Source of the DNA: Trametes villosa
Lineage: Eukaryota > Basidiomycota > Agaricomycetes > Polyporales > Polyporaceae
DNA: 64,000 nucleotides
Direction: 5' to 3'
NCBI GenBank assembly: GCA_002964805.2
Contig: PUDQ02000125.1
Location: 82,117 to 146,116, forward strand
The notes under the pieces are model-generated. The model saw only the letters and a program-made list of their open reading frames with translations. It ran no database searches and was not told the origin of the DNA. Positions 1 to 64,000 of this stretch are shown one piece after another; the stretch's first letter is position 1; each line of letters opens with the position of its first letter. A program made the translations under genes and the position numbers.

Positions 1-2818
1 TTCAAGTTCCCTCGGGCAGTGTGTTACAAATGTGAATGGTTCTGCCGCCGCAGAGGAGGATGTGAGAGAGTGAGAGAGAGAGCTCTTGACGCGATGACGT
101 CTCGTCGGTAGGCTTCGGCGCTTGGCATACCCGTCTCTTTCGTCTGTTCGGTCATGTTCTCTGCTTCCCTTCCGTCCTCCTGCTCTCCTGCGTCACCATT
201 CATGGAAAGAAATGATTCGGGTAGATGGATATCACGGTAAGTGGTATGTGCCCTGCATTGGGACTGAGTACTGCGTGCTGATGATGCAGCTCGCAGGTCT
301 CTGGGGACGCCACCATTTCAGACTTCCGAGGGCTCGCGATGTAATCTGAGCTAGTACCGCCGTTTTACTCCAGCGCATCCTTCTAGACAAACCGGCCGTA
401 CGTTTGAAGGGGGTGTGGCATCATCCGTGGTCATGGATATGCACCACGTCACGGACGCGCGCGTGCGAGGCGGGGGTGTACAGGGCTAGTGAATGCCTCG
501 GTGCGCCAGATTCTGGCCCGCGACCCGAGGTGCTCGACATAACGGTATGTCTCAGCAACATACAGCTCACTCACTGTGACTTCCTGTATCAACATAGCTC
601 AACGTATCTCCCCCATCCCGTCTACGTCGACTCGCTCGACATCCATGGCAGCACGTTCCCGGCGTCGCGTAATAATGAACCGCGCACGCCCGGCCTCGGA
701 CGTACTATCTCACCACCCCATCTTCACAAGTACGGATCGACGGAAACCACGCTACGGATGGGGGATACCAGTACGTATATTTACCCCCGCAACATTGAAT
801 TTACAGCCAACTCGAGCTCGCCATCCCTGTAGCCCGCTGTGCGACTCATTTCACCGTGCACCCTGGGACCAATCCAGCACCCCGTCCTCTGCCGTTCTCG
901 CGGACGCGGCTTTGCATTGGACGAGCACATTTTTCACAAGCAACGCCGCAACTTCGCGCGGAGATCCGGTGGAAATAGACGCGGGTCTTCAGCCCGATGA
1001 ACGTTCGACACGCTGGCGAACAGCGCGATGCAGAGGTCAGTAAGCCTTTTAGGCCGCTTTCGCTGAGCCCCTGTCTGATCTAGCGTATTATCTATCTCAA
1101 CAACGAGTAGGCGGCAGCAAGCCACCGCCTACCTCAGCGCCGCCACGGTCTTCGTCCCGACATACCTATACTGCTACGTCTCGAAAAAACGTCCCCCGCG
1201 ACTCTCGGAACCGCCCCCGCTTGAGCTACGTGTCGTGCTTTCGCTTCTGAGATCGTATCGCAGGCATAACGCGTGTAGCGTGTGCTCCGCCTATGGAAGA
1301 TATCCCCGCATGGTACGTCAAGGATCCCGCGAATGAGCTCGTCCGTCCGCTGACCTCCTCCGTAGTCATGCATTGTAGCCTCGGCGTCGACTAAGGATAG
1401 GATTTCGCGAGGCACGCCTAGAATGCTGCTAGATGTGCGGCATATCGCAACCCGCCGGGGACGTGCAGGAATGATGTTCCGTATCGTGCTCGTACATATG
1501 TCGTACTGATGTCCAAGTTTTTGCGCGTCGACCTGCAAGAGCATATCTCGCGCCACAGACGCTCCGACACGCACACGACAGGCTGGGCTCTATGCTAGAG
1601 GCGGGGGATGGCGCGTCGAATTGCTACATACACGGGGTGTCAGCGCTGTGACTGCGCCTTGGACGCGAGCAGTGGTGGAAACGAGGGCGAGTGAAACTGT
1701 CGTGTATGGCAAATACATAGAGATTTTAAGTATCGAAGCAGAGGGTAGCAAAATCAGGACAACACAAGAACGAGCCAGCGTACGTATGGTGTACGGTAGA
1801 TACAGCGAGATCGCAAGGGGACCAGGACGGGAAGGAAAGGGGAACAGGAGCAAGAAACATAGTAAGTACGGAACATCAGGAACAGAAGGGATAGATAGAG
1901 AGCGCGATAGAGGCAATTCAGGGCGTGTATCTTTCAAGAAGGGGAAGAGGCAGAGCAGAAGCGAGGGGAGAGAGGACGTACGTACGTATCATACAACACC
2001 AGAACGAATCACGGAGTCCAGTACAGCGCATTCGAGGGTCGAGAAGAGAGCGAGACATAAAGGCCATATAACAGTGAAGGAGGAATGCAGCGCACGACGC
2101 GAGCCTCTGCCACGCCGAGCGCGCCCGGCGAGACGTACAGTGCGCCGTCGGGAGGGAGGCGACGGCCTTTGCGTCCGCCCATGACATCGATACGAGCGCA
2201 GGGCGGCACAGACACATCGTAGGGAAGGTGTTGAGGACGCGTCGCGAGGTGCGCGGCTGCCACCGGAAGAGCGATCGCGGCGGTTTACTGAGCGCAGTGT
2301 GAGAAGGACGAGTGGGAAGCAGACCACGGACGCGTCATGGGATCGAGAGACGTCCGCGCGCGAGGTAGAGAGTGCCGCAAGCAGGGGACACTTGCTGAAG
2401 TAGGGTGCCCGGAGATGCGAGGGCACTGGGAACCGTTGGATGATACTGACATAGCGAGAGGGGAAGAGAGATTGGGCAAGCATGGACAAAGCGCGAGGGA
2501 TGAGGGAGAATCGCTGCTGGATTGAAGGGGAGAGCGCGATAGGAAGACTGTGGAGGTGCGCCTTAGCGTCATGTTCGACGCGTGGAAGCGCATTCCCGGA
2601 GGGCGGAGAGTACTGGTCGCCTACGAGGAGCGGTGTCCGGCAGGGAGAGCATCTTCAGTAGGGGCAGCGTTCTCCCCAGTCGCTGAGGGAGCGACCGCGC
2701 TCGAGGGAGAGGGAAGAGGGGATTCATGGGGTGAGAGTGGTCCGCTCGGGAGGACTCTCGCTTCCGCACTTGAGACGCTCGTTTGGGGTTCCTTTAAAGG
2801 GGATCTGAGCGGAAGAGA
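1..2818. other. 5' arm of A1, no supported gene
   Basis: This stretch contains many short open frames but none shows a continuous product, a recognisable domain or a clean exon chain. It is conserved with 18040-20731, which shows common descent, not coding. Purine-rich tracts at ~1780-1990 and ~2440-2760 create long chance frames on the plus strand. I see no gene here that I can support; a decayed gene cannot be excluded. Confidence 0.5.
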
Positions 2819-5800
2819 TCATTTATCAGACGTGTTCATACGAATCGGGCTGCTAGAAAGTACTGACGCCTCTCCGGGGTCGCCCTTGAGTCCGGGGTCG
2901 CCCTTGAGGCGGATAACCCTCTCCTTCAGTTTGCGGGCAAAACCCGGTATTTCCTCGCCCCAGTCGTTGTCGTCGTAGTCGTAGGGAGTAGCAAGCGTGT
3001 CGGCCAAGCGCAGAACGTCAGGAAGCAGCTCGCCATTAATGCACAGCAGCACGTTGTCCGACACGCGCTCAGCGAGCTCTCTCATGGTGTCCCGGAGTGC
3101 GTAGGCGTCGACCGTCGTCTGAATGTTCTGCACCTGTTCGCCAGTGAATCTCTCCAAGATAGTGTGCGTGAGCTGTGCGAGGGCATCCCGAGTGTACACG
3201 CGAAGCGTCTGGAGGTTGTCGGAGGGGAGGGGCAAATCCAAGGTGGCGTCGGCATAGGCTAGGAAGCGATTGACCAACGTGCTGTACATTCTCAAGCCTG
3301 CCTTGGGAGCGTCGGCGACTGTAGGCTCCTCGGTGACACGAATGTCGTGATATGCCTCGGTTGCGGCTTGTACGCGACTCGGTCAATACATGTGGTATCT
3401 GTGAATGAGTGCAAGCCCACCTTGGAAGACGATGATTGTCACACTGGGACTGGCCCCGGGCCCGCAGGAGAGACGGATTACCCTCTCCTTCAGTTTGCGA
3501 GCATAATTGTCCCCGTAGTCGTAGGCAGTAGCAAACGTGTTGGCCATGCGCAGAACGTCTCGGAGCAGCTCGCCATCGATGCACTGTAACACCCTGTCCG
3601 ATACTCTCCCGGCGGCGAGTGCCAGGGTGATGTCCCAGAGTGCCTCGGTGTCGACCGTCGTCTGAATGTGCTGCACCCGCTTGCCGGTGAAGTGTTCCAG
3701 TAGAGTGCGAACAAGCTGAGCGAGGACATCCCGCGTATACGCGCGAACGGTCTCGCGGTCTCCGTCTAGTAGGGGTGCCTTCAAGGCGTCGTCGGCACAT
3801 CGCAGATACGCGTCGATACACTCGAGTTGAGTGCTGAGGGCTGCCTTGACATGGTCGGCAAACGCGGACACCTTAGCGGGGCGGACTTGGCGGTATTCCC
3901 AGCGTACAGCTTGCAGACGGAGTGGCAGTCAGTATATGCGGTGTCTGTGAGCAATATTACACTCACCCTGCACGAAGGCCTTGACCTTCTTGTCGTCGGA
4001 GATGCCCGCACTGTTAAGGAGGTTTCTCCTCTCCTGCGCAATCCGTTCTTTACTCAGGAAGGTCAGCGAAAGGTCCTCGGACATGATCGCATTCATCGCC
4101 GACACCGCCCATTCTGTATCGGCCGCCTTCATGCTCGACGACCAGGATCCGCATTTGAAGAAGGTTACCAAGGCCGCTTTCTCTCTTTCTGACAGCGTAG
4201 AAGGATTGTACCAGACGAGCGTGAAGCAGATGCCAATCTGAAGCCATAGCAGCTGCTGTTGATTCCCCCATCCCAGTGGCCCGTCCTCCGAGTCTGCTGC
4301 TGCCCCAAAGTGCTCGTGTGCGGACTTGTGCAACCGACTGAAGTAGGCGATAACGTCCCGGTATTCGAAGTCCATGAGGCAGACGGTCGCCGCGGAGAGG
4401 GCGTCCGGGTGCAAAGTTGCACTGTAAGCCTCCAGTAGGATTTGTGTGTCCAACTCCGTCGAGCGGGGTTCTATGGCTGCCCGTTCGCGTCCCTGCCATG
4501 TCTGCTTGCGGTCCTTCCAGGCTTCCGGTGGGGATGCGACATGTACAAGAGTCCGCCATACCCGTGAAAGCTGCGAAGATGTCAGATCCCAGAGTACCCG
4601 GAAGTATCGAATGGGAGAAAAGAGAACCCGAATGGGGAAAAAAAGCACATAGACAACGTTGAAGACGACTCTGGTATGGCCGTAAAACACGGCAGTGTGG
4701 ATATAGTAAGCCAAGTACTTCGGTTCCAAACAATAGATGGCGCGTGCTTGGGGCGTGAGGAAGGCACAGCTCGCATGGAACAGCGGAAGGAGGGTGGTGA
4801 TGATAACGAAGACGCCTAGGAATCCCACGAGAACGGAGGAGATGGCGGCAACGGCGTTGTGCAGGTTCCACAGGAGGAGAAGGAGGCCAGCCAGGAAAAG
4901 AGCAAGGGCGAGCTGGAGCAGGACTGGGATTATCCCGACGATATCCTCGACATGCCACTTCTTGAGGTTGTCTAACCGATGCTGGCGTACACGAGCGGCA
5001 GGGAGAGACTTTCCTGAAATGCCGCTCAGATACTCGTTGGTCCATTGCTTGGCCATGATGCCGATCGTAGCGGCGGCGAGGCTGAGGATGAGTCCCGAGA
5101 ACCATAGACCGTTGAGCCAGATGGCCCAGCGCGGGATCGGGGAGGATAGGGGAGGATTGGCGAAAATTCCGAGAGTCGGCTGCTGGGTAGAGTTGACGAA
5201 GGGCGGGTGAATGGAGAAGCTGGCGAGCTGGGAGGAGATCTGCTGTAGGATCGCGACAGAGGGATCGGGTGAGGCGGGGCTGAGGAGGACGTATGTCTGG
5301 ACATTGAACGTTGTGAGGATCGCAGAGAATAGACCCGCCTTTCCCGTCAGGGTCAGTCATATCTAGCCTGGCAGAAGAGTACAGGACACGCACGAATACG
5401 AGGTAGGTGTCGATCTCTTCCTTCCATCGCTTGATCATGTCGTCGCTGTATGTCTGCACCATCCCCGCAGCGTCTGACCAGGCTTTCGCTTTCTCCTCCT
5501 GAGTGTACACCTTGCCACTCCTCCCATAAACGTCCTGCCATTTCAGGGTGAGCTAGCGACCGACTGCACATCTGCGGGACATACGTATATACCCTCTACC
5601 TTTGGAATATCTGGGCGCGCAAACATTTTCTTCTCTCCCGGTTTCTCCTTCCCTTTCTTCAGGAGAACAACGTCTTCAGCTGGCGGCGCAAAGTCAAGGA
5701 GAAGAGACCCACATCTTGACCGATAACGCTCTCTTCACCAGACGTCCCGCCTCCTGTTGTCGGGCGCTGATCTACAGAGGGGCCGGGATCGGGGTGAGGC

Positions 5801-5847
5801 GGCTCGTCCGTCACCTGTTGACTTGGTTCGTGCGACGTGCGGGACAT
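2819..5847 (-). CDS. DUF6535-family membrane protein, five exons, intact (copy A1)
   Basis: Exons on the minus strand: 5847-5713, 5534-5394, 5338-3967, 3909-3421 and 3366-2819. They sum to 2685 nt, 894 codons plus stop. The ATG at 5847 is conserved in A2. Introns have GT..AG ends; those at 5339-5393, 3910-3966 and 3367-3420 are 54-57 bp. Splicing exon 2 to exon 3 gives the family-typical stretch LVFAGLFSAILTTFNVQTY. Four hydrophobic segments follow (two near AIWLNGLWFSGLILSLAAA, then the LLQLALALFLAGLLLLLW and SSVLVGFLGVFVIITTLL segments), so it is probably a multi-pass membrane protein. The last two exons each carry a similar ~130-residue cytosolic module (YTRD-LAQL, ERFTGEQVQ / EHFTGKRVQ, CI-GELL-DVLR). 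The family is expanded in Agaricomycetes and its role is unknown. No damage is visible. The domain name is from family recognition; the gene model is read directly. Confidence 0.82.
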
Positions 5848-6049
5848 CGGTCGGTTGCTGGATGTTTGTACACTTAGGGGAGCAAGGGGGAGCAAGGTGG
5901 AGCGACCGCTTGGCGGGCCTCCGGGCTGTTAAGAGGCTGCAACGCGGGTGAAGCGTGTCCGGCAGCGCCCTCCTTCCTCGTCTTCGATGCCAGACGTCAA
6001 GTAGAGTTTCGTCCACCCGCAAGGCAAGAAGCACGCGGCCGCCCACTCA

Positions 6050-8150
6050 CAACGCCGGACGCACTGGGGTTTGCAGATTGTCGGAATGTGCGATTTAGCG
6101 CCGGAAGTTTCGGTGAAAGTTCTCGATTAGGACAGGCTTAGTCAGCGATTACTTAGAGCTCCACTTAGAGTACTAGAACTATCGATGTACAAAGTATGTA
6201 AGAGCGCGGCTGTAGGCCGCGTTCAATGCGCCTCCATCAGCAAAGTACCCGCATGTCTTGCATAGCTCTGTAGGCTTCGTAGGGTCTTACAGGCATGGTA
6301 GCTACTTACTATATACTGCATGTCAGCCACGGAAATCCGCCGTACCAGGTAGTGCCTTGCAGGACCTTCGTAGCACCCTACCAGACGCCAGGTGCCGGCT
6401 GGCAGAGCTCTACCAGACCTCGCACACGAGCCTACAGCGCTCTACCTACCCCCCCTCGTGGTCTGACAGAGCCATATAGAGCTCTGCATTATGTAGGTCC
6501 GACTAGCCAAAAAGTAACAATCCGGGTATCCCTCGCATGCCGCCAGGCTTGCTCGAGCACGGTCACGAAGAAGGGGAGAAAAATCAAATATATTTTTGCT
6601 ATTAGGGTACATATAAGAAGCCGAGTGGGTGGCAGCATCGATACCAGGCAGCTTCCGGAGCCCCAGGGGAGTCGCCGCCAAGCGGTACCAGTAAGAACAA
6701 CGCATAAGTAGTCAGCTTAGACTCAGAAGACAAGGCAGAGAGCGGAAACCCAGTTAAGATGCCGCTCCAGAGATGCCACCGAGCCTAGAGGTGCCGGTGA
6801 GCCGCGATGACTCGGTCCGAATAGCACCTGAAGTTGTAAACCTATTAGCAGTTGTCCGTGGTTAGCACCGGTCAGAAAACGCGCATATATGCGCATGCTA
6901 GTGAGTATATGCACATGAATGATGAGTATATGCGCATGAATAATGCGACCTACGCTGTTTGTGTCAACGGGGTGCGGTTTGAGACTGACCTTCGGCGTGT
7001 GGAACACGAACTATCAGTCATACGAGCAGTCCAACGCGCACTGCGGTATGATTAGCGTATCGAGTACTGACAACTCACCTTCAGGAGGCGCCAGGACCCC
7101 CGCTCCCGATTCAGAGCTTGCGCAGGTATACGGTCGCCGAGGATCGTGGAGGGAGCTGCACCAGAAGGCGATGGTTGTGGTAGGTGGACAAGGGGCAACA
7201 GCGAGGTTCCGCGCGGGTTGGATCCTTTTATGCCAGGAGATTTCGAGCCTCTAGGGCAGAGGGTTCTAGGGATGGCCTGAGTGGGTCCCGAGTAAGGTGG
7301 AAAAGAACGCACCAGTGGGCCCGACGTGTCGATCCCGAGCCGCCGAGTCGAGAAGTCAGTCGGCGCGCCACATTCTGTGAAGGATTCGGAGTGCGCGCGC
7401 CGACGTCACGTCGATCGCAGCATCGTGAGCAGCATCGCGCGCTCGGCTCTCCCTCCAAGACAGATATCTCCTCCTGCAAGTCCAGGATTCGTGCTACCCC
7501 TCTACGTTCTGTAGAGCCCCCCGTGAGCGGATACCTGGCGTTGACTCGGAGCACGCATTTGGTCAGTAATTCGCTTTTCCATCGCACTTTGCAAGCCTCC
7601 ACAGATTTTTCTCGCGAGCTGCTCAAGTCAGGCAGGGACCTGGAATATGTCCGTAAGACCAGGCTGTACCTGGTAGAGCACTGTAGTATGTTCGCAGCGC
7701 CCTACGAAGTGCGGGTAGGGTTCTTAGCTTACGACGTTGGGCTGTAGCGCCCTGCGGTACCCCATCCGATCCGGCGGGCGCCTCACAGCGCCCTGCCAGA
7801 CTCGTAGCGCCCTGCATTGCCCTACATACAAGTCGGGGTTTTGCTGATGTCTAATTCACTTCATTCCTCGTCTCTAGCGGGACTTCTGACACAGATCCAA
7901 GACGTGTCCGCGGCGGTGCGGCTACCCTCGCGCACAAAATCGGAAACGAGGTGCCTCACTCCCACTTCCTTGCACCGCGGACGCTGAAAAGAGATATGTC
8001 GGTGAGGTAGTCCCGGGCCGCAGTCTACTCAGCTTGGACGCGTCGATCGACCGTAGGGTATCCGCGATCGGGACCGACAGAGCCAAGCTTTGCTTTACCG
8101 CAAGGAGGGCTGCTCCGAGTACAATCCAAACAGCCTCTGCCTCGTAAACA
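6050..8150. other. Intergenic spacer with short repeats, no supported gene
   Basis: No exon chain is recognisable. The stretch is rich in short recurring words: agcgccctrc occurs four times in 7690-7815, and related tagagctct / ctaccagac words occur at 6360-6480. A 20-21 bp tandem repeat lies at 6886-6947. Confidence 0.4.
6886..6947. repeat. Three-copy 20-21 bp tandem repeat (TATATGCRCATG core)
   Basis: Units begin at 6886, 6906 and 6927. Each starts TATATGCGCATG or TATATGCACATG followed by an 8-9 bp spacer. Confidence 0.8.
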
Positions 8151-11100
8151 GAGTGCTTCGACGACGGCGAACCAGGCGGATATCCGTGTGCGGCTCTAAG
8201 ACTGTGCCACTTACTCTATCGCGGCAACCCTGGAAAGTAGCGTTGATGGGTTGTGATACACACAGAGTGTCTGTGGCCTGCAAATGCACGACGCGTGAAA
8301 GTGGTCCGAAGAAAGCGAATACACAATCAATGGCAGGAGACGAGACGGAGCAGGCGAGAGAGGCGTGTCAGTCAAGCGCCGGAGTCAAGCTAGAGTGTGT
8401 CGTGACGTCATCGCGGGCAGCGCTGGCAACCGACGCGGCCGCGCGCCCTCTCCTTCGTCTTCTCTCTCTCCTGCTCGCGCACACACCTACAACGGCCACG
8501 CGCTTCACCTCTGAAACGCTCGGATTTCCATACGTTCTAGCCTCGGACTACTACAGTATTCTCTATCACCTAATCAATGTACGGCGCAACTACCGTTGAT
8601 TGGTACCTATGGCTTCGCCCGACGACTCCTTGCAAGCCTCCACACTCTGGAACATGAACCGGCCGCACGGCGAGTTGCATTTGGCGTCCAAGTAAGTACA
8701 GTAAGCGTCATATCATGTGTCCCTCCGCTGGTAGGATGAACGCCTGTGCCTTGGTTCTTCCTGACAGGCGACGTTCGACGTTTCCCCTCGTACTCGCAGA
8801 CTGGCGGGCTCCCTTCCCGTCTTTTATTCAGATTACCAGTGGTTGACGTGCTGAGTGAGGAGAGCTAACGTATATTACCCTGTAGCTCCCGGAAGTATCG
8901 TTGCGGCTTGCATACTGATAGCACCAGGTGCTCGCGGCGCCCGGTGGCGGGTTCGACGCCCGCCCTACATCCGTGATATTCAGCCCTCACTTCATGTGGT
9001 CAGTCCGACATTCATCTTTGTCTTTCGGTGTGCCTGTCCTCGTGCTCGTATACCCGGATCCTTGCTCTCTCTGCCAGGCTCTCAGAGAGCTTGCGCAGCC
9101 GACCTGCCCAGGACATCCTTGGCGCTCGACGATACCCGGTAGATGGAGCAAGGTGCGATATCTTTATACCCATCACCCGTAGCACTGTGTGCTAACGCAT
9201 CTCCAGCTGCCATGAACCAATCCGGGCTGGCGATCACATGCGCTACGCCCTCGTACACACTCCATCGTTTCTACGCCCCCACCGGGCACCATCCTGCGCT
9301 GGGTTTCTCGCCGGCGGCCTATCAAACGCTCCCACTGATCTGAGGAATTCGGAACTTTGAGCAGCTACCTTCCGCTACCCGTGTGGACATCCAGCGGCAA
9401 TTGGAGCGGCATGAGACAACCTCGATCGCCTTGGTCAAGGACGACCACCCACACGCACGACTTACCACCTTGCACCTGCGCCTCGCCGTGTTCCACACGC
9501 TCTACCGTCATCCACACGACCTTCAGACAGCATGGCCGCTATGAGAAGGCATTCTCGCTGCTTACGACCTGTACGACGAGCACGTTACTCGCGCAAACTC
9601 GGGGTACCTCGGCCACTCCACGCGCGTTGACGCACTCCGGTACGACGTAACTCGACCGCTCGTAGTCGCATGGCACGTCTCTTGGGGTAGCAGGCGCATT
9701 CGCGAGTTCGCGTTTGTGTGCGCAAAGATCGGGCCCGGCCGGCGTGCCGGTCTGCCCTTCCGCCGTCCTCCCGACGTAAGCGCTCCAAATCTTGCGCGCC
9801 TCCCCTGCGTACTCGTCACGGTGGCGAGGGTCTCGCAAAATGCCTCCGTGCCGTATTTCCTTGTACGTCACTGAAGCATACGCGTCTGGTTGCTTACCTG
9901 CTGCCCGTCATTAGCAGGGCAACCTGCGGATGACACCGCACGTCTGCCTTGGCCCCCTCGTACGATAGCTCTTCGTTGCATACACAGGAGCCCGGTCTCC
10001 TCCATCCGGTGTTCTCTTCACCTCGCTCCTGACGATGCCTCGACACACGTTTTCGGCGCTTTCGCCACAAAACTCTCGGCGCACGCCAACGGCTGTCGCC
10101 CGGCGAGCGTCTTCCTGCGCGCATGCGCATCTAACTTCAGCACATGACACGCGTCTCCCTAGCGTCAGTCCGCACGAACGCGGGTGCGCTGGCTCAACGC
10201 GAGTCGCAGACTTGTTGATGTGGACGTATGCGTACGTCGCTATCCTCGGTAAGTTCTCAACGCGCCTAGCGCTGATGTGCCTCTGACTAACTCAGACGCA
10301 ATCTCAGCACCGTGCCCTTGCCTTCCCTCGCTCCGCGGCGCTGTACGGACCTGTACGAGACTTCCTCGCGCAGCCTACGCCTACCGGATGGCCCTGGACG
10401 AGTCTTCGCCTTCACACAGTCCATCAGCGAGTGCCACGCCTCGCTGCCCATCTCGCGCTGCATCTCAGTGCACCGGCCCGTTGTGTTCGTGCGGAGCATG
10501 CGCAAAGTACGTCTCCTCGATGGACTACCGAGATTCGCACATCCACCAGCGTGCGAGGGATCCCAGTATCACAACAAGGTCTTCTCTACGACGCCGCCGA
10601 CCGCAGGATACGCGTCACGATTTCTCAGGGTGCGACCGCGTATACCAAGGCAAGTGGCTCGCTGTAAATCCTCGCGCGCCGTCGAAGCTCTAAGCTCACG
10701 CTCACGCTTTCCCGCCCTGGTACTTCGCATTGTTCGTCGTGTCGACGACCCATTTCCCTCAGGGAATGGCACTCGGAACGACTGCTTGCGGCTGCCCCTT
10801 CGAGGCGATGATTTCATGTGCGCCCCCCTTTCCCGCATTCGTAGGACGCGCATCGTTTCCTACCCCGAAGGTTCCTATGTGCCCTTACACCCACTTCTGC
10901 GGCCGGAGACGCGTTCCCAGCACTGGCGGGTTATGTTACCAGCCATGGGTACCGGCCGGTGGACACAAGGTACCGGCAGCTGGGTAAAATATGTGAAATT
11001 CCCCGCGCATTGCGTATGTATGTACACTAGGCGTACGTAGCCCGAACCCGCTCGAATGCGACGCCGTTCTTACTTGTCCTTGCTTATTGCCCATGTCCTC

Positions 11101-11320
11101 TTGTTCTTGTTGTGAATGGGATGTTTGCCTCGCGCTCATGATACCAGCCGTCGGGAGCCGTGCGCTCGACGGTCGATGGTCGACGCCGCCGTACAAGTTG
11201 GCTCGAAGGCTATATGCAACCTTCGGCTCGTTTACACGTCTCACGCGCGATGACGATAACCTCGCACCGCACGTACGCTCGAGCCCCTCTCGCATTGACG
11301 GACCCGCCCATTGCAGCGTC
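8150..11320. repeat. Duplicated unit B, copy B1 (partner B2 ~13290-16260)
   Basis: Anchors in the same order in both copies: 8323-8380 with 13420-13480 (ggagacgagac, then gcgagagag, then gtcaagcgcc), 8398-8465 with 13500-13570 (cgtgacgtcatcg), 8640-8660 with 13725-13740, 9395-9470 with 14466-14530, 9567-9600 with 14605-14640 and 11000-11030 with 16165-16195. Copies are strongly diverged. Boundaries are approximate. Confidence 0.6.
9190..9874 (+). pseudogene. Unrecognised protein fragment in unit B1, with in-frame stop
   Basis: A stretch that looks like real protein runs on the plus strand from about 9355 to 9874 in one frame. It contains FEQLPSATRVDIQRQLER, then DLYDEHVTRANSGYLGHSTR, RPLVVAWHVSWGSRRI and FAFVCAKIGPGRRAGLPF, and ends at TGA. 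A single TGA at 9541-9543 interrupts the frame between QTAWPL and EGILAAYDLYDEH. Copy B2 encodes a related run across the same point (RFPKIAAFFAEDLYDDH) without a stop there, so in B1 the codon looks like a nonsense change, though an unrecognised intron is possible. Nearby, 10308-10510 contains another plausible exon (HRALAFPRSAALYGPVRDF). I do not recognise the family and assign no function. Confidence 0.45.
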
Positions 11321-13290
11321 AGAAATACTTAATCAGAGAATAGACATCACGTACTAACGGCCGAGCGAGTGTGGGTGGTTCTATCCTTAAAATATCAGTG
11401 TCAAGAGGAGGGCGCGGTCACTCACCGAGCCTCCCTGAGGTTTACTCCCCGCTAGCTTCACCGCGAGCTCACGAGTGTTTCCGAGCTTAACGCTCGGAAA
11501 GGTCGCGGATACTCTCGGTCAACGCCGCTCACTGCATCTGCGGCACTGGATCATGGTGGATCTTCCGCCGTGTTCACCGTCCTACTCACCGGTGAGTATA
11601 CGCGCGCGTTCGGCGGCACGGGAATTTGAGGCTGCTATACGGCAGGACTGGCTCGTCAGCCAACACGGCCCTGAGTCGGTCGGTCGGCGAGGCCGCCAGA
11701 TAGTTGGAACAGACGACTTGTGGCTCAGATAGGGGATGTAGGGAGAGAACAACCAACGACGACGACGGCGCTCGCGCGGGCCACGCGGCGCGGGAGAAGC
11801 GCGGTCACGTGGCCGTGTTCTCAGGCTCCTATAGGCCCGCGGCCCCGCGCGCTCGCGACTGCTTCTCGCCTCACTCGCCGTCCACGCAGCACATTGCGTT
11901 AGGCCCATTTCCGGGGAGCGTCCTTCGTAGCAGCGGGGTGATGCGCGGGGGCGCTGCTCTTGCGAAGCTCTCCTCTGGGGCGGGCAGGCCTCAAGATGGC
12001 GAATCCGAGGAAGCAGAGCTAAGCGCAGGGTGCGGAAGTGTTGGGGAGTGAACGGTCGGGGGCGGGCTGAGTTTGAAGAGCGAAGCATTTACGAGGTTGG
12101 TGTTACGGTGCTAGGCTCGCAGCCGGATGCCTTGGATCTTGACGCATGGGCGTGTTCCTCTACATGGCGAGCGCGACGAGAGTTAGAAACAGCGCAGACG
12201 AGCCGTTCGAACAGACGAGCACGTACGCACCTGTTTCCGAGAGACGAGCAATATTCCGCAGCTCGCCGGCCGCAGGTACCGCGTCGCGGTGGTGTGAACG
12301 ACACGCAGCACCACAGAAACAATGACCGTCCATGCACGTGCACAGCCGCCCTGCAAAAGAAAGCCACGAACGCTGCGATATACATGCGTGAGCGGGAAAT
12401 GGCCGGTATACTCGCGCGGAGCGCGTACTCGTCTGCGTATATCCTCCTCCCGTGCGATTGTCATCGCGCACCCTGTGCGGCACGTGTAAAACCGATGCCG
12501 CAACGCCTTGAGTTAGCCCCGCAAGTCTTTGAACGCTTTCCCGCAGTACAGTCGGATGATCGAGGTTCTGGTGACGAGGAGTGACATCGTTGTCTATCCA
12601 ACGCTCTGTCCCCGCCGCCTGTAGGTGTATGTGCGACTTAGGCGGCGCCCTCAATTGCGGCGTTTCTACCAGGGTATCAGCCGCAGGGGCGATGAGTAAC
12701 GCGGTAACGTACATATTATACAGCGGTTTGAGCTGTTGCAGGTGGTCTCGAAGGCCGAGCGCGACGGCGGTCGCGGTGATGCTCGCGCTGTCTCCGATTT
12801 TGCGTCCAGGCTCCACCCGAGATAACTTGAGGAGTTGAATAACATGAAAGTCTGCTATTCCAGCTTGATACATGCGTGATCGAGATCGGGGACATCTGTC
12901 GTCAGATCTTTCCTACAACCGTGACGCACGTTTGAATGAGCGCTGACCGTGAACGAGGAGAGAGGCAGAACTCACGAAGTTCATGCGGTACGAGCCGTGC
13001 AGTATCAAGCCGGCCTCATACCGCCTGTAAGGAGTGCTTATGCACACCGCATTGAGCAGCCTTGATGCCGTAGGCGCGGAGCGACCCAGTGGGCGAGTGA
13101 CGAGAACGAGAGGGGTGCGACACATCGGCAAGCTGGCGATGTGCCAAAGGGCTCGGGGATGTATTGTGATTAGAGCGGAATATGGCTTACCGAATCGTTT
13201 CATACTCGCTCCCCGGCAATTCATCGAGTCATACAACGATTACACCGACGAGGACTTGCGCAGTCCTGACGTCGTCTGTGCTGCACAGCA
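11320..13290. other. Spacer between B1 and B2, no supported gene
   Basis: A 237-codon ATG frame exists on the minus strand (12873-12160), but it shows no known domain and no clean exon context. Short stretches resemble 16500-16700 at the DNA level (for example 12555-12600 with 16555-16600), so this may be the flank of the duplicated B unit. I do not call a gene. Confidence 0.35.
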
Positions 13291-16260
13291 CCTAGCGGTG
13301 AACGGAGGTCCTTGTGTGGCGTGATGCCACTAACTCTGTCGTCGCAACCTTGGCGGAGGTAGTGTAGGTAGCTCAAAGTGTGAACAGGGCGTCCATAGCG
13401 CGCGACAATAGTCCGAGGGGAGCGAATGGGTGGAGACGAGACAGAAGAGCCGGCGAGAGAGCCGTGTCCGTCAAGCGCCAGAGTTTGGCCAGAGGTGGCC
13501 GTGACGTCATCGACAGAAGCGCTGGCAAGCGACGCGTCCCGCGCTCTCTCCTTCCCCTTCTCTCTCACTGAAGTACTCGCTCGCTCGTAACGGACGCGCT
13601 TTTCTCCTCTGTGGTAGTCGCCCTAGTCCGTTCCGACCTCACCTGGGCTGCTAGTCTCCCCTGCTCCTAATACAGCCTATCCTCCTTATCTCTGGCCTCG
13701 CCCGATGCCTCGGAGACCTCAGCCCTCTGGAACACTGGTGGGCCATACGACGAGCCGTATGTCGCGTCCGGCGAGGCCCAAAGCACGATATGCTGTCTTT
13801 ACTGCCCTCCGCTAGTACCGTGTACGTCTGCCTCTCGGTCGCTCGTGTGCGGTGACGTGCTGCGACGTGCTCGCAGTCTGTCGGGCGCTCCATCCGTCCT
13901 TGCTTGTAATGGCGAACAACGCGAGCTGACCTCCATCGCTTTACAGCTCCTGGACACGCCGTTGATACTCGTGAACCGAGTGCAATAGGTGCTCGTTCCG
14001 TCCGTTTCCAGTGTCGACCCCCCCGCTGCGCCCGTAGTATTTGTCCTCACCTTCACACGGACAGTCCAACGCAAATCCTTCTCCCTGGGTGCTGTTGCTT
14101 CTCCTCTCCCACTGGGATCCTCGTATCCTGTCTGAGAACCTCTCGGAGAACACGTGCAGCCGTCACCACCCGCCCTGCCTCTGACATCCCTGCCGCTTGA
14201 CGACGCTATACATCTCGTGTATGGTGCGCTACTTTGTCCACATATCACCCGTGCTCTAGCTAACTATGCGGTCTTCGCTGTCACCATCAAACCAGACCCA
14301 CCGATCGCAGGCCCTACTACCTCGCTCGCCCCCGTCCCTTGTACGCCCCCGCCAGGCACGATCACGACGGCGACCTCCGCTAGGTCTCTCGCTTACAATA
14401 CAACGGACGCGCACGATGCTCCGATCGACTCTGCGTAGCCTGCAGCTTCACGCACTTCTAGCCGTTCGAGTACGACCTCGATCGCCCAGGCGACCTCCGG
14501 ATCGCGCGTGTACGTGCCGGAGCTACAGCTCGCCGTACTACGGGCGTCCTACCTCCTTTCGCCCCCTCTGCTGGTACCAAGATTTCCGAAGATCGCGGCT
14601 TTTTTTGCTGAGGACCTGTACGACGATCATGCCGTGCAGAGGGACTCGCCGTGTTCAAGCTGTCCCGCACGCCATTACGCTCTTCAGGACCGCATCACAC
14701 ACCCGTGGACACCCGGCGCGCGAATATCAAGATATAGCCAGCGCCGAGCTGTGCAGGAGCAGTTGCGGGCACAAGGTCTGATACAACGTCCACCGAGTCG
14801 GGTCGCACGAGCTGTCCCTTCTATTCCGCTCCTCCTAGGACTTGTTCGGCAAGTCTATCATGCCCGTTCTACATCGCGCTCTCGAGGCGCTCGCTAGGTC
14901 GCCCACCTTCTGTCTTCTCGTACCTCTTGCCTCGCGACGTCGTCGCGCACAGCGACGCCTATCTTTATTGACCGTGCGTAGACTACACCTCTCAGCGCAT
15001 TCGCTGTACGTACAGCGCGAGCTCGCTCGCCCTGGCTCTCGTCTCCCGGCTTTGTCAATCCCGCAGCCTTCTCAATACTCTGGATTGCGACATCCCGCCG
15101 TGGACTTTGTACTCTCCCGCGTCCGCAATTGGTACACACCGGGACTCTCGGCACATGGCTGAACACGCCGTCGCGCAGTAAGTGCCTGTTCACTCGCTGG
15201 CGTTGCCTATATCCGAACCTCAAACTGACCCATCGCTCGGCAGGCTTGTCCTCCGCATACACTGGCTCGCGCCGTCCTCTCCGGGTTCACATCCGTACAG
15301 CCGCACGGATACTCTCCCTGCGGATATTGTATACGATCCTGAGTGCATGTCGGGGACGGTTGGAACGCGGCACGTACTCGACGGGTGTACCATCGGTGCG
15401 ACGTTAACGGGTACGTATCTCCTTTCACAACCTCGTTTTCATGGACGTCGCTGTCCTCCCAGGACATGCGGGACGCTTCCCTATGACGGCGGACACTGAC
15501 GCGGCACCCTCCAGCCCGCTGTCCGACACTTGAAAGATCCCCGTATGCATGCTAGTCGTAACCTGGGCGCAATGTGGAGCGTTGACTCTCGTAGCGCGTC
15601 TCGCGCCCTGGGAAATCACATTGCCACAAGCGAGCGCGGTGACTCCCTTCGCCAACACGCCCAACTACCAGCGTCCAATGCCATCGAGTGTTAATAGGCA
15701 TGTCTCGTCCCCCGTATCGCTGTCCATGAAGCTGACGGCGCACGCTGTCTATGAGGTTCGCGTTGCAGGTTCCCAGATCGCTCACGCAAACGCGCACCCC
15801 GCTACCGACGCGGAAGCCTGTTCTCGTTCATGCGACAGCGCCGCGGATGCTCCACCTTTCCGCTCTCTGAGTACGACGGACGCCGCGCTCACGCTCGCGT
15901 TCGTAGCGCTGGCGTTGCACGTTGCTCGTCGTGCCTACGTCCTCGTGCTCCTCCAAGGGAGCGGGACTCGCGCCGACCGCCCGCGGCAGCCCAGCAACAC
16001 CATCCTTCCCCACATTTGTAGGACGTGCGTCGTTGCTCAGTCCTGAAGTTTCCTCCTTCCAAGGACGGAGAAGCGTTGGCAGCACTAGCTAGCCAACGCT
16101 CCCACGACGGGCACAGGACAGCGGACACGAGGTTTCTGGCAGCAGCTCGAAAACGTGTAGTCTCCCCGGATGTTGCGTATGCATGTATATTTGGTGGACT
16201 ACGCGGCTCTGGTGGTACGGAGATCGAGTCCGAATGCCATATGCGACCTTTGTTCTGTCA
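13290..16260. repeat. Duplicated unit B, copy B2
   Basis: Partner of 8150-11320; the anchors are listed under B1. B2 is interrupted by stops and frame changes throughout. Confidence 0.6.
14460..14700 (+). pseudogene. Decayed paralogue of the B1 protein
   Basis: The plus-strand frame TTSIAQATSGSRVYVPELQL ... LAVLRASYLL ... IAAFFAEDLYDDHAV parallels the B1 run TTSIALVKDDHPHARLTTL ... LAVFHTLYRH ... ILAAYDLYDEHVT in the same order. The open frame continues downstream but similarity to B1 fades after about 14650. A remnant of the same unrecognised family. Confidence 0.45.
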
Positions 16261-18040
16261 CAATGTCTCGCCCGCCACGGTGCTAGCCTCGCGCCCTTGT
16301 ACTGTGGGAGTTACTCAAGCTCGCGCGCATGAATGTAGCCCGACGACAAGCTCCACGCCATTGCGATCCACCTGCGGCAGACCTGTAGCGCTACCGTGAA
16401 CCATCGTACCCGAGAACAATAGCTGACAGCTGTTCCCGGGACGGGCGCGAGCGTCGTATTGCCGTGCGGGCGCTGAGCACGTTGCGGTAAGCCTGTGGTT
16501 CGTGTTAGAGGGCGCGGCCGGGACAGGTTCCGTGCTTGATGAACGGCGTCAGAACAAGAACCTTGTGACGAGGCTGCGACGTACCGTCGAGATGGACTTG
16601 AACAGCCGTGCTGGAGGTAGAGTGCTGGGTCTGCGCGATGCGCCTCTATGACAGCGAAAGGGTGACCGACGGAGCCGGTATTCAATATTCAGGCTTGAAA
16701 CCGAGAACGTCGCACCTGCAAAAACGGCTGCACAGCCTGAGGGTGATAGACCTGAGGGTGCTACTGAGTGGGTGTTCGCGGGCTGTCCGTCCCTCCTGCA
16801 GAAGACTACACGGGGAGCCCGAAGGGCATGAGTGCACAGCCCAGGTGCCGATCGTATACCTGGCGTACAGAGACAAAATCTACGCAACGCTCTTGCTAGT
16901 GGAGCATGATGAGCATGAGCCGAGGGCGCCGACCCTCATGCTTCTGCAGCATGGGGGTACGGCTTGCGCGTGCGCGGCCCTCCGCCGGGGCCGACCAGAT
17001 GCACGATACTATACGTTCGTGCCGAGGCATGTCTGCGAGGTATGCAAATTGGGGAGGTGTACTGTGAGCGAGCGACGAGTACAATGAACGGGCGGGTATC
17101 GCGCCTGCACGGAGAGCCGGAGTGAACTTACCTGGTTGACCGCCGCATCACAGGACTCGGGCACCACGAGGCGTTCCAATCCCACGGCGTGACGTTCAAC
17201 TACAGGCCGCTCGAGGGCACAGGAAGCCCGCTCGTCACTGAGCCAAGAAACACGCGCGCGGATGCCGGGGTGGAACCCCAGAGGACGCATAGGGCGAGCC
17301 CGCGCAATGAGGTTCTGAGGACGAAGACGGCGGTGTAACCTATGAGATACACATCTCTGACGAGCGAAGAGGGACTGACGATGTCCTGTGGATGCCGGAC
17401 GTCGGAGGGCTCCAGTGGATGATGGTTCCGCTAAAGCGGATACGCTGAGTAGAATAGAGAGGCTAGGCCTCGAGCAGAGCGAGGAGTTGGGTTGTGATGA
17501 GCTTGTCACGAGCCAGGATATGGGATACGAGGACGCAGATGAAGACAGAGAAGGAGGGCATACGGTTCAATTATCAGAACGCGGACTGCAAGACACGCCG
17601 GCTGCGAGTCGTTGCCACTGCAACCGCGGACATGGGTGGAGGGGACCCCCTGGGGGACGAGAGATGTCCACCGAGAAGGAGGTGCTCGCACAATAGGAGA
17701 AAGGACCGTCCAAGGACACGGGTTAGCACACCGATTGAAAGTTGTTTTCGGACAAAGACATCAAATACTGGACGTACGGTCATCCGGAGGGTCGTTAACA
17801 CGGATGTTGACCTGAACGACGCAGGAGACAACATGAGGCTTCGCGAGACAGAGCTCCCAAAAGCGACGCAATACGTAGTCACCGTGTGGTGCTTACCTGA
17901 ACATGTATTCGTCCCATATCCACTTGGTACCGCTCTCCAGAGAGTCGAGGATGATGATCCCCTGCGGGATCATCCGCAGAGAGTCCCAACTCTTCCGTGT
18001 TAGGAGTGCACAAGACAAGCAGTAATAAAGTCTGAGATCA
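16260..18040. other. Spacer upstream of A2, with isolated exon-like stretch
   Basis: No complete gene. On the minus strand, 17988-17895 reads as an open exon (WDSLRMIPQGIIILDSLES, then KWIWDEYMF) followed by a GTAAGC donor. A second open stretch at 17555-17470 reads VFICVLVSHILARDKLITTQ. They may be exons of one decayed gene. I do not recognise it. Confidence 0.3.
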
Positions 18041-21000
18041 ATATAGTTCACATTCCAGTGTGGTGCAAATGTGAATGGTACCGCTGCTGAAGAGGAAGAA
18101 GTGAGAAGCCAGAGAGGAAGAGAGAGCGTTCACGCGATGACGTCTCGCCAGGTTGGCTGGCTTCGGCGCTTGGCATACCCGCCTCTTTCGCCTGTTCGGT
18201 CATGTTCTCTGTTTCCCTTCCGTCCTCCTCCTCTCGCGCGTCGTCAGACTCAGGGTTGACTCGGATGGTCGAACATCACGGATCTGCATGCTGGTGCACC
18301 TCGCATGCCTTTCCGAACGTGATCATTCACTCCCGGGGGCCCGTGATGTCATCTGGGCCAGTACCGCCGCTCATCTTACGCACGTCCCTTTAGACAAACC
18401 ATCCATACTCTAGAAGAGGGAGTGGGACCATCCGAGGTCATGGATATATTGCACCACGTCACGAACGCGCGCGTGCGAGGCGGGGGATTACGGGGCCAGA
18501 GAATGTCTTGGTGCGCAGACCTCTCGTCTGCGTACCGAGGTACTCGAGAGAACCGTACGTCTCAACACCATAAAGCTCATTGTGATGTTCTGTACTAACC
18601 TAGGTCAATTTATTTACCCCTTCCCGTCTGCGTCGACACGCACCTCATCCACAGCACGTTCTCGGCGTTGCGTATTGAGCAGCGCGCCTCCGGCTCCGGA
18701 CGCACTACCTCACCGCCCCCGTCTTCACAAGTACGAATCTACGGAAACTCAGGCACTACGGATGTGGGTTATTAGTACATATAGGTGCTTGCGACGCTGA
18801 GTATACAGCTAACTGAAGCCCTCATTCCCAAAGCTCGCTATGCGACTTCAACTCGTCGTCCACTCAGCTTCCAATCCAGCACACGCTCACCCCCGGCCTA
18901 TGCTCGCCGACTCGGCATAGTATGGATGCTCACACGCTTCGCAGGCAACGCCGCGACGTCGAGCGTAAGCCAACGTAGCTGAGTGCATATCATCACGGTC
19001 AGCGTGCGACACGCTGTCGAACAGCGCCGCGAGTAGAAGGGTAAGTTTCTTACGCCGCTTTCATCGAGCCTCCATCATATCTAGCCTTCTAGTTAGCTCA
19101 ACAACAACTGGGAGACCTCAAGTTGCCATCTACCCCTTCAGCGGAGCCATCTTCGGCCCAACACACTTCGACATCCTGAGGGAACACCACCGCGATGAGC
19201 CGAATCGCCCTCGCTGGAAGAGTTCACGCGCACGCGCGGAGTCGCGTCGCAGGCGTGAAACGCGTACCATGCGCCGCGCCTAGGCAAGATACTCCGCACG
19301 GTACGTCAAGGGTCCCGCAAGTAAAATCGCGCGTTTGCTGACCTCCTCCGCAGTCATATATTGTCGCCGGACGCCAACTCTGGTTTAATATCAAGAGTCC
19401 GAAATGTCGCTCCGTGAGATGTGCGACGTATCTCAGCCCGGCGCGGCGGTGCAGGTGCGATGCTCCCTATCGTGCTCGTACATCTGTCTTACTGGTGTTC
19501 ATATCCTCGCGCGTCATCTTGCAGGAGGGCGTCTCGGGGCACAGACACTCCGGCGCACGCGCCCTCCTGTGCATCAAGGCTGCAGATGCGCGACGCCCTG
19601 GGCTCGTTGTCGGTCTTAGATTGCCTGTGCCGCGCGACCTGCAAGTTCTCCGTGTAGGTACATGGAGCATCAGCGCTGGGACCACGCTGCGGACGCGAGT
19701 GGTCGGGCGGACGAGACGAGGGCCCGGGAACCTGTGTCGTACAGCGCAAAGCGCGTATCGCAAATACATAGAGATTCTGAATATCGAAGCAGGGGGTAGC
19801 GAGATCAGGACAATACGAGAACGAGCCGGCGTACGTATCGTGACCGGTGAATACAGTGAGATCGTAAGGGGACCAGGACGGAAAGGAAAGGGGAACAGGA
19901 GCAAGAAACATCGTAGGTACGGAACATCAAGAAAAGGATTGGTACATAGAGAGCGCGACGGAGGCAAGCCGAGGCGTGTATCTTTCAAGAAGGGTGAGAG
20001 GCAGGGCAGAAGCGAGGGGAGAGAGGACGTACGTACGTATCATACAACACCAGAACGAATCACGGAGTCCAGTACAGCGCATTCGAGGATCGGGAAGAGA
20101 GCAAGTCAAAAGGCCATATAACAGTGAAGGAGGAATGCCGCACACGACGCGAGCCTCTGCCACGCCGAGCGCGCCCGGCGAGACGTGCAGTGCGCCGTCG
20201 GGAGGGAGGCAACGGTCTTCGCGTCCGCCTGTGGCATGGACACGAGCGCGGGGCGGCACAGACGCGGCGTGGGGAAGGTGTTGAGGACGCGTCGAGAGGT
20301 GCGCGGCTGCCACCGGAAGAGCGATCGCGGCGGTTTACTGAGCGTGGTGTGAGAGTGATGAGTGGGAAGCAGACGACGGACGCGTCCTGGGATTGAGAGA
20401 CGTCCGTTCGCGGGGTAGGGAGTGCCGAAGACAGGGAACACTCGCTGAAGTAGAGGGCCTGGAGATGCGAGGGCGCTGGGAGCCGTCGGGTGGTACTGAC
20501 ATAGCGGGAGAGGAAGAGAATTGGGCGAGCACGGGGACGCGTTGGGCTTGGTGAGAGATGGAAAGCCGGATAGCGAGGCTACAGAGCTGCGCCTCAGTGT
20601 CATGTTTGAAGCGCGGCAGCGCACTCCCGAAGAGCGGATGTTACTGCTCGCCTACGAGGAGCGGGCTCAGGTGGGACAGCATCTTCAGTTGGAGCAGTGT
20701 TGTCCGACGTCGTCGGGGAAGCGGCCACGCCCTACTGGAAAGAGGGTTCCTGGGGTGGGAGTGGTCCGCTTGGGGAGACTGTCATCCCCGCGACTTGGAC
20801 GCTCACTTGGGGTTCCTGAGAAGGGGTTCTGAGTGGGACAAACCAATCTTCAGAAATGTGCACACGAACTAGACAGCAGGAAGGAACTGGCTCCTGTCCG
20901 GGATCGCCCTTCAGACGGATAACCCTCTCCTTCAGTTTGCGGGAAGAACCCGCAATGTATTTTCCCCAGGGGTTGCTGTCGTAGTCGTAGAAAATAGCGA

Positions 21001-21218
21001 GTGTATCGGCCATGCGAAGGACGTCCGGGACCAGCTCGCTATCAATGTACCGTAGCACGTTGTCCGATACGCTCTCGGCGAGTTCCCTCACTGTTTGCCA
21101 GAGTGCCTTCGCGTCGACCGTTGTCCGGGTGTGCTGCACCTGTTCGCCGGTGAATCTCTCCAGCATAGTGTGAGTGAGCTGCGCGAGGGCATCCCGAGTG
21201 TACGCGCGAAGCGTCTGG

Positions 21219-21634
21219 TTTCAAGGTTAGGCGGCGTGCGGTATGCGAGCGGGACGCGAGCTATCGCGCGGCGGTCAGATCTCACACGGCTCGGGGGATG
21301 AACGTGTGACATGTATTGAGTACTAACCTATCGCGCGGCGGTCAGATCTGCGCGATAGGGTCAGTGTCTAGCGTAGGCGACGAGAAATAGAATGAGCTCA
21401 CCTCACACGGCTCGGGGGATGAACGTGTGAGGTGAGCGGGGCCGCGCGCGAGCGCGGTATGCCCGAATTTTTGTGAGTAAACAAAGCCAAACAGCCCGCC
21501 TCCCGCCGGCGCCTTTCCTCCACCCGCGCGCGTCCTCGACGCGCGCGGCGCGCGCTCTCCCTCGCGCCCTTTGCCTAATCCATCAGCGGCCGCGCCTTGC
21601 ACGGCCGCTCCCTTCGTCCTCCGAATCCTCAACA
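21219..21634 (-). repeat. 3' LTR of Copia element 1
   Basis: 416 bp, reads as identical to 26262-26677. It holds internal repeats: tatcgcgcggcggtcagatc twice, and a hairpin unit (cacacg, ggctcggggg..., cgtgtg) twice, the second extended to a 13-bp perfect stem CTCACCTCACACG / CGTGTGAGGTGAG. Confidence 0.95.
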
Positions 21635-21641
21635 CGCCCCC

Positions 21642-24600
21642 TCAAAGGGCGAGCAGCCCAAAGAGCGCGCAGAGGTGGTCCAAACGGCGTCGCGGCAGCG
21701 CCTTCGTGAACAAGTCCGCAGGCATGTCTTCGGTGCGTCGGTACCCGAGGTCGACCTCCTCCCGCTCCACGGCCTCCCGAATGAAGTGGTAGCGGATGGC
21801 TATGTGCTTCGTGCGCGCGTGGAACGCGTTGTTCCGCGCCAGGTCCATCGCGCTCCGGTTGTCGCTGTAGAGGCGTACTGCGTGAGTTGCGAAGTCCGGG
21901 TGCACGAGGTCGCCTAGGAGTGCGCGAAGCCAGATCGCCTCCTTCGCGGCGTGCGTGATACCGATGTACTCGGCCTCGGTGGACGACAGCGCTACGACAC
22001 TTTGCTTCTTTGCGGACCACGAGACAGCTCCGCCGTCGAACGCGAACACGTACCCGCAGACCGAGTGACGCGCGTCGTCGCTCGTGCCCCAGTCCGCGTC
22101 CGTGTACCCCGCGAGCCCGGTGTTGTCGCGTCCGTAGGTGAGCCAGAGTTCGCGCGTCCCTATGAGATACCGGACGAGGCGCTTCAGTGCCTCCCAATGA
22201 GGGCGTCCGGGGTTCGACATGTACTGGGCGAGTCGGTGCACGGTGTAGGCAATGTCGGGGCGGGTGGTCACGGCGATGTACATGCACATGCCCACCCCTT
22301 CGCGGTACGGGATCCCGCTCATGTCGGCGATGGCGGTCGCGGTCGTCGGGCACTGGGTTCTGTTGAGGACGCCTCCGACGGCGATCGGCGTGCTTGCCGG
22401 CTTCGCCCCCTCAAGGTTGAGGGTACGCACGAGCGTGTCGATGGCCGAGCGTTGGGCAAGGCGCACGGTGCCGGCGTCCTTGTCGCGCACGACCTCGATG
22501 CCCAGGAGCCACGCGACTTCGCCTGCGTCGGTAACCGTGAACTGCGTCTTGATGCCCTGGCGGAACTGTTCGACGAGGTCGGGCGTCCCAGTGACGAGCA
22601 TGTCGTCCACGATTGTGCCCACCATGACGAGCGAGTCCCCTTCGTGACGCCAGAAGCAGGCGTGATCGGATTCGCTGCGAGTCATGTCCAGCGAGCTCAT
22701 CGCGTCACGATACGTCTTGTACCACGCTCTCCCTGCCTGTTTCAGTCCATACAAGGACTTCCGCAGGCGGCAAACGAGATGCTCTTCCCCCGGTGCTGCC
22801 GTGCCCGGGGGTTGGCGCATATAGATCTCTTCATCAAGATCTCCGTTAAGATATGCGCTCTTTACGTCGAGTTGAATCAACGGCCACCCGAAGCGGGCGG
22901 CCAGCGCGATCATCGTTCGGAGAGAGCTTGACTTCGCGACTGGAGCGAAGGTCTCGGTGTAGTCAACGCCTGGGATCTGAGCGAATCCCTGCGCAACAAC
23001 TCGGACCTTGCACTGCTTGACGGCGCCATCGGCGTCGCGCTTTCTGTGAAAGACCAGTTTGCTGCCGATGACGTGCGCGCCGTCGGGCCGTACGACTAGG
23101 TCATACGTTCCGTGGGCGCGCAGGTTCTCCACCTCAGCTGCGATTGCCTTCTCCCACTGCGGCCAGTCAGGCGCTGCCTGAGCCTCACGCAGGGTTTTGG
23201 GGTCGCCACTGAGTGGATCACCCCCAGCCTGGGCGACGAACGAGTACGCTGTCGCCCCCCAGTCTCGAGACATGTCCGGGGTGTAACACTCACCGGCCTC
23301 GTTGTCTGCATCCTCTGCGTGCGTCTCGAGCGCGACTAGGGCGCCCATGACTTCGCTGACCATGCTCGCTCTCTGCTGGTCTCCTCCTGCGGCCTCCTGG
23401 ACGAGCCGTGCCTTGAGCGACGGTTTCTTGATGCGGTGACCGCGCCCAAGCGATTGCGCTGGCGGGGCTTGCTCTACGACCTCGCCTTCGGGTTCGTCTG
23501 CGGCGCGCTCGTCGCCCCCGTCCTCGTCTGCTCCGGTCCCGCGCTCGTCCTCGTCTGCTCCGGTCTCGTGCTCATTGTCCTCGCCTGCGTCTCCGTCCTC
23601 GACTGCCTCCGCCTGTCTCGCTCCGCCCTCGCGTTCGTCGCCTACGTCGCGAGTGTCGTCGGACTCGCCGTCCGATACCTCCACCTCTTCCTCAGCGCTC
23701 GCCCCCTCACTCGCGGACGTCGGCGACTCGTCGGCGCGATCCGCCCCCTCGCTCGCGACCGCCTCTGGCTCGTCCGCCCACACGTAGTTGCGCACGATCG
23801 TCACGGTGTGCTTCTCCGGCCAGTAGGCGTAGACGCCGTCGCGGTGGTTGTCGCTGAACCCGACGAACCTCGCGGGCACGCCGCGCGGGTCGAGCTTGCG
23901 GCTCTTCTCCGGCTTGACCCAGATCCGCGCGCCCCACGGTCGGAGGTGGCGTATGTCCGGCGGCGAGCCGAACCTGGCTTCGTAAGGAGTCATGCCATCG
24001 AGCTTCGAGTGGCCCGTCCTGTTGTGTACGTAGACGGAATGCTTGTAGGCGTGTACCCAAAGCGTCTTCGGGAGGTCCGCGTCGAGCAGCATCGCGCTGA
24101 CGCGTTCGCGATGCACGCGGTGCGCGCGTTCCGCGACGCCGTTTTGTTCGGGGGTGTGCGGAACCGAGGCGCTCCAATGAGTCCCGCGTGATGCGAGGTG
24201 CGTCTTCAGTGCGATGAACTCGCCTCCATTGTCGCTGTGGAGCCATTTCACCTGGTTGCCCGTCTGCGTCAGGATGGCCGCCTCGAGGTCCTTGTACGCC
24301 TGTGTCGTCTCCGTGACTGACTTTCCGGGGTACACGTGGTGCAGGCGCGTCTTGTCGTCGACGAATAAGACGGTCTTGGTGTTGCCGCCGAGCGATGTCC
24401 AGTCGGCGTCCCAGGTGTCGGAGTGTAGCTTGTCCCCGTACTCCTCGATCGGGATGTCGTGCGGGGCCGGGTGCGCCTCTCCGGGGATCGCCTTCCGCGT
24501 GAGTTTCGCGCGTACGCACACCTCGCACGTCGGGTCTTCGTCGCTCGCCTTCACGATCTTGACCCCCGTGGCGCGCCCCTTCTCGACAAGTTCGCGCGCT

Positions 24601-26198
24601 GCCTTGAGGGAGACGTGCGCGAGGCACCGGTGGAGCTCGAACGGCGTCACTTCGAGGACGCGCTTGCTGCCGGGGCATGAGGATGCGCTCAAGGCGGCGT
24701 CTGAGCTTGCGGCGACATCGGCCTCGACGTACCGGCTGACTACTTGATAGAGCCCGGCCGTGAGTGGGATGCGCGCGATGTCTGTCTCGCTCGCGCGCTC
24801 GTACATCCGGCATTCGCCCTGTTCGAACACCGTTGTGTAGCCGTTCTCGTCCGCCTTGCGAATGGACACCAGAGCGAACGCGACCGCGGGCGAGTAGAGC
24901 ACGTTGCGCAGCGTGAGCGCGCGGGTGGTCGCGCCGTTCGGAACCACGAGCTCGACGTCTCCTTGTCCGATCGCCAGGAATTCATCGCCGTTCGCGGCGG
25001 TGATGGCCCGCGGCGGCGTGAGCTCCGTGTACGTCACGAAGCGCTCCCGGTACGGGGATATGTGCGCGCTGGCACCGCTGTCGAAGACGTCGACGTAGAG
25101 GCCGGGCGCGGCGGCGAGTGCGCTCGTGACCGTGTTGCCCAGAGCCACGAACCCGTGATGCTTCTCGGCGGCTGCATTCGCGTTCGCGGTCGCCGTGTCG
25201 CCGTCCTTGCTCTGCTTCGCGTTGGGCCATGGCTGCCCTTCGCGTCCCCCTCCCTTCCGCCTACAGTTCCGGGCGATGTGCCCCTTGCCGTGGCAGTTGT
25301 AACACTCCACCGGCCCGCGCGCGTAGAGCGCGCTCGGGTTAGCGCCGGCTCCGGTGTTCGAGATCGCGGCGCCACTGAGTGCAGCCGCGAGCGCTGTGTC
25401 GTTCGCCTTGTTGATCGCCCGGCGGTCGTATTCCTCGTTCAGCTTGTTCATGAGGAAGTCGATGGGGATGGTCTGCCCGGAGATGCTCGAGATGTCCAGG
25501 ATCATCTGGACGCGGGCGTGGTAGGACTCCGGTAGGCTGTTGGTGACGATCGCCGCGAACTCCGAGTCGGAGAGGCGGGTTCCCACCGCTGCCAGGTTTT
25601 GCCGCTCGCGGAGCAGCAGCGCAAGGTGCGCTCGGACGTCGCCGCCCTCGGGGCATCGAGTGTTTTGGATCCGCGTGCGGATCGCGTTCGCGTACATCAG
25701 CGACTTGTTCTCGCAGGACGCAACGACGGCCTCCCAGAGGGCCTTCGCGGTCGGCTGGGACTGCACCTCGATGAACAGCTCGTCGGAGAGCGTCTCGTAG
25801 ATCAGCGCGCGCGCGCCCGCCTCCTTCGTCTCCCACGCGGTGTACTTCGCATCCATCTTGTCCACCAGCTCCGCGTACTCGTCGTCCGTGAGGTGCGAGT
25901 ACTCGTCCGTTTCGACCGTGGCTTGGCTGGACTTGGGAAGGTCCTTCTCGGCGTCGGCGTCATCAGGCTGAGTGGTCGAGACGGGCTTGGGAGTCGGAGC
26001 GGGGGGAACGTGGGGGAGATCTCGATCGACAGGGGGGGGAAGGGGCGGCTGGCGGCTGGTTCCTCTGATGTGGGGCATGTGCCCCTTGGCTGCCTGGACT
26101 GCCTTCATCCGTTCTCGGTAGGTGACCCAGTTGGATCCATCAGACGCTAGCTTCGGCACGCTATACTTGGACGAATTGATTGATGTTTCGTACGACAT
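21642..26198 (-). CDS. Copia polyprotein (Gag-Pro-Int-RT-RNaseH), element 1
   Basis: 1518 residues from the ATG at 26198; the open frame extends 23 codons upstream to the LTR without an ATG. Approximate residues: copia-type Gag to ~290; zinc knuckle CYNCHGKGHIARNC (~300-313); aspartic protease DSGASAHIS (~372); pre-integrase HHCC region (~519-561, CEVC); integrase with catalytic residues in HSDTW (~591), HSDNGGEF (~654) and GVAERAH (~687); an acidic, Glu/Asp-rich linker (~800-900); reverse transcriptase with TETFAPVAK and the active site read as IVDDM (~1195), where YVDD is usual; RNase H with TDADW (~1366), SSTEAEY (~1407) and SDN (~1446). All catalytic residues are present and the frame is unbroken, so the element may be autonomous. 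Gag and Pol are in one frame. Confidence 0.95.
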   Translation of the reverse strand: MSYETSINSSKYSVPKLASDGSNWVTYRERMKAVQAAKGHMPHIRGTSRQPPLPPPVDRDLPHVPPAPTPKPVSTTQPDDADAEKDLPKSSQATVETDEYSHLTDDEYAELVDKMDAKYTAWETKEAGARALIYETLSDELFIEVQSQPTAKALWEAVVASCENKSLMYANAIRTRIQNTRCPEGGDVRAHLALLLRERQNLAAVGTRLSDSEFAAIVTNSLPESYHARVQMILDISSISGQTIPIDFLMNKLNEEYDRRAINKANDTALAAALSGAAISNTGAGANPSALYARGPVECYNCHGKGHIARNCRRKGGGREGQPWPNAKQSKDGDTATANANAAAEKHHGFVALGNTVTSALAAAPGLYVDVFDSGASAHISPYRERFVTYTELTPPRAITAANGDEFLAIGQGDVELVVPNGATTRALTLRNVLYSPAVAFALVSIRKADENGYTTVFEQGECRMYERASETDIARIPLTAGLYQVVSRYVEADVAASSDAALSASSCPGSKRVLEVTPFELHRCLAHVSLKAARELVEKGRATGVKIVKASDEDPTCEVCVRAKLTRKAIPGEAHPAPHDIPIEEYGDKLHSDTWDADWTSLGGNTKTVLFVDDKTRLHHVYPGKSVTETTQAYKDLEAAILTQTGNQVKWLHSDNGGEFIALKTHLASRGTHWSASVPHTPEQNGVAERAHRVHRERVSAMLLDADLPKTLWVHAYKHSVYVHNRTGHSKLDGMTPYEARFGSPPDIRHLRPWGARIWVKPEKSRKLDPRGVPARFVGFSDNHRDGVYAYWPEKHTVTIVRNYVWADEPEAVASEGADRADESPTSASEGASAEEEVEVSDGESDDTRDVGDEREGGARQAEAVEDGDAGEDNEHETGADEDERGTGADEDGGDERAADEPEGEVVEQAPPAQSLGRGHRIKKPSLKARLVQEAAGGDQQRASMVSEVMGALVALETHAEDADNEAGECYTPDMSRDWGATAYSFVAQAGGDPLSGDPKTLREAQAAPDWPQWEKAIAAEVENLRAHGTYDLVVRPDGAHVIGSKLVFHRKRDADGAVKQCKVRVVAQGFAQIPGVDYTETFAPVAKSSSLRTMIALAARFGWPLIQLDVKSAYLNGDLDEEIYMRQPPGTAAPGEEHLVCRLRKSLYGLKQAGRAWYKTYRDAMSSLDMTRSESDHACFWRHEGDSLVMVGTIVDDMLVTGTPDLVEQFRQGIKTQFTVTDAGEVAWLLGIEVVRDKDAGTVRLAQRSAIDTLVRTLNLEGAKPASTPIAVGGVLNRTQCPTTATAIADMSGIPYREGVGMCMYIAVTTRPDIAYTVHRLAQYMSNPGRPHWEALKRLVRYLIGTRELWLTYGRDNTGLAGYTDADWGTSDDARHSVCGYVFAFDGGAVSWSAKKQSVVALSSTEAEYIGITHAAKEAIWLRALLGDLVHPDFATHAVRLYSDNRSAMDLARNNAFHARTKHIAIRYHFIREAVEREEVDLGYRRTEDMPADLFTKALPRRRLDHLCALFGLLAL

Positions 26199-26246
26199 CG
26201 TTGCTGTGGTTCTCCGGGGTTTCTTTTTGGGTTCTACTGCTCGGAA

Positions 26247-26261
26247 GCAGGGCTCATAACC
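26247..26261 (-). promoter_or_regulatory. Primer-binding site for an initiator-Met tRNA 5' half (Copia 1)
   Basis: The plus strand reads gcagggctcataacc directly next to the 5' LTR. This equals the anticodon stem-loop of fungal initiator tRNA-Met (CAU anticodon inside). The element RNA would pair with an internal cut end of that tRNA, not its 3' CCA end, as known for Drosophila copia and yeast Ty5. Confidence 0.8.
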
Positions 26262-26677
26262 TTTCAAGGTTAGGCGGCGTGCGGTATGCGAGCGGGACGC
26301 GAGCTATCGCGCGGCGGTCAGATCTCACACGGCTCGGGGGATGAACGTGTGACATGTATTGAGTACTAACCTATCGCGCGGCGGTCAGATCTGCGCGATA
26401 GGGTCAGTGTCTAGCGTAGGCGACGAGAAATAGAATGAGCTCACCTCACACGGCTCGGGGGATGAACGTGTGAGGTGAGCGGGGCCGCGCGCGAGCGCGG
26501 TATGCCCGAATTTTTGTGAGTAAACAAAGCCAAACAGCCCGCCTCCCGCCGGCGCCTTTCCTCCACCCGCGCGCGTCCTCGACGCGCGCGGCGCGCGCTC
26601 TCCCTCGCGCCCTTTGCCTAATCCATCAGCGGCCGCGCCTTGCACGGCCGCTCCCTTCGTCCTCCGAATCCTCAACA
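26262..26677 (-). repeat. 5' LTR of Copia element 1
   Basis: 416 bp, same sequence as 21219-21634. It carries the promoter in element orientation; I could not fix a TATA box with confidence. Confidence 0.95.
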
Positions 26678-27857
26678 TCTGGAGGTCGTCGGAGGGGAGG
26701 GGCACATCCAAGGCGACGTCGGCATAGGCTAGGAAGCGTCCGACACACTCGAAGTGCATTTTCAAGCCTGCCTTCGGATCGTCGGCGACCGTAGGCTCCT
26801 CGATGCGATGAAGATCGTGATATGCCCCGGTTGCGGCTTGTACGCGACTCGGTCAATACATGTGGTAACTGTGAATGAGTGCAAGCCCACCTTGGTAGAC
26901 GCTGATCGCCACCCTGGGACTAGCCCCAGGCCCGCAGAAGAGACGCATTACCCTCTTCAACAGCTCGCGGGCAGAAGCCGGGATCATCATTCCATAGAGG
27001 TCGTTGTCCAAGTAATAGGGCTTTGCAAGTGTGTCGGCCATGCGAAGGATGTCCGGGACGAGCTCGTCGTCGATACACTGCAGCACGTCGTCAGATATGT
27101 GGTCAGCGAGTGTCTTCATGACGCCCCAGAGTGCCGCGGCGTCGACCACCGTCTGAACGTGTTGCACCCGTTCGCCGGTAAAGTGTTCCAGTAGAGTGCG
27201 AGCAAGCTGAGCGAGGACATCCCCCGTGTACGCGCGAACGGTCTCCAGGTCGCCGTCTTGGAGGGTTGCCTTCAAGGGTTTTTCGGCACATTGCAGATAC
27301 GCGTTGATACACTCGAGGTGAGTGGTGACGGTTGCCTTGACATTGTCGGCAGGCGCGGGCTTCTCGGTGAGACGGACTTCGCGGTATGACCCGCGTACAG
27401 CTTGCCGACGGTGCAGTCAGTATATGCCATGTTTGTGAGCGGGTACACACTCACCGAGCAAGAAGGCCTTGACCTTGCTGTCGTCGGAGATGCCCACAGG
27501 GTTAAGGAGGTATCTTCTCTCTCTCGTGATCTGTGTTTGACTCAGGAAGGTCGGCGAAGGGTCCTCGGACGCGAGCCTATCCGTGAATGCATTCATCGCT
27601 GACACCGCCCATTCTGTATCCGCCGCCTTCATCCTGGACGACCAGAGGCCCCACTCGAAGTAGGTTTCTAAGGCCGCCTGATCTGTCTCTGACATAACAC
27701 GAACATTGACCGGATTGGGTGCGCATAAACCGATCTGAAGCCACAGCAGTTGTTGTTGATTCCCCCGTCCGAAGGGCCCGCCTGCTGAGCTCGCTGCTGC
27801 ACCAAAGTGCTCGTGTGCGGACTGGTGCAACTGACGAAAGTAGTTGATAACGTCCCC

Positions 27858-28433
27858 TGATGAACTCTGAACCTGGAAGGCTGTAAGCCGCACAAAGAGA
27901 GGTCTTCAGTCTGTGAGAGAACGACTATGATTGCATAGTACTGTACCTGTAAGCCGCACAAAGAGAGGCTACAAGTACTAGTAAGTAAACATGTAAAGGC
28001 GCATAGGTAATATGGGACTTACTCTTCAGTCTGTGAGAGAACGACTGAAGAGCAGAGGCCTGCAGAGTCCTCCTTATATACTACTGAGGGAGGACGATGA
28101 ATAAGCATAAGAGAAGAGATCATATGACCGTCCAGAGGACGCTGACTGAGCGAGGAGGTACGCTGACTGAGCGAAGGTAGGACGATGAGTAAGAACGAGG
28201 CATGTGATGTCCATGGATGAGTAACACTAAGCTCCAGACAGGTCTAGAATAGTCAGGAGCATCGTAGAACGTACCAGAAGCATAGGTAGGGATGGCAGGA
28301 TGCCGAGTATGTACAGAACAAAAGAATGTACGTATATGGTAAGTAGGAAAGTCCATGCCGGCGTATCGTAGACGCACGGCCACTAACACTGCCACTCCCG
28401 GTCCGGCACAGCCGTAGACACGGAAGTTCAACA
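27858..28433 (-). repeat. 3' LTR of Copia element 2
   Basis: 576 bp. Internal repeats: tgtaagccgcacaaagagag twice and cttcagtctgtgagagaacg twice, the latter once as an 8-bp hairpin CTTCAGTC / GACTGAAG. A third word, acgctgactgagcgag/agg, also occurs twice. Confidence 0.95.
28072..28080 (-). promoter_or_regulatory. TATA-like box in Copia 2 LTR
   Basis: The minus strand reads TATATAAGG inside the 3' LTR. The same site in the 5' LTR lies at 33875-33883 and would drive element transcription. Confidence 0.5.
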
Positions 28434-28444
28434 CTCCCACTCGT

Positions 28445-31400
28445 TCAAGATGCGGAGGACACCAAGCCAACACCCTGCCTGAAGCGCTCGAGAATGGAGA
28501 AGGGCACATTCTTGGTCAGAGCGTCGGCGAGTTGGTCCGCGGAAGCGACGTAGAAGATCTCGGTGTTCCCCAGTTCGACCTGCTCTCGAACATAATGATA
28601 GGTGATCTCTACGTGCTTGATCTTTCGGTCGTAAGCGGGGTTGACTGCGAGGAAGATCGATCCCTGGTTGTCTAGACACAGGGGAGTCGCTCGCGAGATG
28701 TCGTCCCCAAGCTCACTTCCAAAAGTCCTCAGCCACGCCATCTGACGACAAGCGTCTGAAGCCGCCTTGTACTCCGCCTCGGTCGAGGAGCCGGAGACTG
28801 TAGGCTGACGCCTCGATGCCCATGAAACGACACCGCCTGCCATCAAGAAAACGAAGCCGGATGTGGAATGCCGGTCATCGCGGTCCTCGGCCCAGTCCGA
28901 GTCTGAGTAAGACAAGAGACCGTCGTTGGACGCCCCGTTGTAGCGCAACTTGTAGTCCTTAGTACCCTGGAGATAGCGTAGGATGTACTTGGCAAAGTTC
29001 CAGTGCGCGTTAGACGGATTGGCGTTGTACTTGGACAACCGCGTTACGGCGAAGTCGATGTCGGGGCGCGTCCCAAGAGTTGCGTAGAGAATACTGCCGA
29101 TCAAACTCTGGTAGCGCTTCCGAAAGGAATCGGTGGCGGTCTGCTTAGATTTCTCCAGGACAGCACCAGCAGGGAGAGGGGTGCGAGCCAGCTTGCAGTC
29201 GGCCATGTTGAAGCGTTCGAGGACGGACTGGATGTACTCCGACTGGTCGATGTCGATAGTACGCGTGCTACGGTCGCGGGTAATGCGAAGACCGAGGAAA
29301 CGCTCGACTGGTCCTAAGTCCGTCATCTTGTACTGTCCGCTCAACGTGTCCTTGACCTGCTTGATATGGCTAGGCCGGTCGCCGAAGAGGAGTAGATCGT
29401 CGACATAGAGTACGACAATCGTAATGAAATCCCCCCCTTGTCCCCCTTGTCGCCAATATACGTAGACTCCGGCATCAGAGTACGTCCGTTTGAATCCCAT
29501 GTCAAGGAGAGACTTGTGGATTTTGGCATTCCACTGACGAGACGCTTGCTTAAGGCCGTAGATAGCCTTCTTAAGCAAACAGACGTAGTTCTCCTTGCCG
29601 CGTACGGCCCAACCTTCCGGTTGTTCCATGTAGATCTCTTCCTCCAAGTCGCCGTTCAGGAACGCGGTCTTTACGTCCATAGACTCGATGTCCCAGTCCT
29701 CAAGCGCGGCGTGCGCGAGGAGGTAACAAATCGATTCAAACCGCGCCACTGGCGAGAATGTCTCGTTGTAGTCCTCCCCCCAGATCTGGGTAAAGCCCTT
29801 GGCTACGAGGCGAGCCTTGTACCGTCCATCATGCTTAATGTCATACACCCAACGATTGGCGACGACGTGACGGTTCTTAGGGCGAGGTACGAGGATCCAG
29901 GTCTTGTTCTCCAGAAGCGAGTCATACTCAGCTTTCTCAGCAGCTTGCCACTTAGACGCTTCAGGCGAACGCATGGCATCCCGATGGGTATTCGGTAAGC
30001 CCGCCTTATACTGAGCGGCAGCGAGAAAAGCGAGCAGAGTCTCCGCTTGCTCGTGCTGAGTACCATCTGCGTCCGTACGTGCATCAACCCGAGCAGGGGG
30101 TTCATCACCATACGTACTGTCCCCATAGCGCTTAGGCGGTCTGACCTCGCGATGAGGCTTATCGCGCGCAATGCTAGGACCTCCCACTGGCTCATGACGG
30201 CGGCGCACGTGGGCAGGACGAGGAGGGGGAACAGGCGGAGGTGTGGGTGGACGTTCAGGTTCAGCGGGAGCTTCTGGCTCTGGAGCTGGAGGAGCAGGAG
30301 CGGGTGGAGGGTCCAGAACCTCAGGCTGAGGCTCAGGAAGTTGGACAGGAAGAGGAGGGAGCTCGTCGTCATCAGCGTTCGAGGCTTCATCAGACGGCTC
30401 GGTGTACTCTGGGAACGGACTATCATCCGGGGTAACAGGATGATCGCCGGGGGTTTTACGTGCAGGGAAAGACTCTTCGTCAAATGTCACATCGCGAGAC
30501 ACGACGATAGAGCGGGTGGCCGGGTTCCAAAATCTGTACCCCTTTGAACCGGCTTCATACCCCACGAAGGTCATCTCGACAGCCTTCTTGTCGAGCTTTC
30601 CAGCGCGCTCTGACTTCTGCACGTGAACATATGCTTTGCACCCAAAAACGCGGAAGTAGGACACGTCGGGGACGGTCCCATCCCAGACCGTAACGGGGCA
30701 GCGCCATTTAAGGCGACGCATGGGCTGACGATTGTAGATATGGACGGCTGCTTCCATAGCAAGCTGCCAGAAACCGTGGCTGAGTCCAGCTTGGTGGAGC
30801 ATGGACATGGCCTTCTCGACAACGGTACGGTTCCAGCGTTCTGCGCGTCCATTCTGCTGAGGCGACTTAGGCATCGTCTTGTGGTGCTCGATCCCATGCT
30901 TGCGAAGATGATCGGTAAACTCCTTCGAGGTGTATTCCCCCCCGCGATCAGAACGGACTCGCTTGATCTTCTTGCCAGTCTGGTTCTCAGCCCACGCCTT
31001 GTAGTCGTCGAACGCACGGAAGGCGTCAGACTTGTGCTTAAGGTAGTAGGCGCGAGCGAGACCGGAGTGATCGTCGATAAAACCAGCGAAGTACGAGTAA
31101 CCGTTGATCGAGCGGGTACGCATGGGGCCATCCAGATCAGTGTGGACGAGCTCAAGGGGCTCAGTCGCACGCTTTTCTGAAGGAGGGAAGGAGGAGCGAT
31201 GGGATTTGCCAAAGGCGCATCCGTCGCATGGTTCACCGTCCGCAGGGTCGATAGCATCAACACCTTTCACGTTCGAAGGAAGCTTGGAGAGAGCCTCCTT
31301 GCCTGCATGTCCGAAGCGACGATGCCAGGTCTTATAGGTACGAACGTTCAGGTCGAGCTTAAGACTGTCCGCGATCTCGAGTTCACACTCATAGAGATTA

Positions 31401-32695
31401 GAACGCGGGACATACTGCGCCTCCAGGATTTTACGTCCTGGGATTGTAATCGTAGCACCATGAGCAACAGAGCCCGTAGGCAGCCTGTTGAAGATGGTCA
31501 TCTTCCCGTCTCCTTGGAAGATGGAATAACCTTGCCGCTCGATAGTGCCAGTGGAGAAGAGTCGTGAGGCCGCTTTAGGGACATAGCAGACCTTAGGTAG
31601 CGTAATCTTCCACTTAACACCGTCGATGTACGTCTCAGCCTTAACGGTACCCTCGCCTACACCAAGTACAGAGTTCCCACTTCCAGCAGTGCTGAAGACA
31701 ATGGGGTCGTTGTACTCGTGATAAGTAGCGAAATCGGCGAGGTTCCAGGTGACGTGCATGGAGGCTCCTGAGTCCATAAGCCAATGAGTAGGAATCACGC
31801 CAGCGGCATTAGCCGCACGATAGAAAGAAGCGTGCATAGAGGCGTCCTCAGAGGAGGAGGCGCCTGCGGACTCTTCTACAAGTACATTGGCAGCGGGAGC
31901 GACGACGTGAGCGGTATTGGTAGTGTCCTTTCCTTTCCCCTTGTTCTTCTTCTTCCCACCATTGCCCTTGCCGTTGGGACGCATCTCGGGGTGCTTCTTG
32001 TAGCAAGTGGACTCGTGGTGAGTCGCACTACCACAGTGGGAGCAGGGGCCCTTCAGCTTAGGCTGCGTCTTGGAGACGCGGGAGGCGGACTGTCCGGACT
32101 TGCGCATGGACTCCTCAGCAAGAGACTTCGCGAGGATGACGTCGACGGTGAGTTTCTCGAGTTCCGTCGTGGCCATAAGCGCAGAGATCATCGACCGGTA
32201 GGACTCCGGGACCTTGGACAGAAGGATGAGGGCCTGGATCGTCTCCTCGAGCTTGATCCCATTGGTAGAGATCTCGCGGAGGCGGGTGACGATCTTGCTC
32301 GACTGGTCCTGAATGGACTTCTGGTCCGACATGCGACCTTCGCTGATGAGGGCCTCAAAGAGGCCCCAGACGTGCGCGCTGTTCGGTTTCCCAAACTTGG
32401 TCTGCAGCGCGTCCCACATCTGCTTGGCTGTAGCAGTTGTGCCAGCGACGGTTGCGGCGGAGTCCAGGATGTAGTGGAAGCTAGGCGCGGTCCGGATAGT
32501 GATGAGACCAGCAGCCTTACTGTTTTGCTTCCTCCACTCCTTAGCGGCTTCCGCATCGGTAGCGGCGGGCGGAGTGCCCGTAATAGCCTCCCAGCAGTCG
32601 GCGAACATGAGGTAACCCTTCATCTTCGCGGCCCAGTCCGCATACTGAGCGGCGGAAGAGAGAGCAGGGACAGATTCTGGTTTGATATCCCCCAT
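28445..32695 (-). CDS. Copia polyprotein (Gag-Pro-Int-RT-RNaseH), element 2
   Basis: 1416 residues from the ATG at 32695. The same frame stays open another 147 codons upstream to 33136 with no ATG, so an upstream exon or non-AUG start could add an acidic N-terminus. Approximate residues from 32695: copia-type Gag from MGDIKPESVPALSS to ~200; zinc knuckle CSHCGSATHHESTC (~217-230); protease MDSGASMHVT (~306); pre-integrase region HRRFGH and CDGC; integrase with VHTDLDG, RSDRGGEY and GRAERWN; RT with NETFSPVAR and catalytic YVDDLLLFGD (~1095); RNase H with YSDSDW (~1268), GSSTEAEY and LDNQG. All catalytic residues are intact. The Pro-rich linker between integrase and RT (PPAPAPPAP) is typical. 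Likely autonomous. Confidence 0.95.
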   Translation of the reverse strand: MGDIKPESVPALSSAAQYADWAAKMKGYLMFADCWEAITGTPPAATDAEAAKEWRKQNSKAAGLITIRTAPSFHYILDSAATVAGTTATAKQMWDALQTKFGKPNSAHVWGLFEALISEGRMSDQKSIQDQSSKIVTRLREISTNGIKLEETIQALILLSKVPESYRSMISALMATTELEKLTVDVILAKSLAEESMRKSGQSASRVSKTQPKLKGPCSHCGSATHHESTCYKKHPEMRPNGKGNGGKKKNKGKGKDTTNTAHVVAPAANVLVEESAGASSSEDASMHASFYRAANAAGVIPTHWLMDSGASMHVTWNLADFATYHEYNDPIVFSTAGSGNSVLGVGEGTVKAETYIDGVKWKITLPKVCYVPKAASRLFSTGTIERQGYSIFQGDGKMTIFNRLPTGSVAHGATITIPGRKILEAQYVPRSNLYECELEIADSLKLDLNVRTYKTWHRRFGHAGKEALSKLPSNVKGVDAIDPADGEPCDGCAFGKSHRSSFPPSEKRATEPLELVHTDLDGPMRTRSINGYSYFAGFIDDHSGLARAYYLKHKSDAFRAFDDYKAWAENQTGKKIKRVRSDRGGEYTSKEFTDHLRKHGIEHHKTMPKSPQQNGRAERWNRTVVEKAMSMLHQAGLSHGFWQLAMEAAVHIYNRQPMRRLKWRCPVTVWDGTVPDVSYFRVFGCKAYVHVQKSERAGKLDKKAVEMTFVGYEAGSKGYRFWNPATRSIVVSRDVTFDEESFPARKTPGDHPVTPDDSPFPEYTEPSDEASNADDDELPPLPVQLPEPQPEVLDPPPAPAPPAPEPEAPAEPERPPTPPPVPPPRPAHVRRRHEPVGGPSIARDKPHREVRPPKRYGDSTYGDEPPARVDARTDADGTQHEQAETLLAFLAAAQYKAGLPNTHRDAMRSPEASKWQAAEKAEYDSLLENKTWILVPRPKNRHVVANRWVYDIKHDGRYKARLVAKGFTQIWGEDYNETFSPVARFESICYLLAHAALEDWDIESMDVKTAFLNGDLEEEIYMEQPEGWAVRGKENYVCLLKKAIYGLKQASRQWNAKIHKSLLDMGFKRTYSDAGVYVYWRQGGQGGDFITIVVLYVDDLLLFGDRPSHIKQVKDTLSGQYKMTDLGPVERFLGLRITRDRSTRTIDIDQSEYIQSVLERFNMADCKLARTPLPAGAVLEKSKQTATDSFRKRYQSLIGSILYATLGTRPDIDFAVTRLSKYNANPSNAHWNFAKYILRYLQGTKDYKLRYNGASNDGLLSYSDSDWAEDRDDRHSTSGFVFLMAGGVVSWASRRQPTVSGSSTEAEYKAASDACRQMAWLRTFGSELGDDISRATPLCLDNQGSIFLAVNPAYDRKIKHVEITYHYVREQVELGNTEIFYVASADQLADALTKNVPFSILERFRQGVGLVSSAS

Positions 32696-33643
32696 GACGA
32701 GGAGAAAGAACTCGGGGGAATCGGTGAAGTCTTCGCCAAAGTCTAGATCGAATGGAGTTGGAGAGGGCGAGCGCGAAGAGACTTCAGAATCTGGGAGAGG
32801 AACGGTTGTAGGAGACGGGGGAGCAGACTGAGGGAGCGGAACGAGGTGCCAATGGCCAACCTGGTGAGGACGAACGAGAGCGGCCCAGCTTCGAGGAGTT
32901 CCTCGAGGTCCTTGATCGTAGCGATGAGGACAGGGGTGCTCGTCGCAGGGGTAGTATGAGTCGTCCGGCGGATTGTAATGACGGTCGATGTGTTCTTCTG
33001 TGTCGAAGATGTGAAAGCGACCAGAACAGTCAAATGGTTCGTCGGCGACGGAGGAATCAGAAGAAGAGCCTTGGAGGTCTGCGTCAACTTCTTCCTCAGA
33101 GTCCAGGACCAGGGGTTCCGCAGTTGTGGGCTCCAAAGTGGTTCAGGGAAGCGCGATGATTGACTTGCTGTGTGCACGGAAAGAGAGAGATGAACACCTG
33201 TTGCGGTGCACCAGGAATCCAGGCAGCCGATATGCCCGAAGACCCAGATAGAAGTCGCCAACTGTGCCCAAGAAGCTACTAGGTACATATGGCTATCCGA
33301 CGCAAAAAGCTATAGTAAGGAGGGTCCGAACGGTTGTCCTCCGGTCCAAAGCTCAGAACGAGCCCGGCTACGACGACTGGCAGCTGCAAGTGCAGGGCCT
33401 GGTCGAAGTATATGTGAAGAAAGGCCGGACTATAAAAGGCCTGTGTAGCTAGGTGCGTGCGAGTACGTAGGGCTAGTAAAAGCACTCAGGGCTGCGTCAC
33501 GAGCGCAGAAATGTCCCCCTGGTAGCAGTGTCGGCGGGCACAGTCAAGAGGTTAGGAATATGGAGGAGGGTGTGCACAAACCAGCGAGGTCGACAAAGCA
33601 ATAGTGCGCGCGCGGTGTCAACGATGAGGAGCAACCGGTTAGA

Positions 33644-33660
33644 GCGCAGGGCTCATAACC
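33644..33660 (-). promoter_or_regulatory. Primer-binding site for an initiator-Met tRNA 5' half (Copia 2)
   Basis: The plus strand gcgcagggctcataacc lies directly against the LTR at 33661. It matches the D-arm edge plus anticodon stem-loop of initiator tRNA-Met over 17 nt. Confidence 0.85.
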
Positions 33661-34236
33661 TGATGAACTCTGAACCTGGAAGGCTGTAAGCCGCACAAAG
33701 AGAGGTCTTCAGTCTGTGAGAGAACGACTATGATTGCATAGTACTGTACCTGTAAGCCGCACAAAGAGAGGCTACAAGTACTAGTAAGTAAACATGTAAA
33801 GGCGCATAGGTAATATGGGACTTACTCTTCAGTCTGTGAGAGAACGACTGAAGAGCAGAGGCCTGCAGAGTCCTCCTTATATACTACTGAGGGAGGACGA
33901 TGAATAAGCATAAGAGAAGAGATCATATGACCGTCCAGAGGACGCTGACTGAGCGAGGAGGTACGCTGACTGAGCGAAGGTAGGACGATGAGTAAGAACG
34001 AGGCATGTGATGTCCATGGATGAGTAACACTAAGCTCCAGACAGGTCTAGAATAGTCAGGAGCATCGTAGAACGTACCAGAAGCATAGGTAGGGATGGCA
34101 GGATGCCGAGTATGTACAGAACAAAAGAATGTACGTATATGGTAAGTAGGAAAGTCCATGCCGGCGTATCGTAGACGCACGGCCACTAACACTGCCACTC
34201 CCGGTCCGGCACAGCCGTAGACACGGAAGTTCAACA
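33661..34236 (-). repeat. 5' LTR of Copia element 2
   Basis: 576 bp, reads as identical to 27858-28433. The 5' leader between this LTR and the main ATG (32696-33660) is nearly 1 kb. Confidence 0.95.
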
Positions 34237-35914
34237 TCCCCGGCATGGAAGTCCATGAGGCAGACAGTTGCCGCTGAGAGAGCGTCTGGGTGCAGAGTCA
34301 CACTGTAAGCTTCGACCAAGATTTGCGTGTCCAACTTTGTCGTAATTTCGGAGTCGCCAATGGCCGCCCGTTCCCGTCCCTGCCAGGTCTGCTTGCGGTC
34401 CCTCCAGGTGTTCGGTGGGAACGCGATGTGTACGAAGGTTTGCCGTACGAGTTTGGGCAACGAGGAAATGAACGTCCCGGCTTGTAAGACGGCCTCAATG
34501 GTATTTAAGAGAACTTCAGCCTTGCGATCCGAAAAGAGCTCGACAATGTACGTGATGGCTCTGCGACCTGCGGAGGACACGGTTGCGTGGATGAAGTAAG
34601 CCCAGTACTTTGGGTCACAGAGATGGAGGGTGCGAGCTTGGGGCGTGAGGTAGGCGCAGCTCGTGTTGAACAGCGGGAGGACGGTGGTGACGACAACGAA
34701 GACACCTAGGAACCCCACGAGAACAGAGGAGATGGCGGCAACCGTGTTGTGAAGGTTCCACAAGAGGAGGAGAAGTCCAGCAAGAAAGAGTGCGAGGGCG
34801 AGCTGCAGCAGCACCGGGATGATCCCAACGATATCCTCAACATGCCACTTCTTGAGGTTCTTTAACCGGTGCTGGCGGAGGCGAGCGGTGGGGCGAGAAT
34901 TTCCTGCAACGCCGCTCAAGTACTCGTTCGTCCATTGCTTGGCCATGATGCCGATGGTAGCAGCGGCCAGGCTGAGTATGAGTCCCGAGAACCAGAGACC
35001 GTTGAGCCAGATGGCCCAGCGCGGGATCGGGGAGGATTGGTTTGGATTGGCAAAGATCCCGGGAGCTGGCTGCTCGGTAGAGTTGACGAAGGGCGGGTGA
35101 ATGGAGAAGCTAGCGAGCTGGGAGGATATCTGCTGCAGAATCGCAACCGAGGGATCCGGTGAGGCGGGACTGAGGAGGACGTAGGTCTGGACGTTGAACG
35201 TCGTGAGGACCGCAGAGAATAGACCCGCCTTATCCGCCATGATCAGTCATATCTAGCCTGTTAGGAGCGCGCAGGACACGCACGAATACGAGGTAGGTGT
35301 CGATCTCTTCCTTCCATCGCTTGATCATCTCATCACTGTATGTCTGCACCATCCCCGCAGCCTCTGACCAGGCCTTCGCTTTTTCCTCTTCAGTGTACAC
35401 CTCGTCTCGCCTATTCAAAACGTCCTAGAGCATACCATTGCAGGGTTAGCTAGGACTCAACTCCCGACAGGCAGGACATACATATCTATCTTCCACGTTT
35501 GGAATTTCTGGCCGCGCAGGCGATTTATTCCCTACCGCCTTTTCCTTCTCCTTCTAAAGAAAAATGACGAATTCTGCTGCTGGTTCATAGGCAAGGGGAA
35601 GAAACTCACCCTGTTGCCAACAACGCTCTCTTCCACAGGCTTTCCGTCTTTTGACGTCGGGCGCTGGTCTACAGAGGGGCGGCTGCCCGAGTGAGACGGC
35701 TCGTCCGCGACCTGTTCGCTTGGACCGTGCGACGTGCTAGACATTGGTTTGTCGGTTGCAGGCTGGGAGGCTTGGTAATGCGAGGAGGTGTGTCGTGAAG
35801 CAAGCACTCGGAGGGTCTCCGGGCTCATGAGGAGGCTGCAACGCGGAGGGAGCGTGCCCGGCACTGCCCTGCTTCCTCGCCTCCCATGTCGAACGTCAAG
35901 TAGAGTTTCTACCA

Positions 35915-38274
35915 CCTGCAGTGCAATAACTGCTGCTCATCAGTTACTCATAGCCGCGAGCGTGCCTACAAAATGCGACCTCGGCGAGGCCGTGCATGGC
36001 GCAGCGCTGGCACGAGATCAAGAACAGGTTGCTGCGCACCTACCTGCGAGGGTACTACGGGAGCTGTTTTGGTTTGTGCAGGGCACACACACGCCTCATA
36101 TGCAAGCCCGGCTGTATATGTACAGGCGACGACGGAGAGTAAATGCGAGCCGATGCGTACGGCGTGCGCTTGTGACGAGTCAAGCAAACTCGAATACTAC
36201 ATGCCGCGCCCTCGCCCTTCTTGTCCACGCCAGCACAGCCGCTGGCACGGATACGCACTCGACGCGCTTGTCCCCGACGCGTATGCTGAGTGCGCAAAGG
36301 GCTGATTGCGCAAACGGCGCGCGCTCATCTACCATTTTCACCGTCATCCGTTGTCTGGACAGCGCTCTATACATCTATCCACCAGCCAACCACGCGGTAG
36401 GCCCGAAGCCGCTCCTTGTCCTAGTACAGCGCGCTGCGGAACTCTGTCACCAATGTCCACGCTTGTCCTCTCTCGATACCTCTGGCGTTACCGGTGCTGT
36501 TGCGCCCTCTGTCGCCGCCGCCGCTCTCAGTGCATGTCCACACTGTCAGCACATGAACGTGGAGAAACTGCGCCGCCAGACCAGTACTCTGCGCCTTCAT
36601 TGCGGAGATGCGTGCCCCGCACGCAAGGGCGCGGGCTCCTTCCTGGAACGACGTCAGCACCGAAACACGACCATGTTGTGGCATGAGTCGGCGAACAACT
36701 GCAGACGATGCGGCTGGTGCGTCGGCGAGACGTGCGTACCTATGTCGTTGCGCGTTGATCCCCGTTTGAGCACACGCAGAATCGAAGCAGTTCCGGACCC
36801 GGGAGGAATTGATGAATGGCAAGACGCGTCGCTGGGGCGCCACGCACGATGGGCGACCTTTTTGCCGGTGTGATCTCCAACGTCCGCATGCTCGTGTGAG
36901 CGTGCGCCGCTCGAAAACTCGGGGCGATGTCGATACTCACAACTACATACGATGCGGCTGGGATCGCGAAGCCGCAAGCCAAGCATCTTCTGCCGTTAAC
37001 GGCCGGTATTCCCGTGCACGCACGCGGTGGTGGGTTACTTGAACGCGGGCAAGTGACCCATATTGACGAGGAAGCGAGGAAGAGAAGCGAAGGTGTAACG
37101 AAAGAGTCCACTGGAGGCGTCTTGGGAAACTGTCTAACCCCACTGCCTGTGGGATAGGTGAGAAACGACGTATTGACGGAGTCCATCGATGTACCGGAGG
37201 GCACGAGGGGATACGTGGGCATCCTCGCGCTGTCGCCTAACTGCTGGTCAGTCGATGGCCGGAAACGGGCTCTTCTGCGCAACGTACCGCATAGTGGTAG
37301 CACAGAGCGTATCCTCGGGGTAACCTAGATGCCGGATGCTCTTAGCGTTTGCCTGAGGTCCGAAGATGGCACTAGGCGCGCAAGACATTAAGCTGCGCGA
37401 ACCATGCCCTGCCACTGTATTGACGAGTTAATCGTGGCCGCGAAGTGCGCACAGCTTGGCGGCACTCACAGCCGCAATATGGAATACATTGTAGTGTCGT
37501 TTGAGCGGATCGCCATAGCTAGGGGAACCTCCGTGTTTCCAGGCCAGCCCGTCTCGCCAGATACGTCTTCGTCGAGAGCTAAGGCACCAAGCGCAGACTG
37601 CTCGCTTGGACAATGCGGGTCGGAGCGCGCATGCCGGAGAGGAGGGTGCCTGTTCGGTATGAGAGATATTAGGCGCAGCGGCTCTACCTGGTGAGCGTCA
37701 CCGATTGTAATATCGCACGCGATACCACTCTATGACGGTGGTTATTGGACAAAAATAACGGCATTGAAGTTTCCGCGCCGTTCACTGCGATGTGACCGTG
37801 ATTCACCGTGATGCTCTGCGCGTCACGATCATTCAGCGCCAATCCGCACGCTTCCACCCCATGCACGACGGTGCCCTGTGGATCCTTATGTGTCCCAAGC
37901 CCGGCCGTTCACTGTAGATCCCTGTGATACATCACCACTCCCAAAACCGTGTCATTTGCATCTGAAAGTCATTCACCGTACTGCACTCCCGTTCCCCTTC
38001 GATCATTATCGTGTGTTATGCATCCCTATCGATCCCGGGTTAGCTATTATCGCGACTCCCTTCAGGAACCACTGCAACGCACTGAGGTTCACCTTGATTC
38101 ACTACTGTGGCACCTGGTCAGGGGCCCCAAATAATGCCCAACAACAGCCTTCAGGTGTTTTCGTCCCCATCCCGAGGGTGTCCTTGCCCTTCACCTCGCT
38201 ACTCTCCCCCAGCTCAGTGTCCCTGCTCGACCATCCTCTCTCTGTCGCTCCACCCCTCCAAAAATCTGCAAAAA
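35915..38274. other. Spacer upstream of the Cys-rich gene, no supported gene
   Basis: No domain or exon chain is recognised. The last ~400 bp (37880-38270) is pyrimidine-rich, with repeated cattcaccgt / gattcaccgtg words at 37790-37980. It may hold the promoter of the gene starting at 38275. Confidence 0.35.
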
Positions 38275-41200
38275 ATGGCGACTCCCATGCTCCCCTCCAG
38301 AAACGCATGTCGCCACATTAGCTGTAGGACCGACAGCGACGGCTGCGCTTGCTTTATAGTCGTCGCCAACGGGGTCAATCGCCTGGTATGCCCTTCCCGT
38401 TCTCGCACCACGCCCTCTCCACCGACCACATTTCAGACCGCCCTCACCCCTGCCGAGCCCTGCTCGGCTTGTGGTCGCCCTTGGTTCTGCCACGTTCTTG
38501 CCGAGATCGCACCCGGCCACCCCAACCCTTCGTTCCAGCGTGGAGGATTGACCGAGTCAAACTGCGGTGGATATGCATCGGTGAGTCGCTCCGTACCTCG
38601 CATGATATCGCTGTGACTGACTATTTCAGGTTGTCAACCCAAGCGAGTGGATGTTCGATACCGTCTGCGAGTGCGGGCGTGCTCTTCGCAGCCACGAATG
38701 TTTCCCTTCAGCCGGAGCTACCCCTAACCCAGCAGCTGTACCCCAGGTCCCTATGTACGTCTCTAGTATATGTCCACCGGCTGGTACTAACGATTGGTCT
38801 TCATAATCAGAGCGGCTGTAGGACAGCCGCAGTTTGGGGGCTTCGGCGCTCCGAACCTGCTCCTGCCAGCCTCCCAGACCTCGGTCGCCGCTGCACCCCC
38901 GATCGCTGCCTACTATGGTATCAGGGCGTCCGAGCCGGGCCGCACTATTGACCGCCGCAACGCCAGTGCTGATCGTGCGCGCAACGCAGGTTCCTCCAGC
39001 CGGGCTGGAAGCGCTACTGCCCGCCCGAATGCTTCCCGTGTCCGTACATCGACCACTACCTCAGCCCCCGCTCCGTCGGCACCCGCTCCTTCGACGCCCG
39101 CTCAAGCACCTGCTCAAGGACCGACCACCGATGACAGCCTAGTCAAGTTTTGTGTCGTCTTCATTCCGCAAGTTGTACGTTCTGTATACCTACGTTGCGT
39201 CATGTCATGCCTGATACACGTACCCACAGCCCCCAAGTGTCCAGGCCCGCCAGTCTGGTGGAGGCCGGGGCAATCACCGCCTAACAGGATATCCGCTGCC
39301 GGCGTTCCGCTGGAGCGCCGAGCAGTTCACCTCTCTCGTCGATGTCCTGAACAGGGTGGACCTTGTCTTCTCTGTATCACTCGCTGCGACCGGTCCTGTA
39401 TGGAAGGAACTAGCCAGTCAGGTTCTCGCCCACTGCCAAAACAAACATGTCATTATCCCCAACGTCTCTGCCACGACTCCTCTGCCAGCGACACCAACTG
39501 GCCTACCCTTCATCCTCATCGCACCTGGCAACCTCCGCCGTAATCGCATCGACCGTCCGTACGACCCTTATGACCAACTGGACGTCAACACATTCTGCAC
39601 CAGCGAGCTTCTGAAGCGTCCCTTCCGCGGGCTGCATCTGCCGCTCGACGATCCTCTCAGCACACTTCCTATGCTGCTCATTGGTATGTATCGCTCCTTC
39701 TCTGAGTGCCTCTGCTGATATTCTCTCTGCAGCCCCGCGCCGCGACAATGTTCGCTCGTCTATCGCACGCTTTGCCCTCGCTCGTCTCGACCTGCCTCCT
39801 TGGACGGAGGCTCTCGAGCAGTCGAACCGCTTCAACAGCCAACATCAATGCTTTGCTGCCCGCGTCATGCACACGGTTGCGCCGACCATCGACTGGCAAT
39901 GCCAGTCTGAAGACTGCGCCCCTTCGGCGAATCTTGCTGCACTCCTGGGCCGTCCCGCAGACGTTTCTCTGACGGCTCCATCTTCCTCATCAGCAGCCGC
40001 TCAGACGCCATCCGCCTTCTCTGTTGCAGGGTCCTCCACTGCAGCGGTCTCGTCATCGTCAGCCGAGGCATCCTTGTTCCTCCCCGACGCCAGCGACTCT
40101 GAGCTCGAGCCTGAACGTGAGGTAAGCTCTACTTGGGTTGCATTCGATCGTGTCACCCAAACTCATATTCCACGTTTAGGAAGTGGCCCCACCTCCTCTT
40201 CCACAGCCTGATACGGTGAGTTTTACCTCCCGGACCACAGTACTGCTCGGTATGCTCATGGTTCTCCTCGCTCTAGTCAGGCAGCGAGCCAGGCTCAAAC
40301 GACACATATCAGCACCCACGCCCAGCTACCCTGACTACTGCCACTCAGGCCGCCATAGTATCCACCAGTGCAGCGTCCGTACGGGACCGCTCTGCCTCGC
40401 TTGAGGTGATTCATCCCTCGTCACTTGTCTAACCTTTTCTTAACATTGCATTCTCATCAGATCATCCACGCTGCTGCCCATCCGGCGATCCGCTCACGTT
40501 CATCTGTGCCGGCGATTGCCGGCCTGCACGCCCCCGCTCATCTCACTGGCGCAGCAGTGAGTCGTCTGTGCTGTCTTGTTGGTTGCACAGAGCTAACCGC
40601 TGTCATCCTCCAGAGTACGCCGCTAACAGAGTTGTCGCAAGCAGCAGTCGGCGCGTGGACGAGCCGCGTGCGCCGTGCAGTGCCTCCCGACGTTACCGCG
40701 CAGCGCCCATTCCTCGAGGCCCCCGATGCCCCAACCGCTGCTGCGGTGTTACTCTTCCTCATTAGGTGGCTGATGTGTGATCCTGCGCCGGCTTTAAGGG
40801 GTAGCGGCATGAGCTTCACCGAAGCGCTGAAGGCGAACTTCCATCCCCAGGAGGTTGTATGCAGACTGACAACACTGGGTACACTGCTCACCATCCGCGG
40901 GACCGAAGTGCGAATGTACGTCTGGATAGCTTCGCCCGGGTATCTCTCAGTACTGATACCTACACAGCGGCCAGGGCATCGGGGACGCAACTGTGCGCAC
41001 TATCCTCCGGCTCGCTGTTCGATCAGCTCTCTCAGACGATCAGCTCTGGGAGAGCCACGGGCATTTCAAGTCTATCCTCTTCCACCATTCGCGCGATGTG
41101 GTGCCTGCGCGATGTTCCCGCCTGCAGGCGTGTGGATACCTCGCTCTTCTTCATATGATCATTCTCGAAGCCGCTCCTGACCCCATCTCGCCATTCCTAC

Positions 41201-42401
41201 TACGCGCCGCCATCGAAGACCGTGCACGAGCATTCAGCATCGATGCCCCCTTCCTTCGCCGGCTCGCACCGGACATGTATGCAGCACTCGCACCATGGGC
41301 TGAGCGCGACATCACCCTACCATTGGACACTCGCTTGACCTCGCCTATCGGAGGGTTGCTCTATGGAGCTGGCATCAACGTAAGCCACTCACTTTCATGA
41401 TGAATCACGTCCTCAATGCATGGGTTGCAGCCACGCGGCCTATCGTCCAACCCCTCCGCCGAGGAACTGTGTGCCCTGGAGCTTTCCTTGGCTTCGGAAG
41501 TACTCCTTGGGGACAAGGATGTCTCGCACCACCCTGACCTCATAGCTTTCGCTGACGGTCTGAGAGTTGTCCTTGCACCTGGAAGTACACTCGACAAGGT
41601 GAGCACGTCCCGCTCAGACTGCTCGCCTCTGGGCACCTGTGCTTACAAATGAAACAGACATTCAGGGAACATAGCCGCGATTACCTCGCGTTTATGTACG
41701 ACCAGCGCCTCAATGACGTTGAAGAACTCATTGCACGCTTGCAGTTCCGCACCGGTGTCAAGCATTCCAGCTCAGCCTACCCCATGGACCTCGGCGATGA
41801 TGACGAGAGCGGCGACAGCAGCTCCGAGCCCCTCGACGACAATTCGTGGGATCTCATCAACGAGGATCTCTTCACCATGCGGCTGCACGCCTACCTCCGC
41901 GGCACAGGCCATCCCAAGCACCCGCACATCTTGGACCTCCTCTCGGCTGATAAGATCGCTGCTGCAGAGGGAGACCCCTTACTTCGTGCGCGCGCATTCT
42001 TGCAGCTGATGTCAGGGTCTGATCTTGTACCGATCCAATCGGATTGGTCGCTCAAGGTGAGCTCTGAGCCTTCAAGTTGCACATATGTCATTCCTGAACA
42101 CAGCGATGCCACAGCTCCACTTTACTCACACGGGAAATCGCACATTCGTGCCTTCCGAGGACGAAGAGCCCCCTCTCCCTGCGCCTGTCAGTAAAACTTC
42201 CCGTCTTGGTCTGCCCTGGATTCTGACCTCCCCTCGACTCAACTGAGCATCCACGCCTGCTTCTACGATGGGACCGTTCATGTGGATAATGGGTTGCGCA
42301 ATCTTCTGCGGGAGGAGCCCCATGGAGACGGATCTGCTCTGGCCTTTGATGCATGGATCCATGGTCCATCGCTCGAGCCTAATGATTTCTCAACCATCTA
42401 G
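38275..42401 (+). CDS. Unrecognised 13-exon gene with N-terminal Cys/His-rich region
   Basis: Exons read from splice sites: 38275-38580, 38630-38754, 38811-39174, 39230-39683, 39733-40121, 40180-40215, 40277-40405, 40461-40556, 40614-40915, 40968-41379, 41431-41598, 41658-42056 and 42115-42401. Introns are 49-61 bp with GT..AG ends, and phases agree across exons 1-13, giving about 1150 residues. The N-terminus has paired Cys/His clusters (CRTDSDGCACF, CSACGRPWFCH, VCECGRALRSHEC), likely metal-binding. A long Ala/Ser/Pro linker follows, then alpha-helical C-terminal domains (IGDATVRTILRLAVRSALSD; HLRGSGHP-like YLRGTGHPKHPHILDLL; SGSDLVPIQSDWSL) and the end IHACFYDGTVHVDNGLRNLL. I recall the C-terminal pattern as recurrent in Agaricomycetes beside mobile elements, but give it no name or function. 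A one-base frame conflict lies in the last exon (42187-42245), so the end is either frameshifted or mis-spliced in my model. Confidence 0.7.
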
Positions 42402-44340
42402 ATAATCTCCTGTCCGCAGGCCGCCCGAACTTTCAAGTAGTTGTGTACAGTTCCCCCTACCGATGCCCAGTAATCCCACATTGGTGTTCTGCCCCCCCAC
42501 ACACAAACCAGTGTTTGGCTGACGGAGCTACCCCGCTCTATGCGACCTGAGTCGGCGCCGGCAGGTGCAACGCGAGCTTTTGTGTCATCGTGTTTGTCCA
42601 GATCGCGCCCGCTGGGAGGCATTGTCAGCAAAGAGCGGTGGCAGAGCGACACGGAAGGCTCACCCACTGCGCAGGCAAAGGAACCACCGATCTCCGTCCA
42701 AAGAAGGACAACTGCGGCGACCATTACCACGTCGACGTGCAGCACGGACGCCTGCGCGCCGGCCTGGGAGCCGACCGCCGCAAGGCCACCGCCCGCGACG
42801 CGGGCAGTGCGCTCGGCGCGTCCGTAAGTGTTCAGTCGAGGTCGTGTGCCCTCCCTCGACGTCTCACAGCCGTCTACGGGGCATGGGGCGGCGATGTGGG
42901 TGTTCGCATGGTCGGCCTCCCGGAGGGCTGCTCGAAAAGTCAGATTTTCAATCTCGTCGTACATGCTCGAAACGAGCGGGGATTGATAGCGTACTCACCG
43001 GCGAGTGTTCATTCCAAGCAGCGTCGCAGGCGAGCGCGGCCGCAGCCGGCGGTGCGCGGTTCTGTCGCCGCTCCCGGAGAGCACCCATGAAACCGCCCCA
43101 ACCGACAGCGACGTTTTCTCCGCCGTTCGCCACAATACTTGCCGCGCGTACGCGTCCCGGTGCACTCATGCTGGGAACCGTGTTTGCGAGCGGCTCCGCG
43201 CGGGGGACGGGCGTTGGGGCCGCGATCGTCCCGGGCTCTCTCTGCCGCCGCCCATGAGATCGTGCCAACCTGAGCTCATTGTTTTGCGTCGGATCGCAGC
43301 AAAACTTACCTCGTACACCCCCCGTGGCTCATGCGTCCTGGAAATCGTGTTTGCGTGGCGCGCAGTGGGCGGGACCCCGGCGCATGGGGCGCTCTTGTCG
43401 GGGAGCGGGCCGCCGCAGTGCGCATCGCGGCAGGATGAGTGGCGCATCCGCCACGCCCGTACGTGTCCGCCCGAGCTCTTAGACACGCTCTGCACGCGTC
43501 ACGGGCATCCCGGAGCCGTGGGCTGGCCGCGGAGAGGTGCACGCAGACGGGCTCCCCGCGGTCCGGTTGGCGGGCGCCCGACACCGACTCCCTGCTCGCC
43601 GCACGCGCCCTCGACTGCTCATGGGCGACAGCGGGAGGCCGGTAGAGCGCGTCCGCCGCGTGGCTGGTCAGACGGAGGAGCATGCGGCGGGCGGCGCGTG
43701 TTCTTCGCGCGGGCGCGCCCTCATTTTGTCGGCCCGGAGGGCGCCCGGGCTTGCGGGGCGCGTGAAGCGTCGTGCGTGCGTGCCCGGGGTCGTGTTTGCG
43801 CAGCCGTTCAGGCGCAGGACGGGGTCGGGGCGGGGGCAAGCGCTTGGGGGGCGGGGCGTGCGTGATGGAGACGGCCAGCAGCGACGCATGGCAGGGAGGC
43901 GGGCGCCATCTGCACGCGTGCAGCCGCCGAGGTCGTGTGTGCCCCGCACAGGCTTCGCACGCGTTCCAGGGGTGTCAGGCGTCGGGCGTGTGGGGTGGAG
44001 CGTTCGCCGCCTCGAAGCGAGAGGCCGGGGGCTCACATGCCGAACGCTGGCGCACGCGGCGCGGCGCGGCTCAGGGGGCTAACGGACTCTATTGGGCGTG
44101 TATCTAGTACAGGACGGGGCTGGGTAGCTCACTTGCGCGGCGGGGCTCGTGTCGTGGAGACGACTAGACGCCCTATTATTTTCCGCTTTTTCCCACCTTT
44201 TTACCTACATATTCACGAGCATAAGCACAGTACAAGTACGAAGCGCCTGAACACGGTCAGGTGACAGGACATGTGATCGCGTCCACCCCCAGTATGTAGC
44301 TCCTTGTTCTCGGAGCGGCCTTGTTCCCATTATGGCTGTT

Positions 44341-44480
44341 CTATTGTTCCTTGTTCGTACACGCTATTGTTCTCCGCTCTATTGTTCCACATTTAGCCAC
44401 GCTATTGTTCCTTGTTCTATTGTTCCTTTGTTCTTTGTCTAGCCACGCTATTGTTCACCCTAGATAGGAAGCTATTGTTC
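44341..44480. repeat. Seven copies of CTATTGTTC in 140 bp
   Basis: CTATTGTTC occurs seven times between 44341 and 44480, in contexts such as cgctattgttc and ttctattgttcc, with shorter ttgttc echoes between. The array is AT-rich against a GC-rich background. Confidence 0.85.
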
Positions 44481-44531
44481 TCTCCAGTATATAGGTAGGG
44501 TAGATATCGCCCCTGCTCCCCATCTTGACCT

Positions 44532-44606
44532 CTTACGTCATTGGGGACAGGTGAGCACTCCCTGTACTACGCATACCAGGCAATATACTTACGTCATTGG
44601 GGACAG
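44532..44606. repeat. 19-bp direct repeat pair
   Basis: cttacgtcattggggacag occurs at 44532-44550 and again at 44588-44606. A GTGAGC donor-like site follows the first copy. Confidence 0.85.
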
Positions 44607-46775
44607 TCTTGCGCCTTCGAGCCGACCTCTCCCTTGGTTCCCGTTGTCCGGGTCCGTAGCACACCGCTGTAGCCCTACCAGACCTCTGTTGGTACGGGGG
44701 ATGCGCGTCCCTGCTGCGTACTTACCTCCTTATTCCTCGTCTTACCCGTGTTCGCCGCTGTTCGGGCCCCGCCGCTCGTCTCAGCACGTGTCCAGCCTCA
44801 GAAGGTTAAGTCCGCCTTCCTGAGCGCTCCGTCCCTCCGCGACAGCTCGGGTGTTCTAGCCACTGGACCGGGGCGGGCTGAAAACGCAATGCTGCGAGCG
44901 CAGTTCGCGGCCGGACGCCCTGGCGGCGTACCTGGCGCACGTACTAGGCAGCATGCACCGCGGGGCACAGCGGCGTGGCGGGGCGGCGACGGCGGAGGGC
45001 GGGAGGAGGGCCGGGAGGCCGGTGGAGTGGGTGGCTGAGGCGATCTTCCGGCGCCAGGCGTCGACGCCGGCTGCGTATGGGCCCTGACGTCGTCCGCGGG
45101 CGTCATCCGCGCTGAAAGGAGTTGTACACGCACCTGTAAGGCTCACAGCGCGTCTTGTGGGCGGCGGGGGAGGCCGGTAGGGTCGTCGGGGTGGCGACAA
45201 TGTTCCCGGCGCAGGACGTCCGCGGCGCGTCCATGCGCGCAGCGGCGCCGTCATCAACGTGCTCAGAACGCGTGTGAGGCGTCTTGAAGGTGAGTGATCA
45301 GCTGGGCAGGCGGTACGAAGACGGAGTGGGCGGACCTGTAAGCGTGGCCCGCCGCCTCTGCCCCTCGCGCGGTTCCCGCTCCTGCGACGCGAGCTGCGGG
45401 CAGCACGTCGAGGGTGTCGACGTGCTCCATCTGCGGGCCATATGCCGCTTCCCCGGCGCGTGTGGTGGCGGGTAGATGCAATCTGGCGGACGGGAGCGCT
45501 GTGAGCCGGGCGTGGTGAGCGCAAATCGGACCGGGACGACCTGCAAACGGACCTGGAGAGCGCATACGGCGGCCTCTGCACATCCACATCGAGCTTACAT
45601 GCGCCCGTCGCCGAGGGTGTCGTGCAGGGCGGGAGAAGAGGGAGGCGGGGGCTCCGTCGTGGAAGATGGATGGCGTTCGACGCGTTCACGTTCAGGCCTT
45701 CAGGAGTCGCGTCTAGCGCCGAAACGACGCGGTACGTCACATCCGGCATATAGGCGCCCGACTATTTGCCTTCAATCGTGTGTCACGCCATTTATCCCGT
45801 GCGTCCCGCCTTATAAGAACACTGGAATTTGGACTTAATCTACCCATATGAAGTCATAAATGCCCACAGAATTGTTTTTACTCGCTCAAGTTCGGCGACT
45901 GACTGTATGCATCAGTGTCACACCGGAGGGTAACTGTCACAGATAGTGACCCCGTCCGTTCGGCGTCTGTCTGCTCGTCAACCGCCGCGCTGAGGGACTC
46001 TGCTGTCCCGGGCCTGAGGCCTGATGCTCTGCATTTCCTCCGGTCCTCCTGCTATTCACAACCACGTCCTCCTGTGCAAACCGTCCATAGCTTGGACTGA
46101 GGCTATATCATGACGCTTTATTCGCCTGCTTGCAGTTCTGATTACTGTCTCATGCTGGGCTCGAGTTCCACTGTTCAACCCCGCCTCTCGTCCCGCTCTT
46201 CCTCTTCGCCATCTTCACTGGCACTATCCCACATCGCCCGGCACTTACGGTACACCGCAGCACCCTTGGACTTCCGAGAGCAGCTGACACAGGCGACTAT
46301 CACCAAGGCCCGCACGCAGCTTGTCACCCTCCACGAAGCTTCCCGCACCGGGAGAAGCTCATCGCCGACGCCCGCCACCCTCTAGCCGGCATCGACGTTG
46401 TCAGGTACATCGAAGGTGAGTCTCCATGGTACACATGCGCGCAGGGGCGGGACAGGGTGATGAGGAGAGTCTGAGAGCGCGATACGGACCCAGGATGCGT
46501 CCGTCGCCGTACCGTCCGCTGTGCATCCAGTCGCTCCACGCACTCTCGCGTATGAGACCCGAGACGCTCGGCGTTCGAAGGGCCGCTGGGAGGGATTTTG
46601 GTCAGCAGCGTCGTCAAGACGAGTTTGGGCGGGCCGGCCTGCGCAGACGGGGTGCATTTGAGTGTGGGCGGCGCAAAGCAGTCTGTAGAGCGCCGCGCCC
46701 GGGGCCGAGGGCTACGCCTTGCTGCTTGAGTGTGTGTGTGCAGGTCCGGGACGTCGTTTGGGAAGTAGTCATATG

Positions 46776-48458
46776 GAGTACTTATGCGAGGGGTTCTCGC
46801 CTCTCTGCACTCGTTGGTCGGTAAGCAGTTGTGTACTCACCTTCAAGTAGGTTGGCAGCTTGCAGCGCCCTTGTCCGACCCCCTGCAGTGCCAGTCCCAA
46901 AGGACGATGCCGCCCTGGCGCACCCCCTCCTGCGCTCAACCGCCACCGCCCCCCGTCCATTATATCTCTTTGCAGCGCACAATCCGGGGCCGGCTCTCCG
47001 TCCGCTCGCAGGCGTGCAGACGCCCTCTCAACGTTGGCGCCGCCCGCGAGCCAGCCTTGTCAACATGCGGTAAGTTGTTTGCTTCCGAAGCACACATACT
47101 CACAGTTCTATGTACGTCCCAGCCCGTCGTTGTTTCTTCCCCGGGCGTAGTACGGTGTATTGCGCGGCCCTCGCGCGACGGTCACTTTGCGTTGACGGCC
47201 CGCGACTCCCCGGCGTGCAAGGACAGCCCCTCGCATTTTGGCCGCGCACGGCATGTAAGTAGGGCTGTTCGAAGACGTGCTCCCCAGCTCGTTGCGGCTA
47301 GAGCGAGCTGCTGTGCGAAGCAGCGGGTGGGCGGGCGCGTTTGCGCACGCTTCCTGGCAATGCGTGCCGCCACGGTCCTCCGTGCACGCACTCGAACACT
47401 CGATCTGCGCCGGGACGACACACGGCTGCCCGCCCGCCCGCCCGCCCGCTTGCGCACGCGAGCCGAGCGGGGGACGATCGCGGACAGGGCGCGCGCATCA
47501 CAAGCAGCGCTACGTACGCCCTTGCTCGCTGGCGGCGGTGGTCGGAGCGGGCGCGATAAGTGTGTGCCGTCTCGAGAGGGGGCGGGCAGTGCTCACCTCT
47601 CCGTCCCCCGTCCACGGGCCGAACGCTCTCCCTCGACAGAACAGGTACGTCTGTGCTCTCACTTCCACGTCCCGGCCTGCGAGCCCATGGCCGACCGCGG
47701 ACGCGAGCTTGAGCGCAGGGCAAGCTGCTGATCGCCCACTTACAGCCCATCCAGGCGAAATGCAATGGCGCGTCCCTGCAGCACAGGTGAGCTTTATCCC
47801 CCGTGTCTGTAGCCTCACTGACTACACCGCCGCGAACGTCTCGTGCGCGACGCAAAACGCGCCTCCTCCTCGCGCCTGGTGACGCCCTGTCCGGCCTCTC
47901 GTCGGTGCGGGCGCAGTCACGACACGCTGACCCCCGTTTGCACACGAGGTGTCGTGCCCTCACACATGAGCCCGCCCGTTCATCCTGCAGCGCGCGCGCG
48001 ACGCACTCACCTCTCGTGCCCCTCGGCCGTACAGAACACTCGAAGCTGGCAGGCAGCAGCACGGACGCCGGCGTGCCGCACGCGATCTCATGACGCGGTA
48101 CGTAGCTCGGATATCACACTAGCCTAGATACAGACACATTCACCTCGAATGCAGCCCTGGTGCGCTCTCGTCGTACGGTGACATGGGGAGGGCGAGAGGC
48201 GGGCTGTAGTGTGTACACGTACCTATCTTGTTGCGAGGAGCAGATGGGGAGGGCGGGGCGGAGGCCGTGGCGGGCACGTATCTTTCCTGTAGTGTGGCCC
48301 CGGACTGCGCGGGCGGGGAAGCCGGGCGGGCAGCGGGGAGTGCTGCATCTGGAGGCTTGAACTCCGGGCGAACGGCGCACGCCCTCGACCTCGACGTCGG
48401 CGTTGTGGGACGTCGCAGCGTAGAGTACTTATGCGAGGGGTTCTCGCCTCTCTGCACT
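46776..48458. repeat. 36-bp direct repeat pair 1.6 kb apart
   Basis: A perfect 36-bp match beginning gagtacttatgcgaggggtt lies at 46776-46811 and 48423-48458. Looser similarity extends on both sides (gacgtcg upstream, gtcggt downstream). Confidence 0.8.
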
Positions 48459-50349
48459 TACGTCGGTCGGTCGGTCGCGGGGCGGGGCGGGGCAAGTAGA
48501 ATATCCTGAGCCGGGCGCTGAATCTGCCGCATGCAGACTCATCTAGTTGGTCTCAGAAGAGTGTTTGAGAGGAACCCACCAGGGTAGCGAGAGGGCATAC
48601 AGAGCATCCGAGGGCGGGACGCAAGCTACGCTGCAGTAGAAGAGGTGCGAGTTCGTTTCAACGGCGGCAGGAGCTAGTGAGCTCGAAGCTGAGAGCTGAG
48701 ACGAGTTGAAGGGAGCTCGAGTAGGGGCCACCAGACTGGTTCTAATCAGGAACGGTGCGGTAGATGAGAACACATTCCTAATCCGTGAGCCATCGAATTT
48801 GAGTCGGAACGGATGGAACTTGTCAAGTTGGTGCCTAGTAGACCAGGCGCAGCACGCCGTGCGGCGTGTCCAAGGTCCTTCTGCCACCGTCAGACAGTGT
48901 CGTTTAATGCTGCAAGTACTCGCTCATGTCACCTAGTAGTATGACAACAAACAGACAATGCCGCTCGATCTACAGATCATGGATATCCTTGCCGTCTTCA
49001 CAAATCTCCGCCCACGTACTGAACATCTCCAAGCCCCGCAGCCATCGCTCAGCCCCGGTTTCACGATGTTTCCTCCCTGCAGCGTCGAACGCCTTTTGAG
49101 TCATAAACCCGCACTCCACCCACCGGAAGAGACCACCTGCGGAATACTGAGTCAGTGAATACCTGAACTCGTGCTCCTGGACGGTCGTGTTCGAATGTCG
49201 GAGAAGAGCGGAGGGGATTAGGATGGTTGAGCCGGACGGGAACTCGATGATCATCTCGGCATCCCACAGGATGATATGCCCGCTGGTCGTGTGGTCGAAA
49301 TCCCCGATGGCGGTGATGGCACACATCCCTGCCGGTAAATTGTTCTGGTCGGTGTGCCTATACGTGACGGTCCGGGGCCCGAGGTTGAAGGTCATGTTGG
49401 CAAACACCGAGTTGGAGAAGTTCGGCCGGAGGTGGGGGTGTTTCTTCAGCAGACTAGTCATTGTTTCGTGGTAGTAGTCATAGAGGCGAGGAGCGTAGAT
49501 CTGGAATGCCACTGGATGTCCAAGTAAGTACACAAGCAACCCGAACAGGGTGGACTGGAACTCTACCGTCACCAAAGCCAGCCACGTGCTTGATCGCCTC
49601 ACTCTCAAGCAGGGTGTCGACTACCTTTTGCTCGTGCTCGGTAAGTCCCGCGTTCATTGGCTCCTGAAAACGGCGCCGTCAAGCTCCGCTATGTGCGCGC
49701 TTGGCAGGCGGCACCACAGCCTCGACGCACCGTCTGCCCGCCCCCGTATGATATTCCACTCGCGACCACCGGAAAGCATCCACGCCTGTGCTCCAGCTTC
49801 TCAGACGGGTTGGCAAGCATGTCTCGCGCTTGATCCAGCTGCGCACGAATCTCATCCATCGCCGCATCCCAGTCATCCGCTTTCGGACGCCCGACAAGGA
49901 CAGCAAACACGCGGCCTTCATCATCCAGCAGGGGGATGGTTGTTCTAACAGCAGAAGTTAGACTGGGACAGCCAAGGAAGTTACTGAACAACTCACTCTC
50001 CATCCCACTGCACACTGCGGAATCCCAGCCTGAGGGCGTCCTCTTTGCTCACAGGTGCGCGGTCTGCCACGGTCTGCCGAATTAGACGAGCGACAAACGC
50101 TGTTGAGGCCACTGGCGCAGAGGCCAGCGAGTACGCGCCCGAGCCTAAGCCTGCTAAGATCGGCTCTATGACGGCCCGATTGTACATTTATTAAAAAAAC
50201 AGCGCAGTTGGCTTATCGCCGCGCACCGCCACATTAAACAACGCAACTAAGCATTTTCTAACGCAGCGCACGCACTAAATCCCACACAGCGCGCGCAACG
50301 CGCGGCCGTGAGGGGATCTGGAGGTTACATTTCCCTCTTACGGTAGTTC

Positions 50350-50430
50350 AAAAAGCGGTTTTTACGGGATTCGAACTCGGGCTTTACTGGCAAAACCAGC
50401 AGACGCCCTCACCGACTCGGCCACCAGGCC
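50350..50430 (-). ncRNA. tRNA-like pol III module, left, pointing outward
   Basis: The minus strand from 50430 reads GGCCTGGTGGCCGAGTCGG (A box TGGCCGAGTCGG) and GAGTTCGAATCCC (B box), then a T5 run at 50354-50350. It resembles a class II tRNA, but the acceptor stem does not pair, so it is tRNA-derived, not a working tRNA. Confidence 0.5.
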
Positions 50431-50907
50431 TTTATTAAGATAGGGTGGTTCTGGCAACATAAAGCTAATTCACAGTGTTCTTCAATTGATGTATCTGAAT
50501 ACATCGAACTTGAGGATATCAGTCGATTACTCACTAAAGCAAGGCAAGTCATTCAAACTCTCTTCATTAATGAGGTCTGCGCTGCTATCAGGATGCTCTC
50601 GGGGAGGTCACGGAGTAACCACCACAGGACTTGATACTTACTAGTAAGTACCACCTTAGTAACACTATCGCCACGATTAAGCGCCCATTTGTCGAACTGT
50701 CTACTACTTCAAATCCGAGTCTTTAGCCAGGAGTTGTCTCCCTCTTTGATATAGCAATGATAATAAAAGAAGCAGAAGGACAGGGAGAAATGTGCATAGT
50801 GTAGTACTAAAGACTGGCCGTAATCCGCAGACTTGTCACCCCGGTAGATTGGAACCCTGAGGAGCAGATACACTTGATATCACCGCTGGCTGACCTCTAC
50901 CCAAAGA

Positions 50908-50987
50908 GCGTGTGGCTGAGTGGTAAAGACATCCGTCCCCGACCAAGGCGCCCTCGGTTCGAGTCTTAGGTTTGGCATCCTTTTTTT
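50908..50987 (+). ncRNA. tRNA-like pol III module, right, pointing outward
   Basis: A box TGGCTGAGTGG at 50913-50923, B box GGTTCGAGTC at 50956-50965 and a T7 terminator at 50981-50987. Box spacing is normal for a tRNA promoter. The cloverleaf is poor, so it is tRNA-like only. Confidence 0.5.
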
Positions 50988-52107
50988 GACTTCCATAACA
51001 AGGCATCTAATCCTCCAGTAACCCTATACTATGTGCGCCGTTTGCGCGCTGGTGCGCGCTGCGTGGGATTTATGCGCGCGTTGAGTAAGAAAAGGTTAGT
51101 TCTGTGCGGTAATGTGGCTGTGTGTGCCGATAAACCGACTATGCGCCACAATTATTAAATGTACAAATGGACCGTCATACGGCTCCACCTGGGCGAGAGC
51201 GTGCCTGTACTTGAGCGCGGCCTTCTTCAGCGCACGTTTGCCTTGCTCGCGTGCTGCTTGGGCGTCCTTCTCCCTCTGGGCCTTACGAATTCGCTTGTAC
51301 CGCGCTTTACGCCTGAGCTTCTCCACCGAGCCAGCTGGCTCCGCACCGTCAGGAGCGGCAGCGCGTCCAGGAGGCACTAGAGAGGTAACAGGTGGTAGGT
51401 CAGCCGGTGCCCAGCCCACGCTGTTTCTATGAGGTTAGACCTGCCACTTACCAGAGCCACGGCCATCCTCGTCCTCGCCGGTGTCCTTAGCGATGGTGTC
51501 AGCGGCGTCGGCATCATGCCCGCCGCGTACATGGGCCCCTGTTGCCATCTCCGGGTCGGCAAGCATGACGGGACTGAATGCGCGCCGCGGCGGTACTGCC
51601 TTGTCGACCGGAACTACGTCGCACTCGCCGCCAGCTGTGCTCGTAGCCGCACGTGAGGGGCCCTGCGCTGCACAAGATGTGACACTGCTCCCCAACAGCT
51701 CCTGGCGCACACCAAGCGCGTCCGCTGCGTCTTCACCTGGGTCTCCGCTCTTCTTCGATGCTTCCGCAGCCGCCTCCGCCACCGTCAAGTTCTCAACTGC
51801 CCTCTCAGCAGCTGCGGAGAAGAGAGACCGAAGATCGAGGGTCCGCAAGGCTTCGATTATTGGTAGATCGCCCTCAGGCTCCTGCGGCGGCATCACAGCC
51901 CAAGGGGAGAACTTCGTGCCCCGTCGAGTCTAGCACATGTATCGGTAGCTCGCATCAGCCATACGGACTCTCCGGGCCTGATCGGCAAAGACGACAAGCA
52001 CGTACACTGCGGAATTGCGGGGACTCTGCATGCCCTAGATATGTATGAAGACATTCAAGTTAGCTGGTCATGTCTGCGGTCCATCAAGGCCTCCGGCGTG
52101 CCGTCGA

Positions 52108-52312
52108 GCCGAGTTCCGAAGTCGGAGCAACGTACCCTCAGGCTAAGCCGGAGGTAGATATACTACTCACCATGGTCGAAGGCCATGTTCGCGTGTATCT
52201 TGTTCTTCTGTCCTGCAAGGAGGCGATTGTCCGCCGTTAGTATGCGCAGGTGTGTGGAGTAGCCCCACGGCGAGCGCAAAGGCCGAGTTCCAAAGTCGGA
52301 GCAGCGTACTCT
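52108..52312. repeat. Pair of similar introns (31-bp near-repeat)
   Basis: gccgagttccgaagtcggag at 52108 and gccgagttccaaagtcggag at 52282 are parts of a 31-bp near-match (52108-52138, 52282-52312). Each lies shortly inside a minus-strand GTGAG donor (52170 and 52347), on either side of a 42-nt exon (52171-52212). Confidence 0.65.
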
Positions 52313-53663
52313 TGCGCAAAGCCGCGGGTATAGTGGCTGGCGCTCACCGAGAATAGAGCCGGGCACTGACAAACGCGCCGGGTGGGATGCTGGCGGCCTG
52401 GGACGAGGGAGGAGAGTGCAGGACGGCCGCGGTATATATGGGCAGGCCGGGCTAAAATGCCTCGTGCGGAGCGCCCAGTATTCCCGCACTGTTGTTCCGT
52501 TCGCTCAAACCAGCCGGTGTCCTGCCTGGCGAAGCTGCCCCGATCGATACGAACCATGCCTCCGCTACTTCTCGACCGCAGAATTTGTTTGCGCACCACC
52601 ATCGGCGGTCTTTGTGCGTGCGCACGCATCCCCTCCCGTACACCAAACCGCGCCGAGCGCGCGGCCGCGCAGCGTGTGCATGCGCATGGTTGGCGGTGTT
52701 GCAGCCGCCGTTACCACCGCGCATGTGGCAAACACGTCTGACGTGCGCTGGACAGCGGCCCGTAGACTTGTGTGCGGGTGTCATACACGATGCCGCGTTG
52801 CGCAGCTGGGGAGGAGCATCATACCGCGCCGCCTGAGGCGGCTGATCGTTGTTTCTGCGCAGGACTCCAGCGCCAATATATGGAAGAGATCTCTAGTATA
52901 CAGGAACGGCTACTGCCTACACTCGCGAGGCCGCAGCGACCGTCTGCTCCATGACTTGCACTCCTCTAGCCTGCTGCTTGCTTCGCTCCACTTTCGCAGC
53001 TTGCATCGGGCGCCAGTCGAACTCGAGCTTCCCACTGGCAGCAGCCACCCCTCGGTCTCTGATCGCGCTCACTGGGACTCGACGCGGCCGAGGAGGTATG
53101 GAGCAGCTCGCGCGGTGTCCTGCGGCAAGTACAAAGGTGAGCCAGGCTCTATCCGCACTCTGCTCGGCCGTGAGAGCGTGAGCTGCAGCTGACAAACGCC
53201 GCGGCAGCTCTGGGGCGACGCCCGACTCGCGGCGCGCACATACGAACTCATTTCTGCACTCCTCAAGGCCCTCACGCAGCACGTGCGGCTCGTCCCGCCT
53301 ACACCCTCCCCGCGGCGGCATCCCTCGACGTGCCACGCCCCCGCGTGTCACTCGTTCCCGCCACCCACAGTCGTGCATCGCCTTGGTGAAGACGGTGCGT
53401 CGGGCCCCGGAGGCACACCTCTTGAACGTACGCGCCGACCGCGTTCTGCGCTGCCACCCTCGGCCACCGTACCACGCAGATCCCCAACACCGCTGCGCCG
53501 CGGGGTCCGGCAGTCCGCTCGCAGCACGTCGGGCTTGGACAGACGATGTCTGGCGGCGGCAGGAGGAGGCTCCGGTTGGCGGTGCGCGTGACGGACAGAC
53601 CTGGCTCCAACCCCCAATACTTCTTCCCTGCAAGAGCGCACGATCGCGCAGCGCGCGAGGGAG

Positions 53664-53699
53664 CGGGGGCGGGGGCGGGGGCGGGGGCGGGGGCGGGGC
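53664..53699 (+). repeat. GGGGGC simple repeat, potential G-quadruplex
   Basis: Six consecutive G4-5 runs separated by single C residues on the plus strand. Confidence 0.85.
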
Positions 53700-56600
53700 A
53701 GACCCCGCGCGCGTGCGGCGGCGAAGGAAACGATCAGCTGGCCCAGCGCCCCTCAAGACCCCGTTACACGGACACGATCGTCGCCCGCGAGCATGCGTAC
53801 GCGTGCACATCGGCACGGTCTTGAAGACTAACCTGCGGAGAGGGACGTAAGTGGCATCCCCGCTCCGACCTTCCTGCTTTCCTTACCTTGCACCCTCCCA
53901 CGGGTTCGCGCCGGTCGTACCACGCTTACGCGGCAAGCGTCGGGCGGCCCGGTACTTCCTCCCTCGACGCACCTGCAGTTCGCTCCCCCGTCTTGCCGCC
54001 GGCCCGCGTCTTATCTGCGGCATGCGGGCACCTCTGCCAGTCGGGGGAGCGATGCGCTCTGAGCCCTCCGCCACACACCATGCACACCCACTGACCTCTC
54101 TTGTACTCGGCAGCGCCGCCACGGAGCGCGCCGTGCTCGTTCGGTGTGGCTGGGGCCGGACGACTGAGTCGCCTCGCACGCCGTCTTGCTCCAGCGTCGG
54201 CTAGCCCCCGTGCCCCAGTACGTCCCTCCCGCTCCCTCCCGGGCCGCAGCCATTGCATCCACCTTGTTCTTCCGCCCAGGCCTGACGCCCCGACACCCCG
54301 ACACACCCCGCCGGCGCCTAGGCGCAGCACAGCGGAGGGCGCGCTAGCGCACCTCGTCATCTTCTCGTTTGGTAGTACATACCGTAGAAGGGTGCCGCCG
54401 AGAAGAGGCGGCACCGTACCCACCCACGAGTGCCCTGCGCCCTCCAGCAGACGGGTTTTGCACGCGGGGCGGTGCACAGATACGGGACGGCGGGGACGCA
54501 CCTCTGGGCTCCTCTGACGTGCGTCTGCTCGTGGAGGGGCGCGGAGCGTCGGCAGCGCAGACTTCGCAGCCAGGGCACGCGTAGGGCGTGTACAGCGTCG
54601 CACGCAAAGAAATGCCGGCGCCCAGCGCAGGCATGCAGCGGGGTCGGGGGGCACAGCCGGGAGGGCCCGCACACGCGAGATGTCGACAGAATAGTTGGGG
54701 CTGGCGGTGAGCTCCCCAGAGATCGCGCATGCCCGCGCGCGAAGGCCCGTCACCGGGTACCCGGTGTCCGCAACTCGCCCGCCCGTGCGCGTTAGCAATG
54801 CGCTCAGGTCGCACAGCGGCGCGCCTCGGGGCTCGCGGCGCGACATACACGTCTGCCTGCCTGCCCGCCCGTTCACCACCCGAAGACAGACTCGGGTGTT
54901 GTCGTCCGGGGCCCCGATGCGCACCGCCGTTCCCTGCAGCTACGAGGAGCGAGTCGATTCTGCCAAGCGTCGCAGAACGAGACATGCGAGCTAGCTACGA
55001 AACGGCAGGCGCCGGAGGCACCCTGGCTGCGCATTCGCACCGAGGTAGCGGAAACGAGCGTGAGCGCCCCGCACCTGCATGTGTACATCCGGATGGGAAC
55101 GGTGGCGGTGGAGGCTTGCATCGCGTTTTGGACGACTTCGGGGGCGAATGCGCGCTGTGCTGACGCCGATTCTGCGACAGCGCAGCGCGTGTCAACGCAG
55201 AGAACACACGTCCCAGCACGCGGGGCACCATCGATGGGCATTTGGGGCTCCCCATGTCTGGCTGTGCTGAACAAATCGTCGTCGTGCAGGGGCGACGCGC
55301 GGGACTACGGGCGATACGATGGTCGTGTCCGTTTAGCCGTTGTCTACCGGACGCGAAGACAAATGTCATCGCCCGGCGCTGGGACAACTGGAATATATCC
55401 ATGAATCTGTACGTCCGATTTCGGAACGCCGCACCTGCAAGCAGCGTGAGCTATCTACGAAACGACACGACCGGCGCACCAGAGTGGACGCTTACCAGAT
55501 GCCCACTGTGGTTTCGTCGTTGCGGCGCGGAACGAAAAGCCGCCGCGGCGGGCCCGCAAACCCAGGGCCGGCTCGAGACGTATCGCGGAGAGGGGTGGCG
55601 CAGTATTGGCGATGTCCGGCGGGCTGTCGGTAAGATATGGACGCAGAGGGCGCGGCAGGGCCGGGCGGAATCGGCGCGGCGCGAGCGTGTCCAGGTCCCA
55701 AAGGTGCTCTCGTAGCGCGTCGCGGACGGAGTGTGCGCACGGCGGCGGATGTATGCGCGTTGGAGCTGCATGCAGATATACACCCAGAGCTCACAATTTG
55801 GACGCGAGGCGGTACTAGGAGTCGGTAGCGTAGCGCGAGAGACCCCAAGTACAGGCAAGCAGCGTCCTATGGCGTGAGCCATGTCGCCCGCGGGAGAGTA
55901 GATAAGGCCTGTTCATAGTGCCGCGAGTATCGAGTAGAGAACATCAAAGACAGACCTCCCGGGCCGTACCAAGTATGACCAGGCGAGCGGAGTGGGTGTA
56001 TGCAGTCTGAAGGCGTGCCGAGCGGGCGCAAACACTTCTATACGACATACCGCTGTGCCGCCCGTCGTACACGCTCTCACCGGCAATGTACTCCGTCTGC
56101 ATCGACTCGACCACGGCCGCCCCAAGCGCTGTGCTGCGACGAGGAGCTCATGCATCCGGACGGCCGCGAACGACGCGGTTCGCACGCCACCTATGAACTG
56201 CGGCGGCACGTTTCGCGGTCGCACTCCGCGCGTCTCGTCCAGATCGACTCGTGCGCGGCCGTTCCGGGAGATGCTTGACGAGGTTGGCGTGCCCGTTGCG
56301 GCCCTGCGTCATACCTCCGTGAGGCTCCTTCGAGTCAGCACTTCGTACATGCAGTGTCCGTGCTCCCGCGGACAGACCCTCCCGAACGCTGCGAGAGCAC
56401 GGCACTCCCCATTCCACGGCAGCGCAGACACATCCGGCCGACTTCTTTCAAGCCGCCGGCGGCCGGGCGAGGCACCGCGCGGGCGGCTGGACACGCTCAC
56501 TGCGGCGTCTTCACGGACGACCTCTCGCGCAAACAGCAGCCGTTGCGCACAGCAGACGACGCGGCCCTCACGCCTAAGACGCCGCCGTCTGCTCGCAGCT

Positions 56601-57078
56601 CATCCCAGTATGGGAATTGCACCCACCGCGAGTGTTCCGCCGGCACCTGTACATCACATCACATCAGTCTATTTATCTCCGATCAGCCAGTCGGCCTGTG
56701 CGGGTCTAATTGACTTGAATCTCCACATCCCCCTCTCTACTAATAAAACTACCAATAATTCGCCCGTTCCCTTTTGCGGAAAGAGCTCCCTCCCCCTAGT
56801 GCGCAAGTCCAAAGCGCCCTCCTCCCTTCCCCGGCAAGTCCCGGGCGTTGATAGCAGCCACCGCCTAGCCCGCCCGGCGCCTTCCCCTCGGCAACCGGGC
56901 TCCGCGCGCCTCGGACTCCGCCCCGCCACCCCGCCCCAGCGCTCCCCGCCATCAAACGCCCGTCGGCGCCGTCCCCAACGATGAGCAAGCCCGCCCCGCG
57001 TTCCCGCCGTGTTTCCCGCCCTTTTCGCCCGCTTCTTTTTGTAACTAAGGTATATTAAAGTGTATATAACGGATCCTA

Positions 57079-57533
57079 GGGTCTACATAGTGTCTAGTAC
57101 GCGCCGAAGCGCAGGGGGTAAGTAGTGGCGGGTAGTGGCAGATCGGTCATCTTATCAGTAGATCTCACGGCTGATAAGAGCTCTCCCCGCGTAAGCCGGA
57201 GACGCGATCGCGCGTTCCCACGCGCTCCCCCCGCCGCCAAGTCCCCTCCCCGCCGCGCGCCCCCCGCCGCGCGCCCCCCGCCTCCGCTCTGTGCTGTCTC
57301 CATCCCGAGGTCTGTATGGTGTGTAGTACGTGCCGAAGCGCAGGCGGTAAGTAGTGACGGGTAGAGCATCTGATCAGTAGATCCGGCCACTGATAAGAGC
57401 GCTCCCCGCGTAAGCCGGAGACGCGATCGCGCGTTCTCACGCGCTCCCCGCGCCGCCAAGTCCCCTCCCGCCGCGCGCCCTTCCTCCCGCCTCCCGCCTC
57501 CTCGCTGTACTGTCTCCCTTCCGCGCCTCTCAA
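57079..57533. repeat. Two-copy tandem duplication, ~229 bp unit
   Basis: Units 57079-57307 and 57309-57533 share gtacgcgccgaagcgcagg / gtacgtgccgaagcgcagg, ctccccgcgtaagccggaga and cgcgatcgcgcgtt, in order. Both end in pyrimidine-rich, CCGCC-rich DNA. Similarity is roughly 85-90 percent by eye. Confidence 0.85.
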
Positions 57534-57859
57534 GTAGTTGCAGAGGGTTTCTGAGCCCCGGACAGTGCCTGTACGCATCTGCGTGTTGAAGGGACGGGCG
57601 GCGGGCAGCGTGCGCGAGCGTCCTCCTCGCCGGTTACGCGATCATCGCGTGGCGCCTTTCTCGTGATCGGCTATCGCCTCAGTACGCCGCGAGGAGCACC
57701 AGGATGCAAAACTGTGTATACTAATACGTGCTGTAGCACACGCGCAAAACATGCGTTGGACGGTCTACGCAAGGCTCTCGGCATGTAAGTCTAGTATAAA
57801 GAGAAAGAGAGGGGAGTGTACACCAAACACCCGCTCATCATCTGCTACAGACCGCTAGG

Positions 57860-58387
57860 ATGCCGAAGCAACGGGGCGGCTCTTCTCGCAAGATTATCAT
57901 CGGGGGCCCTGGAATCGGTGGGGTCTCACAGCCACACTTGCCGCCGGCGTTGCGGTCCATCGGCGAGAAAACGTACAACCTACGGGATATCGCCCAAGAA
58001 AAGCGCAAAGCTGCCTCCCGGGTCGCTGAGATGCAGCAAGGTTCGCACTGCTATCCTACGCGCGAGCTCCTACTCATAACACACCGCAGCCTTGAGTGCG
58101 GAGGCTCGGCGCGGACTCGCGGAGATACGCGGGGAGGAGCCGCCGGAGTCCTTTGAATCACAAGTACAGGACGTCCTGATGGGTGGCGGGGACAATGACG
58201 ACAGCGCAGATTGGGAGGATGAGCCTGGGCCGATGGACACAGCCCCCATCACCCATGCTATCCGCGACATCCTCCAGGAACGGTGAGGACGGTTCCGCCC
58301 ACTCGGCAAACCGCTGACCAACTCACATACGTTACCCCGCAGAGTCGGATACCGCCGCAACCGCGATAACCGCACCTGGGGGCAGAG
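57860..58387 (+). pseudogene. KDZ transposase-like gene, 5' end only, cut by Gypsy insertion
   Basis: Exons 57860-58040, 58090-58282 and 58343-58387, with introns of 49 and 60 bp. The protein begins MPKQRGGSSRKIIIGGPGIG and continues with EARRGLAEIRGEEPPESFES, an acidic patch (DNDDSADWEDEPGPMD) and the start of the typical basic turn RRNRDNRTWGQS. The layout (basic start, helical linker, acidic patch, then R..RDxRTW) matches N-termini of the large Kyakuja-Dileera-Zisupton transposase genes of Agaricomycetes as I remember them; no catalytic part is present. The frame ends at 58387, where the LTR begins. The downstream remainder, if kept, would lie beyond the window. Confidence 0.5.
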
Positions 58388-58675
58388 TGTAAAACTCACG
58401 GGTGTCGGGCACTTCTGATGCCCGCAGTCTCCAAGTACTCTGGTCCGGGCTCTATTAGGGCTCGGCGTACTCGGGAGATGGTGGGGCAGTTGTAGAAGGC
58501 TGCCCTCACCAGACGCGCGGGCTCCGAATACCCGCGCGTCGTACGCGTCTATCTACTACATGATATCTACGCGATATCTTATCCTAGCGCAATTAGCGCT
58601 AGGTACTGACCGCGACATAGCGCAACTAGCGCTATGTCCTACAAGAACCCGTAACGACCGCGGAGGGTCGTTACA
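58388..58675 (-). repeat. 3' LTR of the Gypsy element
   Basis: The right edge is fixed by the polypurine tract and TGTAACGACCC start. The left edge is inferred from terminal symmetry and loss of the host exon. Contains perfect hairpins at 58583-58603 (8 bp arms), 58614-58638 (10 bp) and 58651-58674 (9 bp). Confidence 0.7.
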
Positions 58676-59146
58676 CTCTCCCCCTCTAGACCCGTTGTAC
58701 GGGTCTACAATAGAATATTATAATAAAAGGAACGACTGCTGATATTCGCAGTCATAGCACTATATGATACAAAGGGTTGCGCATAGTGCGTGCGCAACTC
58801 ATATATACAATGAGTCAGTGAGCCAAGTAGGCTCACATGGTGGTCACAGCAGTGCAGTGGGATATATACACGACTGCAGATAGTAGCAGTCATACCACTA
58901 CACTACCATGATATGGTAGTGTTTTTGTTTTTGGGGTTATTGATGCGCGCACCGTGGGGTGCGGCTATGTACATTAGTACCGCAGCTATGGCGGACGAAC
59001 CGATCAATTTTTGACGCAGATCGGTTGCGTTATGCCCGAGGAGACGATAATATCGTCTCCTACGGGGACTGCAAATATTTGCAGTCATACCGTCGTGGTA
59101 TACGACGAGTGCATGACGGATGCACTCGAAGATTGTGATTAGACAC
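58676..59146 (-). other. Gypsy 3' non-coding tail, hairpin-rich
   Basis: No ORF. Begins with the polypurine tract (58676-58687). Contains a run of hairpins, for example ACACTACC / GGTAGTGT near 58900-58922, GGAGACGAT / ATCGTCTCC near 59040-59060 and GACTGCAAA / TTTGCAGTC near 59070-59090. Confidence 0.8.
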
Positions 59147-61714
59147 CTACGCGGTGTTGTCGTGTGGCGATGACGGGGTGAGGGGGGAGGATCCCTGCTC
59201 ACCCGTCGCGTTCTCGCTCTCGTCGTGCCTGTCGCTAGTAGCGGCAGGCGGTTGGGAAGGCCCGGCGACAGGTGCCTCCTGCACGTCCTCCATCGCGCGA
59301 GCGGGGGAGTACGGCGGAGGTGGGACTCCGTCATCGGGATGGGTACCCGCCACTACGTGTGACGGGGTCGAGGCAATGCTCGACGGTTCGGCGACCGCAG
59401 TTATGGCGGTCGCGGCGGTGGTAGTGGACGCGTCGGTCATGTCGACGTCGTCGGTGGTAACGGCAGGCGCCTCGGGCGCCTGCGGGGGTGCTGGTGCGGG
59501 TGCGGGTGCTGGTGCGGGTGCGGGCGCGGGCGCAGGTGCGGGCGCGTTGGGGGGCGGTAGTGGGCCGCCTGTGGCGACTGGTCCCAAGTCCCGCGAGCTG
59601 GGCACGACTCCGACGTCGAGAGTCGAATTCGGGCCGCCATCCATTTGAGGCAGCAGCGACCGAAGGTCACGCCCGTTCCGCTCGTTGCGGCACAGTCTCG
59701 CGAGCGGCAGGAACCGCTCCGCAGCTGTCGGGGTAAGACCGCGCGCCGCAAACCAGCGCGCTAGATGGAACAACGTCGTGCTTGCGACGTCGTTGGGGTA
59801 GGGGCCCGGGTGGTAGCTAGTACCCACGGGGTACTGCCCCTGCTCTACCACGTAACGGTAGAGCCCCGGCACTGAGAACAGCCAGTGGGCGAGGGTCACC
59901 CAATGCCCTCGCGGTCCCAGTGGCGTGCCGCGCGGCAGCATCGCTCGAACGGCAACGTGGTACTCCACGCTGCGCGTCGTAGGAAGCCCATTTGGCTCCC
60001 GCTCCATCCACTGAGGGATACGGCGCTCATCGACGCCATACCAAGCCTGCCACACAGCAGGCGGGTCACTGAAGCTCGGCTGGTTTGGGGCCGGCGCCGT
60101 GCGCTGTGCACGCAGCTTCAGTTTGACCTCCCGCCACTCAGCGGGCGTCCGCTTGCGCGAGAGGGTCGACGACGGCGGCGGCAAGTGCGCCGTCGACGCG
60201 TGCTCGAGTCCAGGGGGAGTGTTTCCCCGGGAGTCGGCTCGTTGAACCGCCGCGATCAGCGGCGGCGGCGCCTCTCGACGCCACGACGACTGTAGCTGGT
60301 TGAGACCAGCCACTCCTGTGTACTCCGAACGGGAGTTCACTTGACCAATTAGGTCGCGGATGCGGTGAGCCGCCTCACCCGTATCACGGCGGGCAGCCAT
60401 GATGATGTTGTTGGCGTCCGCGACGGACACCGGCACGTAGTTGTACCAGTGCCCCGCGAGACGCGGGTCCGAGTCGGTGGGGAGGGCCAACAGGTGGTAC
60501 GGCCACCCGGGGACCCTCGCCACATCCGTCGCTGGTTGCGGCGGAGGTTGCGTGCCAAACGGCGCGCCCTGACCCGGAGCATGTGCCGGGCCAGTGTCGC
60601 GACGAGCACGACGATACCGGTTTCGAGAGACGAGTCTCTCGATCCGCCTCTCGTCGATGTCGTCGTCCTCGTCGCTCGTCGCGTTCTCCCAGTCCACCAT
60701 AGGGTGGTCCCGGTCCGCGGATGTCGACGAGGTCGGCATCGCCGTCGAGTTCGACGGTCCTGCCACATTTGGCGTCGTCATCTGCGACGCTCCAGTCCTC
60801 GATGGTCCTGCCCCGCTGGGCAGCGACACGATCGGCATCAAGCTGGGCCCAGCGGACGGCGCTGAGCTCCTTGATGTCGACGCGAACGACCTATCGTTCG
60901 CAGTATCCCTCCTCCGAGGGCTGAGTTCCCTCGGGTCGCGTCGTCGTTCGTCGCGCGGAGGCGACGCCCTCCTGTGCCGAGCCCGACTGAGCTCAGCCTC
61001 CAACTGCGAGCGCACCTCATCGCGCTCGCGCTCGTACTCGTCGCGCTCCTGGCGAGCGGCCTCGCGCTCGCTCCGGTATCTGTCCCGGATCGACTTCGTC
61101 TCGTCGACGAGCTCCTTCATCTTCTGGAGCTTCGCCTCGAGCTCCGCGATCCAATCGCGGCTCCTCCCCTCCTCCACCCTCTGGTGCTCCTCGAAGTGCC
61201 GCCAGAACCGCTGCTGCAGTTCTGACTGGACGCGCGTCTGCGCGTCCCGGAACGTCGAGTCTGACGCCGCCGAGTTGTAGTGGCGGACAAAGTCCGCGCA
61301 CACAGCGCAGTTGTCGCTGTGCGCGACCAACAAGTGTTGGCCCGCTACGGGCGCCCAGGTCATGCTCGAGAAGGGCATGAGGGGGATGCCACCAGTCTGT
61401 GGCATCGGCGCGCTCGAACTGGGCGCGCTCTGGAATGCAGGACCCGCTTGATGCGGGAACTGGAAGCCGCCGCCATACGGAAACCTGTAGGCGGGCATGC
61501 CCTGCGAGAAGGCATGCGGGAACTGCTGGGGGTGGGTTACCCCCGGCATGGACGAGAATGCGGGAGCTGCCGCTTGTTGCGGCAGCAGGAATTGCGAAGG
61601 TTGGGGGAAGGGGATGTTTTGTTGTTGAGGGGCCGCAGGTTGCGACCCCTGTTGCTCCGAGGCTTGCTGCCCGGAGCTGCTGGCTTGCGTGTTGTCTTGC
61701 GGGGCGTCGTTCAT
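59147..61714 (-). CDS. Extra ORF downstream of Gypsy integrase, 855 residues
   Basis: ATG at 61714, 247 nt after the pol stop. N-terminal ~130 residues are Gln/Pro/Ala-rich; a small CxxC..H motif follows (DNCAVCADFVRH); a charged coiled coil comes next (~150-245; KLQKMKELVDETKSIRD, then Arg/Glu-rich). A Ser/Arg tail follows, then a folded-looking region (~560-690; PPAVWQAWYGVDERRIPQW, GHWVTLAHWLFSVPGLYRY, LARWFAARGLTPTAAERFLP). An Ala-Pro run of about ten pairs is near 720-745, and the C-terminus is Pro/Thr/Asp-rich. It sits where env-like or accessory ORFs sit in some retroelements, but I see no signal peptide or membrane segment. The coiled coil is Gag-like in character only. It is likely an element gene because it lies between pol and the polypurine tract on the same strand and shares the hairpin pattern. 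Function unknown. Confidence 0.8.
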   Translation of the reverse strand: MNDAPQDNTQASSSGQQASEQQGSQPAAPQQQNIPFPQPSQFLLPQQAAAPAFSSMPGVTHPQQFPHAFSQGMPAYRFPYGGGFQFPHQAGPAFQSAPSSSAPMPQTGGIPLMPFSSMTWAPVAGQHLLVAHSDNCAVCADFVRHYNSAASDSTFRDAQTRVQSELQQRFWRHFEEHQRVEEGRSRDWIAELEAKLQKMKELVDETKSIRDRYRSEREAARQERDEYERERDEVRSQLEAELSRARHRRASPPRDERRRDPRELSPRRRDTANDRSFASTSRSSAPSAGPSLMPIVSLPSGAGPSRTGASQMTTPNVAGPSNSTAMPTSSTSADRDHPMVDWENATSDEDDDIDERRIERLVSRNRYRRARRDTGPAHAPGQGAPFGTQPPPQPATDVARVPGWPYHLLALPTDSDPRLAGHWYNYVPVSVADANNIIMAARRDTGEAAHRIRDLIGQVNSRSEYTGVAGLNQLQSSWRREAPPPLIAAVQRADSRGNTPPGLEHASTAHLPPPSSTLSRKRTPAEWREVKLKLRAQRTAPAPNQPSFSDPPAVWQAWYGVDERRIPQWMEREPNGLPTTRSVEYHVAVRAMLPRGTPLGPRGHWVTLAHWLFSVPGLYRYVVEQGQYPVGTSYHPGPYPNDVASTTLFHLARWFAARGLTPTAAERFLPLARLCRNERNGRDLRSLLPQMDGGPNSTLDVGVVPSSRDLGPVATGGPLPPPNAPAPAPAPAPAPAPAPAPAPPQAPEAPAVTTDDVDMTDASTTTAATAITAVAEPSSIASTPSHVVAGTHPDDGVPPPPYSPARAMEDVQEAPVAGPSQPPAATSDRHDESENATGEQGSSPLTPSSPHDNTA

Positions 61715-61961
61715 GGCGCGGGCGTCGTTGTTGGTGGTGGTGGTGAGGTGGCAGAGGTCGGTTATGACCCTGCACTCGCGAGGTCGCCGTCTTAAAGCGC
61801 CGGCGGAGTCCGAACGCGTCGGTGGCTGCCTCGCGCACGCGAGTCTGCACGTGACGTACTACTTCACGGTCACGCGCTCTCTGCGCGTGCTCTGTCCTTC
61901 ACCACGACTACTCACTCGGGTAGTCTTGACCACGAAGCGCATGTTGCGCTTCGTACATCCG

Positions 61962-64000
61962 CTAAGTCTTGGCGGATGTTTTCTTGGGCAACGCGCGCCA
62001 AGATGACACGCCCATTAGACGACAATACTCGTCTAATGCTACGAGCTCCTTACAGTGCTCGTAGGGCTCCCATGTATGGTCCCCCATCGTCCACCGCACG
62101 TGGAACTGGCACTTATTGCCATTCCACTCGTGGCCGATAATCTCTTCCACCAACCATTCGGTGGAGTCTTCATTGCCGAAGTCGTAATACGACTTCGCCT
62201 CACGATGCGGGAATACCGCATCGTCGTTTGGCTCATAGCATCGTAATAGCGACGCGTGGAACCGAGGGTGTATCCTTCGGTTCCGGAGTTCTTCTGGTAA
62301 CTCCAGTACGTAGTTTGACGTACTGGGTATGCTCTCAATTATAGCATACGGTCCGATGTACTTAGGCACGAGTTTTCGTGCCCGGCCCTTAGGTATCGAC
62401 AAATTCTTTGTCGATAGGTATACCTTGTCCCCGACCTCAAAGTCGGGTTCGGCTTGCCTATGCTTATTCGCATAGTGTGTCTGGCGCACTCGCGCCTCGA
62501 TGATGGCATCATGCGCCATCTCCAGGTTCGCCTTGGCTCTGAGTGCGAACTCTCGCACTCCTCGAAACGGAGTGTCCGTTCCGATTCCGTTCATAGAACG
62601 CGGGAGATACCCGTAGTTCAACTCGAACGGAGCGAACCCTGTGGTAGAACTTACCGCAGAGTTGATAGCGAACTCCGCTATCGGTAGCTTCTCATACCAG
62701 TCCAACTGGTCAGGAGCTACCAGTGCACGGAGTATCTGCGACACTGAGCGTATACTACGCTCAGATAATCCATCCGTCTGTGGATGGAACGACGTGGACA
62801 TAAGCAGCTTCGCCCCCATAAGGCGATGCAGTTCCTTCCAGAACTTGGAAGTGAACTTCGAGTCTCTATCAGAGACTATGGAGTCCGGTAGCCCGTGTAG
62901 ACGGACTACTTCCCTGAAGTAGACCAGCGCCAGGTCTGACGCTGTGTCGGTTGTCTTGATGGGTATAAGGTGTACCATCGAGGTCAACCGACAGACTACA
63001 ATCCATATGTAGTCGTATCCGTGCGAGGGCGGAAACGGACCGAAGAAATCCATGGACATAGACGTCCATGGCACCGTAGGTATCGGTAGCGAGTGTAACA
63101 GCCCTATAGGGGGCTGTGTACTTATTTTCGTGGTGTGGCACACGCCGCACGAAATGCAGAACTTGTCTACATCCTTGCGTAACGCGGGCCACCAAAACCA
63201 CTTGCGCACGTACTCTGACGTGCGCTGAGGTCCAAGATGTCCAAGCGCGCTATGCGCTTGGTCTAACACGAGCTCCTGAAGGGCCCGTTTCCGATACAGG
63301 CCACGAGGTATACACAATACCTCGTCGCCTTCACGGTTCTTGGTGTATATCACACCCTCGCGCATTACGAATGCGCGATGCTGAGTAGGCCGTTCCAGTA
63401 TTTTCTGGAACGTCGGGTCATTACCATAACCTGACTTGACGGCTTTCAGGAAGCCGTCGTCTCCTTCTACCCAGACACGCAAAGAGGGACCCGCAGATAG
63501 CGAGTCCGACAGCGTCACATTGTCGCTGTCCGTGGCTGCTGCAGTCACCGAGATAGGTGCGTGTGCAGCGTAACGAGCCGACTCTACGACTCGTTCCTCT
63601 ATTGGTTCTTGCACGCGTGTAGCGTGCGCGTTGTCTGTCTCTAGCTGCGCGAGTTTCCGCGCAGATCGACGCAACACTCGAGCTGCGCGTAGCTCGATGA
63701 GTCGGGAGAAGGGGAGATCATCCCCTTCAGGGTCTAGCCGCAAGTCGGCGTTAACATAGTCGAAATCTTCGGCTAGTTCCTCTATGTCGTCATGTTCGAA
63801 GTAGCGGGACAAACAGTCCGCTACTTTGTTCAGTTTACCTGGAATATAGGTAATCGTCTTGTCGAACCTCGACAAGAATTCGTACCACCGTATCTGACGG
63901 TGGTTAGGACGCTCGAGTCCCTCAAGGAACTCGAGAGCTCTATGGTCGGTGACTATATTGAGCTTTCGTCCTATGAGCTTGTCCTCCCACTTGAACAAGC
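61962..64000 (-). CDS. Gypsy Pol, C-terminal part: RNase H end, integrase, chromodomain
   Basis: Open to the window edge, so the start is outside. Order: RNase H C-terminal part (IVTDHRALEFLE, RWYEFLSRFDKTITYIPGKL, ADCLSR); integrase zinc domain (HSALGHLGPQRT ... CISCGVC); catalytic core with D in MDFFGPFPPSHG, D in SDRDSKFTS and E in GLSERSI, 35 residues between the last two; then a C-terminal domain with the GDKVYLSTKNL pattern. A chromodomain follows near the end (VEEIIGHEWNG, FHVRWTMGDHTWEPYEHC), which directs integration to chromatin in chromoviruses. Stop at 61962. The catalytic triad is intact. Synonymous positions appear constrained by the inverted-repeat tiling. Confidence 0.93.
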   Translation of the reverse strand, partial: LFKWEDKLIGRKLNIVTDHRALEFLEGLERPNHRQIRWYEFLSRFDKTITYIPGKLNKVADCLSRYFEHDDIEELAEDFDYVNADLRLDPEGDDLPFSRLIELRAARVLRRSARKLAQLETDNAHATRVQEPIEERVVESARYAAHAPISVTAAATDSDNVTLSDSLSAGPSLRVWVEGDDGFLKAVKSGYGNDPTFQKILERPTQHRAFVMREGVIYTKNREGDEVLCIPRGLYRKRALQELVLDQAHSALGHLGPQRTSEYVRKWFWWPALRKDVDKFCISCGVCHTTKISTQPPIGLLHSLPIPTVPWTSMSMDFFGPFPPSHGYDYIWIVVCRLTSMVHLIPIKTTDTASDLALVYFREVVRLHGLPDSIVSDRDSKFTSKFWKELHRLMGAKLLMSTSFHPQTDGLSERSIRSVSQILRALVAPDQLDWYEKLPIAEFAINSAVSSTTGFAPFELNYGYLPRSMNGIGTDTPFRGVREFALRAKANLEMAHDAIIEARVRQTHYANKHRQAEPDFEVGDKVYLSTKNLSIPKGRARKLVPKYIGPYAIIESIPSTSNYVLELPEELRNRRIHPRFHASLLRCYEPNDDAVFPHREAKSYYDFGNEDSTEWLVEEIIGHEWNGNKCQFHVRWTMGDHTWEPYEHCKELVALDEYCRLMGVSSWRALPKKTSAKT

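Follow-up and report, generated by a model that had tools for sequence, protein, structure and literature searches.

At the end of the window, by which we mean the whole 64,000-nucleotide stretch of the Trametes villosa genome analyzed here, lies a minus-strand Ty3/Gypsy element that a sequence-only reading had described as tiled from end to end with short perfect hairpins. The locus raises the question of whether this tiling exceeds what base composition and coding would yield and, if so, which of the two causes put forward in that reading could account for it: templated correction of imperfect palindromes by a strand-switching reverse transcriptase, or selection for a folded nucleic acid.

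Anatomy of the element and its copies

The window shows only the 3' part of the element, which runs beyond it, because window and contig both end inside pol; the remaining parts (5' LTR, gag with a zinc knuckle, protease, RT, RNase H and integrase) were read from other copies. Profile comparisons recovered matches above cut-off to RVT_1, RT_RNaseH, Integrase_H2C2 and SH3_Tf2-1 in the order seen in Gypsy elements, with rve scoring below its cut-off (27.1 versus 32.6 bits). Preceding the RT are the gag zf-CCHC, above cut-off, and a protease region matched by three models, each below its own cut-off. In the assembly examined (46.7 Mb in 140 contigs) about 23 further genomic places encode a pol 95-100% identical to that of the window along most of its length. 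A copy at C3:3930474-3940997, about 10.5 kb long as judged from its LTR positions, has LTR matches at both ends flanking the coding region, and its 5' LTR is 98.6% identical to the 3' LTR of the window.

The LTR boundaries are set by the genome matches of window positions 58001-58760, 38 of 40 of which begin at 58385-58391, and 16 of those 38 stop at 58675-58678. The element thus starts at 58387 and not, as had been supposed, at 58583. The purine-rich sequence adjoining the LTR, read directly and placed by the LTR boundary, is one that we take to be the polypurine tract. ORF3, which lies 3' of pol, has no Pfam match; an ORF of family B carries a stretch that resembles it by eye. The element is a Ty3/Gypsy LTR retrotransposon with this ORF3 added.

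Table 1. Features of the element in the window, with examples of its hairpins
Feature	Position	Strand	Details
3' LTR	58387..58675	-	289 bp; sense start TGTAACGACC
Presumed polypurine tract	58676..58687	-	AGAGGGGGAGAG (sense); adjoins LTR
Non-coding tail, ORF3 to LTR	58676..59146	-	62% inside hairpin spans; stems conserved among 11 copies
ORF3	59147..61714	-	855 aa counted from first Met; 3' of pol
pol, 3' part	61962..63998	-	end of RNase H, integrase zinc finger, integrase core, SH3-like end; open to window end
Hairpin, LTR	58614..58638	.	arms 10, loop 5
Hairpin, tail	58900..58922	.	arms 10, loop 3
Hairpin, tail	59039..59061	.	arms 10, loop 3
Hairpin, just past pol end	61932..61954	.	arms 10, loop 3
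Hairpin, within pol	62394..62416	.	arms 10, loop 3
Hairpin, within pol	62744..62764	.	arms 9, loop 3

Density and extent of the hairpins

Hairpins were scored as perfect inverted repeats, with arms of at least 7 and loops of 3-16 bases as the main setting. Under this setting the six 1-kb bins over 58001-64000 contain 6-17 hairpins per kb, compared with 0.35-1.5 per kb in shuffles, which confirms the tiling and makes it larger than originally stated. The other 58 one-kb bins of the window have 0-3 hairpins each, except for two with 8 and 7 that correspond to the flanking repeats of a single Copia element. A greedy list with arms of at least 6 and loops of 3-20 contains 107 hairpins within 58001-64000, their spans occupying 40% of positions 58583-63990. 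In the approximately 2.0 kb of pol (61962-63998), for which at least 35 hairpins had been claimed, against one or two by chance at arms of 7 or more, we found 33 with arms of at least 7 and 51 with arms of at least 6, against 2.1 and 6.9 in dinucleotide shuffles.

As the sequence-only reading had it, the pattern crosses the borders between coding and non-coding DNA. At arms of at least 7, the LTR has 4 hairpins versus 0.1 in shuffles, the tail 8 versus 0.2 and ORF3 23 versus 3.1; at arms of at least 6, hairpin spans take up 58% of the LTR (6% in shuffles), and the tail has 15 hairpins versus 2.0, with 62% of it inside hairpin spans. The mean folding-energy excess over shuffled controls (MFED) is 54% in the tail, 19% in ORF3 and 39% in the 3' part of pol. 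Each of the seven parts of the element that were measured (LTR, tail, ORF3, pol end, 5' LTR with leader, gag and protease) is enriched, and MFED in 250-base windows across element parts is 19-55%, as opposed to 1% in the host flank, -2% in a host stretch and 0 and 3% in two Copia coding regions. The hairpin excess covers every measured part of the element and ends at the host flank. The contention that Copia elements lack the pattern holds for their coding regions; it fails for a Copia ORF at 21642-26303, whose flanking repeats, presumably LTRs, hold several hairpins.

The complete pol ORF of one copy, L039, contains 53 hairpins against 3.9 +/- 2.0 in 60 synonymous-codon shuffles (maximum 8), and the observation thus withstands a comparison that preserves the encoded protein. 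With dinucleotide, synonymous and CpG-stratified controls, both this excess and the depletion of stem-breaking variants described below persist, and base composition was accordingly rejected as their cause.

Geometry, predicted folding and the candidate folded molecules

Examination of the loops in L039 reveals that those of 0-2 bases occur at chance level (2 versus 2.3), that those of 3-10 are enriched 8.4-fold (68 versus 8.1), and that the excess is nearly gone beyond about 30 bases. Arm counts drop from 6 to 10-11, with none longer in the pol of families A, B and C (loops 3-12). Given that enrichment begins only at loops of 3, the pattern is that of hairpins which one strand could form rather than of palindromes. 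Palindromic protein-binding sites or cruciforms in double-stranded DNA would be in keeping with the strand symmetry described below and with the loops of 0-2 in family C (7 versus 3.3; 4 versus 2.9 in D); loops of this size are not enriched in A or B, the listed hairpins have no common sequence by eye and their positions turn over, and we rejected this explanation as extremely improbable.

Predicted folding energies in 120-base windows of L039 pol average -44.7 versus -31.6 kcal/mol for the sense strand (z -29) and -44.9 versus -31.9 kcal/mol for the antisense strand (z -24). In family B the gain is slightly larger on the sense strand (9.5 versus 8.0 kcal/mol per 120 bases antisense). In 350-base fragments, 27 and 25 for the two halves of the element, the mean MFED is 29% for the window part (range 9 to 61) and 32% for the 5' half of another copy, with 27% for the window part folded as antisense. 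Among the hairpins there is an excess of reading-frame phases that leave more silent freedom (26, 17 and 28 versus shuffle counts of 61, 82 and 61).

Wobble pairing bears on which molecule folds. Selection on sense RNA only should favor G.U over A.C, an established property of RNA helices. No such preference was seen, in small numbers, either in silent stem changes (5 G.U and 10 A.C among shared ones, 15 and 7 among private ones, from 193 and 191 opportunities in each case) or in near-perfect helices of families A, B and C (23 and 27, or 17 and 15 among those with at least 8 pairs). Hence, folding may matter in both RNA strands or in single-stranded DNA, or else the numbers are too small. On balance we lean toward genomic RNA as the main folded molecule, with single-stranded cDNA and antisense RNA also candidates in light of the missing G.U preference.

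These data bear on two forms of selection other than evasion of host defence. In the first, a compact genomic RNA is selected for dimerization or for packaging into virus-like particles; all measured parts, the LTR included, are folded in our computations, and local hairpins would be expected to compact an RNA. The lack of a G.U preference, the equally strong folding of the antisense strand and the existence of two other RT lineages, with 12 and 14 equal-score hits, that do without such structure all argue against this, and we hold it to be rather unlikely. In the second, selection acts on minus or plus single-stranded cDNA during reverse transcription, with hairpins protecting it or guiding strand transfer. 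A strand-symmetric, Watson-Crick pattern with loops of at least 3 agrees with this proposal, as does a filter that acts mainly on variants common to copies. Related lineages have little structure, and we know of no requirement of Ty3 cDNA for dense hairpins; the cDNA proposal accordingly appears doubtful, and more so than packaging.

Distribution among lineages and turnover of the hairpins

When the pol ORFs of different lineages are compared with synonymous shuffles, MFED is 42% in family A, 36% and 24% in two copies of B, 23% and 16% in the sister lineages C41 and L048, 10% in D, 2% in E and 3% in F. Four further lineages (L045, L046, L047 and L049) show 3-8% (z -1.5 to -3.9), and of eight other ORFs (L001-L008), L003 shows 11% (z -5.3) and the rest -2 to 6% (z 0.8 to -3.4). 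Four more lineages from the hit list, selected as RT with Gypsy membership assumed for none, have MFED of -4.8 to 2.3%, which rejects the idea that successful elements of this genome generally fold in this way. Among the lineages compared, the trait belongs to one Gypsy clade, where it is unevenly distributed, with little elsewhere (one copy at 11%). In a tree that omits L004, and on which the program flags long branches, A is sister to B, and C41 to L048, the latter two within a clade whose remaining four members have little structure. This arrangement suggests that the trait was gained or lost more than once, or that it decays. Moreover, the relatives L045 and L046 combine long open pol frames with little structure, and the trait therefore does not seem essential to the transposition cycle.

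Between A and B, pol identity is 76% at the protein and 69% at the DNA level, and of the 53 A hairpins just 3 survive intact in B. The 421 cells of A-B partner positions comprise 192 that are unchanged, 190 with one side changed and 39 with both changed, approximately the expectation under independence, and 19 of those 39 are still Watson-Crick. Predicted pairs common to both families number 108 of 1080 (about 10%; shifted controls would give 7), and in 99 of these the sequence itself has not changed. Paired bases thus do not co-vary between A and B, which rejects conserved specific RNA elements. Since both families are highly folded with few pairs in common, it is the global property that is kept while its members change.

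Variation among copies

Comparison of family A copies (25 rows including L039, 24 being compared with L039 in one count; L010 was left out as the same place as L039) was carried out with stretches more than 12% diverged masked; L028 and L035 have non-homologous flanks. Silent changes that break a stem with arms of at least 6 were seen in 43 of 825 possible cases, versus 169 of 1499 for neutral ones (OR 0.43, p 5.6e-7), with similar depletion at arms of at least 5 and 7 (OR 0.41 and 0.43). Of 57 stem places with arms of at least 7, 51 occur in half or more of the copies readable at that place. A union definition, in which a stem may be present in any copy, removed the reference bias of stems defined on a single copy; stratified by base, change and CpG, it gave 39 changes against 61 expected (OR 0.51, z -3.6), weakening the depletion without abolishing it. 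The unstratified union test at arms of at least 8 is weak (p 0.09-0.10).

Separation of these silent variants by their spread shows 25 stem-breaking and 60 neutral ones private to one copy, versus 18 and 109 common to several copies (p 0.009), among which about 60 stem-breaking ones would be expected. We infer that private variants mostly arose after insertion and that shared ones passed through transposition. Private silent transitions occur at the same rate in stem-breaking and neutral classes (25/372 versus 51/731). The depletion being chiefly in shared variants, with private transitions equal, points to a filter acting mainly in the transposition cycle. Overall, the strongest depletion is that of silent transversions (1/453 stem-breaking versus 27/768); private ones are also scarcer in stems (0/453 versus 9/768 neutral), which is a poor fit to a filter confined to the cycle.

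Outside coding DNA, 15 loci were tried for the tail and LTR, of which 4 had no match and L050, being the window itself, was dropped, leaving 11 rows including the window sequence. Here 9 variants fall on 288 stem sites versus 39 on 471 others (p 0.005, or 0.02 with arms of at least 5), and shared variants number 1 in stems versus 17 elsewhere. In family B, leaving out the L037 pol, whose frame is broken in the stretch taken, a pair of copies with 92.5% identity shows silent transitions at 12 of 196 sites in stems versus 127 of 873 outside (p 0.0009); a pair at 96.8% leans the same way but falls short of significance (p 0.14 to 0.33). Paired sites are thus constrained among close relatives in family A, in the tail and LTR, and in one of the two B pairs. 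The most variable positions are loops. Nonsynonymous stem-breaking variants in family A show no depletion, which we read as mostly noise from dead copies. We consider the depletion of stem-breaking variants to be very probably the result of selection.

A neutral account would have paired bases shielded from mutation while single-stranded, such that stems become sticky and build up. It could explain a depletion that lies mainly in variants common to copies, silent gains near the neutral rate, the variability of loops and the absence of a wobble preference. Shielding from deamination leaves unexplained why transversions are the most depleted, and the pattern is absent from most other lineages; we judge this account improbable.

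Silent changes that gain a stem were seen in 18 of 104 possible cases (OR 1.65, p 0.08; arms of at least 6), or 11 of 54 at arms of at least 7 (OR 2.1, p 0.04), 10 of the 18 being private and 8 shared; gains are thus not favored in shared variants. This slight excess over neutral is the one hint in favor of the first cause named in the sequence-only reading, by which a strand-switching reverse transcriptase would perfect quasi-palindromes from their own arms with no selection required. Templated correction would also account for Watson-Crick pairing without a G.U preference, for the minimum loop of 3 and for the mixing of coding and non-coding DNA. The copies speak against it on several counts. 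Eight comparisons between arms gave no sign of asymmetry (p 0.12 to 0.96). Shared stem-breaking variants fall short by about 42 (18 against the 60 expected), and since about half of the missing ones would be expected as compensated pairs if corrected from either arm, some 20 such pairs would be predicted, as against the one found among A copies. Stems show no clear rise in amino-acid changes derived in A (14 of 267 codons versus 46 of 816; at arms of at least 6, 21 of 340 versus 36 of 722), and the genome's other RT lineages show little or no pattern. Templated copying of arms is disfavored by these tests, and we regard it as very unlikely.

Proposed selection for global folding and its possible benefit

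The second proposed cause, selection for folded nucleic acid, is supported by the variation among copies in both coding and non-coding DNA. In light of this, we propose, as the reading we think somewhat better than even, that a Ty3/Gypsy clade has been selected during its transposition cycle for folding along its whole length into short local hairpins. The single-stranded nucleic acid would fold all along into Watson-Crick hairpins with arms mostly of 6-10 and loops of 3-10; individual hairpins would be interchangeable, the selected property being a global one. They would arise largely by silent or non-coding changes on both arms, be kept while they last and later be replaced. Two of the alternatives also include a step of selection, and the probabilities therefore overlap. 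Several observations run counter to this reading: G.U is not preferred, gains are not favored in shared variants, nonsynonymous breaks are undepleted, private transversions are deficient in stems, the 96.8% B pair is non-significant, the test at arms of at least 8 is weak, and L045 and L046 are little structured.

As to what such folding might confer, shielding from sequence-specific host defence, with RNAi the likeliest target, is a tentative suggestion that we place short of an even chance. Sense and antisense strands that are both folded would anneal poorly to each other or to small RNAs and would be poor templates for RdRP, and the stems would remain too short for Dicer. As known from sequence alone, the host encodes Piwi domains in 4 places, RdRP in about 7 and RNase III in about 5 (rows grouped by eye). 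A fuller version, possible but less likely still, is that of a strand-symmetric hairpin coat over the whole genome of the element, which by self-folding of sense RNA, antisense RNA and cDNA would blind RNAi and other annealing-based defence, with lineages gaining and losing it as in an arms race.

Comparison with known systems

With Ty3/Gypsy elements (Metaviridae) the element shares LTRs, a polypurine tract, the gag zinc knuckle, protease, RT, RNase H and integrase in the same order; it differs in the extra ORF after pol (855 aa in the window copy) and in its global hairpin tiling. Ty1 offers a precedent in that RNA structure matters to a yeast LTR retrotransposon: the available part of the source describes a kissing complex of two stem-loops in Ty1 RNA, linked to dimerization and packaging (PMC9784701). 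That is a defined complex, unlike the genome-long chain of interchangeable hairpins seen here. A limited search of titles and abstract beginnings for genome-scale ordered RNA structure (GORS) together with retrotransposons returned nothing on the structure of retrotransposon genomes, and does not establish novelty in print.

GORS in viruses is the closest parallel. The element resembles it in a mean MFED above shuffled controls (29% and 32% over its two halves), in the poor conservation of positions and pair identities (3 of 53 hairpins and 108 of 1080 pairs between A and B), and in the constraint on paired sites among close copies. It differs in that the carrier is an LTR retrotransposon and not a positive-strand RNA virus, that no preference for G.U was seen, in small numbers, and that the antisense strand folds about as strongly. 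The values of the element also exceed the MFED of 15% for SARS-CoV-2 and the highest mean of 23.4% among vertebrate RNA viruses, as given in the part of that source available to us, from which our shuffling, shuffle number and step differ (PMC7642675). By analogy, the element may work like viral GORS; since its carrier differs and G.U is not favored over A.C (in small numbers), we do not file it as GORS. If structural constraint can act on synonymous and LTR sites of a retrotransposon, as these data suggest, insertion dating and codon-based analyses would be affected. The same source, in the part available, calls the link between viral GORS and persistence as yet unexplained (PMC7642675). As an apparently stronger version of GORS-like folding outside animal infection, the element could serve as a natural experiment on that link, with many near-identical copies, sister lineages of which some are structured and others little so, and RNAi domains encoded by the host.

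Silent-site variation was counted over L039:2619-6161, in the reference copy of family A, and over the same stretch in its copies, with stems defined by an arm of at least 6, and was greater in loops than in stems. Silent transitions numbered 40/155 in loops and 36/360 in stems, with 124/661 outside both.

A Pfam search with ORF3, the reading frame after pol, returned no match. The sister family B (L040, minus strand) carries an ORF at the equivalent position, in which comparison by eye reveals a resembling stretch (SLLVAH..FVRHY..FRDAQ..RFW..FQEHQR).

The host DNA to the left of the LTR is 99% similar to a segment of a different contig, the match stopping at the LTR boundary; this segment could be an allelic or duplicated copy, or else an empty site.

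Coordinates of features in the window and of the host-flank match
Feature	Coordinates
ORF3	59147-61714
Repeat pair flanking the Copia ORF	21282-21609 and 26325-26652
Host flank left of the LTR	58001-58387
Match to the host flank	G000:C29:12309-12695

The two repeats on either side of the Copia ORF, presumably its LTRs, bear an identical set of hairpins (arms of up to 14), and the coding region between them is unstructured. In a different clade, the RT copy L003 displays a mean folding-energy excess over shuffled controls of 11%, with 7 hairpins against 2.1 in shuffles; the excess in its relatives L001, L002, L005 and L006 is about 5-6%. L003 perhaps represents a second, independent origin of the hairpin trait.
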